Shown: one piece after another, positions 1 through 55,846 of the stretch
Layout of the letters: each line of letters begins with the position of its first letter
How positions within the stretch are numbered: the stretch's first letter is position 1
NCBI GenBank assembly: GCA_021785495.1
Contig: JAJYFB010000004.1
Span: 1 to 55,846 of the forward strand
Direction: 5' to 3'
Origin: Acidobacteriota bacterium
GTDB lineage: Bacteria > Acidobacteriota > Terriglobia > Terriglobales > Acidobacteriaceae
DNA: 55,846 bases
Notes under the pieces: model-generated
The model's input: the letters and a program-made list of their open reading frames with translations, nothing else
What the model was told of the DNA's origin: nothing
Databases searched by the model: none
Translations under genes and position numbers: made by a program

Positions 1-2
1 AA

Positions 3-914
3 GACCCGCTCTCGGAACTGGTCAAGGTCGATCCCAAGTCGATCGGCGTCGGCCAGTACCAGCACGATGTCGATCAACGCCAGCTTGCCGGCTCGCTCGA
101 AAAAGTGGTCGAGAGCTGTGTCAATCGCGTCGGCGTGGACCTGAACACCTCCTCGTGGACGCTCTTGCGCTACGTGGCCGGAATCACCGAGCGCACGGCG
201 ATGAATATCGTCACCTATCGCAATGAACATGGCGGTTTCCGCACGCGCGCGCAGGTGCTCGACGTGCCCGGCGTGGGGCCGAAGACCTTCGAGCAGGCGG
301 CAGGATTTCTGCGCATCCGCAACGGCGAGAACCCGCTCGACGCGACGGCCGTGCATCCGGAGTCCTACCCGGTGGTCGAGCAGATTGCAAAGATGCTCGA
401 TGCGAAGCTGGGCGAGCTGATCCTCAAGCCGGAGCTGCTCGAAAAGATCGACCGCAGCCGCCTCACGGCCGGAGCCTATACGCTCGAAGATATTCTGGCC
501 GAGCTGCGCAAGCCGGGCCGCGACCCGCGCGACAAATTCGTCGCGCCGCAATTCCGCGAAGAGGTGCGCGAGATTGGCGACGTTGCGGTGGGCATGATCC
601 TCGAAGGCGTGGTGACGAACGTGACCAAGTTCGGCGCCTTTGTGGACATCGGCGTTCATCAGGACGGACTGGTGCATCTCAGCGAACTGTCGAACAAGTT
701 CATCAAGGAGTCGGCTGAGGCGGTGAAGACCGGACAGATCGTGAAGGTGAAGGTGCTCAGCGTGGACGCGAAGGCCATGCGCATCGGCCTTTCGATCAAG
801 GCGCTGCTGGCTCCCGCCGGACGGCCCCAGCCGAAGAAGCAAGCATCTGCGCCGCCGGCGAGCTTCGAGCAAAAGCTGGCCGCGCTTTCGGCCAAGTGGG
901 GCGGGCGCGCGTAA
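3..914 (+). CDS. tex: Tex family transcription accessory protein, C-terminal part (5' end outside window)
   Basis: The frame is open from the first bases of the window, so this is the last ~303 codons of a longer gene; Tex proteins are usually 700-800 residues. The first residues contain the conserved IGVGQYQHDVD block. A helix-hairpin-helix stretch follows (VPGVGPKTFEQAAGFL, about residues 82-97 of the fragment). A typical S1 RNA-binding domain lies near the end (about residues 195-268, with KFGAFVDIGVHQDGLVH). Tex is a cytoplasmic nucleic-acid-binding factor linked to transcription in other bacteria. The internal ATG at 105 is not the start, because the conserved sequence runs upstream of it. 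A GC-rich dyad (tgcggg...cccgca, about 934-963) follows the stop and may end the transcript. Confidence 0.95.
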   Translation, partial: DPLSELVKVDPKSIGVGQYQHDVDQRQLAGSLEKVVESCVNRVGVDLNTSSWTLLRYVAGITERTAMNIVTYRNEHGGFRTRAQVLDVPGVGPKTFEQAAGFLRIRNGENPLDATAVHPESYPVVEQIAKMLDAKLGELILKPELLEKIDRSRLTAGAYTLEDILAELRKPGRDPRDKFVAPQFREEVREIGDVAVGMILEGVVTNVTKFGAFVDIGVHQDGLVHLSELSNKFIKESAEAVKTGQIVKVKVLSVDAKAMRIGLSIKALLAPAGRPQPKKQASAPPASFEQKLAALSAKWGGRA

Positions 915-1041
915 AGATTGAGGAAGAACAAACCAGCGCTGTGCGGGATGGCGCTCTTCTGGAGCCCCGCACCCCATCTTCGCCGCATGTTCCAATCGTT
1001 GTCTTGCGGCGTGCGCCATGCGGCCAGACCGGGGGCCAGTG

Positions 1042-1920
1042 TCATGCGCCTTTGCGGGCCAGCACTTCCACGGGCAGCACGGCGTTCATCGAACCCGAAC
1101 GGAAGCCCTTGCAGTCGAGCGTCACATACTTGAAGCCGGCCTCGTTGAGAGCCGCCGCGATGGCGTCCATCGTCTCCAGCGAGAGCGCCCGCGGAAGTTC
1201 GTCGCGCGCAATCTCCACGCGGGCCAGCTCTCCGTGGTGCCGCACGCGCAACTGGCGAAAGCCCAGTCGCCGCATGGCTTCTTCGCCGCGTTCCACCTGT
1301 TCGAGCACCTCGCGCGTCACCGTCCGGCCATACTCGACGCGCGAGGAAAGACACGGTGCGGCCGGCCGGTCCCAGAGTGGATAGCCCGCCGCGCAGGCCA
1401 ACCTGCGCACCTCCAGCTTTGTCATCCCGGCCTCGGCCAGCGGGGCCAGCACGGCGTGTTCCTCGGCCGCGCGCTGGCCGGGGCGGTAATCCCGCCTGTC
1501 GTCGGCGTTCATGCCGTAGGCGATGGATGAAAAGCCCCGGCTTGCGGCCAGTTTCTCCATCACTTGAAAAAGCTCGTCTTTGCAGTGGAAGCAGCGATTG
1601 GCGTCGTTCCGCGCGTACTCCGGCCGGTCCAGTTCGTCGGTCGCAACCACTTCCAGCGGCATGGCCAGCGACTGGGCGAAGGCGCGCGCCTGTTCAAGGT
1701 CGCGCCGGGCAAGCGATGGAGAATCGGCCAGCACGGCCAGCATGCGCTCGCCGAGCAGGCGATGCGCCGTGGCGGCCAAAAAAGCCGAGTCCACGCCGCC
1801 CGAGTAGGCCACCATCACCGAGCCCAGCCCGTTGAGCCGCTCTTCAAGCGCACGCAGTTTGGCTGTGGCGTTTTCTGCCGCTTCATGCGCTCGTATTTCA
1901 GTTTCCGCGCTCGCCGTCAT
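1042..1920 (-). CDS. larE: LarE-type ATP-dependent sacrificial sulfur transferase (PP-loop)
   Basis: 292 residues. The PP-loop ATP motif SGGVDS is at residues 40-45. A CFHC pair (C110, C113) and the conserved Cys in APCLSSR (C190) match the three-cysteine subgroup of LarE that carries a [4Fe-4S] cluster in characterised relatives; the single-Cys sacrificial type has only the last one. Known LarE adenylates and then thiolates the pyridinium biscarboxylate precursor of the nickel-pincer cofactor of lactate racemase. No larA, larB or larC lies in this window, so substrate and pathway are inferred. It is transcribed in the same direction as the FecR-domain gene 102 bp upstream. The family assignment is firm; the exact sulfur acceptor is not. 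Confidence 0.85.
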   Translation of the reverse strand: MTASAETEIRAHEAAENATAKLRALEERLNGLGSVMVAYSGGVDSAFLAATAHRLLGERMLAVLADSPSLARRDLEQARAFAQSLAMPLEVVATDELDRPEYARNDANRCFHCKDELFQVMEKLAASRGFSSIAYGMNADDRRDYRPGQRAAEEHAVLAPLAEAGMTKLEVRRLACAAGYPLWDRPAAPCLSSRVEYGRTVTREVLEQVERGEEAMRRLGFRQLRVRHHGELARVEIARDELPRALSLETMDAIAAALNEAGFKYVTLDCKGFRSGSMNAVLPVEVLARKGA

Positions 1921-2022
1921 GGCTTCGATTATACCGTCGGGAAACTTTCCTCGCGTGTTTGCACACTTCCGGCGGAATGCGCTATTGCCGGGGACGATGA
2001 AGCGCTCAGTGGGGCCGGATCG

Positions 2023-3672
2023 CTAGGGATGACCATTGCCGCTGAACGATCCGCCGAAGGACCCTCCGCTGCGCGCGCCTCCGCCCCAGGCACCGTGACT
2101 TCCTCCGCTGAACCCGCCGCTGCCGCTACCGCTCGATCGTGTCGCACCGCCCCCGAAAGAGCGGTTGGCGCCAGAGGAATTCGTACTGCGGGACATGGAA
2201 TAAGAGGGCTGAAAGCCCCGGCTGGCCGACATGGATGGGCGCGTGGAATAGCCTGGTCTCGAGATGGAGTAAACGGGCCGGGCTGTGGTCTCCAGAGGGC
2301 GCGAGGCGGAATAGAAGGTGGGACGCACCGGGCTGGGCCAGGCGGAAGGTCGATTCCCGGCGCCTTCGGCCGCGCTGCGATGACCAGCCGTGGCGAAGGT
2401 CTCCTGTGTATCCACGGCGCGCGTGGGCAAGGGCTGGATCGGATGCACCCGGCTGCCAGCAATCGTCACCGGGGTTGCCTTGTCGCGTGCCGGCAGGCTG
2501 GACTGGGCGAGCACCGTGTGTCGATCGACGTGAATCACCGGGATCGGCCGGTACGGACTCGGTCCGCCCGGATTCACGATGGGTCTGCGCGGCGGAAAGG
2601 GCCGCGTAACCGGCTGGTAGCCAAAGGGGGCGGAGCCGACATTCGGACCGCCGTACTGACCCGATTGCCACCATGGCGCATAGCCGCCGGCTCCCGGCGT
2701 CCATCCCCAGCCGAAGCCGCCGTAAAAGTTCCAGGTTCCGCACTGGAAGGGCAGGTAGCCCCACGGGTAGCCCGAGGCCCACACGTAGCCGTAGCCCGGC
2801 GTCCACGTCCAGTTGCCGTTGCCGTAGGGATCGAAATTCGGATTCGAGGCTTCGTAGGGCGACCAGACGTAGCCCTGGCTGGGTACGTCGTACCAATTGC
2901 CGTTGGCATCCAGATCGTCCCAGGCCGCATTCTGCGTCTCGTTCAGGCCGGAGGGCGCAGCCGTCTGCGCGGCCGCCTCGGCCGTCAACTCTTCGTCGCG
3001 ATCGGAGTTCCATGCGTCCCAGGAGTCGGGCTCGATCGACTCGGCCAGATCGTAATCGCTCGCGTCGATCGCGTTGAGCACGATGCTTTCGCCACCGTGG
3101 AGATTGGCTTCGGTATGGAGAGGCGTCGAATCGTCGCCGATGACGAGGTGGACATTGCCGGAGAAGACAGCCACGGCCCCCGGCGGCGCGTCCATGTCGA
3201 CGCGCAGGACGGTGAAACCGCTGGGCGTGGCTGCGGTTGAGCCAAAGCTTACGCCGAAGCGTCCGCCCTGGCCGCCGCCCTGAAATTCAAAGTAGGCCAG
3301 GCCGGAATCGACGACGAGTTTGGTCGCGGCCGAACTGCCGGAGCCGCGCAATTCGTACAGGGTGAGCGCGCTGTCGGGAGCCAGGCGGGCCACGCTGCCG
3401 TCCTCGAACTGAATCTCGGCCTTGCCGTCGTCGGCCGTGGTCAGTTGCTCGCCTTCAAAGAGAGGCGTGTTCACCACGGCCTGTTCGGCCAGCACCTGAT
3501 CGCCCTGCGCCACGCTTACCGAACCATCCACGTAGCTCAGGCGCACGGCTCTCGCCGTCTGCCCCTGGCCGCCGGCGTACTCCTGCGCGCGCGCCGCAAT
3601 TCCAAAGGCAAAAGCGCCCAGGGTCAGCGCCGCCAGCCCCATCGATCCTTTGCACCGCCCCGTGAATCGCAT
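2023..3672 (-). CDS. Secreted FecR-domain protein with DUF6600-like aromatic repeats
   Basis: About 549 residues from the ATG at 3672, which has an aaagg element upstream and opens directly into a signal peptide (hydrophobic LAALTLGAFAFGIA ending in ARAQ). The frame is open further upstream, but that would overlap ruvC and bury the signal. Residues ~43-170 form a FecR-type beta domain (DGSVSVAQGDQV, EGEQLTT, FEDGSVARL). Residues ~258-330 are very rich in Trp, Tyr, Gly and Pro, with repeated GYVW units as in DUF6600 proteins. The last ~110 residues are Arg/Ser/Gly low complexity ending in Gly runs. No cytoplasmic or TonB partner is nearby, so this is not a classical FecR anti-sigma factor. An envelope structural role is inference. 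Confidence 0.8.
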   Translation of the reverse strand: MRFTGRCKGSMGLAALTLGAFAFGIAARAQEYAGGQGQTARAVRLSYVDGSVSVAQGDQVLAEQAVVNTPLFEGEQLTTADDGKAEIQFEDGSVARLAPDSALTLYELRGSGSSAATKLVVDSGLAYFEFQGGGQGGRFGVSFGSTAATPSGFTVLRVDMDAPPGAVAVFSGNVHLVIGDDSTPLHTEANLHGGESIVLNAIDASDYDLAESIEPDSWDAWNSDRDEELTAEAAAQTAAPSGLNETQNAAWDDLDANGNWYDVPSQGYVWSPYEASNPNFDPYGNGNWTWTPGYGYVWASGYPWGYLPFQCGTWNFYGGFGWGWTPGAGGYAPWWQSGQYGGPNVGSAPFGYQPVTRPFPPRRPIVNPGGPSPYRPIPVIHVDRHTVLAQSSLPARDKATPVTIAGSRVHPIQPLPTRAVDTQETFATAGHRSAAEGAGNRPSAWPSPVRPTFYSASRPLETTARPVYSISRPGYSTRPSMSASRGFQPSYSMSRSTNSSGANRSFGGGATRSSGSGSGGFSGGSHGAWGGGARSGGSFGGSFSGNGHP

Positions 3673-3835
3673 TGCGCCCGCCTTTCCGTGCCCTGGGGCG
3701 AACTCTTTCGCCGCACATCGGCCTCTCAACATAGCTTGGACACAGTTTTTCATGAAAGAGTCGCTCGCAGGCAAAGAATTCTCTTTGTTTCCGCCTGTCC
3801 TCGCGCCAGGGCGTGCTTGTTCTTCACTCCAGCCT

Positions 3836-4345
3836 TTATCGCGCATCCCGCTGTGCGGCCAGCGTCTCGGCCGTGTGAATGTGGCAGATGGCGGCGGCCA
3901 AGGCATCGGCGGCGTCGGCCGGGCGAGGCAACTCGTCCAGCTTCAGCAGTCGCGCCACCATGAACTGCACCTGGTCCTTTTTGGCCAGCCCATAGCCTAC
4001 GACGCTCGACTTGATTTTGAGGGGCGCGTACTCGGCCACCGGAATGCCCATTTGCGCCGCCGCCAGCAGCGCCACGCCGCGTACCTGCCCCAGTTTGATG
4101 GCCGATTTGGCGTTGACCGAGTAAAAAACCTCTTCGATGGCCACCGTCTCCGGACGCCAGCGATCGAGTTCGGCCATCAGCTCGCGAAAGACCTGTTCCA
4201 GCCGATCGGGAAGCGGCCGCGTTTTGGCCAGATGGATTGCTCCCATCGCGATGCACCGAAGCTGAGGCAGATTCGCGCCGTCCACGCTCTCCACCACCCC
4301 GAATCCCGTTACTTCGGTTCCGCAATCGATGCCAAAGACCCTCAT
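3836..4345 (-). CDS. ruvC: Crossover junction endodeoxyribonuclease RuvC
   Basis: 169 residues from the ATG at 4345 (GGAG just upstream), giving the standard N-terminus MRVFGIDCG. RuvC resolves Holliday junctions as a dimer with RuvAB. The four metal-binding acids of the family are visible: D7 in GIDCG, E71/E72 in AIEEVF, and D144 and D147 in ADAADALA. Length is normal for the family. ruvA and ruvB are not in the window. It is divergent from the DUF2062 gene, with a 192-bp gap that carries a 16-bp tandem repeat. A longer ATG start at 4390 adds only unconserved residues. Confidence 0.95.
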   Translation of the reverse strand: MRVFGIDCGTEVTGFGVVESVDGANLPQLRCIAMGAIHLAKTRPLPDRLEQVFRELMAELDRWRPETVAIEEVFYSVNAKSAIKLGQVRGVALLAAAQMGIPVAEYAPLKIKSSVVGYGLAKKDQVQFMVARLLKLDELPRPADAADALAAAICHIHTAETLAAQRDAR

Positions 4346-4403
4346 CCGCTCCAAGTGTACCGCAGATAAGACAAGCAAGAACACGCCCAACTGGCGAGCT
4401 TTT

Positions 4404-4435
4404 TATCGCAACAAAAAAGTATCGCAACAAAAACG
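4404..4435. repeat. 16-bp tandem duplication in ruvC / DUF2062 divergent promoter region
   Basis: Two adjacent 16-bp units (4404-4419 and 4420-4435), each reading tatcgcaacaaaaa plus two bases, with 15 of 16 positions identical. They lie between two divergently transcribed genes, where they could affect either promoter. No regulator is known. Confidence 0.8.
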
Positions 4436-4537
4436 GAACGGGGCAGGGAAGCGGTTACGGTTGCGGTTCATTCACAAGAATTTCATGGAACGGCAATCCG
4501 ATGCGAATCCGGTTTTCGGTACGGTGGAGGAAGTAGC

Positions 4538-5026
4538 GTGCGAGCGAGGTTGAAGAAAACGATGGAAACAGCCTGGAAAACCATCCAGCGTAACGCCATC
4601 GACGGGCTGCGGCGGGGCGTCTCGCCGCGGCGGCTGGCGTTGACGCTGGCGCTGGGATTCGCCGTCGGCTGCATTCCGCTGCTCGGCATTCCCACGGTGA
4701 TCTGCGCCCTGCTGGCCTTGGTCTTTCGCCTCAGCCATCCCGCGATTCAGGCGGCGAACTTTGCGGCCATGCCGTTGCAGGTCGTGCTGCTGGTTCCCCT
4801 GGCGCGGTTGGGCCGTTGGCTCGTGCCGATGCACAGGGCGGCCGGACGGGAGACGGGCGATCTTCTGCATCGATCCGCGCTTCACCTTGCCGCGTGGATG
4901 GGTGGCCTGGCCGGTCAGGCGCTGCTGGCCTGGCTGCTGATGGCCGTTCCGGCCGTGATTTTGCTGACTCTTGCGCTGACGCGGTTCTTCGAGCAGGTTC
5001 CAGCGCCGGAGGGCGCGGAAAAATAG
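4538..5026 (+). CDS. DUF2062 domain small membrane protein
   Basis: 162 residues. The GTG start at 4538 is chosen because a strong ribosome site (ggaggaag) precedes it by about 5 bases; the next ATG is nine codons later. A short basic N-terminus is followed by hydrophobic segments at about residues 30-75 and 105-150, with the glycine/proline-rich turn GCIPLLGIPT typical of DUF2062. Proteins of this family are inner-membrane proteins of unknown function, often found near glycosyltransferases; no such neighbour is present here. It converges on the S1/P1-type nuclease gene, with a 61-bp gap that holds a 12-bp palindrome (5065-5076). Confidence 0.85.
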   Translation: MRARLKKTMETAWKTIQRNAIDGLRRGVSPRRLALTLALGFAVGCIPLLGIPTVICALLALVFRLSHPAIQAANFAAMPLQVVLLVPLARLGRWLVPMHRAAGRETGDLLHRSALHLAAWMGGLAGQALLAWLLMAVPAVILLTLALTRFFEQVPAPEGAEK

Positions 5027-5087
5027 AGCCGCAACGATTCCGCAGCGGCCGCGCCTGAGCGGCTCCGCAATTGCGGCGGCGGGCCGT

Positions 5088-6017
5088 TTACTTGCCTGCG
5101 AAGCGATCGGGAACCGGCTGCGCGCTCTCGATCCAGGCCGTATCGATCATGTCGCGCAACATGCTGGCGGCGTCGGCCAGACGCGCGGCCGCAAAGGCGC
5201 GCGACTCGGGCGTGCCGGCGCCCTCGAACCCATCTTCCTTCTCCAACTGGTAGACCTTCTCGACAAAGGTTGCCGAGTGGCGCAGATAGGCGACGTAGGC
5301 GTCGAAGAGATCGCCGCGGATGCGTCGCACGGGCGTCATTCTGGCCTGCACGTCGGCGGCGTGAATGTTGGCGGCCACAAATGGCGTCTCGAAGCGGTAG
5401 TGAATCTGGTGATCGGTCGTATAGCCGTGCGGATTCGGTCCCACCCATCCGTTGTAATTGATCGTGGTGTGCAGCGGCTGCGCGCCGTCGCCCACATAAT
5501 GACCGAGCCATCCGGCGTAAAAAACGATGGCGGCCTCGACCGGCCGGGTATCTTCCCGAGCCGCAGCCAGCGTGCGGTACTGGCGCATGGCGGCCTTCAG
5601 CCGCTGCCAGACTTCATCGGTCGCCCAGGGCTGCAAGCCGATGCGCTCGGGCCGCTCGTGGGCGGCGAAGACCTTGGCTTCGAAATCGAGGCGGTTGCGC
5701 GGCAGGGGTCCGAGCGCGTCGGCCAGTTCCAGATCGATGAAGTGCTCCGGGGCCTGGGCGGCATTCAGCTCCGGCTCGGCCGGAGAACGCCAGCGATCCG
5801 GCTCAGGGCCGAGGTACTCGATTTCGTCGATCGCCGCCGGGGAGCGCAGGAAAGCTGGAATGTCAGCCGGCAGATTCTCGATGGCCAGTCGATTCACAAG
5901 GCGATGGCCCACATCGCCCCAGGCGTGCGCGAACGGTGCAGAGAGAACGAAGCAAAGCAGCCCGGCGGCGGGCAGAAGCAAACGAGGAACCGCGGCGATC
6001 GAGAGACGGGGCTTCAT
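5088..6017 (-). CDS. Secreted S1/P1-type zinc nuclease
   Basis: 309 residues from the ATG at 6017, which directly opens a signal peptide ending in AHA; a longer frame to 6122 lacks a signal at its start. Cleavage would leave Trp as the first mature residue (AHA|WGDVGHRLV). This is a hallmark of the S1/P1 nuclease and zinc phospholipase C fold, in which the N-terminal amine and Trp carbonyl bind zinc. Other ligand-like residues are H38, the AGWLGHYVGDGAQPLH motif, and later His and Asp residues. Expected role: zinc-dependent cleavage of single-stranded nucleic acid, or of a phosphoester, outside the cytoplasm. The choice between nuclease and phospholipase rests on family resemblance only. Confidence 0.85.
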   Translation of the reverse strand: MKPRLSIAAVPRLLLPAAGLLCFVLSAPFAHAWGDVGHRLVNRLAIENLPADIPAFLRSPAAIDEIEYLGPEPDRWRSPAEPELNAAQAPEHFIDLELADALGPLPRNRLDFEAKVFAAHERPERIGLQPWATDEVWQRLKAAMRQYRTLAAAREDTRPVEAAIVFYAGWLGHYVGDGAQPLHTTINYNGWVGPNPHGYTTDHQIHYRFETPFVAANIHAADVQARMTPVRRIRGDLFDAYVAYLRHSATFVEKVYQLEKEDGFEGAGTPESRAFAAARLADAASMLRDMIDTAWIESAQPVPDRFAGK

Positions 6018-6359
6018 GCGGTCAGTATACGGGCAGGCGGAAGGCTCGATCGCACGAAGACCGGCTTGTCGCGCAATGTTGAAAGGGCGCCGGCCGGAAA
6101 AGACGTGCTTGCCGTCCTCCATCGATGACCTTCGATCGCGCAGGACGCCGATTTGTGTGGAGGGCGGGAAAGTAAACGCTTATACTACCTGCACATCGCG
6201 CCGCAGCATTCGGATGGATGCAAATTCGATCCGGCTGCGGCCCCTGGGGCGGATTTCTTTCTTTCTCACGCAATGGCGCAGAAGGATGGCTGGGAGAGAT
6301 TGTTGCCGGTTTGCATGGGGCGGATCGGCCGGCCAATCGACCGGAAGACGCAGGAACGC

Positions 6360-9300
6360 ATGATCGATCTGCATCTGAATTCGGAGAGAAGCCACGAGGT
6401 GGACGATCGCGATCGCGCCAGGGCGGAGCGCCGAGGGATTGCGCGTCCCTGGACGATCCTGATGCTCTTTCTTTTGGCGCTCGCCGTGGGATCGGGTTTG
6501 GCCTGGTTGCTTTCCATTTATCGTTGGCCGTTGCTGCCGGTGCTGGCGGCGGCGCTTGGAACGCTCGGATTGGCGTATCTTGTCGGCCGCATGATGGAGA
6601 GCGCGCGCGAAGGCGACGGCAAGGGGGCGCGCCATCTGCTTGACACCGCCGGTTTTGCCGTGATGGTCCTGAATTTCGAGGGCGAACTGACCTATCTGAA
6701 CCGGGCCGCCGGGCGATTGCTGGGTCAGGCTGCGGACCGAAAAAAGAAGTGGGATTGGGATGATGTGCTGGCGCCGGGCGAAAGCGACCGGCTGCTGGAG
6801 CGGATGCAGAGGCTTTGTTGTGTCTACCGGGCTCCGGAACATGCGTCTGTGAGCCGGATCGCCGGCTACGTGGATTGTCTGCGCATCCTGCCGCCTGGGG
6901 CAATGCCTGTCTTTCTTGTGCAGCTTCGTCAGCAGGATGGCGGCCATGTCTCGGCGACAGCGCATTTTTCGGCGCTCTGGGACGCCAAGGACCGTGTGAC
7001 CGGATTGGCCATCGTGATTCTGGGCCAAGGCGCCATGCCGCAGCACGAGCAGGCCGAACAGGAACTGAAGCAGGCCCGCAGCGAGCGCGAACAGGTCCAG
7101 AGCGAACTCGATCAGGTCAAAGCCGAACGCGAGCAGTTGCGCCTCGATCGTGAACAGGCGCGTCAGGAGACGGAACAGACCCAGCGCGAGCGGGAGCTCA
7201 CGCGCAGCGAACGGGAAAAAGCCCAGCGCGAGTCGCAGGAGCGGTATCGCGACCTGTTTGAAGGCACCAGCGAAATGCTGGCGACCTTGAGCCCCGAAGG
7301 GCAGTTTCTTTACGCCAATCCAGCCTGGCAGCATTACTTTGCGCTGGACCGGGCGTCGATGCTGGCCATGCCTTCCTTCGAGGATGTCTTTTCGACCAGC
7401 ACGCGGTCCGATCTGGCCGCGCTTTTTCGGCGTGCGCTGGAGGGCGAACCGGTGGAGCGCGCCCCCTTTCGTCATCACACCGCGGACGGACGTCTGCTGG
7501 ACCTGGAGATGACCCTGAGCCGCCGCCAGAAGGCGGGCAATCCCCTGGCGGTGCGTTGCCTGCTGCGCGACGTGACCGAGCAGAAACAGCGCGAGAACCG
7601 GCTGGCCCTCCAACTGGCGGTCAGCCAGATTGTGGGCGAAAACGCGCCGAGCGAACAGGCGGGAGCGCGGATTCTGGAGACCCTTTGCGATTTGCAGGGG
7701 TGGGACCTGGGGCTGGAGTGGCTGGTCGATGCCGGCCAGTCGCAACTGGAGTGCGTTGCGGCCTGGGGCGTGGCCGGTCAGCACATCGAGAATTTTCTCC
7801 GGCGCAGCCAGAGCCATGCGCTGAAACGAGGCGACGAACTGCCCGAACGTGCGGCGCGTGAAGGCCATCCGGTCTGGTGCGCTGACTTGAGCGCCGAGCA
7901 GGCAAGTCCGCGCACGACGGACGCTTTGCGGCACGGCATGGTCTCCGGCTGGGCGGTGCCCGTGCGCGCCGGCGAGCGCGTGCTTGCGGTTCTGGAGTTC
8001 TACTCCCGGTTCCGGCTGAGCGAGGCCCGCGAGGCGATCGCCGGAGTGGAGATTGCCGCAGCCTCGCTCGGACAGCTTCTGGCGCGCACCCAGGAACGGG
8101 GCCGTGCCGACGACCTCCGCCGCCAGCAGGAGATCCTGCTCGACGCCGTCTCCGACGGTATCTGCGGACTGGATCGCGAGGCCAGAGTGCGCTTCGCCAA
8201 TCCGGCGGCTTCGCGGTTGCTCGGCGCCAAACCCGAAGCGCTGACCGGACGGCTGCTGCACGATCTGTTGCATGGCTCGGCGCGGGCCGATCGCCGCTGC
8301 GGTGCGGAGTGTTTTGTGCGCAAGGCCGTGGCGCAGCCGGTATCGAGCGCCGGCGAGGAAAATTTCTTTCGCGCCGACGGCTCTTCCTTCCCGGCCGAGT
8401 ACGTCTTGACGCCCATTCATGGCAACGGCAGCCTCACCGGCTGGGTGCTGAGTTTTCGCGACATCACACAGCGCTACGCTCTGGACCGCATGAAAGATGA
8501 GTTCATCTCCACGGTCAGCCACGAGTTGCGCACGCCGCTGACCTCGATTCGCGGCGCCCTGGGGCTGCTGAACTCAGGCATGCTCGGTCAATCGAGTGAA
8601 AAGGCTTCCACTCTGCTGCGCATTGCGCTGACCAACTCCGAGCGGTTGATCCGGCTCATCAACGATATTCTCGACCTGGAGCGCATTCAGAGCGGACGCG
8701 AGCCTCTGGCCTTCCGCCTCGTGCAGTTGGCCGAGATCGTCCGTCAGGCGATCGAGGGTCTCCAGCCCATGGCCGATGCCGCCGGCGTCAAGCTGATGCA
8801 CGACGCCACGCGCGTCGAGGTGATGGCCGATCCCGATCGTCTCTTGCAGGTGGTCACCAATCTTTTGGCCAACTCGGTCAAGTTTTCGCCGCCGAATTCG
8901 CCGGTCAACGTGATGGTCCGGCCGGGCGCCAGCGGAGTGATCCTTTCGGTCATCGATCGGGGACGCGGCATTCCCGCCGACAAACTGGAGACCATCTTCG
9001 GCCGCTTTCAACAGGTGGATGCCTCCGATTCCCGCCAGAAGGGCGGAACCGGGCTGGGACTGGCCATCTGCCGAACGATTGTCCTGCAGCACTCCGGGCG
9101 CATTTGGGCCGAGCGGAACCGGGGACGCGGCTCGACCTTCCGCATCTTTTTGCCGTATCGCCCGGATCCAACCGCGGAGCAGGGAATGACGCCGCTCATG
9201 GAAAGCGCGCAGGGAACGGTGGTGCTGGCTGGCGCCAATGCCGAATCCCGCCTGCGGATTGCCGGAGTTTTGGCGCGTCATGGTTTTTCCGTTGTACAGA

Positions 9301-10001
9301 CGGGCACGGTCGAGCAGACGCTGATTGCCGCTCGCCGGGGCGCGCACGCCATTTTGCTTGATACCGCGCTGGACGGTCTGAACGGATGGTCGATTCTGCC
9401 CTTGCTGCGGCGCACAGAGTCCACTGCGAAAATTCCCGTGGCGCTGCTCGGTGTGGAAGACACAAAGAATCCGCCGTCTCCGCCGGAAAACGCCGAAGCG
9501 GTGGTTTCCGAGCCCGCCGAAGGGACGGCGCTGCTGGCCGAGATGGCGCATGTGCTGGCCGGACCGGAGGAGGCCATGCGGATTTTGATTGTGGACGATG
9601 ATCGCGACCTGGCGCGAATCATCGGCGAGATGATCGCCCGCGCAGGGATCTCCGTCGCCATCACCCACTCGCTCGACGGAACCGTGGAAGCCTGCTCCGC
9701 CTTCCAGCCGCACCTGATCGTGCTCGATATTGCCCTGGCGGACGGCGACGGCTTCAATGTGGTGGATTGGCTGCGTCAGCAGGAAGCCCTGGCGCGGATG
9801 CCTCTGGTGATCTACTCCGGGCGCGAACTTTCGGCCATCGAAAGACGCTATCTGTCCCTCGGCCCCACGCATTTTCTTGCCCATGCACGCGTGCAGCCGC
9901 AGCAATTGGAGGCGCTGGTGCTCACCATGCTGCGCATGGCCCGGCCAGCCGGACAGCCGGCGGAGGAATCCTCCGCCGTCGCGAATCCAGAAGTAATCTG
10001 A
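6360..10001 (+). CDS. Hybrid sensor histidine kinase (2 TM, PAS-PAS-GAF-PAS, HisKA-HATPase, two receivers)
   Basis: 1213 residues from the ATG at 6360, which has AGGA five bases upstream; the frame is open to 6153 without a ribosome site. Domains in order: two membrane segments (~32-53, 56-76), PAS (~92-185), a charged Glu/Arg/Gln coiled coil (~225-290), PAS (~295-405), GAF (~415-570), PAS (~580-705), HisKA with H721 in VSHELRTP, HATPase (~820-930, GGTGLGLAI), receiver 1 (~952-1065) and receiver 2 (~1073-1195). Receiver 1 has an Asp (D1001) but lacks the N-terminal acidic pair and so looks degenerate. Receiver 2 keeps VDDD and D1123 but has no Lys near its end. The response regulator and Hpt genes follow on the same strand, suggesting one phosphorelay. 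The stimulus is unknown. Confidence 0.93.
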   Translation: MIDLHLNSERSHEVDDRDRARAERRGIARPWTILMLFLLALAVGSGLAWLLSIYRWPLLPVLAAALGTLGLAYLVGRMMESAREGDGKGARHLLDTAGFAVMVLNFEGELTYLNRAAGRLLGQAADRKKKWDWDDVLAPGESDRLLERMQRLCCVYRAPEHASVSRIAGYVDCLRILPPGAMPVFLVQLRQQDGGHVSATAHFSALWDAKDRVTGLAIVILGQGAMPQHEQAEQELKQARSEREQVQSELDQVKAEREQLRLDREQARQETEQTQRERELTRSEREKAQRESQERYRDLFEGTSEMLATLSPEGQFLYANPAWQHYFALDRASMLAMPSFEDVFSTSTRSDLAALFRRALEGEPVERAPFRHHTADGRLLDLEMTLSRRQKAGNPLAVRCLLRDVTEQKQRENRLALQLAVSQIVGENAPSEQAGARILETLCDLQGWDLGLEWLVDAGQSQLECVAAWGVAGQHIENFLRRSQSHALKRGDELPERAAREGHPVWCADLSAEQASPRTTDALRHGMVSGWAVPVRAGERVLAVLEFYSRFRLSEAREAIAGVEIAAASLGQLLARTQERGRADDLRRQQEILLDAVSDGICGLDREARVRFANPAASRLLGAKPEALTGRLLHDLLHGSARADRRCGAECFVRKAVAQPVSSAGEENFFRADGSSFPAEYVLTPIHGNGSLTGWVLSFRDITQRYALDRMKDEFISTVSHELRTPLTSIRGALGLLNSGMLGQSSEKASTLLRIALTNSERLIRLINDILDLERIQSGREPLAFRLVQLAEIVRQAIEGLQPMADAAGVKLMHDATRVEVMADPDRLLQVVTNLLANSVKFSPPNSPVNVMVRPGASGVILSVIDRGRGIPADKLETIFGRFQQVDASDSRQKGGTGLGLAICRTIVLQHSGRIWAERNRGRGSTFRIFLPYRPDPTAEQGMTPLMESAQGTVVLAGANAESRLRIAGVLARHGFSVVQTGTVEQTLIAARRGAHAILLDTALDGLNGWSILPLLRRTESTAKIPVALLGVEDTKNPPSPPENAEAVVSEPAEGTALLAEMAHVLAGPEEAMRILIVDDDRDLARIIGEMIARAGISVAITHSLDGTVEACSAFQPHLIVLDIALADGDGFNVVDWLRQQEALARMPLVIYSGRELSAIERRYLSLGPTHFLAHARVQPQQLEALVLTMLRMARPAGQPAEESSAVANPEVI

Positions 10002-10069
10002 AGTTTTTTCGACGTCATCGACAACCGGGCGCATCCGGCCGACAATAAAGGAGGGGGGAGCCCGGCGTC

Positions 10070-10444
10070 TTGGCCCGCAGAGTCCTGATTATCGACGACG
10101 AAGACGACATTCGCGAGGTTGCCGCGTTGAGCCTGGAAAGCGTGGCGGGCTGGGAGGTGATACGCGCCCGTTCCGGCGGGGAGGGGCTGGCGCGTGCGGC
10201 CGAGTCGCAGCCCGACGCCATTTTGCTCGACGTGATGATGCCTGGAATGGATGGGCCGACCACCTTTCGCGAATTGCGCAGAAATGTGGCCACGAGCCAG
10301 ATTCCCGTGCTCTTGCTGACGGCCAAGGTGCAGAGCACCGATCAAAAGCGGTTTGCCGGTCTCGGCGTGCATGCGGTGCTCTTCAAGCCCTTCGACCCGC
10401 TGACGCTCTCCGCGCAGATCGCCTCCGCGCTGGGCTGGAGCTGA
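10070..10444 (+). CDS. Single-domain response regulator (CheY-like receiver)
   Basis: 124 residues, receiver domain only. The TTG start at 10070 is supported by a strong ggagggggag ribosome site about 8 bases upstream and by the immediate start of the conserved VLIIDDED strand. All key residues are present: D10/E11, the phosphoacceptor D54 in LLDVMMPGMDG, T84 and K106 in LFKPFDP. There is no output domain, so it should act as a phosphate carrier or through protein contact. It lies 68 bp after the hybrid kinase and 12 bp before the Hpt gene, consistent with a relay in which it receives phosphate from either. Confidence 0.93.
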   Translation: MARRVLIIDDEDDIREVAALSLESVAGWEVIRARSGGEGLARAAESQPDAILLDVMMPGMDGPTTFRELRRNVATSQIPVLLLTAKVQSTDQKRFAGLGVHAVLFKPFDPLTLSAQIASALGWS

Positions 10445-10456
10445 CGACTGGTCGCA

Positions 10457-10852
10457 ATGGAAGGATTCGAACAGTCCGGCCCATCTGGCGGTGCGCCTCT
10501 CGCGCAGGCGCTCGACGGCCTCTGGCGGCGATTTCTGCCGGAGATCATTGCGCGGGTTGCGCTCCTTGAGTCGGCCGTCGCCGCACTGGGCGAAGACGGC
10601 CTGCGGGAAGAGCAGCGCACGGAGGCGCTGGCGGCAGCGCACAAGCTGGCTGGCGTGCTTGGCTCCTTCGGCCTGGCGCGCGGCACCCATTTGGCGCGCG
10701 AACTGGAGTTGATCTTGACCGAACAGGCCGCGCCCGGAGACACGGCGATTTCCTCTGCGGCGACGCTCGCCTCGGCAGTCGCTGCCGCAACTGAACTGCG
10801 TGCCGTGGTGGAAAGTCGCATCGCTTCGGCCCCTGGCAGCATCGAAAAGTAG
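10457..10852 (+). CDS. Hpt-domain histidine phosphotransferase
   Basis: 131 residues, mainly alpha-helical. The Hpt motif AAHKLAGVLGSFGL places the phospho-accepting histidine at H62, and the spacing of the following Gly and Leu residues is normal for Hpt domains. It starts 12 bp after the receiver gene and is probably co-transcribed with it and the hybrid kinase. It can pass phosphate between a kinase-borne receiver and the free receiver. No output domain is present. The last ~25 residues are not conserved in the Hpt fold. Confidence 0.85.
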   Translation: MEGFEQSGPSGGAPLAQALDGLWRRFLPEIIARVALLESAVAALGEDGLREEQRTEALAAAHKLAGVLGSFGLARGTHLARELELILTEQAAPGDTAISSAATLASAVAAATELRAVVESRIASAPGSIEK

Positions 10853-11015
10853 TTTGCGCAGAGCAGAAGCCCGTCTGCGTGACAATCGACCGACCAGAAC
10901 CCATCGCCGAGCCGGATTTTCGGCCCGTACGGTGGCATTTCCAGTTCCCATCCATCGACAACGCACAGTAGGATGAACGCATGGCGCTGCACGGCGCGCC
11001 GGGAGGAGACCGAGA

Positions 11016-12083
11016 ATGAGCGAAGAAACCATGAACCATGGAAGACGCGAATTTCTGAAGGCCGGCGGCGTGATGACGGCGGCCTTGCTGACGCCCGCCG
11101 CGGTCCGGGCCGATGCGACGCACACCATGCCCGCGCTGCCGGAGAATCCGCGCACACAGCTTGCGATGCCGACGCGCAACCTGGGCAAAACCGGCTACAA
11201 GGTCGGAATTTTCTCGCTCGGCGGGCAGGCCGCGATCGAAAAACCGAATAACTTCGACGTGGCGGTGCCGATCATCGAGCGGGCCCTCGACCTGGGCGTC
11301 AATTATGTCGATACCTCCTCGATCTACGGCGGGCCGGAGCGTTGGAGCGAGCAGTACGTTGGCCGCGTGATGGCGCATCGGCGCAACGAGGCATTTCTGG
11401 CGACAAAAACACGGGAGCGGACGCGCGAAGGTTCGCTGCGCATGATCGAAAAATCGCTGCAACTGTTGCAAACCGACCATGTGGACCTCTGGCAGTTGCA
11501 CGACGTAGGCACGATGCACGACATCGATCAGATTTTCTCCAAAGGCGGCGCGATGGAAGCGCTGCTGGAGATGAAAGAGCAGAAGGTCGTTCGCTTTCTC
11601 GGCATCACCGGCCACTACCGCCCGGACGCATTGATGGAAGGACTGAATCGCTATCCCTTCGACACCATCCTGATGGCGATGAACGCCGCCGATCCACATC
11701 ACTACAGCTTCAACGAAAAGCTGCTGCCCATGGCCGTCGAGCGGCAGATGGGCATCATCGGCATGAAGATTCCGGCGCGAGGACGGCTTTTGAAGACCTG
11801 GACACCGCCGCCGGTCGAAGCGCAGAAACATACGTGGGAGGGCATGAGCGTGCAGGCCACGCGGCCCGGCGCGCTCAGCATCCGCGAGGCGATGTATTAC
11901 ACGCTCTCGCGGCCCGTCAGCACGGTGATTATCGGCTGCGACTCGATTGCGCAGTTGGAAGAAAACGTGCAACTGGCCCGCGACTTTACCCCGCTCAACG
12001 ACGCGCAGATGGCTGAATTGGTGGCTCAGGCCGATCCGGTTTCGACGCAGTCTCTCTTTTTCCGTTTCTACGACCGGTCGTAG
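11016..12083 (+). CDS. Aldo/keto reductase with Tat signal
   Basis: 355 residues with a ggaggag ribosome site 8 bases before the ATG. The N-terminus has a twin-arginine motif (GRREFLKAGG) followed by a hydrophobic stretch (VMTAALLTPAAV), so the protein is probably folded with cofactor and exported by Tat. The AKR barrel follows from about residue 45: KTGYKVGIFSLGG, the NYVDTSSIYGG block with catalytic Asp and Tyr, a Lys in FLATKTRERT, and His in LWQLHDV. Family members are NADPH-dependent reductases; the substrate is not predictable. The gene converges on the photolyase gene with only 13 bp between stop codons. Confidence 0.88.
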   Translation: MSEETMNHGRREFLKAGGVMTAALLTPAAVRADATHTMPALPENPRTQLAMPTRNLGKTGYKVGIFSLGGQAAIEKPNNFDVAVPIIERALDLGVNYVDTSSIYGGPERWSEQYVGRVMAHRRNEAFLATKTRERTREGSLRMIEKSLQLLQTDHVDLWQLHDVGTMHDIDQIFSKGGAMEALLEMKEQKVVRFLGITGHYRPDALMEGLNRYPFDTILMAMNAADPHHYSFNEKLLPMAVERQMGIIGMKIPARGRLLKTWTPPPVEAQKHTWEGMSVQATRPGALSIREAMYYTLSRPVSTVIIGCDSIAQLEENVQLARDFTPLNDAQMAELVAQADPVSTQSLFFRFYDRS

Positions 12084-12096
12084 GCGGAACTTTTTT

Positions 12097-13605
12097 CTAT
12101 GGCTTGTACGGCCTCCTGCTTTCCGGGCGCTGCTGCGCGGAAACAGCAGGAGGCCGTTCATCGTTGAGCGCCAACGTGCGATCTCCAGAGCCGCTGTGCT
12201 GCCGGATGTAGGCGGCGGCATTGAATTTTTTGGCGAAGGACGCGCCGCTCATCGGGCGGATGAGGCCGAAGACCGGCCGGTTGAACCAGGGGCGGTCGTG
12301 ACGGCCCACGATCGACCAGGCGATGCCGGCGTAGCCATTGGGGTCGCGGCCGTCGAGCTGATAGCGATCGTTGAGAAACACCGCCCAGTCGAAGGCCGTG
12401 GCCGGATCGGGCGACCATTCGAGAATTTTTTTCGCCCAGTACATGCGCAGAACATTGTGCATCCAGCCGGTTTCAACCATCTGGCGTTGCGCGGCGTTCC
12501 ACAGTTCGTCGTGCGTCTCGGCGCGCTCCATTTGGGCGAGCGTGTAACGATAAGGGCGCGGATCGGCCGTGTGCTCAATCAGGGTTTTACGCGCCCACGG
12601 CGCGGCCGAATCCCAACTGTCGTAATTCGGCTCGTGGCGCACGAAAAGAACCGAAAGTTCGCGCCAGCCGATGGTCTGCTCCAGAAATCTTTCCTTGGCT
12701 GCGGCGGAAACCCTGCCTGACTGAACGGCTTTCTCGACCGCCAGGGCGATGGTGAGCGGGCCGATGTTGCCAAAGTGCAGATACGGCGAAAGACGGCTGG
12801 TGCCGGCTTGCTCAGGGTGATTGCGATTGACCTCGTAGTCCGCAAGGTCGCGATCAACGAAGGCGCGCAGACGCTGCAAGGCCGCGTGCGTGCCGCCCGT
12901 AAAGGCGTCGACGGGCCGGATGGTGCGATCGAGCGCATGAAACCCGGCGGTAATTTCCTTGTTGAGCGGGTAGCTTGCAAGGGGTTTTGCCGGCCGCCAT
13001 GCGTGAAGAGGCGCGACGGCTGGCGGCGCCGCGAGAAAGCGCGGCAACTCCGCGCGCAGCTTCGGACGAAAATGGTGCAGAAGCGCGAAGCTGCGGTTGA
13101 AGAGGCGCGAGGGCACGACCACGTCGGCATCGACGGTCCAGAAGGGAATCGTCAGCCGGCGGGCCAGCACACGACGCCACCGCTCCGGCTCGCGGCAGGG
13201 ATTCTCGTCGCCGATCAGCAACGCGGAGCGCGTCTCTTCAAGAAAGGCGGCCAGCGTCTCCGGCGCGCGGCGGACGACAAAGCCAAGGCCGCGTTCGGCC
13301 GCATCCTCGGCGGCCGCGCGCAATCCCTGTTGCAAAAAATGGTAATGACGCAGATTGGCATTCGGGTCATTCGGCGCCACGCCGAAATAGATCACGATTG
13401 GCAGTTCCAGCAGATTGGCCGCCGTGATGGCCACATCGAGCGCAGGGTTGTCGAGCACGCGTATCGCCCGCTGCATCCAGTAGACGACAGCTTGACCATC
13501 TTTGCGCGGAGCTCCGCCGCGACGCACGAGAACACGCGGCTGGTCACAGAGCGCGTCGAGTTCGGCAGAGATCGTCCCGCGATGCGGCGCGGCAGTCATC
13601 GGCAA
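12097..13605 (-). CDS. Deoxyribodipyrimidine photolyase, class II
   Basis: 502 residues. The N-terminal alpha/beta domain (~20-165) begins with a QRAIRVLDNPALD block followed by NLLELPIVIYFG, which is typical of class II CPD photolyases. The FAD-binding helical domain (~230-480) contains EQTIGWRELSVLFV, GWMHNVLRMYWAKKILEW and DPNGYAGIAWSI. The enzyme uses flavin and blue light to split cyclobutane pyrimidine dimers. The last ~20 residues are unconserved and are encoded by one arm of a strong inverted repeat (12108-12157). It is transcribed divergently from the lytic transglycosylase gene. Confidence 0.92.
   Translation of the reverse strand: MPMTAAPHRGTISAELDALCDQPRVLVRRGGAPRKDGQAVVYWMQRAIRVLDNPALDVAITAANLLELPIVIYFGVAPNDPNANLRHYHFLQQGLRAAAEDAAERGLGFVVRRAPETLAAFLEETRSALLIGDENPCREPERWRRVLARRLTIPFWTVDADVVVPSRLFNRSFALLHHFRPKLRAELPRFLAAPPAVAPLHAWRPAKPLASYPLNKEITAGFHALDRTIRPVDAFTGGTHAALQRLRAFVDRDLADYEVNRNHPEQAGTSRLSPYLHFGNIGPLTIALAVEKAVQSGRVSAAAKERFLEQTIGWRELSVLFVRHEPNYDSWDSAAPWARKTLIEHTADPRPYRYTLAQMERAETHDELWNAAQRQMVETGWMHNVLRMYWAKKILEWSPDPATAFDWAVFLNDRYQLDGRDPNGYAGIAWSIVGRHDRPWFNRPVFGLIRPMSGASFAKKFNAAAYIRQHSGSGDRTLALNDERPPAVSAQQRPESRRPYKP
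12108..12157. terminator. Inverted repeat at the aldo/keto reductase - photolyase convergent junction
   Basis: Perfect 13-bp arms acggcctcctgct (12108-12120) and its complement (12145-12157), extended by ttcc/ggaa after a small bulge. It lies inside the last codons of the photolyase gene and just past the reductase stop. There is no clear T-run on either side, so a terminator role is inferred from position and stem strength. Confidence 0.55.
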
Positions 13606-13832
13606 TCAGCCTCCATTTTTTATTCTCCGCCAAGAGGGTGCGCCGCGAACGTTTGCACGGCGAAAACTCGCCGAGGGGTCTTCTTGGATCGATTTGTATG
13701 CGTATGTGCGCGTCCGTGCGCGCCCAATCCGTGATTTTTTCGCAATGCAGGAGGCCAGCGAGCGCATCAAGGCCGTTACATTGCAGATTCCCTCCGGTCG
13801 CCGCAGCCTCTTCAACGGCTTAGAGTGAAAGT

Positions 13833-16232
13833 ATGTGCTGTCTGTTTTTCCGGCGGTTTGCCTTTCCACGCGCTCTCGTTTTGAGCACGGTTCTTCTTGG
13901 AATTTCCACGTTGGCGTGCGTGGACTGCGCGCACGCGATGGCCCGGCGTGACAACGCCGCGGTTCCATCTTCGCAGCCGTCTCCGGCCAGTGGTTCGGCA
14001 AAGAAAAAACATGCGGCAAAGCAAAAATCCGCGCATCGCGCCAGCCGGGCGGCGCGCGTTCATCGCATGCGGCGCGCGTTCGTCGCTTCCAGAGAACTGG
14101 AGCCAATGGCGCAGCAACTGGCCACGCTGCGCACGCCGGCAGCCTACGCGGCCGTGACAGCTTACGCCCACAATCACACGGGCCCGGCTGCGGCTGCGGC
14201 TTATCTTGCGCTAGGCCACGCCGATCTGCTCGACAAGCGTTACGCCGATGCGGAGACGGCCCTTGCGCGGGCGCGCAGCGCCGATGGAGAACTGGCCGAC
14301 TACGCGGACTTTCTTGACGCTGTGGCCAGTCACAATGCGGGCGACGACGCGGCGGCCGAGCGCATTCTGCACGGATTTTCCGCGCGCTATCCAGACAGCA
14401 TCTTCAACGCGCGCACGCCGGAGCTGGAAGCGGCTGTGCTGTTGGCGCTTGACGATCGCGCCGCCGCGCAGAAGGTACTCACCGCGGCGGCAGGAACGGC
14501 GGCCGCAAGCCGTCCCGGCTTTGAGCTGGCCGAGGCGCAGACGGAGTTGGCGCTTGGCGAGCAGCAAGCCGCGTCCAATGCTTTCAAACGGCTTCTGATG
14601 GACCATCCCTTGAGCGCCGAAGCAGAGACGGCGCGCGCGAAGTTGACCGCAATGGGCGCGGAATCGCTGCTGACCACGGACGACTTGCGCAATCTTGCCG
14701 AGGCGTACTATCGCGCGGGACGCTACGCCGAAGCCGCCGCGCAGTTCCGCACGCTGGAGCACGCTTCGGGATTCGACGAGCATACGCGGGAGGGATTGGC
14801 CGTTTCCGTGGCGGCCTGCGATCTCAAATTGAAGCGGCTGACCGAGGCCGAGGCTCGCGCTCTTGCCGACACGCCCGACGAGAATGGTGCGCACCGGCTG
14901 GAATTGCTGATGGAACTGGCGCGGAACCGCAACGACCCGGCCGGCGTTCAGCAGATTGTCGGCGAGATGGAGTCGCGCTTTCCGCAGAGCCCGTGGCTGG
15001 CTGTGGCGCTTTACTCGGCCGGCAATATGAATTTGCTGGCGCGCGATTTTCCCGCGGCGATTCGCGCTTACGGCGAATTGGCTGCGCGTTTTCCCACCGA
15101 CAGGCGCGCCGCTGCGGCCCATTGGCGGTCAGGATGGCTCAGCTACCGGCTGGGAGCGTATGCGGCGGCCGCACATATCTTCGACGAGCAGATTCGGCTC
15201 TATCCCGCGGCCCCCGAAACGGTTTCCGCTCTCTACTGGCGGGCGCGCCTGTACGAATCGTTCGACCACAACGCCGTGCTCGCCGCGGGAAATTATCGTA
15301 CGATCCTCCGCGACTACAGCCACTTTTTTTATGCGCAATGGGCACGGCGGCGGCTGGCGGCGCTTTCCATCCCCGCCGCGGAAAAGACATTGCCCGCGCC
15401 GCTGCCGCGCCGTGTGTTGCCCGATCCACAGCCGATCGATCTCTTCTCCGGGGATCGTCCGCATCTGGCCAAGGCGCTGCTGGTGGCCAATGCCGGCCTG
15501 AACGAGTACATCGCCGAGGAGATTCATGCCGATCCTGAATTTGCTTCCATGGGTGCGCTGGCCGAGGCGCAGATCTACGCCTCCTGCGGCGAAACCTTTC
15601 GCGCCGTGCGCGCGGCCAAGCGAGGATTGCCCGGCGCCGCCTCCGCGCCCATCGCATCGATTCCTCTCGTCGACTGGCGGCTTCTCTTTCCCGAGCCCTG
15701 GTGGAAGACGATTGAGGACGAGTCGGCGAAGAACGGTCTCGATCCGTACCTCGTGGCCTCGCTGATCCGGCAGGAGTCGGAGTTCAACCCTTCCGCAATT
15801 TCTCGCGCCAACGCCTACGGCCTGATGCAACTGCTCCCGTCGGTAGGCCGTGGAATGGCGCGCGAAGAGGGGATTGCGCACTGGAGCGCCTACCAACTGC
15901 TTGATCCCGACCTCAACATCCGGCTGGGCACGCGCTATCTGCGGCGGATGCTCGACCGCTTCGGCGGCGTCGATGCCTACGCGCTGGCCGCCTATAACGC
16001 TGGCGACAATCGCGTGACGGATTGGCAGGCCGCCGGTCCGCACTCCGGAATCGACGAGTTTGTGGAATCGATCCCCTTCAGCGAGACGCGCGGATACGTC
16101 GAAGCGATTTTGCGCAATGAGGAGATCTACCGGGAGATCGACGCGTTTGCCCGCGCGCAGGGCCAGGCCGCATCGCACCAGAGAGCAGACGGGGAATCCC
16201 GTTTGACACGTCCCGGCAAGGATGGGCATTGA
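13833..16232 (+). CDS. Lytic murein transglycosylase with TPR-like repeats (Slt70-like)
   Basis: 799 residues with an N-terminal signal-like hydrophobic stretch (ALVLSTVLLGISTLACV). A basic Lys/Arg/Ala segment follows, then a long alpha-helical superhelix (~90-530) with repeated TPR-like units such as LGHADLLDKRYADAETALA. The C-terminal SLT domain (~620-780) has LIRQESEFNPSAIS with catalytic Glu648, then ANAYGLMQLLP and AYNAGDNRV, as in soluble lytic transglycosylases. Such enzymes cleave the MurNAc-GlcNAc bond to form anhydro ends during cell-wall turnover, in the periplasm. Start: ATG at 13833 with gagtgaaag upstream. Confidence 0.93.
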   Translation: MCCLFFRRFAFPRALVLSTVLLGISTLACVDCAHAMARRDNAAVPSSQPSPASGSAKKKHAAKQKSAHRASRAARVHRMRRAFVASRELEPMAQQLATLRTPAAYAAVTAYAHNHTGPAAAAAYLALGHADLLDKRYADAETALARARSADGELADYADFLDAVASHNAGDDAAAERILHGFSARYPDSIFNARTPELEAAVLLALDDRAAAQKVLTAAAGTAAASRPGFELAEAQTELALGEQQAASNAFKRLLMDHPLSAEAETARAKLTAMGAESLLTTDDLRNLAEAYYRAGRYAEAAAQFRTLEHASGFDEHTREGLAVSVAACDLKLKRLTEAEARALADTPDENGAHRLELLMELARNRNDPAGVQQIVGEMESRFPQSPWLAVALYSAGNMNLLARDFPAAIRAYGELAARFPTDRRAAAAHWRSGWLSYRLGAYAAAAHIFDEQIRLYPAAPETVSALYWRARLYESFDHNAVLAAGNYRTILRDYSHFFYAQWARRRLAALSIPAAEKTLPAPLPRRVLPDPQPIDLFSGDRPHLAKALLVANAGLNEYIAEEIHADPEFASMGALAEAQIYASCGETFRAVRAAKRGLPGAASAPIASIPLVDWRLLFPEPWWKTIEDESAKNGLDPYLVASLIRQESEFNPSAISRANAYGLMQLLPSVGRGMAREEGIAHWSAYQLLDPDLNIRLGTRYLRRMLDRFGGVDAYALAAYNAGDNRVTDWQAAGPHSGIDEFVESIPFSETRGYVEAILRNEEIYREIDAFARAQGQAASHQRADGESRLTRPGKDGH

Positions 16233-16381
16233 CATTTCCGCACCGGGTGGAGACACTGTCTGCAACCGGGGGCAAGCGCTCCGGTCCGTTTCTCGCAGCC
16301 TGTTTTTCCCGAACGCGAGAGCCCGGCGGAAACACGGTCGCGGCTCGGAACCATCCGCTTCGGTTGTACCCGGAGGGAACG

Positions 16382-16645
16382 ATGGCAGCCGACTTGCAGT
16401 TTCTGGAAGAGTGGATCCCCGAACGCATGGACCCAGGAACGGTTTTTGTGCTGGAGAATCAGGCCAAGCTCGGCCAGGCGCAAAACCCTTACGTTGCCGT
16501 GATGTCGTGCCCGCGCTGCGGCACGCTGGGGCTGATTACCCAGCGGCAACTCTACGGCGGCGAAATCATGATCTGCGGAGGCGACGCCTGTTCGGCCGAG
16601 TACCGGCTCGACGGCGACGCCATCTGCTACCGGCCGGCGCAGTGA
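16382..16645 (+). CDS. Small hypothetical protein with CPRC knuckle
   Basis: 87 residues from the ATG at 16382, preceded by a cggaggg ribosome site; the frame runs upstream to 16229 but that part lacks coding character. The visible features are one CPRC motif (about residues 42-45) and two further cysteines (MICGGDACSAEY), giving a possible four-cysteine zinc ribbon. The rest is short and charged with no signal or membrane segment. It follows the lytic transglycosylase gene by 150 bp on the same strand. I do not recognise the family; zinc binding is inferred from cysteine spacing only. Confidence 0.75.
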   Translation: MAADLQFLEEWIPERMDPGTVFVLENQAKLGQAQNPYVAVMSCPRCGTLGLITQRQLYGGEIMICGGDACSAEYRLDGDAICYRPAQ

Positions 16646-16648
16646 AGG

Positions 16649-16832
16649 CAGTTGTCAGTGATCAGTTGTCAGTTGTCAGTGATCAGTGATCAGTGATCAT
16701 TTGAGCGTTTCTGCGCACGAAGCAAGAACAAGGAGAACGTTGCCGTTCGCCCGCAAGCGATCTCCCGGACCAGTATCGCCGGCCAACCAGGGACAACTGA
16801 TAACTGACAACTGACAACTGATAGCTGACAAG
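16649..16832. repeat. CAGnnnn heptamer arrays in inverted orientation (locus A)
   Basis: Seven consecutive heptamers beginning CAG start at 16649, 16656, 16663, 16670, 16677, 16684 and 16691, built from cagttgt and cagtgat. After about 100 bp of other sequence, five CTG triplets at exact 7-bp spacing (16797, 16804, 16811, 16818, 16825) form the inverted counterpart. The arrays can pair with each other. They fill the space between two convergent genes. They resemble the short tandemly repeated heptanucleotide (STRR) sequences known from cyanobacteria in form, not in exact sequence. Confidence 0.85.
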
Positions 16833-18356
16833 CTACTTCTGCAGCTTGTAGTCCGCGCTGGTGGTTTTGGCCCCTGTCTGCGCGGCAGTGGGCAGTTGTG
16901 TGCGGTCCCAGCCTCCGCCGAGCGCTTCCACCAGTTGCACGGCGGAGACCATCTCGTTGACTTCGAGCGTATTCAGCGCCTCCTGGCTGCTGAGCAGCGT
17001 CGTTTGCGCGACGACGACATCGAGGTATGGATCGACGCCCGTGTCGTAACGCATGAGTTCGAGATCCAGTGCAGTTTGCGCATCTTTAACCGCCTGTTGC
17101 TGGCGGAGAATCTGCTGCGAGTCGTTGCGCGTGGCCACCAGTGCGTCTTCCACCTGCTGGAAGGCGGTGAGCGTGGCTTGCCGGTAGCTGGCCAGATCGG
17201 CGTTGTAGATGGCGACGTATTGATGAAGCTGAGCGCGATAGAGGCCGCCGTCGAAGATGACCTGCGAAGCCGAGGGCCCGATCGACCAGATGCGGCTGGG
17301 CCAGTCGAAGAGGTGCTTGAAGAGCGCGGATTCGAGGCCCCCCGAAGCGGAGATGGTGACCTGCGGGAAGAATGCGCCGTAGCCGATGCCGATTTCAGCG
17401 TTGGCCTCGGCCAGCGTGCGCTCGGCGGCGGCGATGTCCGGACGCCGCTCGACCAGTTGCGAGGGCACGCCGGTGGGAATCGCCGGCGCGGCGTAGAGGA
17501 TGGGCCGGACGGGCAGGGAAAAATCCGTGGGATTTTTGCCGAGCAGCGTGGCGATGGCGTGCTCGTACTGCGCGCGCAGCAAGCCCACGGCGGTGGCTGC
17601 GGCCTCGGCCGATTCGAGCGTGGTTTTGGCCTCGGCGACGGAAAGCGAATCGCCCACCCCGGTTTCGTACTGCGCCTGATTGTAGTCGAGCGTCTTTTGG
17701 TCGGCGGCCACCGTCTCGTCGAGAATCTTTTGCAGCATGTCCTGGCCGCGAATCTCAAAGTAATACTCGGCCAGGCTGGCCTGCTCGGTCAGCTTTTCGC
17801 CTTCAAGTTGGGCGGCGCTGGCCTGCGCGGCGTACTGTTCGGCGTGAACTTCGTTGCGAATCTTTCCCCAGAGGTCAGGCGTCCAGGAGGCGTCAATCGG
17901 GGCGTTCCACAGAGAGTACGTGTTGCCGGTGGTTGCGCTGGAGGAGACACTTTGATTGGCCGAGGTTCTCGCCCGGTTCCACGCAGGGTTGGCCGTCAGC
18001 GTCGGCCAGTACTGCGAGCGGGCCTCGGCGATCATGGCGCGGGCAGCCATGTAATTCTGAAAATATTCTTTCAGCGTTTCATTGTTGATGTTCAACTGCT
18101 CTTCGAGGGCGTTGAGTTCCGGCTCGTGGAAGACCTCCCACCAGTTGCCGCGCAGCATGGCATCCTGCGGGCTGGCGACCTTCCAGCCGTCGGCGTCATG
18201 AAAGTTGACGGTCGACTCCTTGTAGTTGGGCGCGTGGACGGCGGGCGGCGCGGGCGGCTGATAGCGCGGACCGATGCGGCAACCGGAGACGAGTGCCAGC
18301 AGACCAGGCGCTACGGCAGCGAGGACAAACGTGGATCGAAATTTCAACTCAGGCAT
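16833..18356 (-). CDS. RND efflux outer-membrane factor lipoprotein (NodT/OprM family)
   Basis: 507 residues. The signal ends in the lipobox LVSGC (acylated Cys26), followed by IGPRYQPP, the usual start of mature NodT/OprM proteins. Two outer-membrane-efflux repeats follow: long helices with QAQYETGVGDSLSVAEAKTTLE in the first and QAALTAFQQVEDALVATR-like sequence in the second. It would form the TolC-like exit duct for the pump encoded just upstream. It is the last gene of the four-gene operon and begins 15 bp after the second permease gene. Its stop abuts the locus A heptamer array. Confidence 0.92.
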   Translation of the reverse strand: MPELKFRSTFVLAAVAPGLLALVSGCRIGPRYQPPAPPAVHAPNYKESTVNFHDADGWKVASPQDAMLRGNWWEVFHEPELNALEEQLNINNETLKEYFQNYMAARAMIAEARSQYWPTLTANPAWNRARTSANQSVSSSATTGNTYSLWNAPIDASWTPDLWGKIRNEVHAEQYAAQASAAQLEGEKLTEQASLAEYYFEIRGQDMLQKILDETVAADQKTLDYNQAQYETGVGDSLSVAEAKTTLESAEAAATAVGLLRAQYEHAIATLLGKNPTDFSLPVRPILYAAPAIPTGVPSQLVERRPDIAAAERTLAEANAEIGIGYGAFFPQVTISASGGLESALFKHLFDWPSRIWSIGPSASQVIFDGGLYRAQLHQYVAIYNADLASYRQATLTAFQQVEDALVATRNDSQQILRQQQAVKDAQTALDLELMRYDTGVDPYLDVVVAQTTLLSSQEALNTLEVNEMVSAVQLVEALGGGWDRTQLPTAAQTGAKTTSADYKLQK

Positions 18357-18371
18357 GACAAACGTCCCTTT

Positions 18372-21300
18372 TCATGACAAAGCTCCCTCCGCAGTGGGCG
18401 GCAGCGTGTCGCGGGTGCGGCCCAGAGCGCGCAGGCGCATCTTGTCCATCAGCAGGTAGACCACCGGGGTGGTATAGAGCGTGAGCATCTGGCTCAGGAC
18501 CAGGCCGCCGACGATGGTGATGCCCAGCGGCTTGCGCAGCTCCGAACCGGTTCCCGATCCGAAGGCCAGCGGCAGAGCCCCGCAGATGGCCGCCATGGTC
18601 GTCATCATGATCGGGCGGAAACGCAGCAGGCAGGCGCTGAAGATGGCGTCGCGCGTCGATTTGCCTTCGTTCCGTTCGGCCTGCAGGGCGAAATCGATCA
18701 TCATGATGGCGTTCTTCTTTACAATGCCGATCAACAAAATGATGCCGATGATCGAGATGAAGTTCAGATCGATGTGAAAGAGCATCAGCGCCAGCATGGC
18801 GCCGACGCTGGCCGAAGGCAGCGTGGAGATGATTGTCAGCGGATGCACCAGGCTCTCGTAAAGAATGCCAAGCACGATGAAGACGGAGAGCAGGGCGGCG
18901 GCGGCCAGGATCAACTCCGAGTACTTTGACTGCTGATAGGCCTGGGCGATTCCCGCAAAGAATCCGCGCACCGATGAAGGCATTCCCAGCCGCCGCTCCA
19001 TGGCGCCGACTTCGCGCGTGGCGTCGCTGAGCGAGGCGCCGTTGCGCAGGTTGAAGGAGACGGTCACCGAGGGAAACAGGCCGGTGTGATTGACTTGCAA
19101 CGGCGTGGTGTTGGCGCTGGCCCTGACCACCGCGCCGAGCGGCGAAATGGCGTTGAGTCCGGCCGCGCCAGAGCCTTTTCCGGGCGCGAAGTAAATGTTG
19201 TCCAGACCAGAGGGATCCTGCCAGTAGGGCGGAGCCGCTTCCATGACGACGTAATATTGATTGAGCTGCGTGTAAATGACGGAGACCTCCGACTGGCCGA
19301 AGGCTCCGTAGAGCGCGCCGTCGAGCGATTGCGCGGTCATGCCCAGCCGCGCCGCGGTTACGCGGTCGTAAGCGAGCAGATCATCGAGGCCGCCATTCTG
19401 CTGATCGGAGTTCACGTCCGTCAGGTCAGGCAGTTTCTCCATGTTTTCCAGCAGGATCGGTCCCCACTTGGCCAGGTCCGCAATGTTGTCCGACTGAATC
19501 GTGTATTGATACAGAGCGTTCGACTGCCGGCCGCCAATGCGCAGATCCTGCGCGGGCTGCAAAAACGCCGAGGCCACTGGCAAGGCATTCATCTTCGGGC
19601 GCAGCCGGGCGATCACTTTCATGGCCGGCGTTTGGCGCATGTCGCACCGCGGGCTCTCCTTGCAGCCGGAGCCAAACGGCTTCAGCGCGATATACATGAA
19701 ACCGCCGTTGCCGCCGCCGGTGTAAGCCATGACGTGCGCCACGGCGGGATCCTTTTTGATCACGTTCACCAGCGAGACGATCGACTGGCGCATGAACGGG
19801 AAGGATGCGTCCTGCGGTCCCTGCACGCCGCCCACAATCGCGCCGGTGTCCTGCTGCGGAAAGATGCCCGTGGGAATGCGCGCGATCACCAGAACGTTCA
19901 GGGCGATCGTGAGCAGCAGCACCACCAGCGTCAAACCCGGATTTTCAAGCACCCAGCCAAGCGAGTGCCGATAAAGCGAGACCATCCCCTCGAAGGCGTG
20001 CTCGCTGGCGCGGTAAAACCAGTTGTGCCGCTCGCCGGGCCGATGCGCCTTGAGAACATGGGCGCACATGCAGGGCGTCGCGGTCAGCGAAACGATCATG
20101 GAAATCACGATGGCCGTCGAAAGCGTGACGGCGAACTCGCGAAAGAGGCGGCCGATGATGCCGCCCATCATCAAAATCGGGATGAAGACGGCGATCAGCG
20201 AGACGCTGATGGAAAAAACCGTGAAACCGATCTCGCGCGCTCCGCGCATGGCCGCGGCAAAGGGCTCCATGCCGGCCTCGATATGCCGCGTGATGTTTTC
20301 CATGACGACGATGGCGTCGTCCACGACAAAGCCGGTGGAGATGGTCAGCGCCATCAGCGATAGATTGTCGATCGAGTAGCCGAACAGGTACATCGCGGCG
20401 AAGGTGCCGATAAGCGAGACTGGAACCGCGACGCTCGGAATCAGCGTGGCGCGCGCACTGCGCAGAAACAGAAAGACGACCAGAATCACCAGGCAGACGG
20501 AACCGAGCAGCGTCCACTCGACGGTGTTCACCGAGGCGCGGATGGTCGTGGTGCGGTCAATGTCCACGGTCATCTTCGTGCCGGCGGGCAGCACGGCCTT
20601 GAGAAACGGCAGTTGCGCCTTGATGCGATCGACCGTGTCGATGATGTTTGCGCCCGGCTGGCGAAAGATGATCAGCACTACGGCGCGGGTTCCGTCGGCG
20701 AAGCCGGCCGTGCGCAGGTTCTGCGTTGAATCCACCACGTCGGCCACATCCGAAAGCTTGACGGCCTGGCCGTTGTGATAGCCGACGATCAGCGGACGGT
20801 ACTCGGCCGCCGTGGAGATCTGATCGTTGGTGACGATGTCCTCGGTGACGCCGTGATCGGAGAGCTGTCCGCGCGGCTCGTGCGCATTTTCAAGGCTGAG
20901 CACCGACTGCACGCTGCCCAGGGTGAGGCCGTAGCTTTCGAGCTTGGTGGGATCGATTTCGACGCGCACCGAAGGCGTGGCGCCGCCGCCCACCACCACC
21001 TGGCCGACGCCCTCGATCTGCGAGAGCTTCTGTTCGAGAACCGTCGAGGCCAGATCGTAGAGCTTCGTGACCGGGTACTGCTTCGAGGTCAGGCTGATGA
21101 CCATGATCGGCGCATCGGCCGGATTGATCTTGCGATAAAAGGGGTTTTGCGGAAGATTGGTGGGCAGGTAGGTGCGTGCGGCGTTGATGGCGGCCTGTAC
21201 GTCGCGAGCCGCACCGTCAATGTTCCGGCTCAGGTCGAACTGGAGGGTGATGTTCGTCGAGCCGAGCTGGCTCGACGAGGTCATTTCGGTGATGCCGGCG

Positions 21301-21521
21301 ATGTGGCTGAATTGCCGTTCAAGCGGCGTGGCCACGGAGGCCGCCATGATTTGGGCGCTTGCGCCCGGCAGGCCGGCGTTGACGTTGATGGTGGGAAAAT
21401 CCACCTGCGGCAGCGGAGCGACTGGCAGCACGGTAAAGGCGATCGCGCCGGCGATGGCGATGGCCACGGTCAGCAGCGTCGTGCCTACCGGCCGCCGGAT
21501 GAAGGGAGCCGAGAGGTTCAT
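18372..21521 (-). CDS. RND multidrug efflux permease, MdtC-like (HAE1 family)
   Basis: 1049 residues, normal for the family. The inner-membrane permease has 12 expected membrane segments in two halves: the first opens with FIRRPVGTTLLTVAIAIAG and a second set begins near LGWVLENPGLTLVV. The proton-relay region contains STGFVVDDAIVVMEN with the paired Asp of HAE1 pumps. Large periplasmic loops follow TM1 and TM7. It overlaps the upstream permease gene by 4 bp (ATGA), so translation is probably coupled. Tandem permeases of this type form MdtBC-like heterotrimers, which is the likeliest arrangement here. Confidence 0.93.
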   Translation of the reverse strand: MNLSAPFIRRPVGTTLLTVAIAIAGAIAFTVLPVAPLPQVDFPTINVNAGLPGASAQIMAASVATPLERQFSHIAGITEMTSSSQLGSTNITLQFDLSRNIDGAARDVQAAINAARTYLPTNLPQNPFYRKINPADAPIMVISLTSKQYPVTKLYDLASTVLEQKLSQIEGVGQVVVGGGATPSVRVEIDPTKLESYGLTLGSVQSVLSLENAHEPRGQLSDHGVTEDIVTNDQISTAAEYRPLIVGYHNGQAVKLSDVADVVDSTQNLRTAGFADGTRAVVLIIFRQPGANIIDTVDRIKAQLPFLKAVLPAGTKMTVDIDRTTTIRASVNTVEWTLLGSVCLVILVVFLFLRSARATLIPSVAVPVSLIGTFAAMYLFGYSIDNLSLMALTISTGFVVDDAIVVMENITRHIEAGMEPFAAAMRGAREIGFTVFSISVSLIAVFIPILMMGGIIGRLFREFAVTLSTAIVISMIVSLTATPCMCAHVLKAHRPGERHNWFYRASEHAFEGMVSLYRHSLGWVLENPGLTLVVLLLTIALNVLVIARIPTGIFPQQDTGAIVGGVQGPQDASFPFMRQSIVSLVNVIKKDPAVAHVMAYTGGGNGGFMYIALKPFGSGCKESPRCDMRQTPAMKVIARLRPKMNALPVASAFLQPAQDLRIGGRQSNALYQYTIQSDNIADLAKWGPILLENMEKLPDLTDVNSDQQNGGLDDLLAYDRVTAARLGMTAQSLDGALYGAFGQSEVSVIYTQLNQYYVVMEAAPPYWQDPSGLDNIYFAPGKGSGAAGLNAISPLGAVVRASANTTPLQVNHTGLFPSVTVSFNLRNGASLSDATREVGAMERRLGMPSSVRGFFAGIAQAYQQSKYSELILAAAALLSVFIVLGILYESLVHPLTIISTLPSASVGAMLALMLFHIDLNFISIIGIILLIGIVKKNAIMMIDFALQAERNEGKSTRDAIFSACLLRFRPIMMTTMAAICGALPLAFGSGTGSELRKPLGITIVGGLVLSQMLTLYTTPVVYLLMDKMRLRALGRTRDTLPPTAEGALS

Positions 21522-24500
21522 GCCTGCTCCGCGTCCGGCGGCAGCGGATCGTTCATCGGCCCCCGCGAAAGGCTGCGGCCCGCCAGACGCCGGCCGAGCC
21601 GGTCGAAAAAGATGTAGATGACCGGTGTGGTGTAGAGCGTGAGCACCTGGCTGAGCAGCAGGCCTCCAACCATGGCGATGCCCAGCGGACGGCGCAGCTC
21701 GGAGCCGAGCCCTGCGCCGGCCGCCAGCGGAATGCCGCCGAGCAGGGCGGCCATGGTGGTCATCAGAATCGGCCGGAAGCGCAGCAGACTCGCCTGATAA
21801 ATGGCCTCCGTCGCATCGAGCCCCTGTTTGCGCTCGGCTTCGAGCGCGAAATCGACAATCATGATGCCGTTCTTCTTGACGATGCCGATCAGCAGGATGA
21901 TGCCGATAATGCCCACGACGCTCAGATCCTGATGGAAGAGCATGAGCGCCAGTAGCGCGCCCACGCCGGCCGAAGGCAGCGTGGAGAGAATCGTGACCGG
22001 GTGAATGAAGCTCTCGTAGAGCACGCCGAGCACGATGTAGACCGTGACCAGCGCGGCCAGAATCAGCAGCGCCTCGTTCGAGAGTGAATTGTGAAAGGAG
22101 GCCGCGGTGCCCTGAAAGTCCGCTTGCAGGCTGGCGGGGAAGCGAAGGTTCTTCGCGGTCGTTTCGATCTCGTCGATCGCCGTGCCCAGCGCGGCGCGCG
22201 GCGCCAGATTGAAGGAAACGGTCACCGAAGGGAACTGGCCCTGATGATTGATCGAAAGCGCTTCAGTAGCCGTGCGCCTCTGCGTAAAGGCGCTGAGCGG
22301 AATGGCGCTTGCGCCCGTTGCGGAACTGACGGCGTTGGTCGTTCCCGCAGAGACCGTGCCGGCCAGCACGGCGGCCGGAGGCGCGAGCACCTGCGAAGAG
22401 GGCGTGTAGCGCACCGAGGTCGAAAGCGCGTTCGAGCCCGCCGAAGCCGAGGCCGACGATGCGTAGGAGGTGGCCGCGCCGGCGCCGCTGGCGCCCGAGG
22501 AGGCGTTCGACTGAATATAGAGATCGCCGAGATTGGCCGGGTTCTGCTGCCAGGCGGGATCGGTCTCAAGAACGACGTGATACTGATTGGACTGCGTGTA
22601 GAGCGTGCTGATCTCGCGCTGCCCGTAGGCGTCGTAAAGCGTGTTGTCGATGGTGGTGGGCGCGATGCCCAGCCGCGAGGCCGTCACGCGGTCGATCTCC
22701 AGTTGCACGGAGCGCGCGCCGGTCTGCTGATCCGTGGCCACGTCTTCCAGCTCATGCAGTTTCTTCAGTTGTGCGACGAATTTGTCCGTCCACTCGTTCA
22801 GCTCGTTCGTGTCCGGGTCTTCAAGCGTGTATTGATACTGCGTCCGGCTTACGCGGTCGTCCACGGTGATGTCTTGCACCGGCTGCATGTAAAGATGAAT
22901 GCCTTGCACCTGCGCGAGGCTGCGCTGTAGGCGGCGAATCACGTCGGAGGCGTTGATGCGCTGGTTCACGGGCTTGAGGTTGATCGAGATGCGGCCGCTG
23001 TTCAGGGTCGTGTTAATGCCATCGGCGCCGATAAACGACGAGAGGCTTTCGACGGCCGGGTCCTGCAAAATGAGGTTGGCCAGTTCGTTCTGTTTTTCGC
23101 GCATGGCCGCGAAGGAGACCGACTGCGCGGCCTGCGAGATGCCCTGAATCACGCCCGTATCCTGCACGGGAAAGAATCCCTTGGGAATCTCGATATAGAG
23201 AACCACGGTGAGGACGAGGGTCGCGGCGGCGACCAGCAGCGTCGCCGTCTGATAGCGCAGCACCCTGCGCAGCGTGCGCCCATAAAAAGCGATCAGTTGG
23301 TCGAAGACGCGCTCGGACCAGCGATAAAAGCGGCTCTGCTTCTGCTCGGGATCGTGACGAAGAATTCGCGAACACATCATCGGCGTGAGCGTGAGCGAGA
23401 CGACGGCCGAGATGACGATGGTGACGGCCAGAGTCACGGCGAATTCGCGGAAGAGGCGGCCGACCACGTCGCCCATGAAGAGCAGCGGAATCAGCACCGC
23501 GATCAGCGAGACCGTCAGCGAGACGATGGTGAAGCCGATCTGCTCGGCGCCGGCCAGCGCGGCCTCGAGCGGGGCCATGCCCTCTTCGAGAAAGCGGCTG
23601 ATGTTCTCGATCATCACGATGGCGTCGTCCACCACGAAGCCGGCGGCGATGATGAAGGCCATCAGCGAGAGATTGTCGAGCGAAAAGCCGAGCAGGTACA
23701 TCGCCGCAAAGGTGCCGACCAGCGAAAGGGGCACGGCGACGAAGGGAATCATGGTGGCGCGCAGGCTGCGCAGGAAGAGAAAGATCACCATCATCACCAG
23801 ACCGATCGAGAGCATCAACTCGAACTCGGCCTCATGCACCGAGGCTTGAATGCTGGTGGTCATGTCGGTGAGGGTCGTGACCTGGATCGAGGCCGGAAGC
23901 GTGGCCTCAAGCTGCGGCAGCACCTTGCGGATGGCGTTGACGACGGTGATGGTGTTGGCGCCCGGCTGGCGCTGAATGTTGAGAATGATGGCCGGCTTCA
24001 GCGTGGGGCCGGAGGGCGAGTTCGCCGTGCCCATCCAGGCGGCCTGCCTGGTGTTCTCGACGCCATTGAGAACATTGGCGACGTTTTTGACGAAGACCGG
24101 AGCGCCGTTCGAGTAGGCGATGACGACGTCTTTGTACTCGTCGGCCGTTGCGATCTGGTCGTTGGCGTCGATCTGGTAATCCTGACGCGGGCCGTCGAAG
24201 TTGCCCTTGGCCGAGTTGACGCTGGCCTCGGTCAAGGCCGTGCGCACGTCCTCCATGTTGAGGCCGTACGAAGAAAGCTGGACCGGGTTCACCTGAATGC
24301 GTACGGCCGGCTTCTGGCCGCCGCTGATGCTGACCAGGCCCACGCCAGCCATCTGCGAGAGTTTGGGCGCCAGCCGCGTATCGACCATGTCCTCGACCGT
24401 GGACAACGGCATGGCGTCCGAGCTGATGGCGAAGGTGAGAATCGGCGCATCGGCCGGATTGGTCTTGTTATAGACCGGTGGCACGGGCAGATCGGAGGGC

Positions 24501-24856
24501 AGGAAGGTCTGCCCCGCGTTGATGGCCGACTGCACCTCCTCCTCGGCCACGTCGAGACCGAGCGCAAGATCGAACTGCAGGACGATCACCGAGACGCCCC
24601 CGGCGCTGGTCGAGGTCATCTGGCTCAGGCCCTGCATTTCGCCGAACTGGCGTTCGAGCGGCGCCGTGATCGTGGTCGCGATCACGTCGGGGCTCGCGCC
24701 GGGATAAAAGGTGAGCACCTGGATCGTCGGGTAATCGACCTGCGGCAGCGCCGAAACCGGCAACTGCCTGTAGGCGACAAAACCCACCAGAAGAATGGCG
24801 AACATCAGCAGCGAGGTGGCTACCGGTCGCAAGATAAACGGGCGGGAGGGACTCAT
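21518..24856 (-). CDS. RND multidrug efflux permease, MdtB-like, with Ala/Ser-rich insertion
   Basis: 1112 residues, about 70 longer than MdtB. The core is standard HAE1: N-terminal FILRPVATSLLMFAILLVG, a proton-relay helix with AAGFVVDDAIVMIEN, and a C-terminal LGIAMVGGLLLSQVLTLY. The extra length is a low-complexity Ala/Ser/Gly/Thr stretch encoded at about 22290-22510, between LGDLYIQSN and the conserved LSINHQGQFPSVTVSFNL, in the periplasmic region. It overlaps both neighbours by 4 bp (ATGA at 24853-24856 and 21518-21521), so adaptor, MdtB-like and MdtC-like genes form a tight translationally coupled unit. Confidence 0.93.
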   Translation of the reverse strand: MSPSRPFILRPVATSLLMFAILLVGFVAYRQLPVSALPQVDYPTIQVLTFYPGASPDVIATTITAPLERQFGEMQGLSQMTSTSAGGVSVIVLQFDLALGLDVAEEEVQSAINAGQTFLPSDLPVPPVYNKTNPADAPILTFAISSDAMPLSTVEDMVDTRLAPKLSQMAGVGLVSISGGQKPAVRIQVNPVQLSSYGLNMEDVRTALTEASVNSAKGNFDGPRQDYQIDANDQIATADEYKDVVIAYSNGAPVFVKNVANVLNGVENTRQAAWMGTANSPSGPTLKPAIILNIQRQPGANTITVVNAIRKVLPQLEATLPASIQVTTLTDMTTSIQASVHEAEFELMLSIGLVMMVIFLFLRSLRATMIPFVAVPLSLVGTFAAMYLLGFSLDNLSLMAFIIAAGFVVDDAIVMIENISRFLEEGMAPLEAALAGAEQIGFTIVSLTVSLIAVLIPLLFMGDVVGRLFREFAVTLAVTIVISAVVSLTLTPMMCSRILRHDPEQKQSRFYRWSERVFDQLIAFYGRTLRRVLRYQTATLLVAAATLVLTVVLYIEIPKGFFPVQDTGVIQGISQAAQSVSFAAMREKQNELANLILQDPAVESLSSFIGADGINTTLNSGRISINLKPVNQRINASDVIRRLQRSLAQVQGIHLYMQPVQDITVDDRVSRTQYQYTLEDPDTNELNEWTDKFVAQLKKLHELEDVATDQQTGARSVQLEIDRVTASRLGIAPTTIDNTLYDAYGQREISTLYTQSNQYHVVLETDPAWQQNPANLGDLYIQSNASSGASGAGAATSYASSASASAGSNALSTSVRYTPSSQVLAPPAAVLAGTVSAGTTNAVSSATGASAIPLSAFTQRRTATEALSINHQGQFPSVTVSFNLAPRAALGTAIDEIETTAKNLRFPASLQADFQGTAASFHNSLSNEALLILAALVTVYIVLGVLYESFIHPVTILSTLPSAGVGALLALMLFHQDLSVVGIIGIILLIGIVKKNGIMIVDFALEAERKQGLDATEAIYQASLLRFRPILMTTMAALLGGIPLAAGAGLGSELRRPLGIAMVGGLLLSQVLTLYTTPVIYIFFDRLGRRLAGRSLSRGPMNDPLPPDAEQA

Positions 24857-26109
24857 GGAGCGTCCTCGGCGGCGGCCTCGGGCGGCAGCGCCGCCGTGGA
24901 GCGCGTGACCGGCGCGCCATCGATCAGCTTCTGGAAGCTGCTATCGGCGACGGCGTCGCCAGCCGCGAGACCCGTCGTGATGACCGTCTGGCCCGCGTTC
25001 GAGACGCCCACTTTCACGGTCCGCATCACGGCCTTGGCCTGCGGCGTGCCGAGCCCCTGAAGAAAATAGACAAAACTGGCCGCGCCATTGTGCTGAATCG
25101 CCGAAGAGGGCAGCAGCACCTGCTGGTCGAGCGTCTTGACCAGCAGCCGCGCATTCACAAACTCGTTCGGGAACAGTTCGCCCCTGGCGTTGTCGAACTG
25201 AGCGCGCAGCTTGACGGTTCCGGTCGTCGTATCGATCTGGTTATCGACGGTCAACAGCCGCCCTTTGGCCAGCAGCTTTGTATTTGTGCGGTCGTAGGCC
25301 TCGACGGTGAGTATTTTGCCGGTGCGCATCGGGTCGAGAACCTGCGGCAGGCTATCTTCGGCCAGGGTAAAGATCACGGTGATGGGATTCACTTCGGTCA
25401 CGACAACCAGCGCGGTGGTCGAGTTGGCCGTGATCAGATTGCCGGGATCGACCAGCCGCAGACCGACGCGGCCGCCGATCGGCGACGTAATGTGACAAAA
25501 ACTCACCTGGACTTTGTCGTAGGCGACTGCGCCCTCGTCATTCTTGACCGTCCCCTGGTTCTGGAGAACAATCTTTTCCTGATCTTCGAGGGTCTGCCGG
25601 GGAATGGCGTTTTTGGCCCAGGCCGCCTGGTAGCGCTGAAGGTCCATCTTGGCTTCGGCGAGCAGGTTTTGATCGCGTTCGAGCGCGCCCTGCGCCTGGA
25701 CAAGCTGCGCCTGGTAGGGGCGGTCATCAATATCGACCAGCGGATCGCCCTTGCGCACCATCTGCCCCTCGCGATAGTGTACGGCCGTAATCACGCCAGT
25801 GACCTCGGCCGTCATCGTGTCGGTATACACGGGCGTCACCGTGCCGATGGCGTCCAGATAGACGCCGATGCTGCCTTGGGTGGCCGTGGCCACGCGCACG
25901 GGAATCGGCCCAGCCATGGCGCCGCGGCGGTTCGCTCCGGCCCCGGCCGCAGCCGCGCCGCTCGGGCCGTGTTGCCGGTAGGCCCAGAAGAACAGCAGCC
26001 CGAAGAACAGCAGCACAATCGCCCAGATCCAGCGATGGCGGCGCTGATGGGCCCGTTCGGAGGGATCGAATCCCAAGGCGGAATGCGAAACAGGCAAATT
26101 TTGGTTCAT
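24853..26109 (-). CDS. RND efflux periplasmic adaptor (membrane fusion protein, MdtA-like)
   Basis: 418 residues. One N-terminal membrane segment (~27-44, WIWAIVLLFFGLLFFWAY) anchors the protein. Then come a lipoyl/barrel half (VTGVITAVHYREGQMVRKGDPL), an alpha-hairpin (QLVQAQGALERDQNLLAEAK), and a second barrel half (SPIGGRVGLRLVDPGNLI) typical of MdtA. It links the tandem permeases to the outer-membrane factor. It is the first gene of the operon. The leader directly upstream carries a 21-bp tandem duplication (26120-26161); the ribosome site is weak (aagaag). Confidence 0.93.
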   Translation of the reverse strand: MNQNLPVSHSALGFDPSERAHQRRHRWIWAIVLLFFGLLFFWAYRQHGPSGAAAAGAGANRRGAMAGPIPVRVATATQGSIGVYLDAIGTVTPVYTDTMTAEVTGVITAVHYREGQMVRKGDPLVDIDDRPYQAQLVQAQGALERDQNLLAEAKMDLQRYQAAWAKNAIPRQTLEDQEKIVLQNQGTVKNDEGAVAYDKVQVSFCHITSPIGGRVGLRLVDPGNLITANSTTALVVVTEVNPITVIFTLAEDSLPQVLDPMRTGKILTVEAYDRTNTKLLAKGRLLTVDNQIDTTTGTVKLRAQFDNARGELFPNEFVNARLLVKTLDQQVLLPSSAIQHNGAASFVYFLQGLGTPQAKAVMRTVKVGVSNAGQTVITTGLAAGDAVADSSFQKLIDGAPVTRSTAALPPEAAAEDAP

Positions 26110-26119
26110 TGGCTTCTTT

Positions 26120-26161
26120 TCTGTGTCTTGCTCAGTCTTGTCTGTGCCTTGCTCAGTCTTG
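26120..26161. repeat. 21-bp tandem duplication upstream of the RND efflux operon
   Basis: Copy 1 is 26120-26140 and copy 2 is 26141-26161, with 20 of 21 bases identical and gctcagtcttg shared at the ends. It begins 11 bp upstream of the adaptor start codon, so it lies in the leader or core promoter of the operon. It could be a duplicated operator or a recent slippage event. Confidence 0.8.
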
Positions 26162-26592
26162 GCAGAGGCCCGGTCCGGTCCGAAAAAATCATCTGCGCAT
26201 TGTATTCTCTTCTGCGTTGTTTCATGAAAGGGAACATGCGTCCTGCTGACCTTCCGGCCGGATTGAGAAATACCATCGATTTACCCGCATTTTCTCACAG
26301 GCAATTGCGCACCGCGCGACTCGTCGCGCCTTTCCATCGCGCCATCCGCCCAAATGCGGAAAGCCGCTTCTCCCTGGCAGGCTGCGCGCAAAACCGGCCG
26401 ATAAAGGCTGGCTGAAGCGCAACAACTCTTCGCGGAAACGGCCTTGAACAAGGGCGCTGATGGATAGACGAGGCTGGCTGGCAAATGGTTTCAGCCAGAG
26501 GAGATGAGATGCGCCGCGATGGTGCGCGGAGAGAAGATTGGTTCTGGATCGGTTTGCTCTGGCTCGGCAGGATGCAGCCAGGACGGTCAACG

Positions 26593-26644
26593 ACAGTGCG
26601 CTCCATCCTTTCCACGTTTTTGCGGAAAGGATGGAGCGCACTGT
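26593..26644 (-). terminator. Perfect 21-bp hairpin after arsM
   Basis: The left arm 26593-26613 and right arm 26624-26644 are perfect reverse complements over 21 bp, with a 10-base loop (acgtttttgc). It starts 20 bp past the arsM stop. No T-run follows on the minus strand, so it may be a transcript-stabilising hairpin, a repeat unit or an unusual terminator. The sequence gcagaaaggatgga near 33220-33233 resembles the loop-proximal part of the right arm. Confidence 0.6.
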
Positions 26645-26663
26645 GCAATCCATTTTTGCCGGA

Positions 26664-27545
26664 TCAAGAAGAAGCCTTCGCCGTGATCCGCACCGGAGCG
26701 CTGCTCTCCGGCGAACAGCAGCAGGCTTTCCCGGGTTTGGTCGCGCGAAGGAAGGCACTCACGAATTTTCCCTGCACCTGCGGGGCAAGGGCGTCCACAT
26801 CCACGCCCGAATCGGCGAGGAATTTGCGTGCGTCTTCCATCGCGTAGACGCGCACCGGCTCGATCGAAATATCCTCAAACCCTGCCTTCGCGAGCTTCGC
26901 GGCATACTCCGATTCTTCCATCGCTCCGGCGATGCAACCGGCCCAGAGGAGCATGTTTCTGCGCACCTCCTCGGGAACGCCGCCGCGCACCACCACGTCG
27001 GAGACGGCAAAGCGCCCGCCCGGTTTGAGCACGCGAAAGGCCTCGGCGAGTACGCGATCCTTGTCGGCCGAAAGATTGATGACGCAATTCGAGATCACCA
27101 CGTCCACGGAGCCGTCGGGCAGGGGAATCCTTTCGATCTCGCCCTTCAGAAACTCGACGTTTTCGACCCCGGCCTGACGCTGATTTTCACGCGCAAGGGC
27201 CAGCATCTCGTCGGTCATGTCCAGGCCGTAGGCTTTGCCTGTGGGGCCGACACGGCGCGCCGAGAGCAGCACGTCGATGCCGCCGCCGGAGCCGAGATCG
27301 AGCACCGTTTCGCCCGCCCTCAGTTCGATCAGCGCCGTCGGATTGCCGCATCCGAGCGAGGCCAGAACGGCCTTTTCCGGCAGCGCACCCTTTTCGAGCG
27401 CACTGTAGAGGTCCGTCGTGATGGGATCGCAGGAGCGGCGTCCCTTGTTGCAGCAGCCTCCGGACGAACCAGACTCTTCCACGGAGCGGGCCGCGCTTCC
27501 GTACTTCTCCCGAACCTGTTCCCGAATCGTTTCCGAACTCTCCAT
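26664..27545 (-). CDS. arsM: Arsenite S-adenosylmethionine methyltransferase
   Basis: 293 residues with a strong ribosome site (aaggaggcg). The SAM-binding motif VLDLGSGGGID is at 81-91. The three conserved arsenite-binding cysteines of ArsM are present: C66 (SLGCGNPT), C154 (ISNCVINL) and C204 (WAGCIAGAM). Extra cysteine pairs occur near the N-terminus (C31, C32) and C-terminus (ACCC). ArsM methylates As(III) to volatile or excretable forms in the cytoplasm. It is divergent from the arsR gene with 87 bp between them that hold a dyad, so repression by ArsR is likely. No arsenite pump or arsenate reductase lies alongside. Confidence 0.93.
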   Translation of the reverse strand: MESSETIREQVREKYGSAARSVEESGSSGGCCNKGRRSCDPITTDLYSALEKGALPEKAVLASLGCGNPTALIELRAGETVLDLGSGGGIDVLLSARRVGPTGKAYGLDMTDEMLALARENQRQAGVENVEFLKGEIERIPLPDGSVDVVISNCVINLSADKDRVLAEAFRVLKPGGRFAVSDVVVRGGVPEEVRRNMLLWAGCIAGAMEESEYAAKLAKAGFEDISIEPVRVYAMEDARKFLADSGVDVDALAPQVQGKFVSAFLRATKPGKACCCSPESSAPVRITAKASS

Positions 27546-27558
27546 CGTCGCGCCTCCT

Positions 27559-27580
27559 TGTATACGCTAAAGCGAATGTA
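27559..27580. promoter_or_regulatory. Candidate ArsR operator between arsM and arsR
   Basis: The AT-rich dyad tatacgctaaagcgaatgta has a perfect core cgct-aa-agcg (27565-27574) in the short space between the divergent arsM and arsR genes. Position and symmetry fit an ArsR-type operator; binding is inferred. Confidence 0.5.
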
Positions 27581-27632
27581 TTCTCGTGGCGCGGAACTGT
27601 CAAGACGCTGAGCGCGCGCATAAAATGAAAAG

Positions 27633-28055
27633 GTGGCGAGCGCGACTACAAAACAGTGCGATCCGGCCCGGCTTTTCGCCGCCCTGGCCGACCGCACGCG
27701 GCTGCGGCTGCTGAATCTGATGAACGGTCATGAGGTCTGCGTCTGCTACTTTGTCGAGATCCTTGGGCAAAGCCAGCCGAAGATCTCGCGCCACTTGGCT
27801 TATCTGCGCCGCGCGGGCATCGTGGCGGCGCGACGCGAGGGCCGCTGGATGCACTACCGGATCGCGCCGCCCGCGGATTCCTGTGCCGCGGAGATTCTGC
27901 GCGCGACTCTCGTCGCGCTGGGCCGCGACAAGGCCATGCAGCGCGATCTCGACCGCTTTCGCAAAGCCTGCTGCACGAACGCGCGTGTGCCTGCATTTGG
28001 CCGCGCGCCGTCCCCTGCCGCAACGGCGTCCTTCGCATCCATTCCCGCGGGATGA
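27633..28055 (+). CDS. arsR: ArsR family metalloregulator
   Basis: 140 residues from a GTG start at 27633 (only aaaagg upstream, so the leader is short and the start is moderately certain). The winged helix spans about residues 10-90, with LADRTRLRLLNLMNGHEVCVC; the CVC pair (C36, C38) matches the As(III)/Sb(III) site of ArsR. Further down come GQSQPKISRHLAYLRRAGIVAARREGRW and the wing. Another Cys pair (KACC) is near the end. It probably represses arsM and itself until arsenite binds. Confidence 0.9.
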   Translation: MASATTKQCDPARLFAALADRTRLRLLNLMNGHEVCVCYFVEILGQSQPKISRHLAYLRRAGIVAARREGRWMHYRIAPPADSCAAEILRATLVALGRDKAMQRDLDRFRKACCTNARVPAFGRAPSPAATASFASIPAG

Positions 28056-28362
28056 ACTCACGCACCCGCTCGATCAGCTCGATGCGCACCATGACCGCAA
28101 ATGCGCCTCGGCCTTGCGCGTAGCTCGAAAGTATGCAAACTCCGCCGCTTCCGGTCCGCAAAATCGCGGCCGAAAGCGAACGCGGGTCCGGTGCGCCGCG
28201 CGAACAAACTCCTGATGCAAGTTTCTGAATTACCATTGAATTCAATCTCTTACCAAGTCGGTATTTTCTTTCATCCCGGATCGCATTTTCCGGAATGCGA
28301 TCACATCCCATCGGTCTGTGCGCCGATGCTCATTTTTGACACCGCACAGGAGGACAGTTGCG
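28056..28362. other. Leader region upstream of the porin gene
   Basis: 307 bp without a gene. It includes a 12-bp palindrome attgaattcaat (28235-28246), a possible operator, and a perfect 9-bp hairpin gatcgcatt-ttccgg-aatgcgatc (28279-28302) in the likely 5' leader of the porin gene. Confidence 0.55.
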
Positions 28363-30243
28363 ATGCTCCGATTGAACCGTAGGTACCGTTCCGGTTTCCG
28401 AATCCTGCTCTGCATGATTTTTGCCGTGGTTCTGCAGGCGGCCATGCAGGCACAGGAAAGTCCGGTGGCGCAAAGGCCAGACGCGCTCGCCGCGATCCTG
28501 GCCAAGAAGGGGATCTTGACGCCCGACGAAGCCAAACGCATTGAGCAGGCTGCGACGCCGGGCGAAGCCAACGCGGAGTTAACGCAAATTCTGCTCAAAA
28601 AAGGCGTTTTGACCGAGGCGGATCTGCAGCCAGCCGCCAGCGCGCAACCGGTCGCGACTCCGCAGGCGGCATCTGCGCCTCCGCCGGCCGCGCAAAAGCC
28701 GCATGAGCCGGCCGGCGCACCCTTCTTCCGCGCCCAGTCGCTGCCGAATCCCACCGAGCCGGGAGCGCCTTCCGTGGTGGAAAAGCCGCATTTGGGGCCG
28801 CTTCAGTCTCTGGCCCCGATTCGCGCGCTGCCCGTCGGCGGCGTGCCGCGCAACGCCACGACGCCAGCCTTTCTGGCCGAAGGCGTCGGCATGACTCCGT
28901 ATGGATTTATCAAAGCCACCGCGATCGAAGACAGTTCGTCTCCCAACGGCGACGATTTCCCGCTGCCGGGCTTTCTGGCCGACACGGGCCCGGATGGCGC
29001 GCCGGAGTTCCACGTCAAGGCGCGCAGCACCCGCTTCGGAGCCAACTTCGTCTGGTACGACGCGAGCCCGAAGTGGAGCATCAACGGCAGGATCGAGATG
29101 GACTTCGAGGGCAACTTCAACCGTTCGGACAACCGGAATCTCTCCTCGGTCCGCTCCAGCAATCCCTCGGTGCGCCTGGCCTGGGCGCGGCTGGACTACA
29201 CCGCGAACCCGAAGAATGTCTACTCGGCTCTCTTCGGGCAGGACTGGACGCCCTTTGCCTCGTCCACGCTGCCGAACATGCTCGAAACCACCGGTCTGGG
29301 CATCGGCTTTGGCACGCTCTATGAGCGCACGCCGCAGATGCGGATGGGCTATACGCACAAATTCACCAATTTCCAGCTCATGCCCGAGTTCGCCATCACG
29401 CTGCCGGCCAGCGGACTGCCCCCCTCGGCGGCCAACATCTCCGAGCAGTTGGGCTACGGCGAGCGGCAGGGGCCGGACTCGAACCGTCCGCAACTGGAAG
29501 GCCGTCTGGCCGGCCAGTTTCAGTTGGATCACGCGGCGGGCGTTCCTCCGGCGCAGTGGATCGTCAGCATGGAGCAGGGCAGCCGCACGGCGACTGTGCT
29601 GGCCTCGGCCATCCCCGCAGCGTATCAACAGACCTTCGCCACCGGCGTCACCGGAAGCAGCCATACGGCCGGATGGGACTTGGAGTGGCAACTGCCCACG
29701 CGCTACGTGACGCTGATCGGCAAATTCTACAGCGGCTCGGACCTGAGATTCTTCTTCGCCGGCCAGCTTTACAGCTTTTTCAACGACGCGGCCGGGCTGA
29801 CGAACACGGTGGATGTGGCCAGCGAAGACGGCTCCTCGACGGTGGTCCTCGGCACGAACGCCAGCGGCCAGCAGGTCGTCGCTCCCGAGCGGCCGGTGCG
29901 CGCCGAAGGCGGATTCGCGCAGCTCGGCCTGCCGCTGTCGCGCATCTTTGGCGCCCGGCCCACGGGGCGCAACGCCGGCTGGTCTCTCTACGCGCTCTAT
30001 GGCGTCGATCAGGCCAAAACCCGCGATCTCGATCACCTGGGACCGAGCGGCAACCGCCGTTACAGCACCATGGCGGTGGGCACGCTGAACTACAGCCTGA
30101 ACCGCTGGGTCTCGTTCTCCTTTGAAGAGTCGATCTACACCACGCACGCGAACCCCGATGAGCCCCTGCCGCTTTTTCGCGGCGTGTCTTCGCGCGAATG
30201 GAACGACGTGCGCGAGGAGTTCGGCCCCATTTTCATCTTCTGA
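28363..30243 (+). CDS. Outer-membrane porin-like protein (DcaP/OprP-like)
   Basis: 626 residues from the ATG at 28363, chosen for the aggagga ribosome site and because the signal peptide (LLCMIFAVVLQAAMQAQ) begins there; the frame is open to 28318. Residues ~40-90 carry two copies of an IL-KKG-LT--EA motif. A Pro/Ala linker leads to a beta-barrel domain from about residue 180 (GFIKATAIEDSSSPNGDDF, then alternating strands) ending in a C-terminal Phe (EEFGPIFIF), as is usual for outer-membrane barrels. A role in solute uptake is inferred; the substrate is unknown. Confidence 0.75.
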   Translation: MLRLNRRYRSGFRILLCMIFAVVLQAAMQAQESPVAQRPDALAAILAKKGILTPDEAKRIEQAATPGEANAELTQILLKKGVLTEADLQPAASAQPVATPQAASAPPPAAQKPHEPAGAPFFRAQSLPNPTEPGAPSVVEKPHLGPLQSLAPIRALPVGGVPRNATTPAFLAEGVGMTPYGFIKATAIEDSSSPNGDDFPLPGFLADTGPDGAPEFHVKARSTRFGANFVWYDASPKWSINGRIEMDFEGNFNRSDNRNLSSVRSSNPSVRLAWARLDYTANPKNVYSALFGQDWTPFASSTLPNMLETTGLGIGFGTLYERTPQMRMGYTHKFTNFQLMPEFAITLPASGLPPSAANISEQLGYGERQGPDSNRPQLEGRLAGQFQLDHAAGVPPAQWIVSMEQGSRTATVLASAIPAAYQQTFATGVTGSSHTAGWDLEWQLPTRYVTLIGKFYSGSDLRFFFAGQLYSFFNDAAGLTNTVDVASEDGSSTVVLGTNASGQQVVAPERPVRAEGGFAQLGLPLSRIFGARPTGRNAGWSLYALYGVDQAKTRDLDHLGPSGNRRYSTMAVGTLNYSLNRWVSFSFEESIYTTHANPDEPLPLFRGVSSREWNDVREEFGPIFIF

Positions 30244-30498
30244 TCCGGTTCTGATCTGGCCGCGCGCGAACGCTGCACACCCGTTCGCGCGCAGCGCTCC
30301 TGCAACCCGGCCGAATCGACGCAAATTGCGCGGTTCGCTGCCGCCCAAAATTGCGAAAGCTCGCCGCCAATCTTCCGGCGCTCCTCTTTTTCCAGTCCAC
30401 AATCGCATTTTCCCGCCGGAAAGCGCAGAAAATCCTTCTCGCCCTGGGCGCATCCGGTTGGCGCGCCGTCTGCGCGGCGGCTCTGCGTATGCCGTAGA

Positions 30499-33186
30499 AT
30501 GATCCGTGGAACCTCCATGACAAACGGCGCTCCAAGCAAAACAAACACGCGCAGCCGGCTGCGGATCGCGCTCGCCCTGATCGCGGTTCTGGTGCTGGCC
30601 CTGGTTGTGCCGCCGCTGATCGGCGTCAGCCGTTACAAAGGAAAGATCGCGGGCCTGATGGAGGAGTCGCTGGGCCGGCCTGTGCGTCTTTCTTCGGTCG
30701 AAGTGCGCCTGCTGCCCTGGCCCGGCTTTGTTCTGCACGACCTGACCGTAGCCGAAGACCCGGCTTACGGCGCGGAGCCGGTGCTCTACGCGAGCAAGGT
30801 CACGGCCTCGCTGCATCTGCTGGCTTTATGGCGCGGACGGCTTGAAATTGACAAGATCAGCGTGGACGACGCCACACTGAACGTGGTCCGCACTGCGCCC
30901 GGCCAATGGAATCTCGATCCGATCTTCCGCATCGCCGCCGCCCAGACCGGGGCAACCAGCAAAGCCGTCCCCATGGGGCTGGTTCCGCGCGCGGCGCGGC
31001 GGCTGCCCTCGCTTGTCGCCACGAACTCCCGGATCGACTTCAAAAATGGCGCGGAAAAACTGCCGTTCTCGCTGCTCAACGCCGATCTCTCCGTCTGGCA
31101 GTCCAGCCCCGGCGAATGGCGCATCCGCCTGCGCGGTCAGCCGGCGCGTACCGACGTCGATCTGCATCAGGAGGAGACCGGAGTGGTGCGCATGGAGGCC
31201 AGCGTTCACACCGCCGCCTCCCTGCAGCAGATGCCCCTGCGTCTCGATCTGAACTGGCGCAAGGCGCAACTGGGCGAACTGGCTCGCCTCGTGACCGGTT
31301 CCGATCCGGGCTGGCGCGGCGACCTGACCGGCGATCTGCACCTGGAGGGAACGGCCGACGCCGCGCGCGTCGCCCTGCGGCTGCGCGCCGCCGAAGTGCA
31401 TCGCGCCGAGTTTGCTCCCGCCGCCCCGCTCGACTTCGACGCCAACTGCGGCTTTGACTATCGCTACAATCGCCGTAGCATCGAGAACCTCGCCTGCACC
31501 TCGCCCCTGGGCAACGGCCAACTGCGCCTGACCGGTGAAAAGCCCGGCCTCGATGCCCCGGCGCAGTTTACCGTCGAACTCAACCGCATTCCTGTCGCCG
31601 CGGGCCTCGACCTGCTGCGTACCCTGCGCAGCAGCATTGATCCCGGACTGGAGGCTGCGGGCTCCGTCAGCGGAAAGATTGCCTATGCCGCCAGCGAGGC
31701 CGCCATCCCGCCGCCAGTCGCCGGTGTGCGCTTGAGGCGCGGCCGCCCAGCCTCCGTCCATCCCTCCAGCCCGTTCAGCGGCTCGCTGACCGTGGACAAC
31801 TTCGCTGTCAACGGCGGTGGACTCAGCCAGCCCGTGCAGGCTGCGAAGATTGTCCTTGCGCCCTCGACCGATCCGAAGCTCTCTACCGATGCGCTGACGG
31901 GAGCCGTGAACATTCCCGCCGGAGGCCAGACGCCGTTGGCCGTCACGCTGCGTTTCGCGCTTGCCGGTTACGCGGTGGGCGTGCGCGGCCAGGCATCGCT
32001 GGCGCGCGCGCGCGAACTGGCTCACGCGGCCGGCATTCCGCAGACACAAGCGCTTGCCGGCCTGGCCGGCGAGCCGCTCACTGTCGATCTGGTCGCGGCT
32101 GGGCCGTGGATGCCGCCCGAGGAAAACTTCTTTGCAGGCGCCTCCGGCGCAAAGACGGAGGACTCCGCATCCCAATCGCCGGCCTCGCTCGGCGACGCTC
32201 TTCCCGCAGCCGATACGCTGACAGGAACCGTTCTTCTGCGCAACGCCAACTGGCGCTCCGATTTTCTCGCCATGCCTGTTCAGATTGAGGAGGCGTCACT
32301 CCATTTCGACGGCCTCTGCCTGCGTTGGGATCCGGTCCTCTTCGCCTATGGGCCGGTCAAAGGAAGCGCCGCGTTGAACTTGCCGCTGAATTGCCCCGCA
32401 CAAGCGCCCGCGCCGCAACCCTGCCTTACGCAATTTCAATTGCAATTTGGCCAGCTCGACGCCGCTTTGCTTCAATCCGCCTTGCTCGGCGCGCCCCAAA
32501 AGACCACACTGCTCTCCGGCCTCCTCGACCGCCTGCATCCCTCGTCCTCGCCATCGTGGCCCGCACTCGAAGGCACGGTCAAGGCGGATGCGCTGTTGCT
32601 CGGGCCGGTCACGCTGCGCGATCTCTCGACCGATCTGCGCGTGCAGCCCGCCGGCGCGCAAATTGACAGCCTTGTGGCCAGTCTCCTGGGCGGCAGCCTC
32701 CATGTGTCGGGCGCTATCGTCAAACCGGCGAATGATCGCGACAAGCCGGATTACGTTTTGAACGGCAGCTTCCAGCGGCTCAATGCGGCTTCGCTCGGAA
32801 CCTTGCTAGGCCTGCGCTGGGCCGGCGCTCCTTTGAACGGCAGCGGCACGATCGAGCTTGCAGGCTATACCGCAGCCGATCTGGCCGCTTCGGCCAAAGG
32901 CGCGCTCCACTTCGCCTGTGGACGCGGAGCGATGGGAGCGCCGGCCTCCGCGAAGAGCGGACAAATTCCTGATCCGCTGGCGCGCTTCCAGGCCTGGACC
33001 GGCGACGCGGCGATCGCCAACGGCAAGCTCACGCTCGACCGGAGCGCGGTCTCCAGTGTTGTCTCGACCGGATCGCGCACGCAATCCGTCTCCGCGACGG
33101 TCGTCTTTGCCCATCCTCCGGTCGTCCGTTTTGCGCCCGGCGAACCCTCCGTCCCCAAGCCATCTCCCTCCCGCCCTCCGCGTTAA
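30499..33186 (+). CDS. AsmA family inner-membrane/periplasmic protein
   Basis: 895 residues. One N-terminal membrane segment (IALALIAVLVLALVVPPLIG) is followed by the AsmA opening (SLGRPVRLSSVEVRLLPWPGFVLHDLTVAEDP) and a long beta-rich periplasmic region ending in an AsmA C-terminal-like part (QRLNAASLGTLLGLRWAGAPLNGSGTIEL). AsmA-like proteins are linked to outer-membrane lipid transport or biogenesis. An alternative ATG at 30517 has a slightly better GGA upstream, so the start is uncertain by six codons. The last residues are Pro/Ser-rich. It lies 217 bp before the RNase J gene on the same strand. Confidence 0.85.
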   Translation: MIRGTSMTNGAPSKTNTRSRLRIALALIAVLVLALVVPPLIGVSRYKGKIAGLMEESLGRPVRLSSVEVRLLPWPGFVLHDLTVAEDPAYGAEPVLYASKVTASLHLLALWRGRLEIDKISVDDATLNVVRTAPGQWNLDPIFRIAAAQTGATSKAVPMGLVPRAARRLPSLVATNSRIDFKNGAEKLPFSLLNADLSVWQSSPGEWRIRLRGQPARTDVDLHQEETGVVRMEASVHTAASLQQMPLRLDLNWRKAQLGELARLVTGSDPGWRGDLTGDLHLEGTADAARVALRLRAAEVHRAEFAPAAPLDFDANCGFDYRYNRRSIENLACTSPLGNGQLRLTGEKPGLDAPAQFTVELNRIPVAAGLDLLRTLRSSIDPGLEAAGSVSGKIAYAASEAAIPPPVAGVRLRRGRPASVHPSSPFSGSLTVDNFAVNGGGLSQPVQAAKIVLAPSTDPKLSTDALTGAVNIPAGGQTPLAVTLRFALAGYAVGVRGQASLARARELAHAAGIPQTQALAGLAGEPLTVDLVAAGPWMPPEENFFAGASGAKTEDSASQSPASLGDALPAADTLTGTVLLRNANWRSDFLAMPVQIEEASLHFDGLCLRWDPVLFAYGPVKGSAALNLPLNCPAQAPAPQPCLTQFQLQFGQLDAALLQSALLGAPQKTTLLSGLLDRLHPSSSPSWPALEGTVKADALLLGPVTLRDLSTDLRVQPAGAQIDSLVASLLGGSLHVSGAIVKPANDRDKPDYVLNGSFQRLNAASLGTLLGLRWAGAPLNGSGTIELAGYTAADLAASAKGALHFACGRGAMGAPASAKSGQIPDPLARFQAWTGDAAIANGKLTLDRSAVSSVVSTGSRTQSVSATVVFAHPPVVRFAPGEPSVPKPSPSRPPR

Positions 33187-33403
33187 GCCTTCCGCGCCCA
33201 TTGTTTTCGCATCGTTTGCAGAAAGGATGGAAGTGCGCGATGGAATCGTCTGCCAAGATTGCCGATGGACGCGAATCCATGCAGTTTCAGCTCATTCCAA
33301 ACCGCCTCCGGCCCCCGTTCCCGTTTTCTCCCGCTTTGCCCGTTCGCGGCAAAACGCCGCGCTATCTTCGCAGCGCCCGCGGTGGTAGCATCGAAGTTGT
33401 CCA

Positions 33404-35059
<1,656 letters not shown>

Positions 35060-35073
35060 AAAAACAGAGCGAT

Positions 35074-35158
35074 CAGAGGGCAGGGGTCAGGTTTCAGGCT
35101 CCGGCTGCGAAAAGGGTCGTCGTCTGATCTTCGAAACCTGCCCTCTGCTCCCTGTTTC
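35074..35158. repeat. CAGnnnn heptamer arrays in inverted orientation (locus B)
   Basis: CAG triplets occur at 35074, 35081, 35088 and 35095, and inverted CTG triplets at 35124, 35138, 35145 and 35152. The two arms share the complement of cagagggcag and could pair. The array lies between the RNase J stop and the truncated AbiEi-like gene. Confidence 0.8.
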
Positions 35159-35160
35159 GC

Positions 35161-35589
35161 TCACGCCGCCGTCCGCTGCTGGTGCAGCGAACGCCTGCCG
35201 ATGAAAAACTCGCCAAAGGCGATGCGGGCATTGCCTTCAAGATCAAGAAAACCGGCGTGGCTGGCCTTGCAAAGCGCCTGCGCCTCAGGCGAGAGATAGG
35301 GCGCGATGAGGACCGGAATCGCCTCTCCGGACAGACGAGCGGCGCAACTGCGCAGTTTTTTGAGCGAGGCGCGCACCTTGCCCGGGCTGGCGTCGAGATT
35401 GACCTCGCAGGCCAGGGTATGACTGTGGCCGTACACGTCAAGATAGGCTATGAGTTCGCCGCTCCGGCCGCGGGCCAGATGCGCCGGTTTCAACTCCCGG
35501 ATCTTGACGGCTGAGGTTTGCTCAAGCAGCGCCTTCAATGCTTCGGCGGCATGAGCCTCAAGTTCAGCGGCGATCGGCTCGGATTTCAT
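35161..35589 (-). CDS. AbiEi-like antitoxin/regulator N-terminal domain, truncated
   Basis: 142 residues from the ATG at 35589, with a gaaggagg ribosome site; upstream codons lack one. The sequence (RELKPAHL, AYLDVYGHSHTLACEV, VLIAPYLSPEAQALC, GFLDLEGNARIAFG) matches the N-terminal nuclease-like domain found ahead of a winged-helix domain in type IV AbiEi-like antitoxin proteins. Here the reading frame stops about 10 residues past that domain (FIGRRSLHQQRTAA), so the winged helix is missing. A CAG-heptamer array begins directly after the stop. It may still fold as a single domain or be a decaying fragment. It follows a small gene on the same strand by 49 bp. Confidence 0.65.
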   Translation of the reverse strand: MKSEPIAAELEAHAAEALKALLEQTSAVKIRELKPAHLARGRSGELIAYLDVYGHSHTLACEVNLDASPGKVRASLKKLRSCAARLSGEAIPVLIAPYLSPEAQALCKASHAGFLDLEGNARIAFGEFFIGRRSLHQQRTAA

Positions 35590-35638
35590 GAGAGCCTCCT
35601 TCTTTTTCGCGGGAACGCAGCAGGGCGGTTTGCGAAAC

Positions 35639-35950
35639 TCAGCCTGCCGCTTCACGCGGAGCGGGCGCGACGATAAACGAGTTTGTTCCCGAGGGAATCA
35701 GCGCCAGCGGCGTGGGTGTGCGGCAACCGTGGCCTTTGCGGTCCTTCGACTCCAGCCAGAGGCTGAGCCGTGGATCGGAGATCTCCGGCTTGCCGTTCCA
35801 GAAGTGAGGCGGAAGCCCGCACTCGATGCGCAGATGATCGAGCTGCAACTCGATCTCCTTGGTTTCCCTGGAAAAATAGCGTTGCGCGTTGCTTTCGCCG
35901 ACCAGAATGCCGGTGACCCGGCGGCCGGAACATTGCGATGTCACCACCAT
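35639..35950 (-). CDS. Small hypothetical protein upstream of AbiEi-like gene
   Basis: 103 residues from the ATG at 35950, which has a good ribosome site (acggaggaagcc). It is mostly polar and charged, with a run of Leu-rich amphipathic residues (IELQLDHLRIECGLPP) and a WNGKPEISDPRL segment. There is no signal peptide or membrane segment. It lies 49 bp upstream of the truncated AbiEi-like gene on the same strand, so the two are probably co-transcribed. I do not recognise the family. Confidence 0.65.
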   Translation of the reverse strand: MVVTSQCSGRRVTGILVGESNAQRYFSRETKEIELQLDHLRIECGLPPHFWNGKPEISDPRLSLWLESKDRKGHGCRTPTPLALIPSGTNSFIVAPAPREAAG

Positions 35951-36489
35951 GGCTTCCTCCGTATCCACGCAGCGCCTGCGCTCGGAGCCGCAGCCGAGAT
36001 GCCCGCTGCCTCGAGTCGGGTGCAGACGATTCTGAGTGCCTCAACCGGCGCAATCGGAACCGAAAGGGAAGGTACGTACTGCCGATTCAGTGCATCGGCG
36101 GTTCGGCGCTTCCCAAATCGCCTCCAGCTTGTCCTGAGAGGCGTTTTTGTGCGATCTGGCGCCGGCGCCCAAGGGAGCCGGCCGAGCAGCCGTGTAACCG
36201 TTAGACGGTCGAAACGGGAAAAAGCAGGAAGGCCAGTTTGAAATTTCGTCGCGCTCAACGGCCCGATCGTCCGTCTGCGTCTATTTCCACAACGTCTGTG
36301 GAAATCTTGGACCGAATTGGATTCCTTGTCAACCGGTTTTGGTGAATCTTGCAAAAAGTTCTGTGAAAAATCTCAAAAAAAACGGCTTCGGCTGCGCGCC
36401 TCCGCCTGCTCCTGCCTGCGGCAACGGCAAAAGGAAGTTGTTCATAAAATCGCTGGTCCAGACGCGGCCACCGGCTGTTGCGGCGGCCG
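35951..36489. other. Intergenic region with an orphan plus-strand terminator and a dyad
   Basis: 539 bp between two minus-strand genes, with no credible coding frame. It contains a terminator-like stem cgcctc...gaggcg followed by TTTTT (36119-36148) readable only on the plus strand, and a perfect 9-bp dyad atttccaca-acgtc-tgtggaaat (36283-36305). Confidence 0.5.
36119..36148 (+). terminator. Candidate intrinsic terminator for an unannotated plus-strand transcript
   Basis: A 6-bp stem (36119-36124 with 36138-36143), a 13-base loop and five Ts. Both flanking genes read on the minus strand, so any transcript it ends would be an unannotated plus-strand RNA. Confidence 0.35.
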
Positions 36490-37899
36490 CTATGCGGCTT
36501 TGGCCATAGGCTGGCCCGGATCCTTCGTTCTCCTGGTCTCTTCCAGAATTGTCTCAACCGCGGCGACCATCGCGTTGGCATGACCGGCAATCTCCTTGGT
36601 GACCGCCGACTGCTCCTCAATCGCCGTGGCGACGCTGGTGACATGCTGCTCGACGTCGCCTGCGCAGGAGACCGTCTCCTGAATACTTGCGGCCACGCGG
36701 GTCGAGGTCTCCTGGATGGCGCCGATCTCCCGCGCAATCTCGCTGGTGGCCTTGGCGGTCTGATCGGAGAGAGTTTTCACCTCGCTGGCGACGACGGCAA
36801 ATCCTCGGCCAGCCTCACCGGCCCGCGCCGCCTCGATGGTTGCATTCAGCGCCAGCATGTTCACGCGGCCGGCAATCTCCTGAATCAGCTTGACGATCCG
36901 CTCCATGGCGCGGGTGGATTCCAGCAGATGGGCCGCCTGCGCCCCTGATTCGCCCGACGAAGCCGCAATTCGGGCCGCCGCATCGCGCGACAACTCCATG
37001 CTGCGGCCGATCTCGGCGATCGACGACGACATCTCCTCGGTGGCTGCGGCCACGCTCTGCGCGGTCCGCTGCGTGGACTCGGTTTCGGTGATGATCCCGG
37101 TCAGATCCGATGCGAATTTAACCACCTTGAACGGGCGTCCGTCGAGATCGAGGATGGGGTTGTAACTGGCCTGAATCCAGACCACCTTGCCGTTCTTGCC
37201 GATGCGCTTGAAGACGCGGCTGTCGGCGTGGCCCTCGCGCAGATTCCGCCAGAACTCCTGGTACTCGGCCGACTTTTCGAAGCCCGGTTCGACGAAAAGG
37301 CTGTGATGCTTGCCTTCGACCTCGGCCAGCGTATAGCCCATCAGATCGAGAAAATTGCGATTGGCGGTCAGGATCGTGCCGTCGAGTGAGAACTCGATAA
37401 CGCCCTGCGTGCGCTGGATCGCCTCGATCTGACCCTTGTAGTCGGCATTGCGCAGTTTGTCGGCCGTGATGTCCGTGGCGAATTTGACGACTCCAATCAA
37501 CTTGCCGCTCGCGTCGAAGACCGGATTGTAACTGGCTAGCAGCCAGACCTCTTTTCCGCCTTTGCCGATGCGCTTGAATTCACCGCGGACAAACTCGCCG
37601 CGCCGCAGCGTCTCCCAAAAACGCTCGTACCCGGCGCTTTGCGCGTAGGCTGGATCGACAAAGATCCGGTGGTGCTTGCCTTCGATCTCGGCCAACGTGT
37701 AGCCCATCGCCTCCAAAAAATTCCGGTTGGCGCTCTGGACGATGCCCTGGGGCGTAAAGTGAATCACCGCCTGCGCGCGGTCGATGGCGTCCACCACCGC
37801 GCGCAATTCCGCCCCGGCTCCATTCTGCTCTGCAAAGAATTTCTTTTCGCGTTGCTGTTTCAATCTTCCGTTCATGCCGAATCCATTGAGAATGCTCAC
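36490..37899 (-). CDS. Cytoplasmic methyl-accepting chemotaxis protein with two PAS domains
   Basis: 469 residues from the GTG at 37899, chosen for the agaggaag ribosome site; an upstream GTG (37923) has none. There are no membrane segments. Two near-duplicate PAS domains follow (about 35-135 and 155-260; each has [17 protein letters not shown] and an ASYNP core), then the MCP signalling hairpin (~270-465), with the tip [20 protein letters not shown]. This is the Aer/BdlA-like soluble layout. Role: relay of a redox or ligand signal to CheA/CheW. No che genes are in the window. Confidence 0.92.
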
Positions 37900-38495
37900 T
37901 GATTCTTCCTCTCTGGAGGCCACGCCTCCTGTTGCTTCTTCCTGCGGCGGTTCGGCCTACCACGGCCGCGGCGCGATCCGTTGCGCATGGATGCGCGGAA
38001 AGGATTCCGGCTGCGCGCAGGCCGGATCGGGGCACATTCCGACTGGGAGCGGAGACCGGATGGGAATTGCGCCGATCTGGAACGGCTCCCGATCCGAAAA
38101 ATACCCTCCGGCTTTTGTATCGGCATCGAAGCATCTGACTTGAGAATCTGCGGTGGCCGCCGATCCATCGTTTAGTCCGCGTCTGGAGCGCTTGCAGGAT
38201 GCGTCCCCGGCTCCGGGAGCGAGGAGAGACGGAAGGAAGCGAGACCGAGCGGGCATCCTTGCGCAGTTGTTGCGGGGAGCCGGCGAGGATGGCTGGGTGG
38301 GTGGGTGGATTAGGCCGGGCTGAGCGCTGCCTCACGATTCTGGCCGTTTCATTGCATAGCGTGGACAGGCATCACCTATCTTTCGAGGATGGGAATCTGT
38401 TGGTGACGATAGTAACCCATGAAATGCCGTTACGAAGGTGATGGTTGTGCGCGTAATGAAAAAGTCGTAGTTTGCCGAGAAATCGAAGCAGGACC
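37900..38495. other. Divergent promoter region between the chemoreceptor and PilZ genes
   Basis: 596 bp without a coding frame that I can support. It contains a short GGGT-rich stretch (38295-38308) and an inverted pair catcacct/aggtgatg (38370-38377 and 38436-38443) 50-125 bp before the PilZ gene, which could be regulatory. I see no c-di-GMP riboswitch pattern. Confidence 0.5.
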
Positions 38496-39665
38496 ATGGC
38501 TGAGATCAGGCGTTTTCCCCAAGCTGGATTCCATCCCGGACGCGAGAATGTGGCGCGCAAGCTCGCACCGGAGGATCTCTTCGGCGCCGCAGCAGGGGTC
38601 TATTGCGTCTATAACCAGACGCGCGAGAGCTTTGTCGCGACCGGAGTCGAGGCGGTCGACGCCTCTTCGGGTGCGGCCGAACTCCGCTTGCGCAGTTTCA
38701 CGCCATCCCATGGCGCCGGGCTCTGGCTCTATCCGTGCAAGGAGATTGCCGCCGTCGGGATTCGCGTGCCTCTCGATCTGGTCTACCTGGGCGAGGACGG
38801 CATGGTGCTGGCCATCATCGAGTCTTTTCCGCTGGGCAGCTCCGGCGTCGCCTGGGCGATGGGACGCAGCGTGCTTGCGCTGCCGGAGTCTACCGTCGCC
38901 GAGAGCGGCGTCCGCGTCGGCCATCAACTGCTGGTCAGCACACCCGATGCGTTGCGCGAGCACTTCGACCATCGGAAAGCCGAAGTGGAAGAGGCGCCGC
39001 AGCGGGTCCGTCCGGCCGGTGAATCGCCTGCTGCGGCGGCTGAGGCCCGGTCAGAGCCGCTGCCGGCCGTTGAAGCTGTTGCCGCGTCAGCGGCTGTACC
39101 CGTTGAAGTGGGGACGCCGCAGGCGCGGCCGTCCGCCGAGGCCGCGATCGTTGATGCCGCGGCGGCCGTTGCCGATGCGCCGGCGGCTCCACAGCGGGAA
39201 GAAACGCCCCAGCCGGTCCACGCTGCGAGCCAGCCCTGGAAACCTTCCGCCGATACGCGCAACTGGTGGCAGCGGCTGCTGCGCCGGGCCCCGGCCGATC
39301 CCCGCACGGCCCCGCGCGAGTCGCTGCCGGGGTTGATTGCCTACTTCTTTACCGGCGGCACGCCGGTGGCGCACGCCGTGCGCGACATCAGCCCGACGGG
39401 CATGTTCATTGTCACCGGAGAGCGATGGTACCCGGGGACAGTCGTCCGCGTAACGTTGACCGACCGGCACAATGCAACGGTCGAACGCTCGATCACCGTC
39501 AACGCCAAGGCCGTGCGCTGGGGAACCGATGGCGTGGGCCTGGAGTTTGTCTTCGAGCAGAACACCGGCCGCAAGGATCTGCCGCTGGACCGGATGGAGC
39601 GGGCCAACGGCATGAATCCAGGGGAAATCGAAGAGTTTCTGCGCCTCTACAAAGAGAAAAGCTAG
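38496..39665 (+). CDS. DUF192-like domain fused to a PilZ domain
   Basis: 389 residues from the ATG at 38496 (caggacc upstream). Residues ~35-148 match DUF192: GLWLYPCKEIAAVGIRVPLDLVYLG, then VLALPES and GHQLLV. An Ala/Pro/Glu-rich linker spans ~150-270. The C-terminal PilZ-like domain (~280-370) has the DISPTG motif and a WGTDGVGLEF strand. PilZ domains bind cyclic di-GMP in characterised relatives, but the N-terminal RxxxR motif is weak here (PRESLPG), so ligand binding is uncertain. The stop codon shares ctag with that of the convergent pyruvate kinase gene. Confidence 0.75.
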   Translation: MAEIRRFPQAGFHPGRENVARKLAPEDLFGAAAGVYCVYNQTRESFVATGVEAVDASSGAAELRLRSFTPSHGAGLWLYPCKEIAAVGIRVPLDLVYLGEDGMVLAIIESFPLGSSGVAWAMGRSVLALPESTVAESGVRVGHQLLVSTPDALREHFDHRKAEVEEAPQRVRPAGESPAAAAEARSEPLPAVEAVAASAAVPVEVGTPQARPSAEAAIVDAAAAVADAPAAPQREETPQPVHAASQPWKPSADTRNWWQRLLRRAPADPRTAPRESLPGLIAYFFTGGTPVAHAVRDISPTGMFIVTGERWYPGTVVRVTLTDRHNATVERSITVNAKAVRWGTDGVGLEFVFEQNTGRKDLPLDRMERANGMNPGEIEEFLRLYKEKS

Positions 39666-41200
39666 GAGCGCTTTCCGCTCTTCTTCGCGGCCGGTAGCTG
39701 CGTGGCCGGAGTGACCGTGTGTGGCTGCGGCGAGGCGTCCTTATTTTCGCCCATCACGTGCAGGCGGAGGAAGTTGGTGGAACCGGACTTGGTGCGTGTG
39801 CCGGCCACGATGGCGATCACCTCGCGCGGGCGTACATAGCCACCCTTTTCCAGCATTTTTTCGGCGATTTCGACCATGGCCTCGGTGGTATTGGCCTTGG
39901 CGCAGCGGATGGGCGTGGTGCCCCAGAGCAGATTCAGCCGGTTGACGGTGACATCGAACGGGCTGAGCGCGTAGATCGGCGCCGCGGGGTGGTGCTTGGA
40001 GAGATGGCGCGCCGTCGTGCCCGACTCGGTGAACAGGGCGATACCGCGCAGGTCCAGATCGTCGGCGGCATGGGCCGTGGCCTCGCAGATCGTCTCGGGA
40101 ATGGAGAGATGGCTGTGGTGTTTGCGCGGCGATTTCTCGATATTCTCGCGCATGTGGCGCTCGGTTTCGCTGACGATGCGCGCCATCATGGCCACGGCTT
40201 CGACCGGGTACTTGCCGACGGCCGATTCGCCCGAGAGCATGACGGCGTCGGTGCCGTCGTAGATGGCGTTGGCCACGTCGGAGACCTCGGCGCGGGTCGG
40301 ACGCGGGTTCTCGATCATCGATTCGAGCATCTGCGTGGCCGTGATGACGGGCTTCGAGTACTCGGCGGCGCGGCGGATGATGAGCTTCTGCAGCGCGGGC
40401 ACTTTTTCGGGAGGCACTTCGACGCCCAGGTCGCCGCGGGCGACCATGATGCCGTCGGCCGCCTGCACAATGGCGTCGAGATGTACCAGCGCCTGCGGCT
40501 TTTCGAGCTTGGCGATGATCCAGGTGTGATGGCCGAGGGCTGTGACGCGGTTGCGCACCAGGCTGATGTCTTCGGCCGTGCGCACGAAGGAGACGGCGAT
40601 GGCGTCGACGCCGTGCTGCAGCGCGAAGGCCAGGTCTTCATAGTCTTTTTCCGTCAGCGAAGGCGTGCGCACGGGAACGCCGGGCAGGTTGATGCCCTTG
40701 TGTTCGCCCAGCAGACCGCCGTTGATGATCTCGCAGATCACATCTTCGCCGTCCACCCGCTCGACGTGCAGCTCGATCAACCCGTCGGAGAGCAGGATGC
40801 GCGAACCCTGCTCGACGTTTTCCGCCAGCGTTTTGAAGGTTGTGCCGACGGCGGCCGCCGTGCCGGGCGCATCGCTCGGCGTGATGACCAGCCGCTGGCC
40901 GGCCTTGAGCAGCACCGGCTGATGGTCCTTGAGCAGGCCGGTGCGAATCTTCGGCCCCTGCAGATCGCCCAGGATGCAGAGCGGCTTGCGTTCCTCTTTG
41001 GCGACGGCGCGCAGCTTGCGGATGGCCGCGGCCTTGCCCTCGTGCGAACCGTGCGAGAAGTTCAGCCGGAAGACATCGACCCCGGCCCGGACCATGGCGC
41101 GCAGCACCGGTTCGGTATTCGAGGCCGGTCCCAGCGTGGCGACAATCTTGGCGCGGCGTTGCGTGGAAACAGCGGTAGGATTCAAATCGGAAATCGTCAT
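39662..41200 (-). CDS. pyk: Pyruvate kinase
   Basis: 512 residues from the ATG at 41200, with GGAG upstream; a longer frame to 41239 adds unconserved residues. Family blocks are complete: AKIVATLGPAS, RLNFSHGSHEG, GDLQGPKIRTG, IAKLEKPQAL, MVARGDLGVEVPPEKVP and VITATQMLESMIENPRPTRAEVSDVANAIYDG. It catalyses the last glycolytic step, transferring phosphate from phosphoenolpyruvate to ADP. The final ~25 residues are a non-conserved Lys/Pro-rich tail. Neighbouring genes are unrelated. Confidence 0.96.
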   Translation of the reverse strand: MTISDLNPTAVSTQRRAKIVATLGPASNTEPVLRAMVRAGVDVFRLNFSHGSHEGKAAAIRKLRAVAKEERKPLCILGDLQGPKIRTGLLKDHQPVLLKAGQRLVITPSDAPGTAAAVGTTFKTLAENVEQGSRILLSDGLIELHVERVDGEDVICEIINGGLLGEHKGINLPGVPVRTPSLTEKDYEDLAFALQHGVDAIAVSFVRTAEDISLVRNRVTALGHHTWIIAKLEKPQALVHLDAIVQAADGIMVARGDLGVEVPPEKVPALQKLIIRRAAEYSKPVITATQMLESMIENPRPTRAEVSDVANAIYDGTDAVMLSGESAVGKYPVEAVAMMARIVSETERHMRENIEKSPRKHHSHLSIPETICEATAHAADDLDLRGIALFTESGTTARHLSKHHPAAPIYALSPFDVTVNRLNLLWGTTPIRCAKANTTEAMVEIAEKMLEKGGYVRPREVIAIVAGTRTKSGSTNFLRLHVMGENKDASPQPHTVTPATQLPAAKKSGKRS

Positions 41201-41443
41201 GAAAAGCAACTCCAGGGGGCAATTACGAGAGGGCCCCAAAAAGTGAAAGAGTGGTTAGGAATGGGGTAGAAGAAGCATCGCTACCCCTATTGTAACTTGG
41301 GGCGCAATCACGGCCCTGCGCGAAAAGGCTGGAATGGAGCCGCTGTTTCAGCCTGGGACGCGCGAAAGTGCCGGGAAATCGCGGGAAAATTGTTTTACGC
41401 GAAGCTGCCGCCGCGACGGTAAGCCTTGCAACATGCGCGCATT

Positions 41444-42328
41444 TTACACATTGCGCGCCTGTGCCGAGGTGGCCCGGCGCGGCGCAGATCCGGCGTGACG
41501 CTCCCAGTAGAGAACGCCGTTCAACTCGGCGCCCAGCAGAACGCTGAACGAGGTGATGTAAAGCCAGACCAGCGTGGCGATGCCGGCGGCAAACGAGCCG
41601 TAGAGGCGCGTGTAATTGGCGACGCGCGTCACGTACCAGCCATAGGCGAGCGTGGCAGGAAACCAGATGGAGGTGCCGGCCACGGCGCCGGGAATCACCC
41701 ACAGCCAGTGCTCGGTGCGCCGTGTGCCGAAGTGATAAAGCGCGATGAGCACGGCGACAATCGATGTGAAGCTCGCCAGCCAGCGCAGGACGCGCCAGAG
41801 GAGAAGCACGGCGTGGCGCAGATCGTGGCCGGCCGCGGCCACCATCCAGCCCTCGATCTGATGGCCGAAGACGATGGCCAGCGAGGCCAGCGACAACGGC
41901 GCCAACACAACAAAGACGAGCATGAGGCCGCGCAGGCGGCGGCCCCAGAAGCTCCAGCCTTCGGGCGGTAGCCGGTAGGCGCGGCGAAAGCCCTCCATGA
42001 GCGAGAGCATCATGCCCAATCCGGCCAGCAGGCTCAGGCCGGCGGCCGACAGGATCACCTGTCCCGAGTGGAGATGGTGCGCCAGGATCGCCTCCTGCAC
42101 CACGTCGAGCGTGTCTGGCGGCAGAAACTGTTCAAGAATGGCGCGCACCTCGCCGACCAGCGAAGTACCCTCTTCCACCTGGGCCATCAGCGTGGTGATG
42201 ACCAGCAGGGAAGGGAAGAACATCAACATGCCCGAGTAGGCCGCGGCCTTGGCCGTATTCACCACGTCGTGGGCGAAGGCCTGGAGGATCGCTTCTCGAA
42301 TTCTGGAAATCGTGCGCGGCATACCCAT
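41444..42328 (-). CDS. YihY/BrkB family inner-membrane protein
   Basis: 294 residues with about six membrane segments. The family opening (VNTAKAAAYSGMLMFFPSLLVITTLM) and later blocks (GFRRAYRLPPEGWSFWGRRLRGLMLVFVVLAPLSL, SIWFPATLAYGWYVTRVANYTRLYGSFAAGIATLVWLYITSFSVLLGAELN) fit the UPF0761/BrkB group. Early work called members ribonuclease BN, but they are membrane proteins and RNase activity is not supported; a transport role is more likely. The start could also be the ATG two codons later (42322). Neither has a clear ribosome site. Divergent from the dehydrogenase gene. Confidence 0.9.
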   Translation of the reverse strand: MGMPRTISRIREAILQAFAHDVVNTAKAAAYSGMLMFFPSLLVITTLMAQVEEGTSLVGEVRAILEQFLPPDTLDVVQEAILAHHLHSGQVILSAAGLSLLAGLGMMLSLMEGFRRAYRLPPEGWSFWGRRLRGLMLVFVVLAPLSLASLAIVFGHQIEGWMVAAAGHDLRHAVLLLWRVLRWLASFTSIVAVLIALYHFGTRRTEHWLWVIPGAVAGTSIWFPATLAYGWYVTRVANYTRLYGSFAAGIATLVWLYITSFSVLLGAELNGVLYWERHAGSAPRRATSAQARNV

Positions 42329-42441
42329 CTAGCCAAGAGTAGAGCATGCAAGTGGCTCACGGAGAGAAAATCGAAGGACTGAATCGCGCAATCCGCCGCA
42401 CGGGCTTTGCGATCGGCCCGGTTTCCTGATAGAAGTTGCTC

Positions 42442-43455
42442 GTGAGCCACATCGATCGCGTTGCCTTCGCCGAAGTCCATGAGACCCTCGCCGCCATTCT
42501 GTGCAAGCTGGGATTTTCCGCCCCGCGCGCTCACCTCTGCGCGCGGCTCTTTGCCGAAGCCACGCGCGACGGCGTGCTGACGCACGGCGTGGAGCGCTTT
42601 CCGCGCTTTGTGGCCATGATTCAAAACGGCGCGGTCGATCCTGCGGCCGAACCCGTAGCCGTCAGCCGACTGGGCGCGCTGGAGCGCTGGGACGGCCGCA
42701 AAGGGCCGGGCAACCTGAACGCATGGGCCGCGATGGAACGCGCGATCGCGCTCGCAGGCGAACACGGCCTGGGCTGCGTCGCCCTGGGCAACACGAACCA
42801 CTGGATGCGCGGCGGAACCTATGGCTGGCAGGCCGCCGAGGCCGGCAGGATCGGCATCTGCTGGACGAATACCATGCCAAATCTGCCGCCCTGGGGCGGC
42901 GTCGATCCGGTTCTCGGCAACAATCCGCTCGTCCTTGCTGTGCCGCGCTCGCGCGGCCACTTCGTTCTCGACATGGCCCTCTCGCAGTTCTCCTACGGTG
43001 CGCTGGAAAGCTATCGTAAGCGCGGCGCGATGCTGCCGGTCGAGGGCGGCTTCGACGCTGAAGGAAGATTGACGCGCGATCCGGCGGCCATCGAGCGATC
43101 GGGGCGGCCGCTGCCGATCGGCTGCTGGAAGGGTTCGGGGCTCTCGATGGCGCTCGATCTGGTGGCGGCCACGCTGGCTCTGGGCCGGGCGACACACCAG
43201 ATTGCGCACGATCCTTTGCAAGAGACCGGCCTTTCGCAGATCTTTCTCACGTTCCATCCGGCGGCCTTCGGACCAGCGGCCGAAGCCGAACGGATCGCCG
43301 ATGACATCCTTGCCTCGCTGCACAGCGCCCGTCCGGCTGCGCCCGGCGGCAAACTGCGCTATCCCGGCGAGCAGACGTTACGGCTTCGCGAGGAGAATCT
43401 GCGCCTCGGTCTTCCGGTTGCGCCTGCGCTCTGGGATGAAATTTGCAACGGTTGA
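42442..43455 (+). CDS. Malate/L-lactate dehydrogenase family protein, YiaK/DlgD-like
   Basis: About 337 residues from the GTG at 42442, with a TTG two codons earlier as an alternative. The Ldh2/malate dehydrogenase-2 fold has TRDGVLTHGVERFPRF near residue 50, with the conserved His, and GNNPLVLAVPR, MALSQFSYGALE and GCWKGSGLSMALDLVA. These blocks are closest to 2,3-diketo-L-gulonate reductase (YiaK/DlgD), an NAD(P)H-dependent enzyme of ascorbate or aldarate-type sugar use. No transporter or sugar kinase is adjacent, so the substrate is only inferred. Confidence 0.85.
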   Translation: MSHIDRVAFAEVHETLAAILCKLGFSAPRAHLCARLFAEATRDGVLTHGVERFPRFVAMIQNGAVDPAAEPVAVSRLGALERWDGRKGPGNLNAWAAMERAIALAGEHGLGCVALGNTNHWMRGGTYGWQAAEAGRIGICWTNTMPNLPPWGGVDPVLGNNPLVLAVPRSRGHFVLDMALSQFSYGALESYRKRGAMLPVEGGFDAEGRLTRDPAAIERSGRPLPIGCWKGSGLSMALDLVAATLALGRATHQIAHDPLQETGLSQIFLTFHPAAFGPAAEAERIADDILASLHSARPAAPGGKLRYPGEQTLRLREENLRLGLPVAPALWDEICNG

Positions 43456-43808
43456 ACGGCCTGTTACCGGTACAAAATGCTGAACGGGCCCGCTTGTTTG
43501 GACATTTTTTGGTTTTTTCCGTGGAACAATTGCTCGTCATCGTCGAGGCGGCAGAAATGAAAAACTGGCTTCCTCGATGTTCAAGGTCTGTGGGAAGTGC
43601 GGGAAACGGTTTGATCCTTTTCCGCCCTTCCATTGAAACGAAAGGCGGAATCAAGGCCAGACGCATCCTCGCCGCCGCCAGCGACAACGACGGTCCTGAA
43701 CGGAGAAATTGGCACGGTCCAGTTTACCGTTGGCCCTGAGAAGAATTCGGTGCGCATTCCGGTGAACGGTGGATCGCGAGCAGCGCTGCGGGTCGGTTCT
43801 TTCGCGAT
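43456..43808. other. Gene-free region between the dehydrogenase and uvrC
   Basis: 353 bp between two convergent genes. No coding frame with a ribosome site or conserved sequence is visible. A T-rich stretch (43503-43520) and an imperfect dyad around 43614-43652 are present; both could aid termination. Confidence 0.5.
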
Positions 43809-46070
43809 TTACCCCGGGTGAAAGTGCAGCCAGATCGTCTCGGCGGTTTTACGCGCGACGACGGCGGCCAGGCTTTCGACCGTGGCTTCGCGCACGTCGC
43901 GCAGGCTGCCGAAGTGGGTAAGCAGCCGCTGGCGGGTCTGCGCGCCCACACCGGGAATGCGCAGCAGTTCGGAGTCGCGGTCGCGCATGGCGCGGCGCTG
44001 GCGATGGTAGCCGATGGCGAAGCGATGGCTCTCGTCGCGGATGAGCTGGACCAGATGCAGAACCGGCGAGCGGCGGTCGAGCACGATGGGCTCGTCCTCG
44101 CTGCCGTGGAGATAGAGAATCTCCTCCTTTTTGGCGATGGAGGCGAGCGGCTGCGTGAGCAGGCCGAGAGATTCGAGGGCTTCGGCCGCGGCATGAAGCT
44201 GGCCCAGGCCGCCATCGACGAGCACCAGCGAGGGCATCGTCGCAGGCTCTTTGCTCTTGGGCGGAATGGCTGCTGCTGCCGAAGCGCCGTTTGTAGGATC
44301 GTGATCGGCGCTACGGAGAGCGTGCCTTTTCGCGTCCTTTGTCGAGGTCAAGTTTGGTCGCCCCTCCGGGGCTTGCGTCATCGTTTGCGTCTGCAACCCA
44401 GGGCTTCCGCCCGGGGCTATCTTCGCATTACCCTTCCGGGGCGCAGATGCTTGCGCAACGGTCTCGTTCACGGTTTCGATCTCCACTGCACCGATCTCAC
44501 CGGAACGAGCGCTCAAAATCTCGCTTCTGTCCGCGTCTGCATCGATTCCGCCGCTGCCGCCGTCGCGGATGCGGCGATAGCGGCGCTCGACGACCTCGCG
44601 CATGGAAGCGAAATCGTCGACGCCGGCCACGGTCTTCACCTTGAACTTGCGATAGGCTGATTTGTTCATCTTGCCGTCTTCCCAGACGACCATCGAGGCG
44701 ACGGTTTCCACGCCCTGAATGTGCGAGATGTCGAAGCACTCGATGCGGCGCGGCCGCTCCGGCAGCATCAGCGCCTCGGCCAGCGCCTCCTCAATGGCTT
44801 TGCGCGAGGGTTCAAGGACGCGGAAGCGCTGCACGAACGATTGCTTGGCGTTTTGGGCGGCCAGATCGACCAGGGCGCGCTTTTCGCCGCGCTGCGGCGC
44901 GGCAATCTCGACGCGATGGCCGGCGCGTTCGCCGAGCAGGGCGGCCAGCGTCTCGCGGTCGTCAAAATCCGCCGGCACAAGGAGGGTGCGCGGAACGTAC
45001 TGCTGATCGATGTAAAGCTGCTTGAGCAGGGCGCTGAAGACCGCGCCGGCGTGGAAGGAAGGCTCGGCCTCCTGCTCCGGGGCGAATGCCGCGTCTTCCT
45101 TGCGATTGCCAATCGGGTCGAGGGACGATGGACGATTCCGCACCTCTGTCCCCTGAACCCTGTTCTCTGAACCCTGTTCCCGGTCTTCCACCGCTTCCAT
45201 CAGGCTTGGAACGTCCTCCCAGAAGAACTCGCGGCGATCGACGATCTTGCCGTTGCGCAGGTGAAAGAGGTTGACGGCCAGCGAACCGTCCTCGAAGTGG
45301 AAGCCGAAGACGTCGGCCTCGTCGCCGGGCTGGGCGGTGTCGATGCGCTGCCGGGACTGGATTTGATGCACGGTTGAGATCTGGTCGCGCAGGCGCGCGG
45401 CAAGCTCGAACTGTTCGGCCTCGGCGGCGGCCATCATGCGCCCGGTGAGTGTGCGCTCCAGTTCGGCGTGGCGGCCTTCGAGAAAGAGCTGCGCGTCGCG
45501 GACGGCCTGCTTGTAGGCTTCGGGCGTCGTGAGGCCCTCCACGCAGGGGCCGAGGCAGCGATGCATGGAGTACTGAAGGCAGGCGCGGGGATGGTAGCGC
45601 GCCAGATCGACCTTGCAACTGGGCAGCAGGAAGCTGCGCTGAATCAGCTCGACCACGCGGAAGGCAAGGCTGCCGGGAAAGTACGGGCCGTAGTAGGCGG
45701 CGCCGTCCTTGCGCAGACGGCGCGTGACGAAGACCTTCGGAAAGCGGTCGGCGAGGGTGAGTTTGACGTAGGGATAGGTCTTGTCGTCGCGCAGCAGGAT
45801 GTTGAAACGCGGCTGCCGCTGCTTGATGAGGTTGTTTTCAAGGGCCAGCGCCTCCTGTTCGTTGCCGACCAGAATGTAGTCCAGATCGACGGCCTCGCGC
45901 ATCAGCGAGCCGGTTTTGGCATTGGCTTGCGAGGCCGCCAGCAGATACGAGCGGACGCGCGCCCGCAGATTTTTGGCCTTGCCGACGTAGATGACCTCGC
46001 CCGCGGCGTTTTTGTAGAGGTAGACGCCGGGATCGGTGGGCAGGGCGCGGATTTTTTCGTAGAGGTCCAT
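43809..46070 (-). CDS. uvrC: Excinuclease ABC subunit C, with two repeat-derived insertions
   Basis: 753 residues, against ~600 for typical UvrC. The start at 46070 gives the conserved MDLYEKIRALP-DPGVY. Domains: GIY-YIG nuclease (residues ~14-95, YVGKAKNLRARV), UVR helices (~205-245, AEQFELAARLRDQI), RNase H-like nuclease (FDISHIQGVETVASMVVWEDG, then the distal VLVDGGLGQLHAA), and C-terminal helix-hairpin-helix (LLRIPGVGAQTRQRLLTHFG). Two extra segments look like in-frame repeat insertions. One is a CTG-heptamer array (45146-45180) between the UVR and RNase H parts. The other is ~100 residues around a palindromic repeat (44358-44447) inside the RNase H domain, between RRYRRI and VLVDGG. All catalytic parts remain, so the protein is probably functional. 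Confidence 0.93.
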   Translation of the reverse strand: MDLYEKIRALPTDPGVYLYKNAAGEVIYVGKAKNLRARVRSYLLAASQANAKTGSLMREAVDLDYILVGNEQEALALENNLIKQRQPRFNILLRDDKTYPYVKLTLADRFPKVFVTRRLRKDGAAYYGPYFPGSLAFRVVELIQRSFLLPSCKVDLARYHPRACLQYSMHRCLGPCVEGLTTPEAYKQAVRDAQLFLEGRHAELERTLTGRMMAAAEAEQFELAARLRDQISTVHQIQSRQRIDTAQPGDEADVFGFHFEDGSLAVNLFHLRNGKIVDRREFFWEDVPSLMEAVEDREQGSENRVQGTEVRNRPSSLDPIGNRKEDAAFAPEQEAEPSFHAGAVFSALLKQLYIDQQYVPRTLLVPADFDDRETLAALLGERAGHRVEIAAPQRGEKRALVDLAAQNAKQSFVQRFRVLEPSRKAIEEALAEALMLPERPRRIECFDISHIQGVETVASMVVWEDGKMNKSAYRKFKVKTVAGVDDFASMREVVERRYRRIRDGGSGGIDADADRSEILSARSGEIGAVEIETVNETVAQASAPRKGNAKIAPGGSPGLQTQTMTQAPEGRPNLTSTKDAKRHALRSADHDPTNGASAAAAIPPKSKEPATMPSLVLVDGGLGQLHAAAEALESLGLLTQPLASIAKKEEILYLHGSEDEPIVLDRRSPVLHLVQLIRDESHRFAIGYHRQRRAMRDRDSELLRIPGVGAQTRQRLLTHFGSLRDVREATVESLAAVVARKTAETIWLHFHPG
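44358..44447 (-). repeat. Palindromic repeat inserted in-frame in uvrC (copy D)
   Basis: Three short dyads lie in a row: gcccctccggggc (44360-44372), a cccaggg/ccgccc-type stem near 44397-44416, and ccttccgggg near 44432-44441. The order and spacing match the 46233-46333 element read on its minus strand, so the two are one repeat family. Confidence 0.7.
45146..45180 (-). repeat. CTG-heptamer array inside uvrC (locus C)
   Basis: Five CTG triplets at exact 7-bp steps (45146, 45153, 45160, 45167, 45174); the units alternate ctgaacc and ctgttcy. It is translated in frame on the minus strand as a Gln/Gly/Asn/Arg-rich linker. Same heptamer family as loci A and B. Confidence 0.8.
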
Positions 46071-46588
46071 GGCGCAACGGAGGCGAAACGGGGGCAAAGC
46101 GCGGCGCAGGGCGGCCAGCTTCTAGAATAGCGGGCCTGCGCGCAGCAGCGCCGACGTCCTGCTGCTCGTGCAGGGCCATCGCATGAACGAAGCCAGAGTA
46201 CGCAATGGACACGGCTTTGGATCCAACCGCCGGTTGCGTCCCGGAGGGACAGGCGAAAATAGCGCAGGGTGGAGCGCAGCGGAACCCTGGGACGGTGCGG
46301 AGAAGAGCCGTTCGCGCCCTGGAGGGGCGCGGCGATCCTTTCATGCAAACTCGTGTGCAATTCGCCGGCAGCGCAGAAAAGGTAGGCAATCCTTACCCGA
46401 TTGGGTAAAAATTACACGCCTCCTTGGGCGTTTGGGGGCGGTTTCTTGTATGTAAATTATTTATATTCAATTATTTGTGATGATTTCTGCCTTTGGCGTG
46501 AGTCGTGCTTCTTCCACAGCGTTGACATGAGCCCGCGCAGCCTGATTCCATCGAGCGACGCCGGGCGAAAGATGGAAGGGGGAAGACG
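46071..46588. other. Gene-free region between uvrC and the OmpA-like gene
   Basis: 518 bp. It contains a palindromic repeat (46233-46333), then a markedly AT-rich stretch (46400-46490) that includes a perfect 6-bp dyad ttaccc-gatt-gggtaa (46393-46408). The AT-rich part probably holds the promoter of the OmpA-like gene. Confidence 0.6.
46233..46333 (-). repeat. Palindromic repeat near the uvrC start (copy E)
   Basis: Three hairpins: gtcccggagggac (46238-46250), cagggt...accctg (46265-46289), and gcgccctggaggggcgc (46314-46330). Read on the minus strand it aligns with the element inside uvrC, including the shared ctat-ttcgc segment after the second dyad. Confidence 0.7.
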
Positions 46589-47314
46589 ATGACAAGCAAT
46601 CGAGTTGGACTTGCATTGGCTGCCGCGGCTGTGGCCGCACTGGGCGTGACGGGATGCGCCACCAAGAATTACGTGCATACGCAGACCGCGCCGCTGGTCA
46701 CGCATGCCGATCAACTGGACCAGAAAACGGCCGAGAACAACAAACGGATTCAGGATGTGGACGCGCAGGCGCAGGCCGGGATCAGCCAGGCGCAGAGCGC
46801 GGCCGACGCCGCCAACCAGAACGCGCAGAAGGCCAGCCAGGCGGCCAGCCAGGCGCAAACCGCGGCCAACAACGCCGTGCAGCGCGCCGACTCGCTCGAC
46901 AGCGTGGTGAAGAACCTGGACAACTATCAGGAACTCGCCAAGGTTTCGGTGACCTTCGGCTTCAACAAGGCCGTGCTGGCCGCCGACGACAAGGCGCAAC
47001 TGGACAGTTTTGCCGGGCAGTTGAGCGCGGACAAGGACTACATTCTGGAAGTGACCGGCGGCACCGATTCGGCCGGCCCCGCGCAGTACAACTACGATCT
47101 GAGCCAGCGCCGCGCCGACGCCGTGGTGCAGTACCTGGCCGCGAAGCATAACATTGCGCCGCCCCACTTCTCTCTGATCGGCACCGGCAAGGACGAGAAC
47201 GTGGCGGCGAATGACAGGGCGGCCGGGCGCAAAGCCAACCGGCGCGTCCAGGTGCGTCTGCTCTCGAACGCGAGCGGAAGCGGCGCAGCCAGCGGAACAG
47301 CGGCGCAAAACTAA
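46589..47314 (+). CDS. OmpA family lipoprotein with Ala/Gln coiled-coil
   Basis: 241 residues with a ggaaggggga ribosome site. The signal ends in the lipobox GVTGC (acylated Cys23). Residues ~45-105 form an Ala/Gln/Asn heptad coiled coil, resembling Lpp-like spacers. The OmpA-like peptidoglycan-binding domain spans ~115-235: VSVTFGFNKAVLAADDKAQLD, TGGTDSAGPAQYNYDLSQRRADAV and NRRVQVRL. Likely role: anchoring the outer membrane to peptidoglycan. No tol genes are adjacent, so it is not clearly Pal. Confidence 0.92.
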   Translation: MTSNRVGLALAAAAVAALGVTGCATKNYVHTQTAPLVTHADQLDQKTAENNKRIQDVDAQAQAGISQAQSAADAANQNAQKASQAASQAQTAANNAVQRADSLDSVVKNLDNYQELAKVSVTFGFNKAVLAADDKAQLDSFAGQLSADKDYILEVTGGTDSAGPAQYNYDLSQRRADAVVQYLAAKHNIAPPHFSLIGTGKDENVAANDRAAGRKANRRVQVRLLSNASGSGAASGTAAQN

Positions 47315-47401
47315 TGTAAAGTCAGCGCGCACGAGCACAAGCACAAGCAAGCAGGGCGGACCGCATCGGTCCGCCCTGCTTGCGTTAGGCTTGCGCGGTG
47401 A

Positions 47402-47683
47402 TTATGCCGCAGCCATTCGCTTGAGTTGAATCCGCTCTTTCGGAAACTGCGCCAGATCGTAGTGCGCCTGCTGCACGATCCAGCTTTCCGCAGAACCGCC
47501 GAAGACCTGTGCAAGCCGGATTGCCATTTCGGCAGAGATGCCGCGCCTGCCGTTCACCAATTCGGAAAGCGTCGTTCTTGTCACGCCGAGAGCCAATGCC
47601 GCTTGCGTGATGGTCAGACCGAACGGTTTGATGCATTCGGCCAGGACAACGGAACCAGGATGCGGCGGATTCTTCATCGGCAT
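47402..47683 (-). CDS. higA: HigA family antitoxin (XRE-type helix-turn-helix)
   Basis: 93 residues with a tgaggaag ribosome site seven bases upstream. The family opening NPPHPGSVVLAECIKPFGLTITQAA is followed by a helix-turn-helix (LGVTRTTLSELVNGRRGISAEMAIRLAQVFG, ~30-65) and the SAESWIVQQAHYDL block, as in HigA antitoxins. It follows the higB toxin gene by 12 bp and is intact. In active modules HigA binds HigB and represses the higBA promoter. Here the toxin is broken, so HigA may persist only as a regulator. Confidence 0.92.
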   Translation of the reverse strand: MPMKNPPHPGSVVLAECIKPFGLTITQAALALGVTRTTLSELVNGRRGISAEMAIRLAQVFGGSAESWIVQQAHYDLAQFPKERIQLKRMAAA

Positions 47684-47695
47684 GGCAATACTTCC

Positions 47696-48138
47696 TCAGT
47701 GATAATCGACGTAATCTACAGAGCCACTTGCAAAATTCGATCGACGTGCGCAGGAATTGAAAGGGCACGACTTGAGTCGTGCCGTAAGTCGCCTGGAATG
47801 AATGAGGGCTTTAGCCCCTGAGGGACGATCTTCTGCTTGCGGATGTGCCGGCACGGAATTTTGCAAGTGGCTCTACATCTACAGCGTTCCCTGCGGAGAA
47901 TCGAAAGATAACCCGCCAATTGGCCCGCACGGTAACTGCCCAGAATCCGTCGTAGTCGCGTTTGAGGGCATGAAGGGAAAATCCTGGGAGATTCATGTCC
48001 TCCTGAGCGGTTGCCGCGTCAAGACGGGCCAGTATCCAGTATGTTGCGAAGTTTTGTAACGTGCTCGGCCAAAACGCCACGAGCGTCGTCTTGCTCATAC
48101 AAGCGTTTGAGGCCTTTATGCCGGATCGAACGAATCAC
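47696..48138 (-). pseudogene. higB: higB toxin gene, broken by a 7-bp duplication and a MITE
   Basis: From a GTG at 48138 the frame reads VIRSIRHKGLKRLYEQDDARG... as in HigB. A tandem 7-bp duplication (ccagtat at 48029-48035 and again at 48036-48042) then shifts the frame. Removing one copy restores LRNILARLDAAT, followed by AQEDMNLPGFSLHALKRDYDGFWAVTV, WRVIFRFSAGNAVDV. After that a 155-bp MITE (47720-47874) splits off the last codons. Beyond the MITE the expected ending DYVDYH and a stop are still readable (47696-47713). RelE/HigB-type toxins cleave ribosome-bound mRNA and use residues near this C-terminus. An open frame starting inside the gene (48098) is therefore not an intact toxin. Confidence 0.9.
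47720..47874. mobile_element. 155-bp MITE with perfect 19-bp terminal inverted repeats
   Basis: The left end agagccacttgcaaaattc (47720-47738) and the right end (47856-47874) are perfect reverse complements over 19 bp. The flanks give a 2-bp AC duplication, and removing the element with one AC restores the higB sequence exactly. Inside are a perfect hairpin ggcacgact-tg-agtcgtgcc (47764-47783) and a smaller agggct-tt-agcccc dyad (47805-47818). No coding capacity, so it would need a transposase supplied in trans. Confidence 0.88.
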
Positions 48139-48143
48139 GGCCA

Positions 48144-48172
48144 AGTGTAATGCGTTGCGTAACGCAAGTCAA
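48144..48172 (-). promoter_or_regulatory. higBA promoter with operator palindrome
   Basis: On the minus strand TTGACT (48172-48167) and TACACT (48149-48144) are separated by exactly 17 bp. The palindrome ttgcg-tta-cgcaa lies within this region (48155-48167), so a bound HigA would block RNA polymerase. The predicted start site falls at or next to the higB GTG, suggesting a leaderless mRNA. Confidence 0.6.
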
Positions 48173-48286
48173 GCGCCGGCTGGTTAAGAACGTGGCAAAC
48201 GCATTTCAGATTGCTGGATGATTTGTTTTGCCAGGGCACGGCTGTTCCTGACGGCAATGCGAAATCCAAATGCGTTTGCCCTGTGG

Positions 48287-48901
48287 TTAAGAGATCGATG
48301 CCGCGAGCTGTTTCACATGCTCGGCGCGGACCTCATTGGCCGTGAAGAGACGCAGAAAGGGCGCACCGTGCGCGGCGCTCTCGACGGCGGGCCGTCCGTT
48401 CGCCTCTTCGCGTTCCACAATGCAGACCACGGCGGCGACGATCATGCCGGCCTCCTGCGCGGCCTCGATGGCGGCCACAGTCGAGGCGCCGGTGGTGCAG
48501 ACGTCGTCCACAATCACGACGTGCGCGCCGGGCTTGCAGAAGCCCTCGATGCGACGGCCGGTTCCGTGCGCCTTTTCCGCCTTGCGGACGAGAAAGCCGT
48601 GCAGCAGCGGCGAGCCGGGATGCTCAAAGGCCCGCCAGGCGCTGGCTGTGGCCACATTCGAGACGATCGGATCGGCCCCCATGGTCAGGCCGCCGACGGC
48701 TTCGGCGTCGATGTGATGGGCTTCGAGCAGATCGAGAATGGCGTGCCCTGTGAGTCGGCCGCCCTCGGCATGGAGCGTGGTGGTGCGGCAGTCGATGTAA
48801 TAGTCGCTCGTGCCGCCCGAGGAGAGTTGGAACTGTCCGAGCTTGAAGCTGGTGCGCGCAAGCAGGGCGAGAAGTTGCTGAGCGAATCGTTCGGTTGCCA
48901 T
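48287..48901 (-). CDS. pyrE: Orotate phosphoribosyltransferase
   Basis: 204 residues. The PRPP-binding motif VVIVDDVCTTGAST is present, as are FQLSSGGTSDYYIDCR, VGGLTMGADPIV and FLVRKAEKAHGTGRRIEG. It transfers phosphoribose from PRPP to orotate to make orotidine monophosphate in pyrimidine synthesis. Length is normal. The other pyr genes are not in the window. It lies upstream of the higBA module on the same strand, with about 150 bp between. Confidence 0.95.
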   Translation of the reverse strand: MATERFAQQLLALLARTSFKLGQFQLSSGGTSDYYIDCRTTTLHAEGGRLTGHAILDLLEAHHIDAEAVGGLTMGADPIVSNVATASAWRAFEHPGSPLLHGFLVRKAEKAHGTGRRIEGFCKPGAHVVIVDDVCTTGASTVAAIEAAQEAGMIVAAVVCIVEREEANGRPAVESAAHGAPFLRLFTANEVRAEHVKQLAASIS

Positions 48902-49304
48902 CGTTTCGATTGTACGGTGCAGGAGGACTCGCCGTCAGCGCCGGGATGGCCCGGCCTTCCCGCGGTGGGGCGAAGGCTCGAACGGACAGGCGATCCTGCG
49001 CGGAGGAACGCCGCGTGGAGCGAACCACAGGCGTTTGTCTCCAAATTTCTGCAAAAAATTGACAAATATCTTGACACGAGGACCATGGAGAGCTACGATT
49101 TGTGCAAAACCTGTGGAAATCGCACAGAGGCGCTGCTCCAAAGAGGGCGGGCAAATAGTACAGATGGACGTTTGACTTTCGTCTCCTTGGTCATTGCAGA
49201 TCGGCGTTCAGTTTCTTTCCAGTTCATGCGGCGGCGCGCGAAAGTGCGCTGTTTGTCATGTATTGAGCGGATGAAACTTTGAACTGCGGTTGTGGAGATC
49301 TGCA
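48902..49304. other. Region between pyrE and the anchored secreted protein gene
   Basis: 403 bp without a supported gene. It carries a strong promoter pattern for the downstream plus-strand gene (49071-49099) and otherwise no repeat or dyad that I trust. Confidence 0.5.
49071..49099 (+). promoter_or_regulatory. Sigma70-type promoter candidate
   Basis: TTGACA (49071-49076), a 17-bp spacer and TACGAT (49094-49099). It would give a leader of about 200 bases before the ATG at 49305. Confidence 0.45.
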
Positions 49305-50024
49305 ATGAAGAGGCTTGTGATTCTCGCATCTCTTTTTGCCTTGGCGGGCGCCAGCGCAAGCAATGCAACCACCCTACCTATCCTCTACGACAACAGCACC
49401 GCTTCTTCGTACACCAATCCTGACGCAGGCAATGCAAATTATCAGATCAGCGGGAATGGCTACTGGGTCGCAGACTCTTTTACGATCAGTGGAAACGACA
49501 TCATTCAATCGATCTCCTTCGGCAACTGGATTTCTACTTATGGCGGAACGCCGAGCGGGTTATCGAGCATTAACTGGGCGATCACCTCATCGCCGGATGG
49601 TGGAACCTCCTACGCATCCGGCCAAGCGTCCTCGCTGCAGAATAGCCTGATGTCGACGTCGGCGGAAGCCAATAACAACCTCTGGGGCTACGATTCGACG
49701 TTCAACGTGACGGTATCCTTGCAGCCAGGAACCTACTATCTGGATCTTTCGAATGCTACCCTGATCAACGCAGGGGATTTCTCGAGCACTCTTGTGAACT
49801 GGGATATAAGCAATGGCCCTTCATTAGCTTATCATTCGTACAATTATAGCTATCATTCGAATGGTAGTTCGAACACCTTCACGTTGTATGGCGTCGATCC
49901 ACCCCCCTCTGTTCCAGAGTCCTCCAACCCCTTGGATCTGTGCCTTGCCGCACTCGCCATTGCGGCCGCGACCCTCTTCAAGAGCGGATGGCATCTTTGC
50001 AGAGGGTCTCTTCGCAGCGTTTGA
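49305..50024 (+). CDS. Secreted protein with PEP-CTERM-like anchor
   Basis: 239 residues from the ATG at 49305 (gtggaga upstream). There is a signal peptide (LVILASLFALAGASASNA), then a Ser/Thr/Asn/Tyr-rich beta domain (TLPILYDNST, WVADSFTI, GYDSTFNVTVSLQPGTYYLDLSN). It ends in a sorting-like tail: VPESSNP, a hydrophobic stretch (LDLCLAALAIAAATLF), then basic residues (KSGWHLCRGSLR). This is the layout of PEP-CTERM/exosortase substrates, though the motif VPES differs from the usual VPEP and no exosortase is in the window. Base composition is more AT-rich than neighbours, consistent with acquisition. Confidence 0.75.
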   Translation: MKRLVILASLFALAGASASNATTLPILYDNSTASSYTNPDAGNANYQISGNGYWVADSFTISGNDIIQSISFGNWISTYGGTPSGLSSINWAITSSPDGGTSYASGQASSLQNSLMSTSAEANNNLWGYDSTFNVTVSLQPGTYYLDLSNATLINAGDFSSTLVNWDISNGPSLAYHSYNYSYHSNGSSNTFTLYGVDPPPSVPESSNPLDLCLAALAIAAATLFKSGWHLCRGSLRSV

Positions 50025-50060
50025 TCCGGGCGATCGGTTCCGCAGTTCCGGTCCGAAGCG

Positions 50061-51134
50061 CTACCGGCTGCTTCTGGCTGGGCCGGTTGATTCGCGCACC
50101 ATCAGTTCCGGCCGAACCTCGATCTCGGCGGGGAACTGCTTTTCGCGGTTGGCGATGCGTTCCAGAAGAATCTGCGCGCCCTGCTGGCCCATCTCGAAGA
50201 GCGGCTGGCGCACGGTGGTGAGCGACGGCGTCGCAAAGGCCGCCGAGGTGATGTCGTCAAATCCGACCACCGAGATGTCGTGCGGCACATCGAGGCCGGC
50301 GTCCCGGATGGCGCGAATGGCGCCCATCGCCGCCGTGTCGTTGAAGCAGAACAGAGCGGTGAAATCGCGCGTACGCTCCAGCAGCGCGCGCGTGGGGTCG
50401 TAGGCAATCTGCGGGTCCATCGGGTGCAAGCCGGTCTTGACCGGCCAGCCGGTGGCTTCCAGATGCACCGTCAGCGCGGGATCGGTCTCGATGCCCAGCT
50501 CCTGCGCCACCTTTTCGATGCCCGTCCAGCGGTACTCCGAGTCGGGAATTGCCTCGGGACCGTGCATGAAGGCGATGCGCCGGTGGCCCAGTCCGTAAAG
50601 ATGCTCGAGCGCCACCTTGGCGGCGACGTAATGATCCAGAACGATGTTCGTCACGCGCGGCGTGGCCCAGTGCGTGGAGATGGCCACGATCGGCACCGGC
50701 GAGGCCGGCTCCTCGATGGCGGTATTCAACAGCAGAAACCCATCCACCGCGCGGTCGATCAACATGCGCGGGTAACGCTCCAGCAGATCCTGGTTCCAGT
50801 TGTGACAGGCGGTGAAGAAGAAGTAGTGCGCTTGGGTCAGTTCTTGCACGACGCCGCTCATGACGCGCGTGAAGTAGCCCTCGCTCAGGTCGGGCGCCAT
50901 GACGGCGACGCTCATCGACCGGCTGCGCCGCAGCGACCGCGCAAAATAGTTGGGCCGGTAGTTGAGCCGCTTGGCCGCCTCGATGACGCGGTCCTGCGTC
51001 TCCTTGGGAATCGACTTGGCCGAAGGGGAATGGTTCAGTACAAGCGAGACCGTGGTCTGCGACAGTTCCAGATGCTCGGCTAGCATGCGCAGGTTGACAT
51101 GCCCGCTCGGGGTTTTCTCTGTACTCTTCTTCAT
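50061..51134 (-). CDS. LacI family transcriptional regulator
   Basis: 357 residues from the ATG at 51134. The N-terminal helix-turn-helix and hinge (VNLRMLAEHLELSQTTVSLVLNHSPSAKSI, RVIEAAKRLNYRPNYFARSL, ~13-65) are standard LacI. The periplasmic-binding-protein-like sensor domain follows (SMSVAVMAPDLSEGYFTRVM ... FTALFCFNDTAAMGAI ... ISVVGFDDITSAAFATPSLTTVRQP). It should bind a sugar-like effector. No sugar transport or catabolic genes are adjacent, so the target is unknown. The ribosome site is weak. Confidence 0.92.
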   Translation of the reverse strand: MKKSTEKTPSGHVNLRMLAEHLELSQTTVSLVLNHSPSAKSIPKETQDRVIEAAKRLNYRPNYFARSLRRSRSMSVAVMAPDLSEGYFTRVMSGVVQELTQAHYFFFTACHNWNQDLLERYPRMLIDRAVDGFLLLNTAIEEPASPVPIVAISTHWATPRVTNIVLDHYVAAKVALEHLYGLGHRRIAFMHGPEAIPDSEYRWTGIEKVAQELGIETDPALTVHLEATGWPVKTGLHPMDPQIAYDPTRALLERTRDFTALFCFNDTAAMGAIRAIRDAGLDVPHDISVVGFDDITSAAFATPSLTTVRQPLFEMGQQGAQILLERIANREKQFPAEIEVRPELMVRESTGPARSSR

Positions 51135-51423
51135 GGCCGGACTGGTTCCGTTTCCTCTGCCAAGAATACACTGTTTCCTCCAGCCCAATTATTTTCGGAC
51201 CAGGACGCCTCTTGCAAAATTCTGCGAGCATGGCAAAAGCCGGCCCGGTAGAGGCTGAAGCTCCGTCTTTCCCGCGCGACGTTGGGTCCGGCTGATGCCA
51301 TGCCGTTGATACAGATCCGGCCCGCGCGCCAGGCGGCGCAAGCGCACCATCCCTCGTCCGTGAGCGAGCGACTCCTCGCCTCCGGCGAACAGGCCTGACG
51401 GCAGATCTTTCAGCGCGGCCCGG

Positions 51424-51621
51424 TCAGCAGGACGAAACCGGAATACGCTGAATGGCATGACGCGGCTCTTGAAACTGAACCTTGACGGGCTCGTCCTTGC
51501 ATTCGCAGACTTCGTTCCCTCGTACGTCCTGCGCAGACAGGCCGACGTTACGAATCGCTCCGCACTCCGCGTCGAGCGTGCAGATGCGAAGCTGTGAGGC
51601 AGGGACCGGCGGGCTGGCCAG
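51424..51621 (-). pseudogene. Open reading frame fragment without a start codon
   Basis: A continuous stretch of 65 codons lies between an upstream TAG (51622-51624) and its own TGA. It reads QLRICTLDAECGAI and GNEVCECKDEPVKVQF among others, a natural-looking composition with four cysteines, but has no ATG or GTG start with a ribosome site. I do not recognise it; it is probably the tail of a lost gene. Confidence 0.35.
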
Positions 51622-51716
51622 CTATGCTTATTGACCGCAGCCTATTGAATGCAACATTCGAACCGTCGCTGAAGCCCTATTTTGCGGTGCCTGAAGATCG
51701 AATCTCATCGCATAAT

Positions 51717-51866
51717 TTATGCAGCGATCAATAGGATGCGTCCAGAAATAACCTTTACATGGACGGATGCCGGGCCGGTAAACTCAAGCAGTGCGCGGAG
51801 CCGCGCGGCCTCGCTTTCGGGAAGCGGGTAAAAGCCCATCTTCAACCGCGCCGCAATTCTGGCCAT
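51717..51866 (-). pseudogene. DUF6094-like protein, N-terminal remnant
   Basis: 49 codons with a good ribosome site (gaaggaact). The first ~30 residues (MARIAARLKMGFYPLPESEA) resemble the N-terminus of DUF6094 methyltransferase-like proteins carried on integrative elements, as recalled. The sequence then departs (VKVISGRILLIAA) and stops, so it is a remnant fused to other sequence or a much shortened protein. Confidence 0.45.
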
Positions 51867-52000
51867 AGTTCCTTCGCGGGCGATAAGCTCTTGTATTTGA
51901 GTTGGTTGGTGTTCACGGACGATGAATGATCCGGGTGTTTAAAACTTTTGTCGTTTTGCAACAAACCGAGCGTGAGATGCTCCACATTTTGGTGCTTTAC

Positions 52001-52021
52001 ATATATCGAAATGCGATATAT
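52001..52021. promoter_or_regulatory. Perfect palindrome upstream of padR (candidate PadR operator)
   Basis: Arms atatatcg (52001-52008) and cgatatat (52014-52021) are separated by five bases and end 13 bp before the padR start. Autoregulation at such AT-rich dyads is usual for PadR proteins; binding is inferred. Confidence 0.6.
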
Positions 52022-52034
52022 CGTATAGAAGAAC

Positions 52035-52349
52035 ATGGCGAGAAAACCAAAAGCGGGACCCGCATCAGATCCAGAGTTGCTTATCCTGGCCAGCCTGGCT
52101 TCTGGTCCAAAGCATGGCTACGCCATGATGAGCGACATTGAGGCGTTTTCGGGCGTGGCGATTGGGCCGGGAACGCTCTACACGGCCATCACGCGATTAG
52201 TGGAGAAAAAGTTGATCGTTCCCAAAGCTAGTCCGGGACGCCAGCGTCCTTACGAACTGACTCGCAGCGGCGCGCGCCAACTGGCCGCGCAGTTGAAGGA
52301 GATGCAGCACGTGGCCATGGCCGGACTGGAAAGGTTGCGGCTGGTATGA
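52035..52349 (+). CDS. PadR family transcriptional regulator
   Basis: 104 residues, a typical short PadR winged helix. DPELLILASLASGPKHGYAMMSDIEAFSGVAIGPGTLYTAITRLVEKKLI covers the helices and recognition region, and GRQRPYELTRSGARQLAAQLKEM the wing and dimer helix. The operator-like palindrome lies just upstream. The stop overlaps the start of the next gene (ATGA, 52346-52349), so the two are translationally coupled and PadR probably controls that membrane protein. Confidence 0.93.
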   Translation: MARKPKAGPASDPELLILASLASGPKHGYAMMSDIEAFSGVAIGPGTLYTAITRLVEKKLIVPKASPGRQRPYELTRSGARQLAAQLKEMQHVAMAGLERLRLV

Positions 52350-53533
52350 AGTTGCGAGGGTCCACCATTTGGTTGCTTTTACGGGTGTATCCCGTAGCGT
52401 GGCGGCGCGAGTTCGGCGCTGAACTCGAAGAGCTATTGCATCATTCGCGGCTCAGCTTGCCGGTTATCGTGAATGTAATTGTTGGCGCCTTAGGCGAACG
52501 TGTAATGCATTTGCTTCGACGAATGACAATCGGAGGCGAAATGGCGGATCAAACATTCGGCGCCCATCATGACCGGCTGACTCGGATCGTTTCCGGGGGC
52601 GTGGTGCTGCTGTTGGTTGCGGTTCCACTGATGGCGATGAGGGCTGGCATGGTTGCGGTCTTCATAGCCATGGCATTCATGGCGGTACTTGCTCTGGCCT
52701 TCGCATATTCGCCACGCGGTTTTGAAATCTCCGAGGGGGAGTTTCATGTGAAGCGACTCATCGGTGATGTCACGTTTCCGATGACCAGCCTTCGATTCGT
52801 GCGTGATGCGACTCCCGCCGATTTCCGGGGATGTGTGCGGCTGTGGGGAAGCGGCGGTCTGTTTGGTTACTACGGGTTGTTTTGGTCTAAGGCCTTGGGA
52901 AAGTCCAGGTGGTATGTTACGGATCGCAGCAAGGCTGTCGTAGTGACCGACGGAAGCCAGACTGTATTGGTAAGTCCGGAAGATCGCGACGGATTTCTCG
53001 CGGCGATTGAGTGCGCGGATACGCAAACCTTGACCCCGGGTGCGGAATCGGCGGGTGGCGGCAGCCCGGCCTTTTCGCTCACCGAGTCGGCGAATAGCAC
53101 CCCGGCCGGTCAGCGCACCACTGGACTCGCAATCGCGGGGTTATTATTGGCTCTTGTTACGTTCTTCATCTTTTTCTATGCTCCTGGCCGCCCTCCGGTG
53201 GATCTGACGCGGGATTCACTGGTCATTCATTCACGGTTCTACGGGATGACCGTCCCGGCGTCGAGCATTGATGTGGCCAATGTGCGCGTGATCGATTTGC
53301 GGATCGAGCCCGGTTGGAAGCCGGTGTTGCGGACAAATGGGTTTGGAAGCCTGCACTATCGGGTGGGGGACTACAAAACGGCAAACGGACGAATCATAAA
53401 ACTGTTCTCAACAGGAGCAGAGCGGTTGGTGCTGTTTCCACCGTCCCGTGAAAACGGAATACCGGTTCTGTTGGATGCAGCAGAGCCTGATCAGTTTGCC
53501 GCGCGCGTGCGCCAGGAGTGGAGCGGTCGATAG
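52346..53533 (+). CDS. Membrane protein with bacterial PH-like domains, PadR partner
   Basis: 395 residues. The N-terminal RVYPVAWRREFGAELEELL motif is common in acidobacterial PadR-linked membrane proteins. Membrane segments are at about 78-98, 100-118 and 264-282. Two segments resemble bacterial PH (bPH) folds: RGFEISEGEFHVKRLIGDVTFPMTSLRFVRD with RWYVTDRSKAVVVTDGSQTVLVSPEDRDGFLAAI, and DSLVIHSRFYGMTVPASSIDVANVRVIDL with NGRIIKLFSTGAERLVLF. Function is unknown; a stress- or lipid-linked envelope role is a guess from bPH proteins generally. Confidence 0.75.
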   Translation: MKLRGSTIWLLLRVYPVAWRREFGAELEELLHHSRLSLPVIVNVIVGALGERVMHLLRRMTIGGEMADQTFGAHHDRLTRIVSGGVVLLLVAVPLMAMRAGMVAVFIAMAFMAVLALAFAYSPRGFEISEGEFHVKRLIGDVTFPMTSLRFVRDATPADFRGCVRLWGSGGLFGYYGLFWSKALGKSRWYVTDRSKAVVVTDGSQTVLVSPEDRDGFLAAIECADTQTLTPGAESAGGGSPAFSLTESANSTPAGQRTTGLAIAGLLLALVTFFIFFYAPGRPPVDLTRDSLVIHSRFYGMTVPASSIDVANVRVIDLRIEPGWKPVLRTNGFGSLHYRVGDYKTANGRIIKLFSTGAERLVLFPPSRENGIPVLLDAAEPDQFAARVRQEWSGR

Positions 53534-53588
53534 GTTGCGCTCGCGCCAGATAAGTACACACGAGCAAGAATACCAAGCCATCTACTAC

Positions 53589-53869
53589 CTATCCTTCGGC
53601 AAGAAACGCCCTGGCGGCATTGAGAATGGCCGGTGCCACGGCGTCAATCTCGTTCTCGCGCATCAGGTGCAGCGGCACGCTGTCTCCCAGTTCCGGGTTC
53701 ACCCCGTCAGCCAGGCTAGGCTGTTCAGTGACCGATGCGATCTTGAAGCGCTCCGGCCATAGTCAAAGGTGCGCATCACGCGCCACTTGACGAGCGCCGG
53801 ATCGAACGGCGCTTCAAGCTGCGCGAAGAGCTTCTCGCGCCCGGCTTCCGTAGACTTTGTTGCGGCCAT
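53589..53869 (-). pseudogene. Rad52-like N-terminal fragment, frameshifted
   Basis: From an ATG at 53869 with an aaggag ribosome site, the first frame reads REKLFAQLEAPFDPALVKWRV, which resembles the N-terminus of Rad52-type recombination proteins on acidobacterial elements, as recalled. After about 40 codons it loses sense. A second frame then carries on to the TAG at 53589 (ERFKIASVTEQPSLADGVNP, then ENEIDAVAPAILNAARAFLA). The shift or deletion shows the gene is dead. The identity of the second part is unknown. Confidence 0.45.
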
Positions 53870-54268
53870 ACCTCAACTCCTTCGGTCGAGGGACTGCGTT
53901 TCAAGCCACAGAAGAACTGAAAGCGCCACGGAGGGCGCTCATGACAGCGGCAAATTGTATTGGATCTGAAGAGCTTGCTTGCGCTCGGCGACACTTAACC
54001 GTAGATAAGATGTTGATATGATTATGGTTGCTTTGGGAAAGAGACTTGACCAGTTATCCCTAGATACTCACCGACTTCACCGTAGCCGTTTGCCTCGGGG
54101 GCTCTCCAGATACAGCCCAAAGACTATAATTTTTCAATCCTTCCCATTCTGATCGGTTATGACCTCAAAGCGGGCTGGGCCGAGATGATCCCTTCCCGGA
54201 ACAGCAGGCGGTTAGCTCCACGCCTACTCTACGGCATGGCGGAAAACTTTCTTCAAGAAATGTGTTGA
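53870..54268. other. Gene-free AT-rich region before the GntR gene
   Basis: About 400 bp of comparatively AT-rich sequence. A 44-codon plus-strand frame (54018) lacks supporting signals. I see no repeats here apart from the operator that begins at 54269. Confidence 0.5.
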
Positions 54269-54292
54269 CATGTACTAGAATACTAGTACATG
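54265..54292 (+). promoter_or_regulatory. GntR operator overlapping a -35 box
   Basis: A perfect 10-bp palindrome catgtactag-aata-ctagtacatg (54269-54278 and 54283-54292) overlaps TTGACA (54265-54270) and ends 8 bp before the ATG. This matches the dyad type bound by YtrA-class GntR repressors, so autorepression is likely. Confidence 0.7.
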
Positions 54293-54300
54293 ATTCGATC

Positions 54301-54726
54301 ATGAATGCCGCTTCGAAGAAGTTTCGCGCGCCCTTCCGATTCCGTCTGGATGAGGCGAGCGGCGTGCCGGTGTACCGCCAGATCATCGATCAGGTGTGCG
54401 GCGGGCTGGCGTCGGGTGCGCTTGCGATGGGCTACCAGTTACCCACCGTAAGGCAACTTGCAGTAGATCTCGCCATCAACCCGAATACGGTGGTTCGAGC
54501 CTATCGTGAATTGGAATTCAATGGCTTGATCGAGACGCATCAAGGGACGGGCACCTTTATCAGCACCCAGAAGCTGCCAAGCGCCAAAGCTGAGCGAGAG
54601 CGGCAGTTGAGCCAGATTGTGGCCGACGCCATTGCGCGCGCAGGTGCTGTAGGAATCACAGTCGACGAACTTGTCGAGCAGTTGCGGGCATGGCCCGGTG
54701 GGCGGGCCCTAAAGGAGAACGTATGA
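54301..54726 (+). CDS. GntR family regulator, YtrA subfamily
   Basis: 141 residues from the ATG at 54301, just past the operator; the longer frame from 54262 would be translated through the operator. FRLDEASGVPVYRQIIDQVCGGLASGALAMGYQLPTVRQLAVDLAINPNTVVRAYRELEFNGLIETHQGTGTFIS is a complete winged helix, followed by a short C-terminal helix region as in YtrA (about 120-140 residues total). It lacks a large effector domain. The stop overlaps the slipin start (ATGA, 54723-54726). Confidence 0.93.
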   Translation: MNAASKKFRAPFRFRLDEASGVPVYRQIIDQVCGGLASGALAMGYQLPTVRQLAVDLAINPNTVVRAYRELEFNGLIETHQGTGTFISTQKLPSAKAERERQLSQIVADAIARAGAVGITVDELVEQLRAWPGGRALKENV

Positions 54727-55592
54727 CACCGAAAGTCAATTTTCAGAACACGAACAGCGTGGCCGTTACCGCATTCATTATTTGCCTGCTAGCCGGAGGC
54801 ATCATTACCGGCACAACGCAGCGGCCTTTACCGGCAATCGCGGGAGCAGTTGTTGGCATTTACCTGTTGTACGCAATCAAGGTTGTCCGCCAGTGGGAAA
54901 AAGCCGTGCAGCTACGCTTCGGCCGCTATGTTGGTCTTCGCAATCCGGGGCTTTGTCTCATTATTCCAATCATCGAGACTTTGAATCAGTTCGTCGACCA
55001 GCGAGTGCGCGTCGCTAATGTGTCAGCCGAGACTACATTGACTCGCGACACAGTGCCTGTGAACGTCGACGCGATCATCTTCTGGATGGTTTGGAACGCC
55101 GAGAAAGCCATCCTCGAAGTCGAGAATTACAACGACGCCATCACTATGAGCGCACAAACCGCGCTACGCGAATCCATCGGCAGACATGACCTGCACCAAG
55201 CGCTTGCCGAGCGCGAGATGCTTGGCGAGGAGTTGCAGAAGATTCTCGACACCAAGACTAATCCCTGGGGAATCACCGTTCAGTCGGTGGGGATTCGTGA
55301 CGTGCAGATTCCCGTGCAGTTACAAGATGCGATGTCGCGCGAGGCGCAGGCAGAGCGCGAGCGTTGCGCCCGAGTAATCCTCGGAACGGCCGAAACCGAA
55401 ATCGCTGATAAGTTTGCCGCAGCCGCCTCAACCTACAAAGACGATCCAGTCGCACTGCATCTTCGCGCAATGAACATGCTTTACGAGGCCATTAAAGAGC
55501 GTGGCTCGATGGTGATCGTACCCTCTTCCGCGGTGGAGACGATGGGGCTGGGTGGGATGCTGGCTTCTACGGCATTAAAAATCCACGATTAG
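54723..55592 (+). CDS. Slipin / SPFH (band 7) membrane protein
   Basis: 289 residues from the ATG at 54723, which has a strong aaaggagaacg ribosome site. Two hydrophobic N-terminal segments (~14-31, 36-52) are followed by an SPFH domain (~52-210): EKAVQLRFGRYVGLRNPGLCLIIPII, VSAETTLTRDTVPVNVDAIIFWMV and SVGIRDVQIPVQLQDAMSREAQAERERCARVI. A helical C-terminus follows. Slipins are stomatin-like membrane scaffolds; the usual partner is an NfeD protein, not seen before the window ends. Translational coupling to the GntR gene implies co-regulation. Confidence 0.92.
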   Translation: MTPKVNFQNTNSVAVTAFIICLLAGGIITGTTQRPLPAIAGAVVGIYLLYAIKVVRQWEKAVQLRFGRYVGLRNPGLCLIIPIIETLNQFVDQRVRVANVSAETTLTRDTVPVNVDAIIFWMVWNAEKAILEVENYNDAITMSAQTALRESIGRHDLHQALAEREMLGEELQKILDTKTNPWGITVQSVGIRDVQIPVQLQDAMSREAQAERERCARVILGTAETEIADKFAAAASTYKDDPVALHLRAMNMLYEAIKERGSMVIVPSSAVETMGLGGMLASTALKIHD

Positions 55593-55846
55593 CCGCAACG
55601 CGTGACAGCATGGACGTGGTGCTGCTTTTGTCGGAGCTTTCGTCTTTGGTCGCGATCATGTTGAGGGCCGGATGGTAGCTGCCAAAGCTCTATGCACTGG
55701 TGTTGTATGAACGACCGGCCAAGCGCGGAAAACTGGAAGCACCAGCGTTCCGCTGCACGAGCGGAGCGTGTCAACGAGTTTGAGACAAGTGGCGCACGAA
55801 TTTAGTGTTGAATTTCTTCTGTCGGCACTGGCGGGATGGGCGGGTT
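55593..55846. other. Trailing region after the slipin gene
   Basis: 254 bp with no supported gene or repeat. Short open frames exist on both strands without ribosome sites or recognisable sequence. Confidence 0.4.

Follow-up and report, generated by a model that had tools for sequence, protein, structure and literature searches.

The stretch of DNA analysed here (the window) comprises 55,846 nucleotides and corresponds to contig C191, one of 218 contigs in a draft genome of 2.94 Mb. The named relatives retrieved with the UvrC sequence encoded in the window, including Occallatibacter savannae and Terracidiphilus, are Acidobacteriaceae, and its uvrC gene is 79% identical to that of genome G020 over the best match between the two. 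Examination of the protein with Pfam revealed the GIY-YIG, UVR, UvrC RNase H and HhH families in the expected order. The genes, loops and repeats considered below are listed in Table 1.

Table 1. Features in and beside uvrC, in window coordinates.
Feature	Position	Strand	Remarks
uvrC	43812-46070	-	753 aa, intact; single frame without stops
Linker 2	44244-44564	-	107 aa; inside the RNase H endonuclease domain, flanked by the RRY helix and by the strand ending in VDGG
Probable decayed F2 palindrome	44268-44331	-	beside element D in linker 2
Element D, three-hairpin repeat (REP3)	44352-44442	-	in frame, in linker 2; scored 50.5 bits by R1, all 100 model positions being covered
Linker 1	45042-45203	-	variable-length loop, mid-protein; 54 aa in the window, 8-108 aa over 81 rows
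Heptamer array, degenerate	45147-45181	-	5 units, in linker 1; lag-7 identity 18/28
Whole E unit, MITE-like	46171-46356 (right end approximate)	+	left TIR 46171-46187, right end eroded; in the spacer that separates uvrC from the divergent ORF at 46589
Core of E, a three-hairpin REP3-family repeat	46238-46336	+	R1 84 bits

The UvrC protein had been described in a first-pass annotation as some 150 residues longer than usual, and this proved correct, since the two linkers of the window are 54 and 107 residues long, as compared to minima of 8 (linker 1) and 3 (linker 2) among the aligned rows. The rows in question comprise the window and the best 80 of 174 loci found, giving 81 aligned sequences, of which 78 were measured for linker 2 once three cut rows had been dropped; because the query UvrC itself contained inserts, rows with long loops are possibly over-represented in this set. 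Linker 2 was placed by alignment to two chains of known structure, 3c65 and 2nrt. When the protein was modelled with AlphaFold using 36 sequences, pLDDT values below 50 were obtained at residues 301-317 and 319-335 of linker 1 and at residues 508-552 and 554-605 of linker 2, and on the strength of this prediction both linkers are probably disordered in life. Values below 50 were also obtained at residues 91-98 and 245-247. The model of the whole protein reached a mean pLDDT of 74.2 and a pTM of 0.40, the latter value making its overall domain arrangement unreliable.

The three-hairpin repeat ascribed to the second insert was considered using R1, a covariance model built from 20 aligned copies that were taken from the flanks of Y1 transposase genes of the genus and from the window's own genome, with element D excluded. 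When the window was searched with R1, matches were obtained at two places only, namely E and D, the latter with an E-value of 4.9e-10 (2.5e-8 when scaled to the whole genome), confirming the presence of the repeat. In the three helices of R1, 95.1% of the cells were paired, a value that fell to at most 61.2% when the partners were slid by 1-3 columns. Both sides were altered in 6 of the 20 pairs, a number reached by 1 of 500 shuffles, and 23 cells covaried, as many being found in none of the 500 shuffles. REP3 thereby displays the conserved hairpins by which REPs are recognised, D not having been among the sequences tested. BLAST of D against its own genome returned only short matches, and Rfam returned none.

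D, E and the further copies nonetheless belong to one family when compared by R1, with at least 40 matches at E ≤ 1 in the same genome (150 of 2,189 first-look candidates having been scored) and, at a threshold of 1e-4, matches in at least 25 of 30 genomes of the genus. The copies are dispersed and mostly extragenic, with 39 of 40 matches in the own genome not being called in-gene and D being the sole in-gene call. Of 35 long frames running across REP3 copies in this genome, 30 were analysed with Pfam; a family was identified in eight, and in those eight REP3 lay outside the matched domain. Upon scanning 30 UvrC loci with R1, a decayed D (29 bits) was detected in L002 at the same position as in the window, and no other D-like match was found among these loci. 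Linker 2 of L290 is the same as that of L002, a D-related sequence is apparent by reading at linker 2 of L343, and L360, a neighbour of these three on the tree, carries F2-like sequence at the place of D. An artefact of assembly, suspected because the own genome is a draft in 218 contigs, is already contradicted as an explanation: L290 and L343, which have the D region in common, appear to stem from another assembly project, and long loops bearing repeats occur in many separate assemblies, including that of the isolate Occallatibacter savannae AB23 (L299).

Beside D in linker 2 lies a stretch overlooked in the first-pass annotation that resembles F2, a second palindrome. The local alignment score of this stretch to the F2 consensus was 31, a value reached by 1 of 2,000 shuffles, and nothing was obtained with the other flank of D (1,922 of 2,000 shuffles scored as high); these scores are suggestive of a second, decayed repeat beside D. 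The heptamer array reported in the first insert is the weakest part of the original observation. Five units can indeed be discerned, but their lag-7 identity was equalled by 27 of 1,000 codon-shuffled genes; TRF reported a period of 14 at 45153-45179. Clear heptamer arrays in linker 1 of other species do support the array of the window. A search of the genus with the heptamer pattern was uninformative, as the reversed control matched too, and the pattern did not fit the window's own array.

The distribution of repeats over the protein was next compared among relatives. In the 81 uvrC genes, 94 repeat motifs were counted in 16.1 kb of loop sequence, as opposed to 1 in 148.9 kb of core. The motifs and their thresholds were drawn up after the loops of 30 UvrC loci had been viewed, and the number of elements is lower than 94 because each half of F2 was counted on its own and heptamer matches were allowed to overlap; the contrast between loop and core is independent of how motifs are counted. 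Linker 2 was at its minimum of 3 residues in 50 of the 78 measured rows and reached at least 20 residues in 22, a recognised repeat family being found in 15 of these and none in the remaining seven. In a sample of the genus chosen by kinship (24 rows, of which L018 and L026 were cut), linker 2 reached at least 41 residues in 7 of the 22 covering rows. In linker 1, a recognised repeat family was found in 31 of 81 rows, among which the window is not included because the heptamer motif misfits its array. The extra segments are hence not a common possession of Terriglobia devoid of likeness to intergenic sequence: most rows have a minimal linker 2, and D matches dispersed repeats.

Across the 30 UvrC loci, 24 of which belong to the genus, the loop repeats comprised F2, F3, heptamer arrays, F4 and REP3. 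The F2 hairpin was present in exact form in the loops of four loci and in near-exact form in one (L019), and the peptides that it encodes there read 'KGHDFSRA...ALAPEG' or 'QGTTSVVP...ALAPEG'. F3 encodes 'GAPGLDSETWE', with constant ends enclosing stems that differ between copies. One could ask whether loops of this kind simply grew as ordinary low-complexity sequence that comes to resemble repeats, given that 7 of the 22 long linker-2 segments, together with much of the window loop outside D, contain no recognised family and that the heptamer array of the window is weak. As a general account this is very unlikely, being contradicted for D by its E-value and for the clear carriers of F2 and F3, the exact F2 pattern being present 961 times across 29 of 30 genomes while its control matches none; low-complexity growth stands for parts of the loops only.

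The first-pass annotation had also related the element upstream of uvrC to D. The two are indeed of one family, yet they are not simple sister copies. A 112-nt query from E found 19 places in its own genome, E included, at lengths of at least 106 nt and at least 80% identity, and alignment of the E family revealed a unit of some 205 bp with ends that read CAGGGC(C/G)ATCGCATGAA and its inverse. The left terminal inverted repeat (TIR) of E is exact, 10 of 19 TIR positions match at its right end, and no target duplication was found at E itself. In the family, 10 of 23 copies are bounded by direct repeats of 9-13 bp (score ≥ 7), with none being obtained for shuffled pairs. The E family accordingly shows the TIRs and the target duplications that characterise MITEs, with E retaining the left TIR alone; unlike MITEs, E-type copies enclose a REP3 core. 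The end motif, at no more than one mismatch, appears 29 times in the own genome, 0-4 times in each of 15 other genomes of the genus and in none of nine genomes of the same order. Over 30 TIR loci, paired ends lay 185-307 bp apart, with one pair being 750 bp apart, and no autonomous partner with E ends was found in the loci examined. Around D, no stretch agreed with the end motif at more than 10 of 17 positions, a level also reached by shuffles, and no E-type ends were found. TIRs and target duplications are marks of a classical transposase rather than of a RAYT. Because E-type copies carry TIRs and direct repeats, part of the REP3 family would seem to move in another way.

The association of the palindromes with Y1 (RAYT-type) transposases was considered in the own genome and in the genus. 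Of the two Y1 transposase matches in the own genome, the gene at C200:1049-1378 has an R1 copy on either side, one at 891-989 (+) and the other, inverted relative to it, at 1476-1576 (-), such that REP3 displays another hallmark of REPs, namely a Y1 gene flanked by inverted copies; from reading the adjoining ORFs, we take their products to be LpxA-like and LpxI-like. An R1 match was detected near the Y1 gene in 12 of 30 Y1 loci, seven of which had supplied sequences to the model, with the other five being independent and scoring 20-46 bits. In a motif survey of the flanks of 89 Y1 loci in which a frame could be read (out of 110 taken from 114 places), the densities per kb were 0.24 for REP3, 0.18 for F2 and 1.09 for F3, as compared to 0.04, 0.02 and 0.09, respectively, in a background of 345 kb from UvrC, Der and UvrB loci, corresponding to enrichments of about 6-, 9- and 12-fold. 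No F4 site was detected in the flanks. Inverted pairs surrounded the Y1 gene in four loci for REP3, in four for F2 (six when its second half was considered, with L426 being doubtful in that its nearest sites share one orientation) and in 14 for F3. As no locus was shared between REP3, F2 and F3, each is tied to its own set of Y1 genes, so that three repeat families that enter coding sequence can be assigned to particular transposase genes. It is on the basis of these arrangements that the linked Y1 transposases can be presumed to mobilise the palindromes. A GTAG/GTGG tag was found before hairpin 2 in 1 of 20 REP3 copies, before hairpin 1 in none of 24 own copies and in none of 103 F2 copies; because this tag is missing, REP3 and F2 are classed as Y1 transposase-linked palindromes and not as canonical GTAG REPs.

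Outside uvrC, repeats mostly avoid genes. Of 30 F2 loci sampled from the genus, two were called in-gene. Among 68 further F2 copies from G004 and G009, a sample that omits the G004 uvrC copy and part of G009, five were called in-gene; the corresponding number for random segments drawn from these loci was 324 of 725. Such rates are relative only, given that the training of the gene caller was confined to the window and that it places no more than those 324 random segments in genes. The seven in-gene copies are hosted by a RimO-type enzyme, a cysteine-rich Fe-S protein, a PolyA_pol-type nucleotidyltransferase, Der, an ABC exporter, a DUF58 protein and one frame of no assigned product; in the RimO-type and PolyA_pol-type enzymes, Der and the ABC exporter, F2 falls between matched domains. 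In Der (EngA), repeat motifs were found in the interdomain linker of 4 of the 18 rows that were measured (7 of 25 being unmeasurable), and none was found in the core of those 18 rows. By contrast to UvrC, UvrB has no insert, its length being the same in 18 of 18 full-length matches, and one repeat motif was detected in 30 UvrB genes or pieces of genes (53 kb). The absence of inserts from UvrB argues against a general bias of the repeats toward repair genes, and that explanation was rejected.

Taken together, these results are best explained, with a probability that we put at roughly 0.85, by selfish, transposase-linked palindromes whose copies in genes persist only where they keep the frame and fall in a tolerant loop. 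Sitting less well with this explanation are the missing GTAG/GTGG tag, the TIRs and direct repeats of E-type copies, the ending common to nearly all long linker-2 segments, the uniform orientation of the in-gene F2 copies and the seven long segments devoid of a recognised family. Y1 transposases would scatter the palindromes over the genome, and copies that land in genes would almost always be lost. Those in frame in loops or interdomain linkers that tolerate a change in length would survive, and would then decay and be joined by further repeats. The first-pass annotation had offered selection for tolerated insertions as one of two readings, and it is this reading that is borne out by the confinement of motifs to the loops, the low pLDDT of the loops of the window and the avoidance of genes elsewhere; the selection involved would be purifying rather than in favour of the insert. 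Its other reading, a mechanism that creates linkers, holds insofar as linkers have been lengthened in UvrC, Der, the RimO-type enzyme and others, but selection for length was nowhere evident, and a linker-building role for the repeats is unproven.

A stronger version of the latter reading holds that such building is adaptive, with longer hydrophilic linkers improving UvrC and also such proteins as Der and the RimO-type enzyme, one conceivable benefit being a looser coupling of the two nuclease halves of UvrC. Several repeat families do recur at the same two UvrC loops in many species. Moreover, when the five UvrC copies are included, all 12 in-gene F2 copies examined are in the sense orientation, for which stops alone predict 0.47 (p 1e-4 if the copies are independent; 0.005 for the seven outside UvrC), indicating that something beyond the keeping of the frame is at work. 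We nevertheless consider adaptation improbable, since the copies decay, the peptides that they encode differ and linker 2 remains minimal in the majority of rows.

In-frame repeats in conserved genes are already known. According to the accessible parts of PMC10969869, Rickettsia RPEs are palindromic mobile repeats of several families that are found in frame in conserved genes. The acidobacterial repeats in uvrC, Der, the RimO-type and PolyA_pol-type enzymes and the ABC exporter are alike by description, and differ in that they occur in another phylum, are Y1-linked palindromes and pile up, in several families, onto two loops of one protein. REPs inside genes, many of replication and repair, with 'UvrABCD' being named in the discussion, are described in the portions of PMC3733652 (2013) available, where flexible linkers and loops are proposed as neutral REP sites. 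As far as described there, those intragenic REPs are GTAG- or CGTC-tagged, whereas the acidobacterial repeats lack GTAG/GTGG, and UvrB, unlike the repair genes of that account, is here without insert. The same portions present TIRYT, in which Y1 genes of Koribacter versatilis carry inverted repeats unrelated to GTAG REPs, one set being dispersed; by description, this resembles the inverted repeats that flank Y1 genes here, likewise in an acidobacterium. The features of REPs, and the presence of a Y1 class in Acidobacteria, are treated in the accessible part of PMC6006769. A literature search in which few subscription papers were covered returned no report on these repeat families or on acidobacterial UvrC loops. 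Novelty hence lies in the host phylum, in the repeat families themselves and in the way in which these converge on two loops.

The order in which the repeats arrived was approached with a tree of the UvrC core, on which linker 2 changed state 14 times, a figure that is not a count of insertions because the backbone is poor, with 27 of 75 inner branches being open. A residue pattern of [KR]EP before the conserved (M/L)PSL was found in 21 of 22 long linker-2 segments and in three short ones, implying that the loops share histories and that the inserts are not all independent. A single clade of the [KR]EP-type rows (25 rows versus 53) was rejected by the AU test (p 2e-5), with some doubt in view of the common ending and the weak backbone. 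Both the test and the ending would be compatible with a linker 2 that was extended early and in which repeats were later inserted, lost or exchanged time and again, and the extension probably predates many of the repeats. A wider reading, held tentatively and more doubtful than not, is that the palindromes keep supplying new protein linkers: once a first copy had entered in frame, the loop would become a safe landing pad for further unrelated repeats, which would land and nest there, such that REP3, F2 and F3, together with tandem and other repeats, would converge on the UvrC loops and on the linkers of other multidomain proteins in a preferred coding orientation.

Dozens of related species thus offer a natural series in which a single conserved protein either carries in-frame mobile repeats or lacks them. 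An old question thereby becomes testable, namely whether insertions of this kind are no more than tolerated or give rise to useful linkers. The series includes apparent before-and-after pairs. In the sister rows L299 and L322, the latter contains, and the former lacks, a 24-nt F4 repeat that lies in frame inside an F3 hairpin, and a further repeat, located in an F3 loop, distinguishes L296 from L289; both look like pairs caught on either side of an insertion.

Palindromes of the dispersed F2 family were found in frame within conserved multidomain proteins, namely, a Der (L287, one and the same gene as L373), a RimO-type protein (L254), an ABC exporter (L208) and a PolyA_pol-type protein (L286). 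In each case, Pfam matches placed the repeat between matched domains.

In another palindrome family, F3, the copies in the uvrC linkers of relatives (L003, L004, L014 and others) present invariant ends (GGGTGCCCCA ... TGGGA) that enclose a self-complementary stem of variable sequence, different in each copy.

Examination of contig C200 of the window's own genome (G000:C200) revealed a locus, L136, at positions 891-1576 that comprises a Y1 transposase gene together with its inverted three-hairpin repeats, the unit lying between an lpxA-like and an lpxI-like ORF.

Additional repeats and hairpins were noted in the window outside uvrC, with the hairpin next to ORF 46589-47314 possibly serving as a terminator or representing a further repeat.

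Heptamer arrays, palindrome and hairpins in the window outside uvrC
Feature	Position	Description	Neighboring ORF
Two tandem heptamer arrays	16649-16699 and 16792-16831	Units TCAGTGA, GACAACT; short gap between arrays	
Hairpin	26593-26644	23-bp stem, 1 mismatch	
Hairpin	47345-47385	19-bp stem, 1 mismatch, 3-nt loop	Directly past 46589-47314
Additional F2-type palindrome (GGCACGACTTGAGTCGTGCC)	47762-47785		Adjoins 47402-47683 (-)
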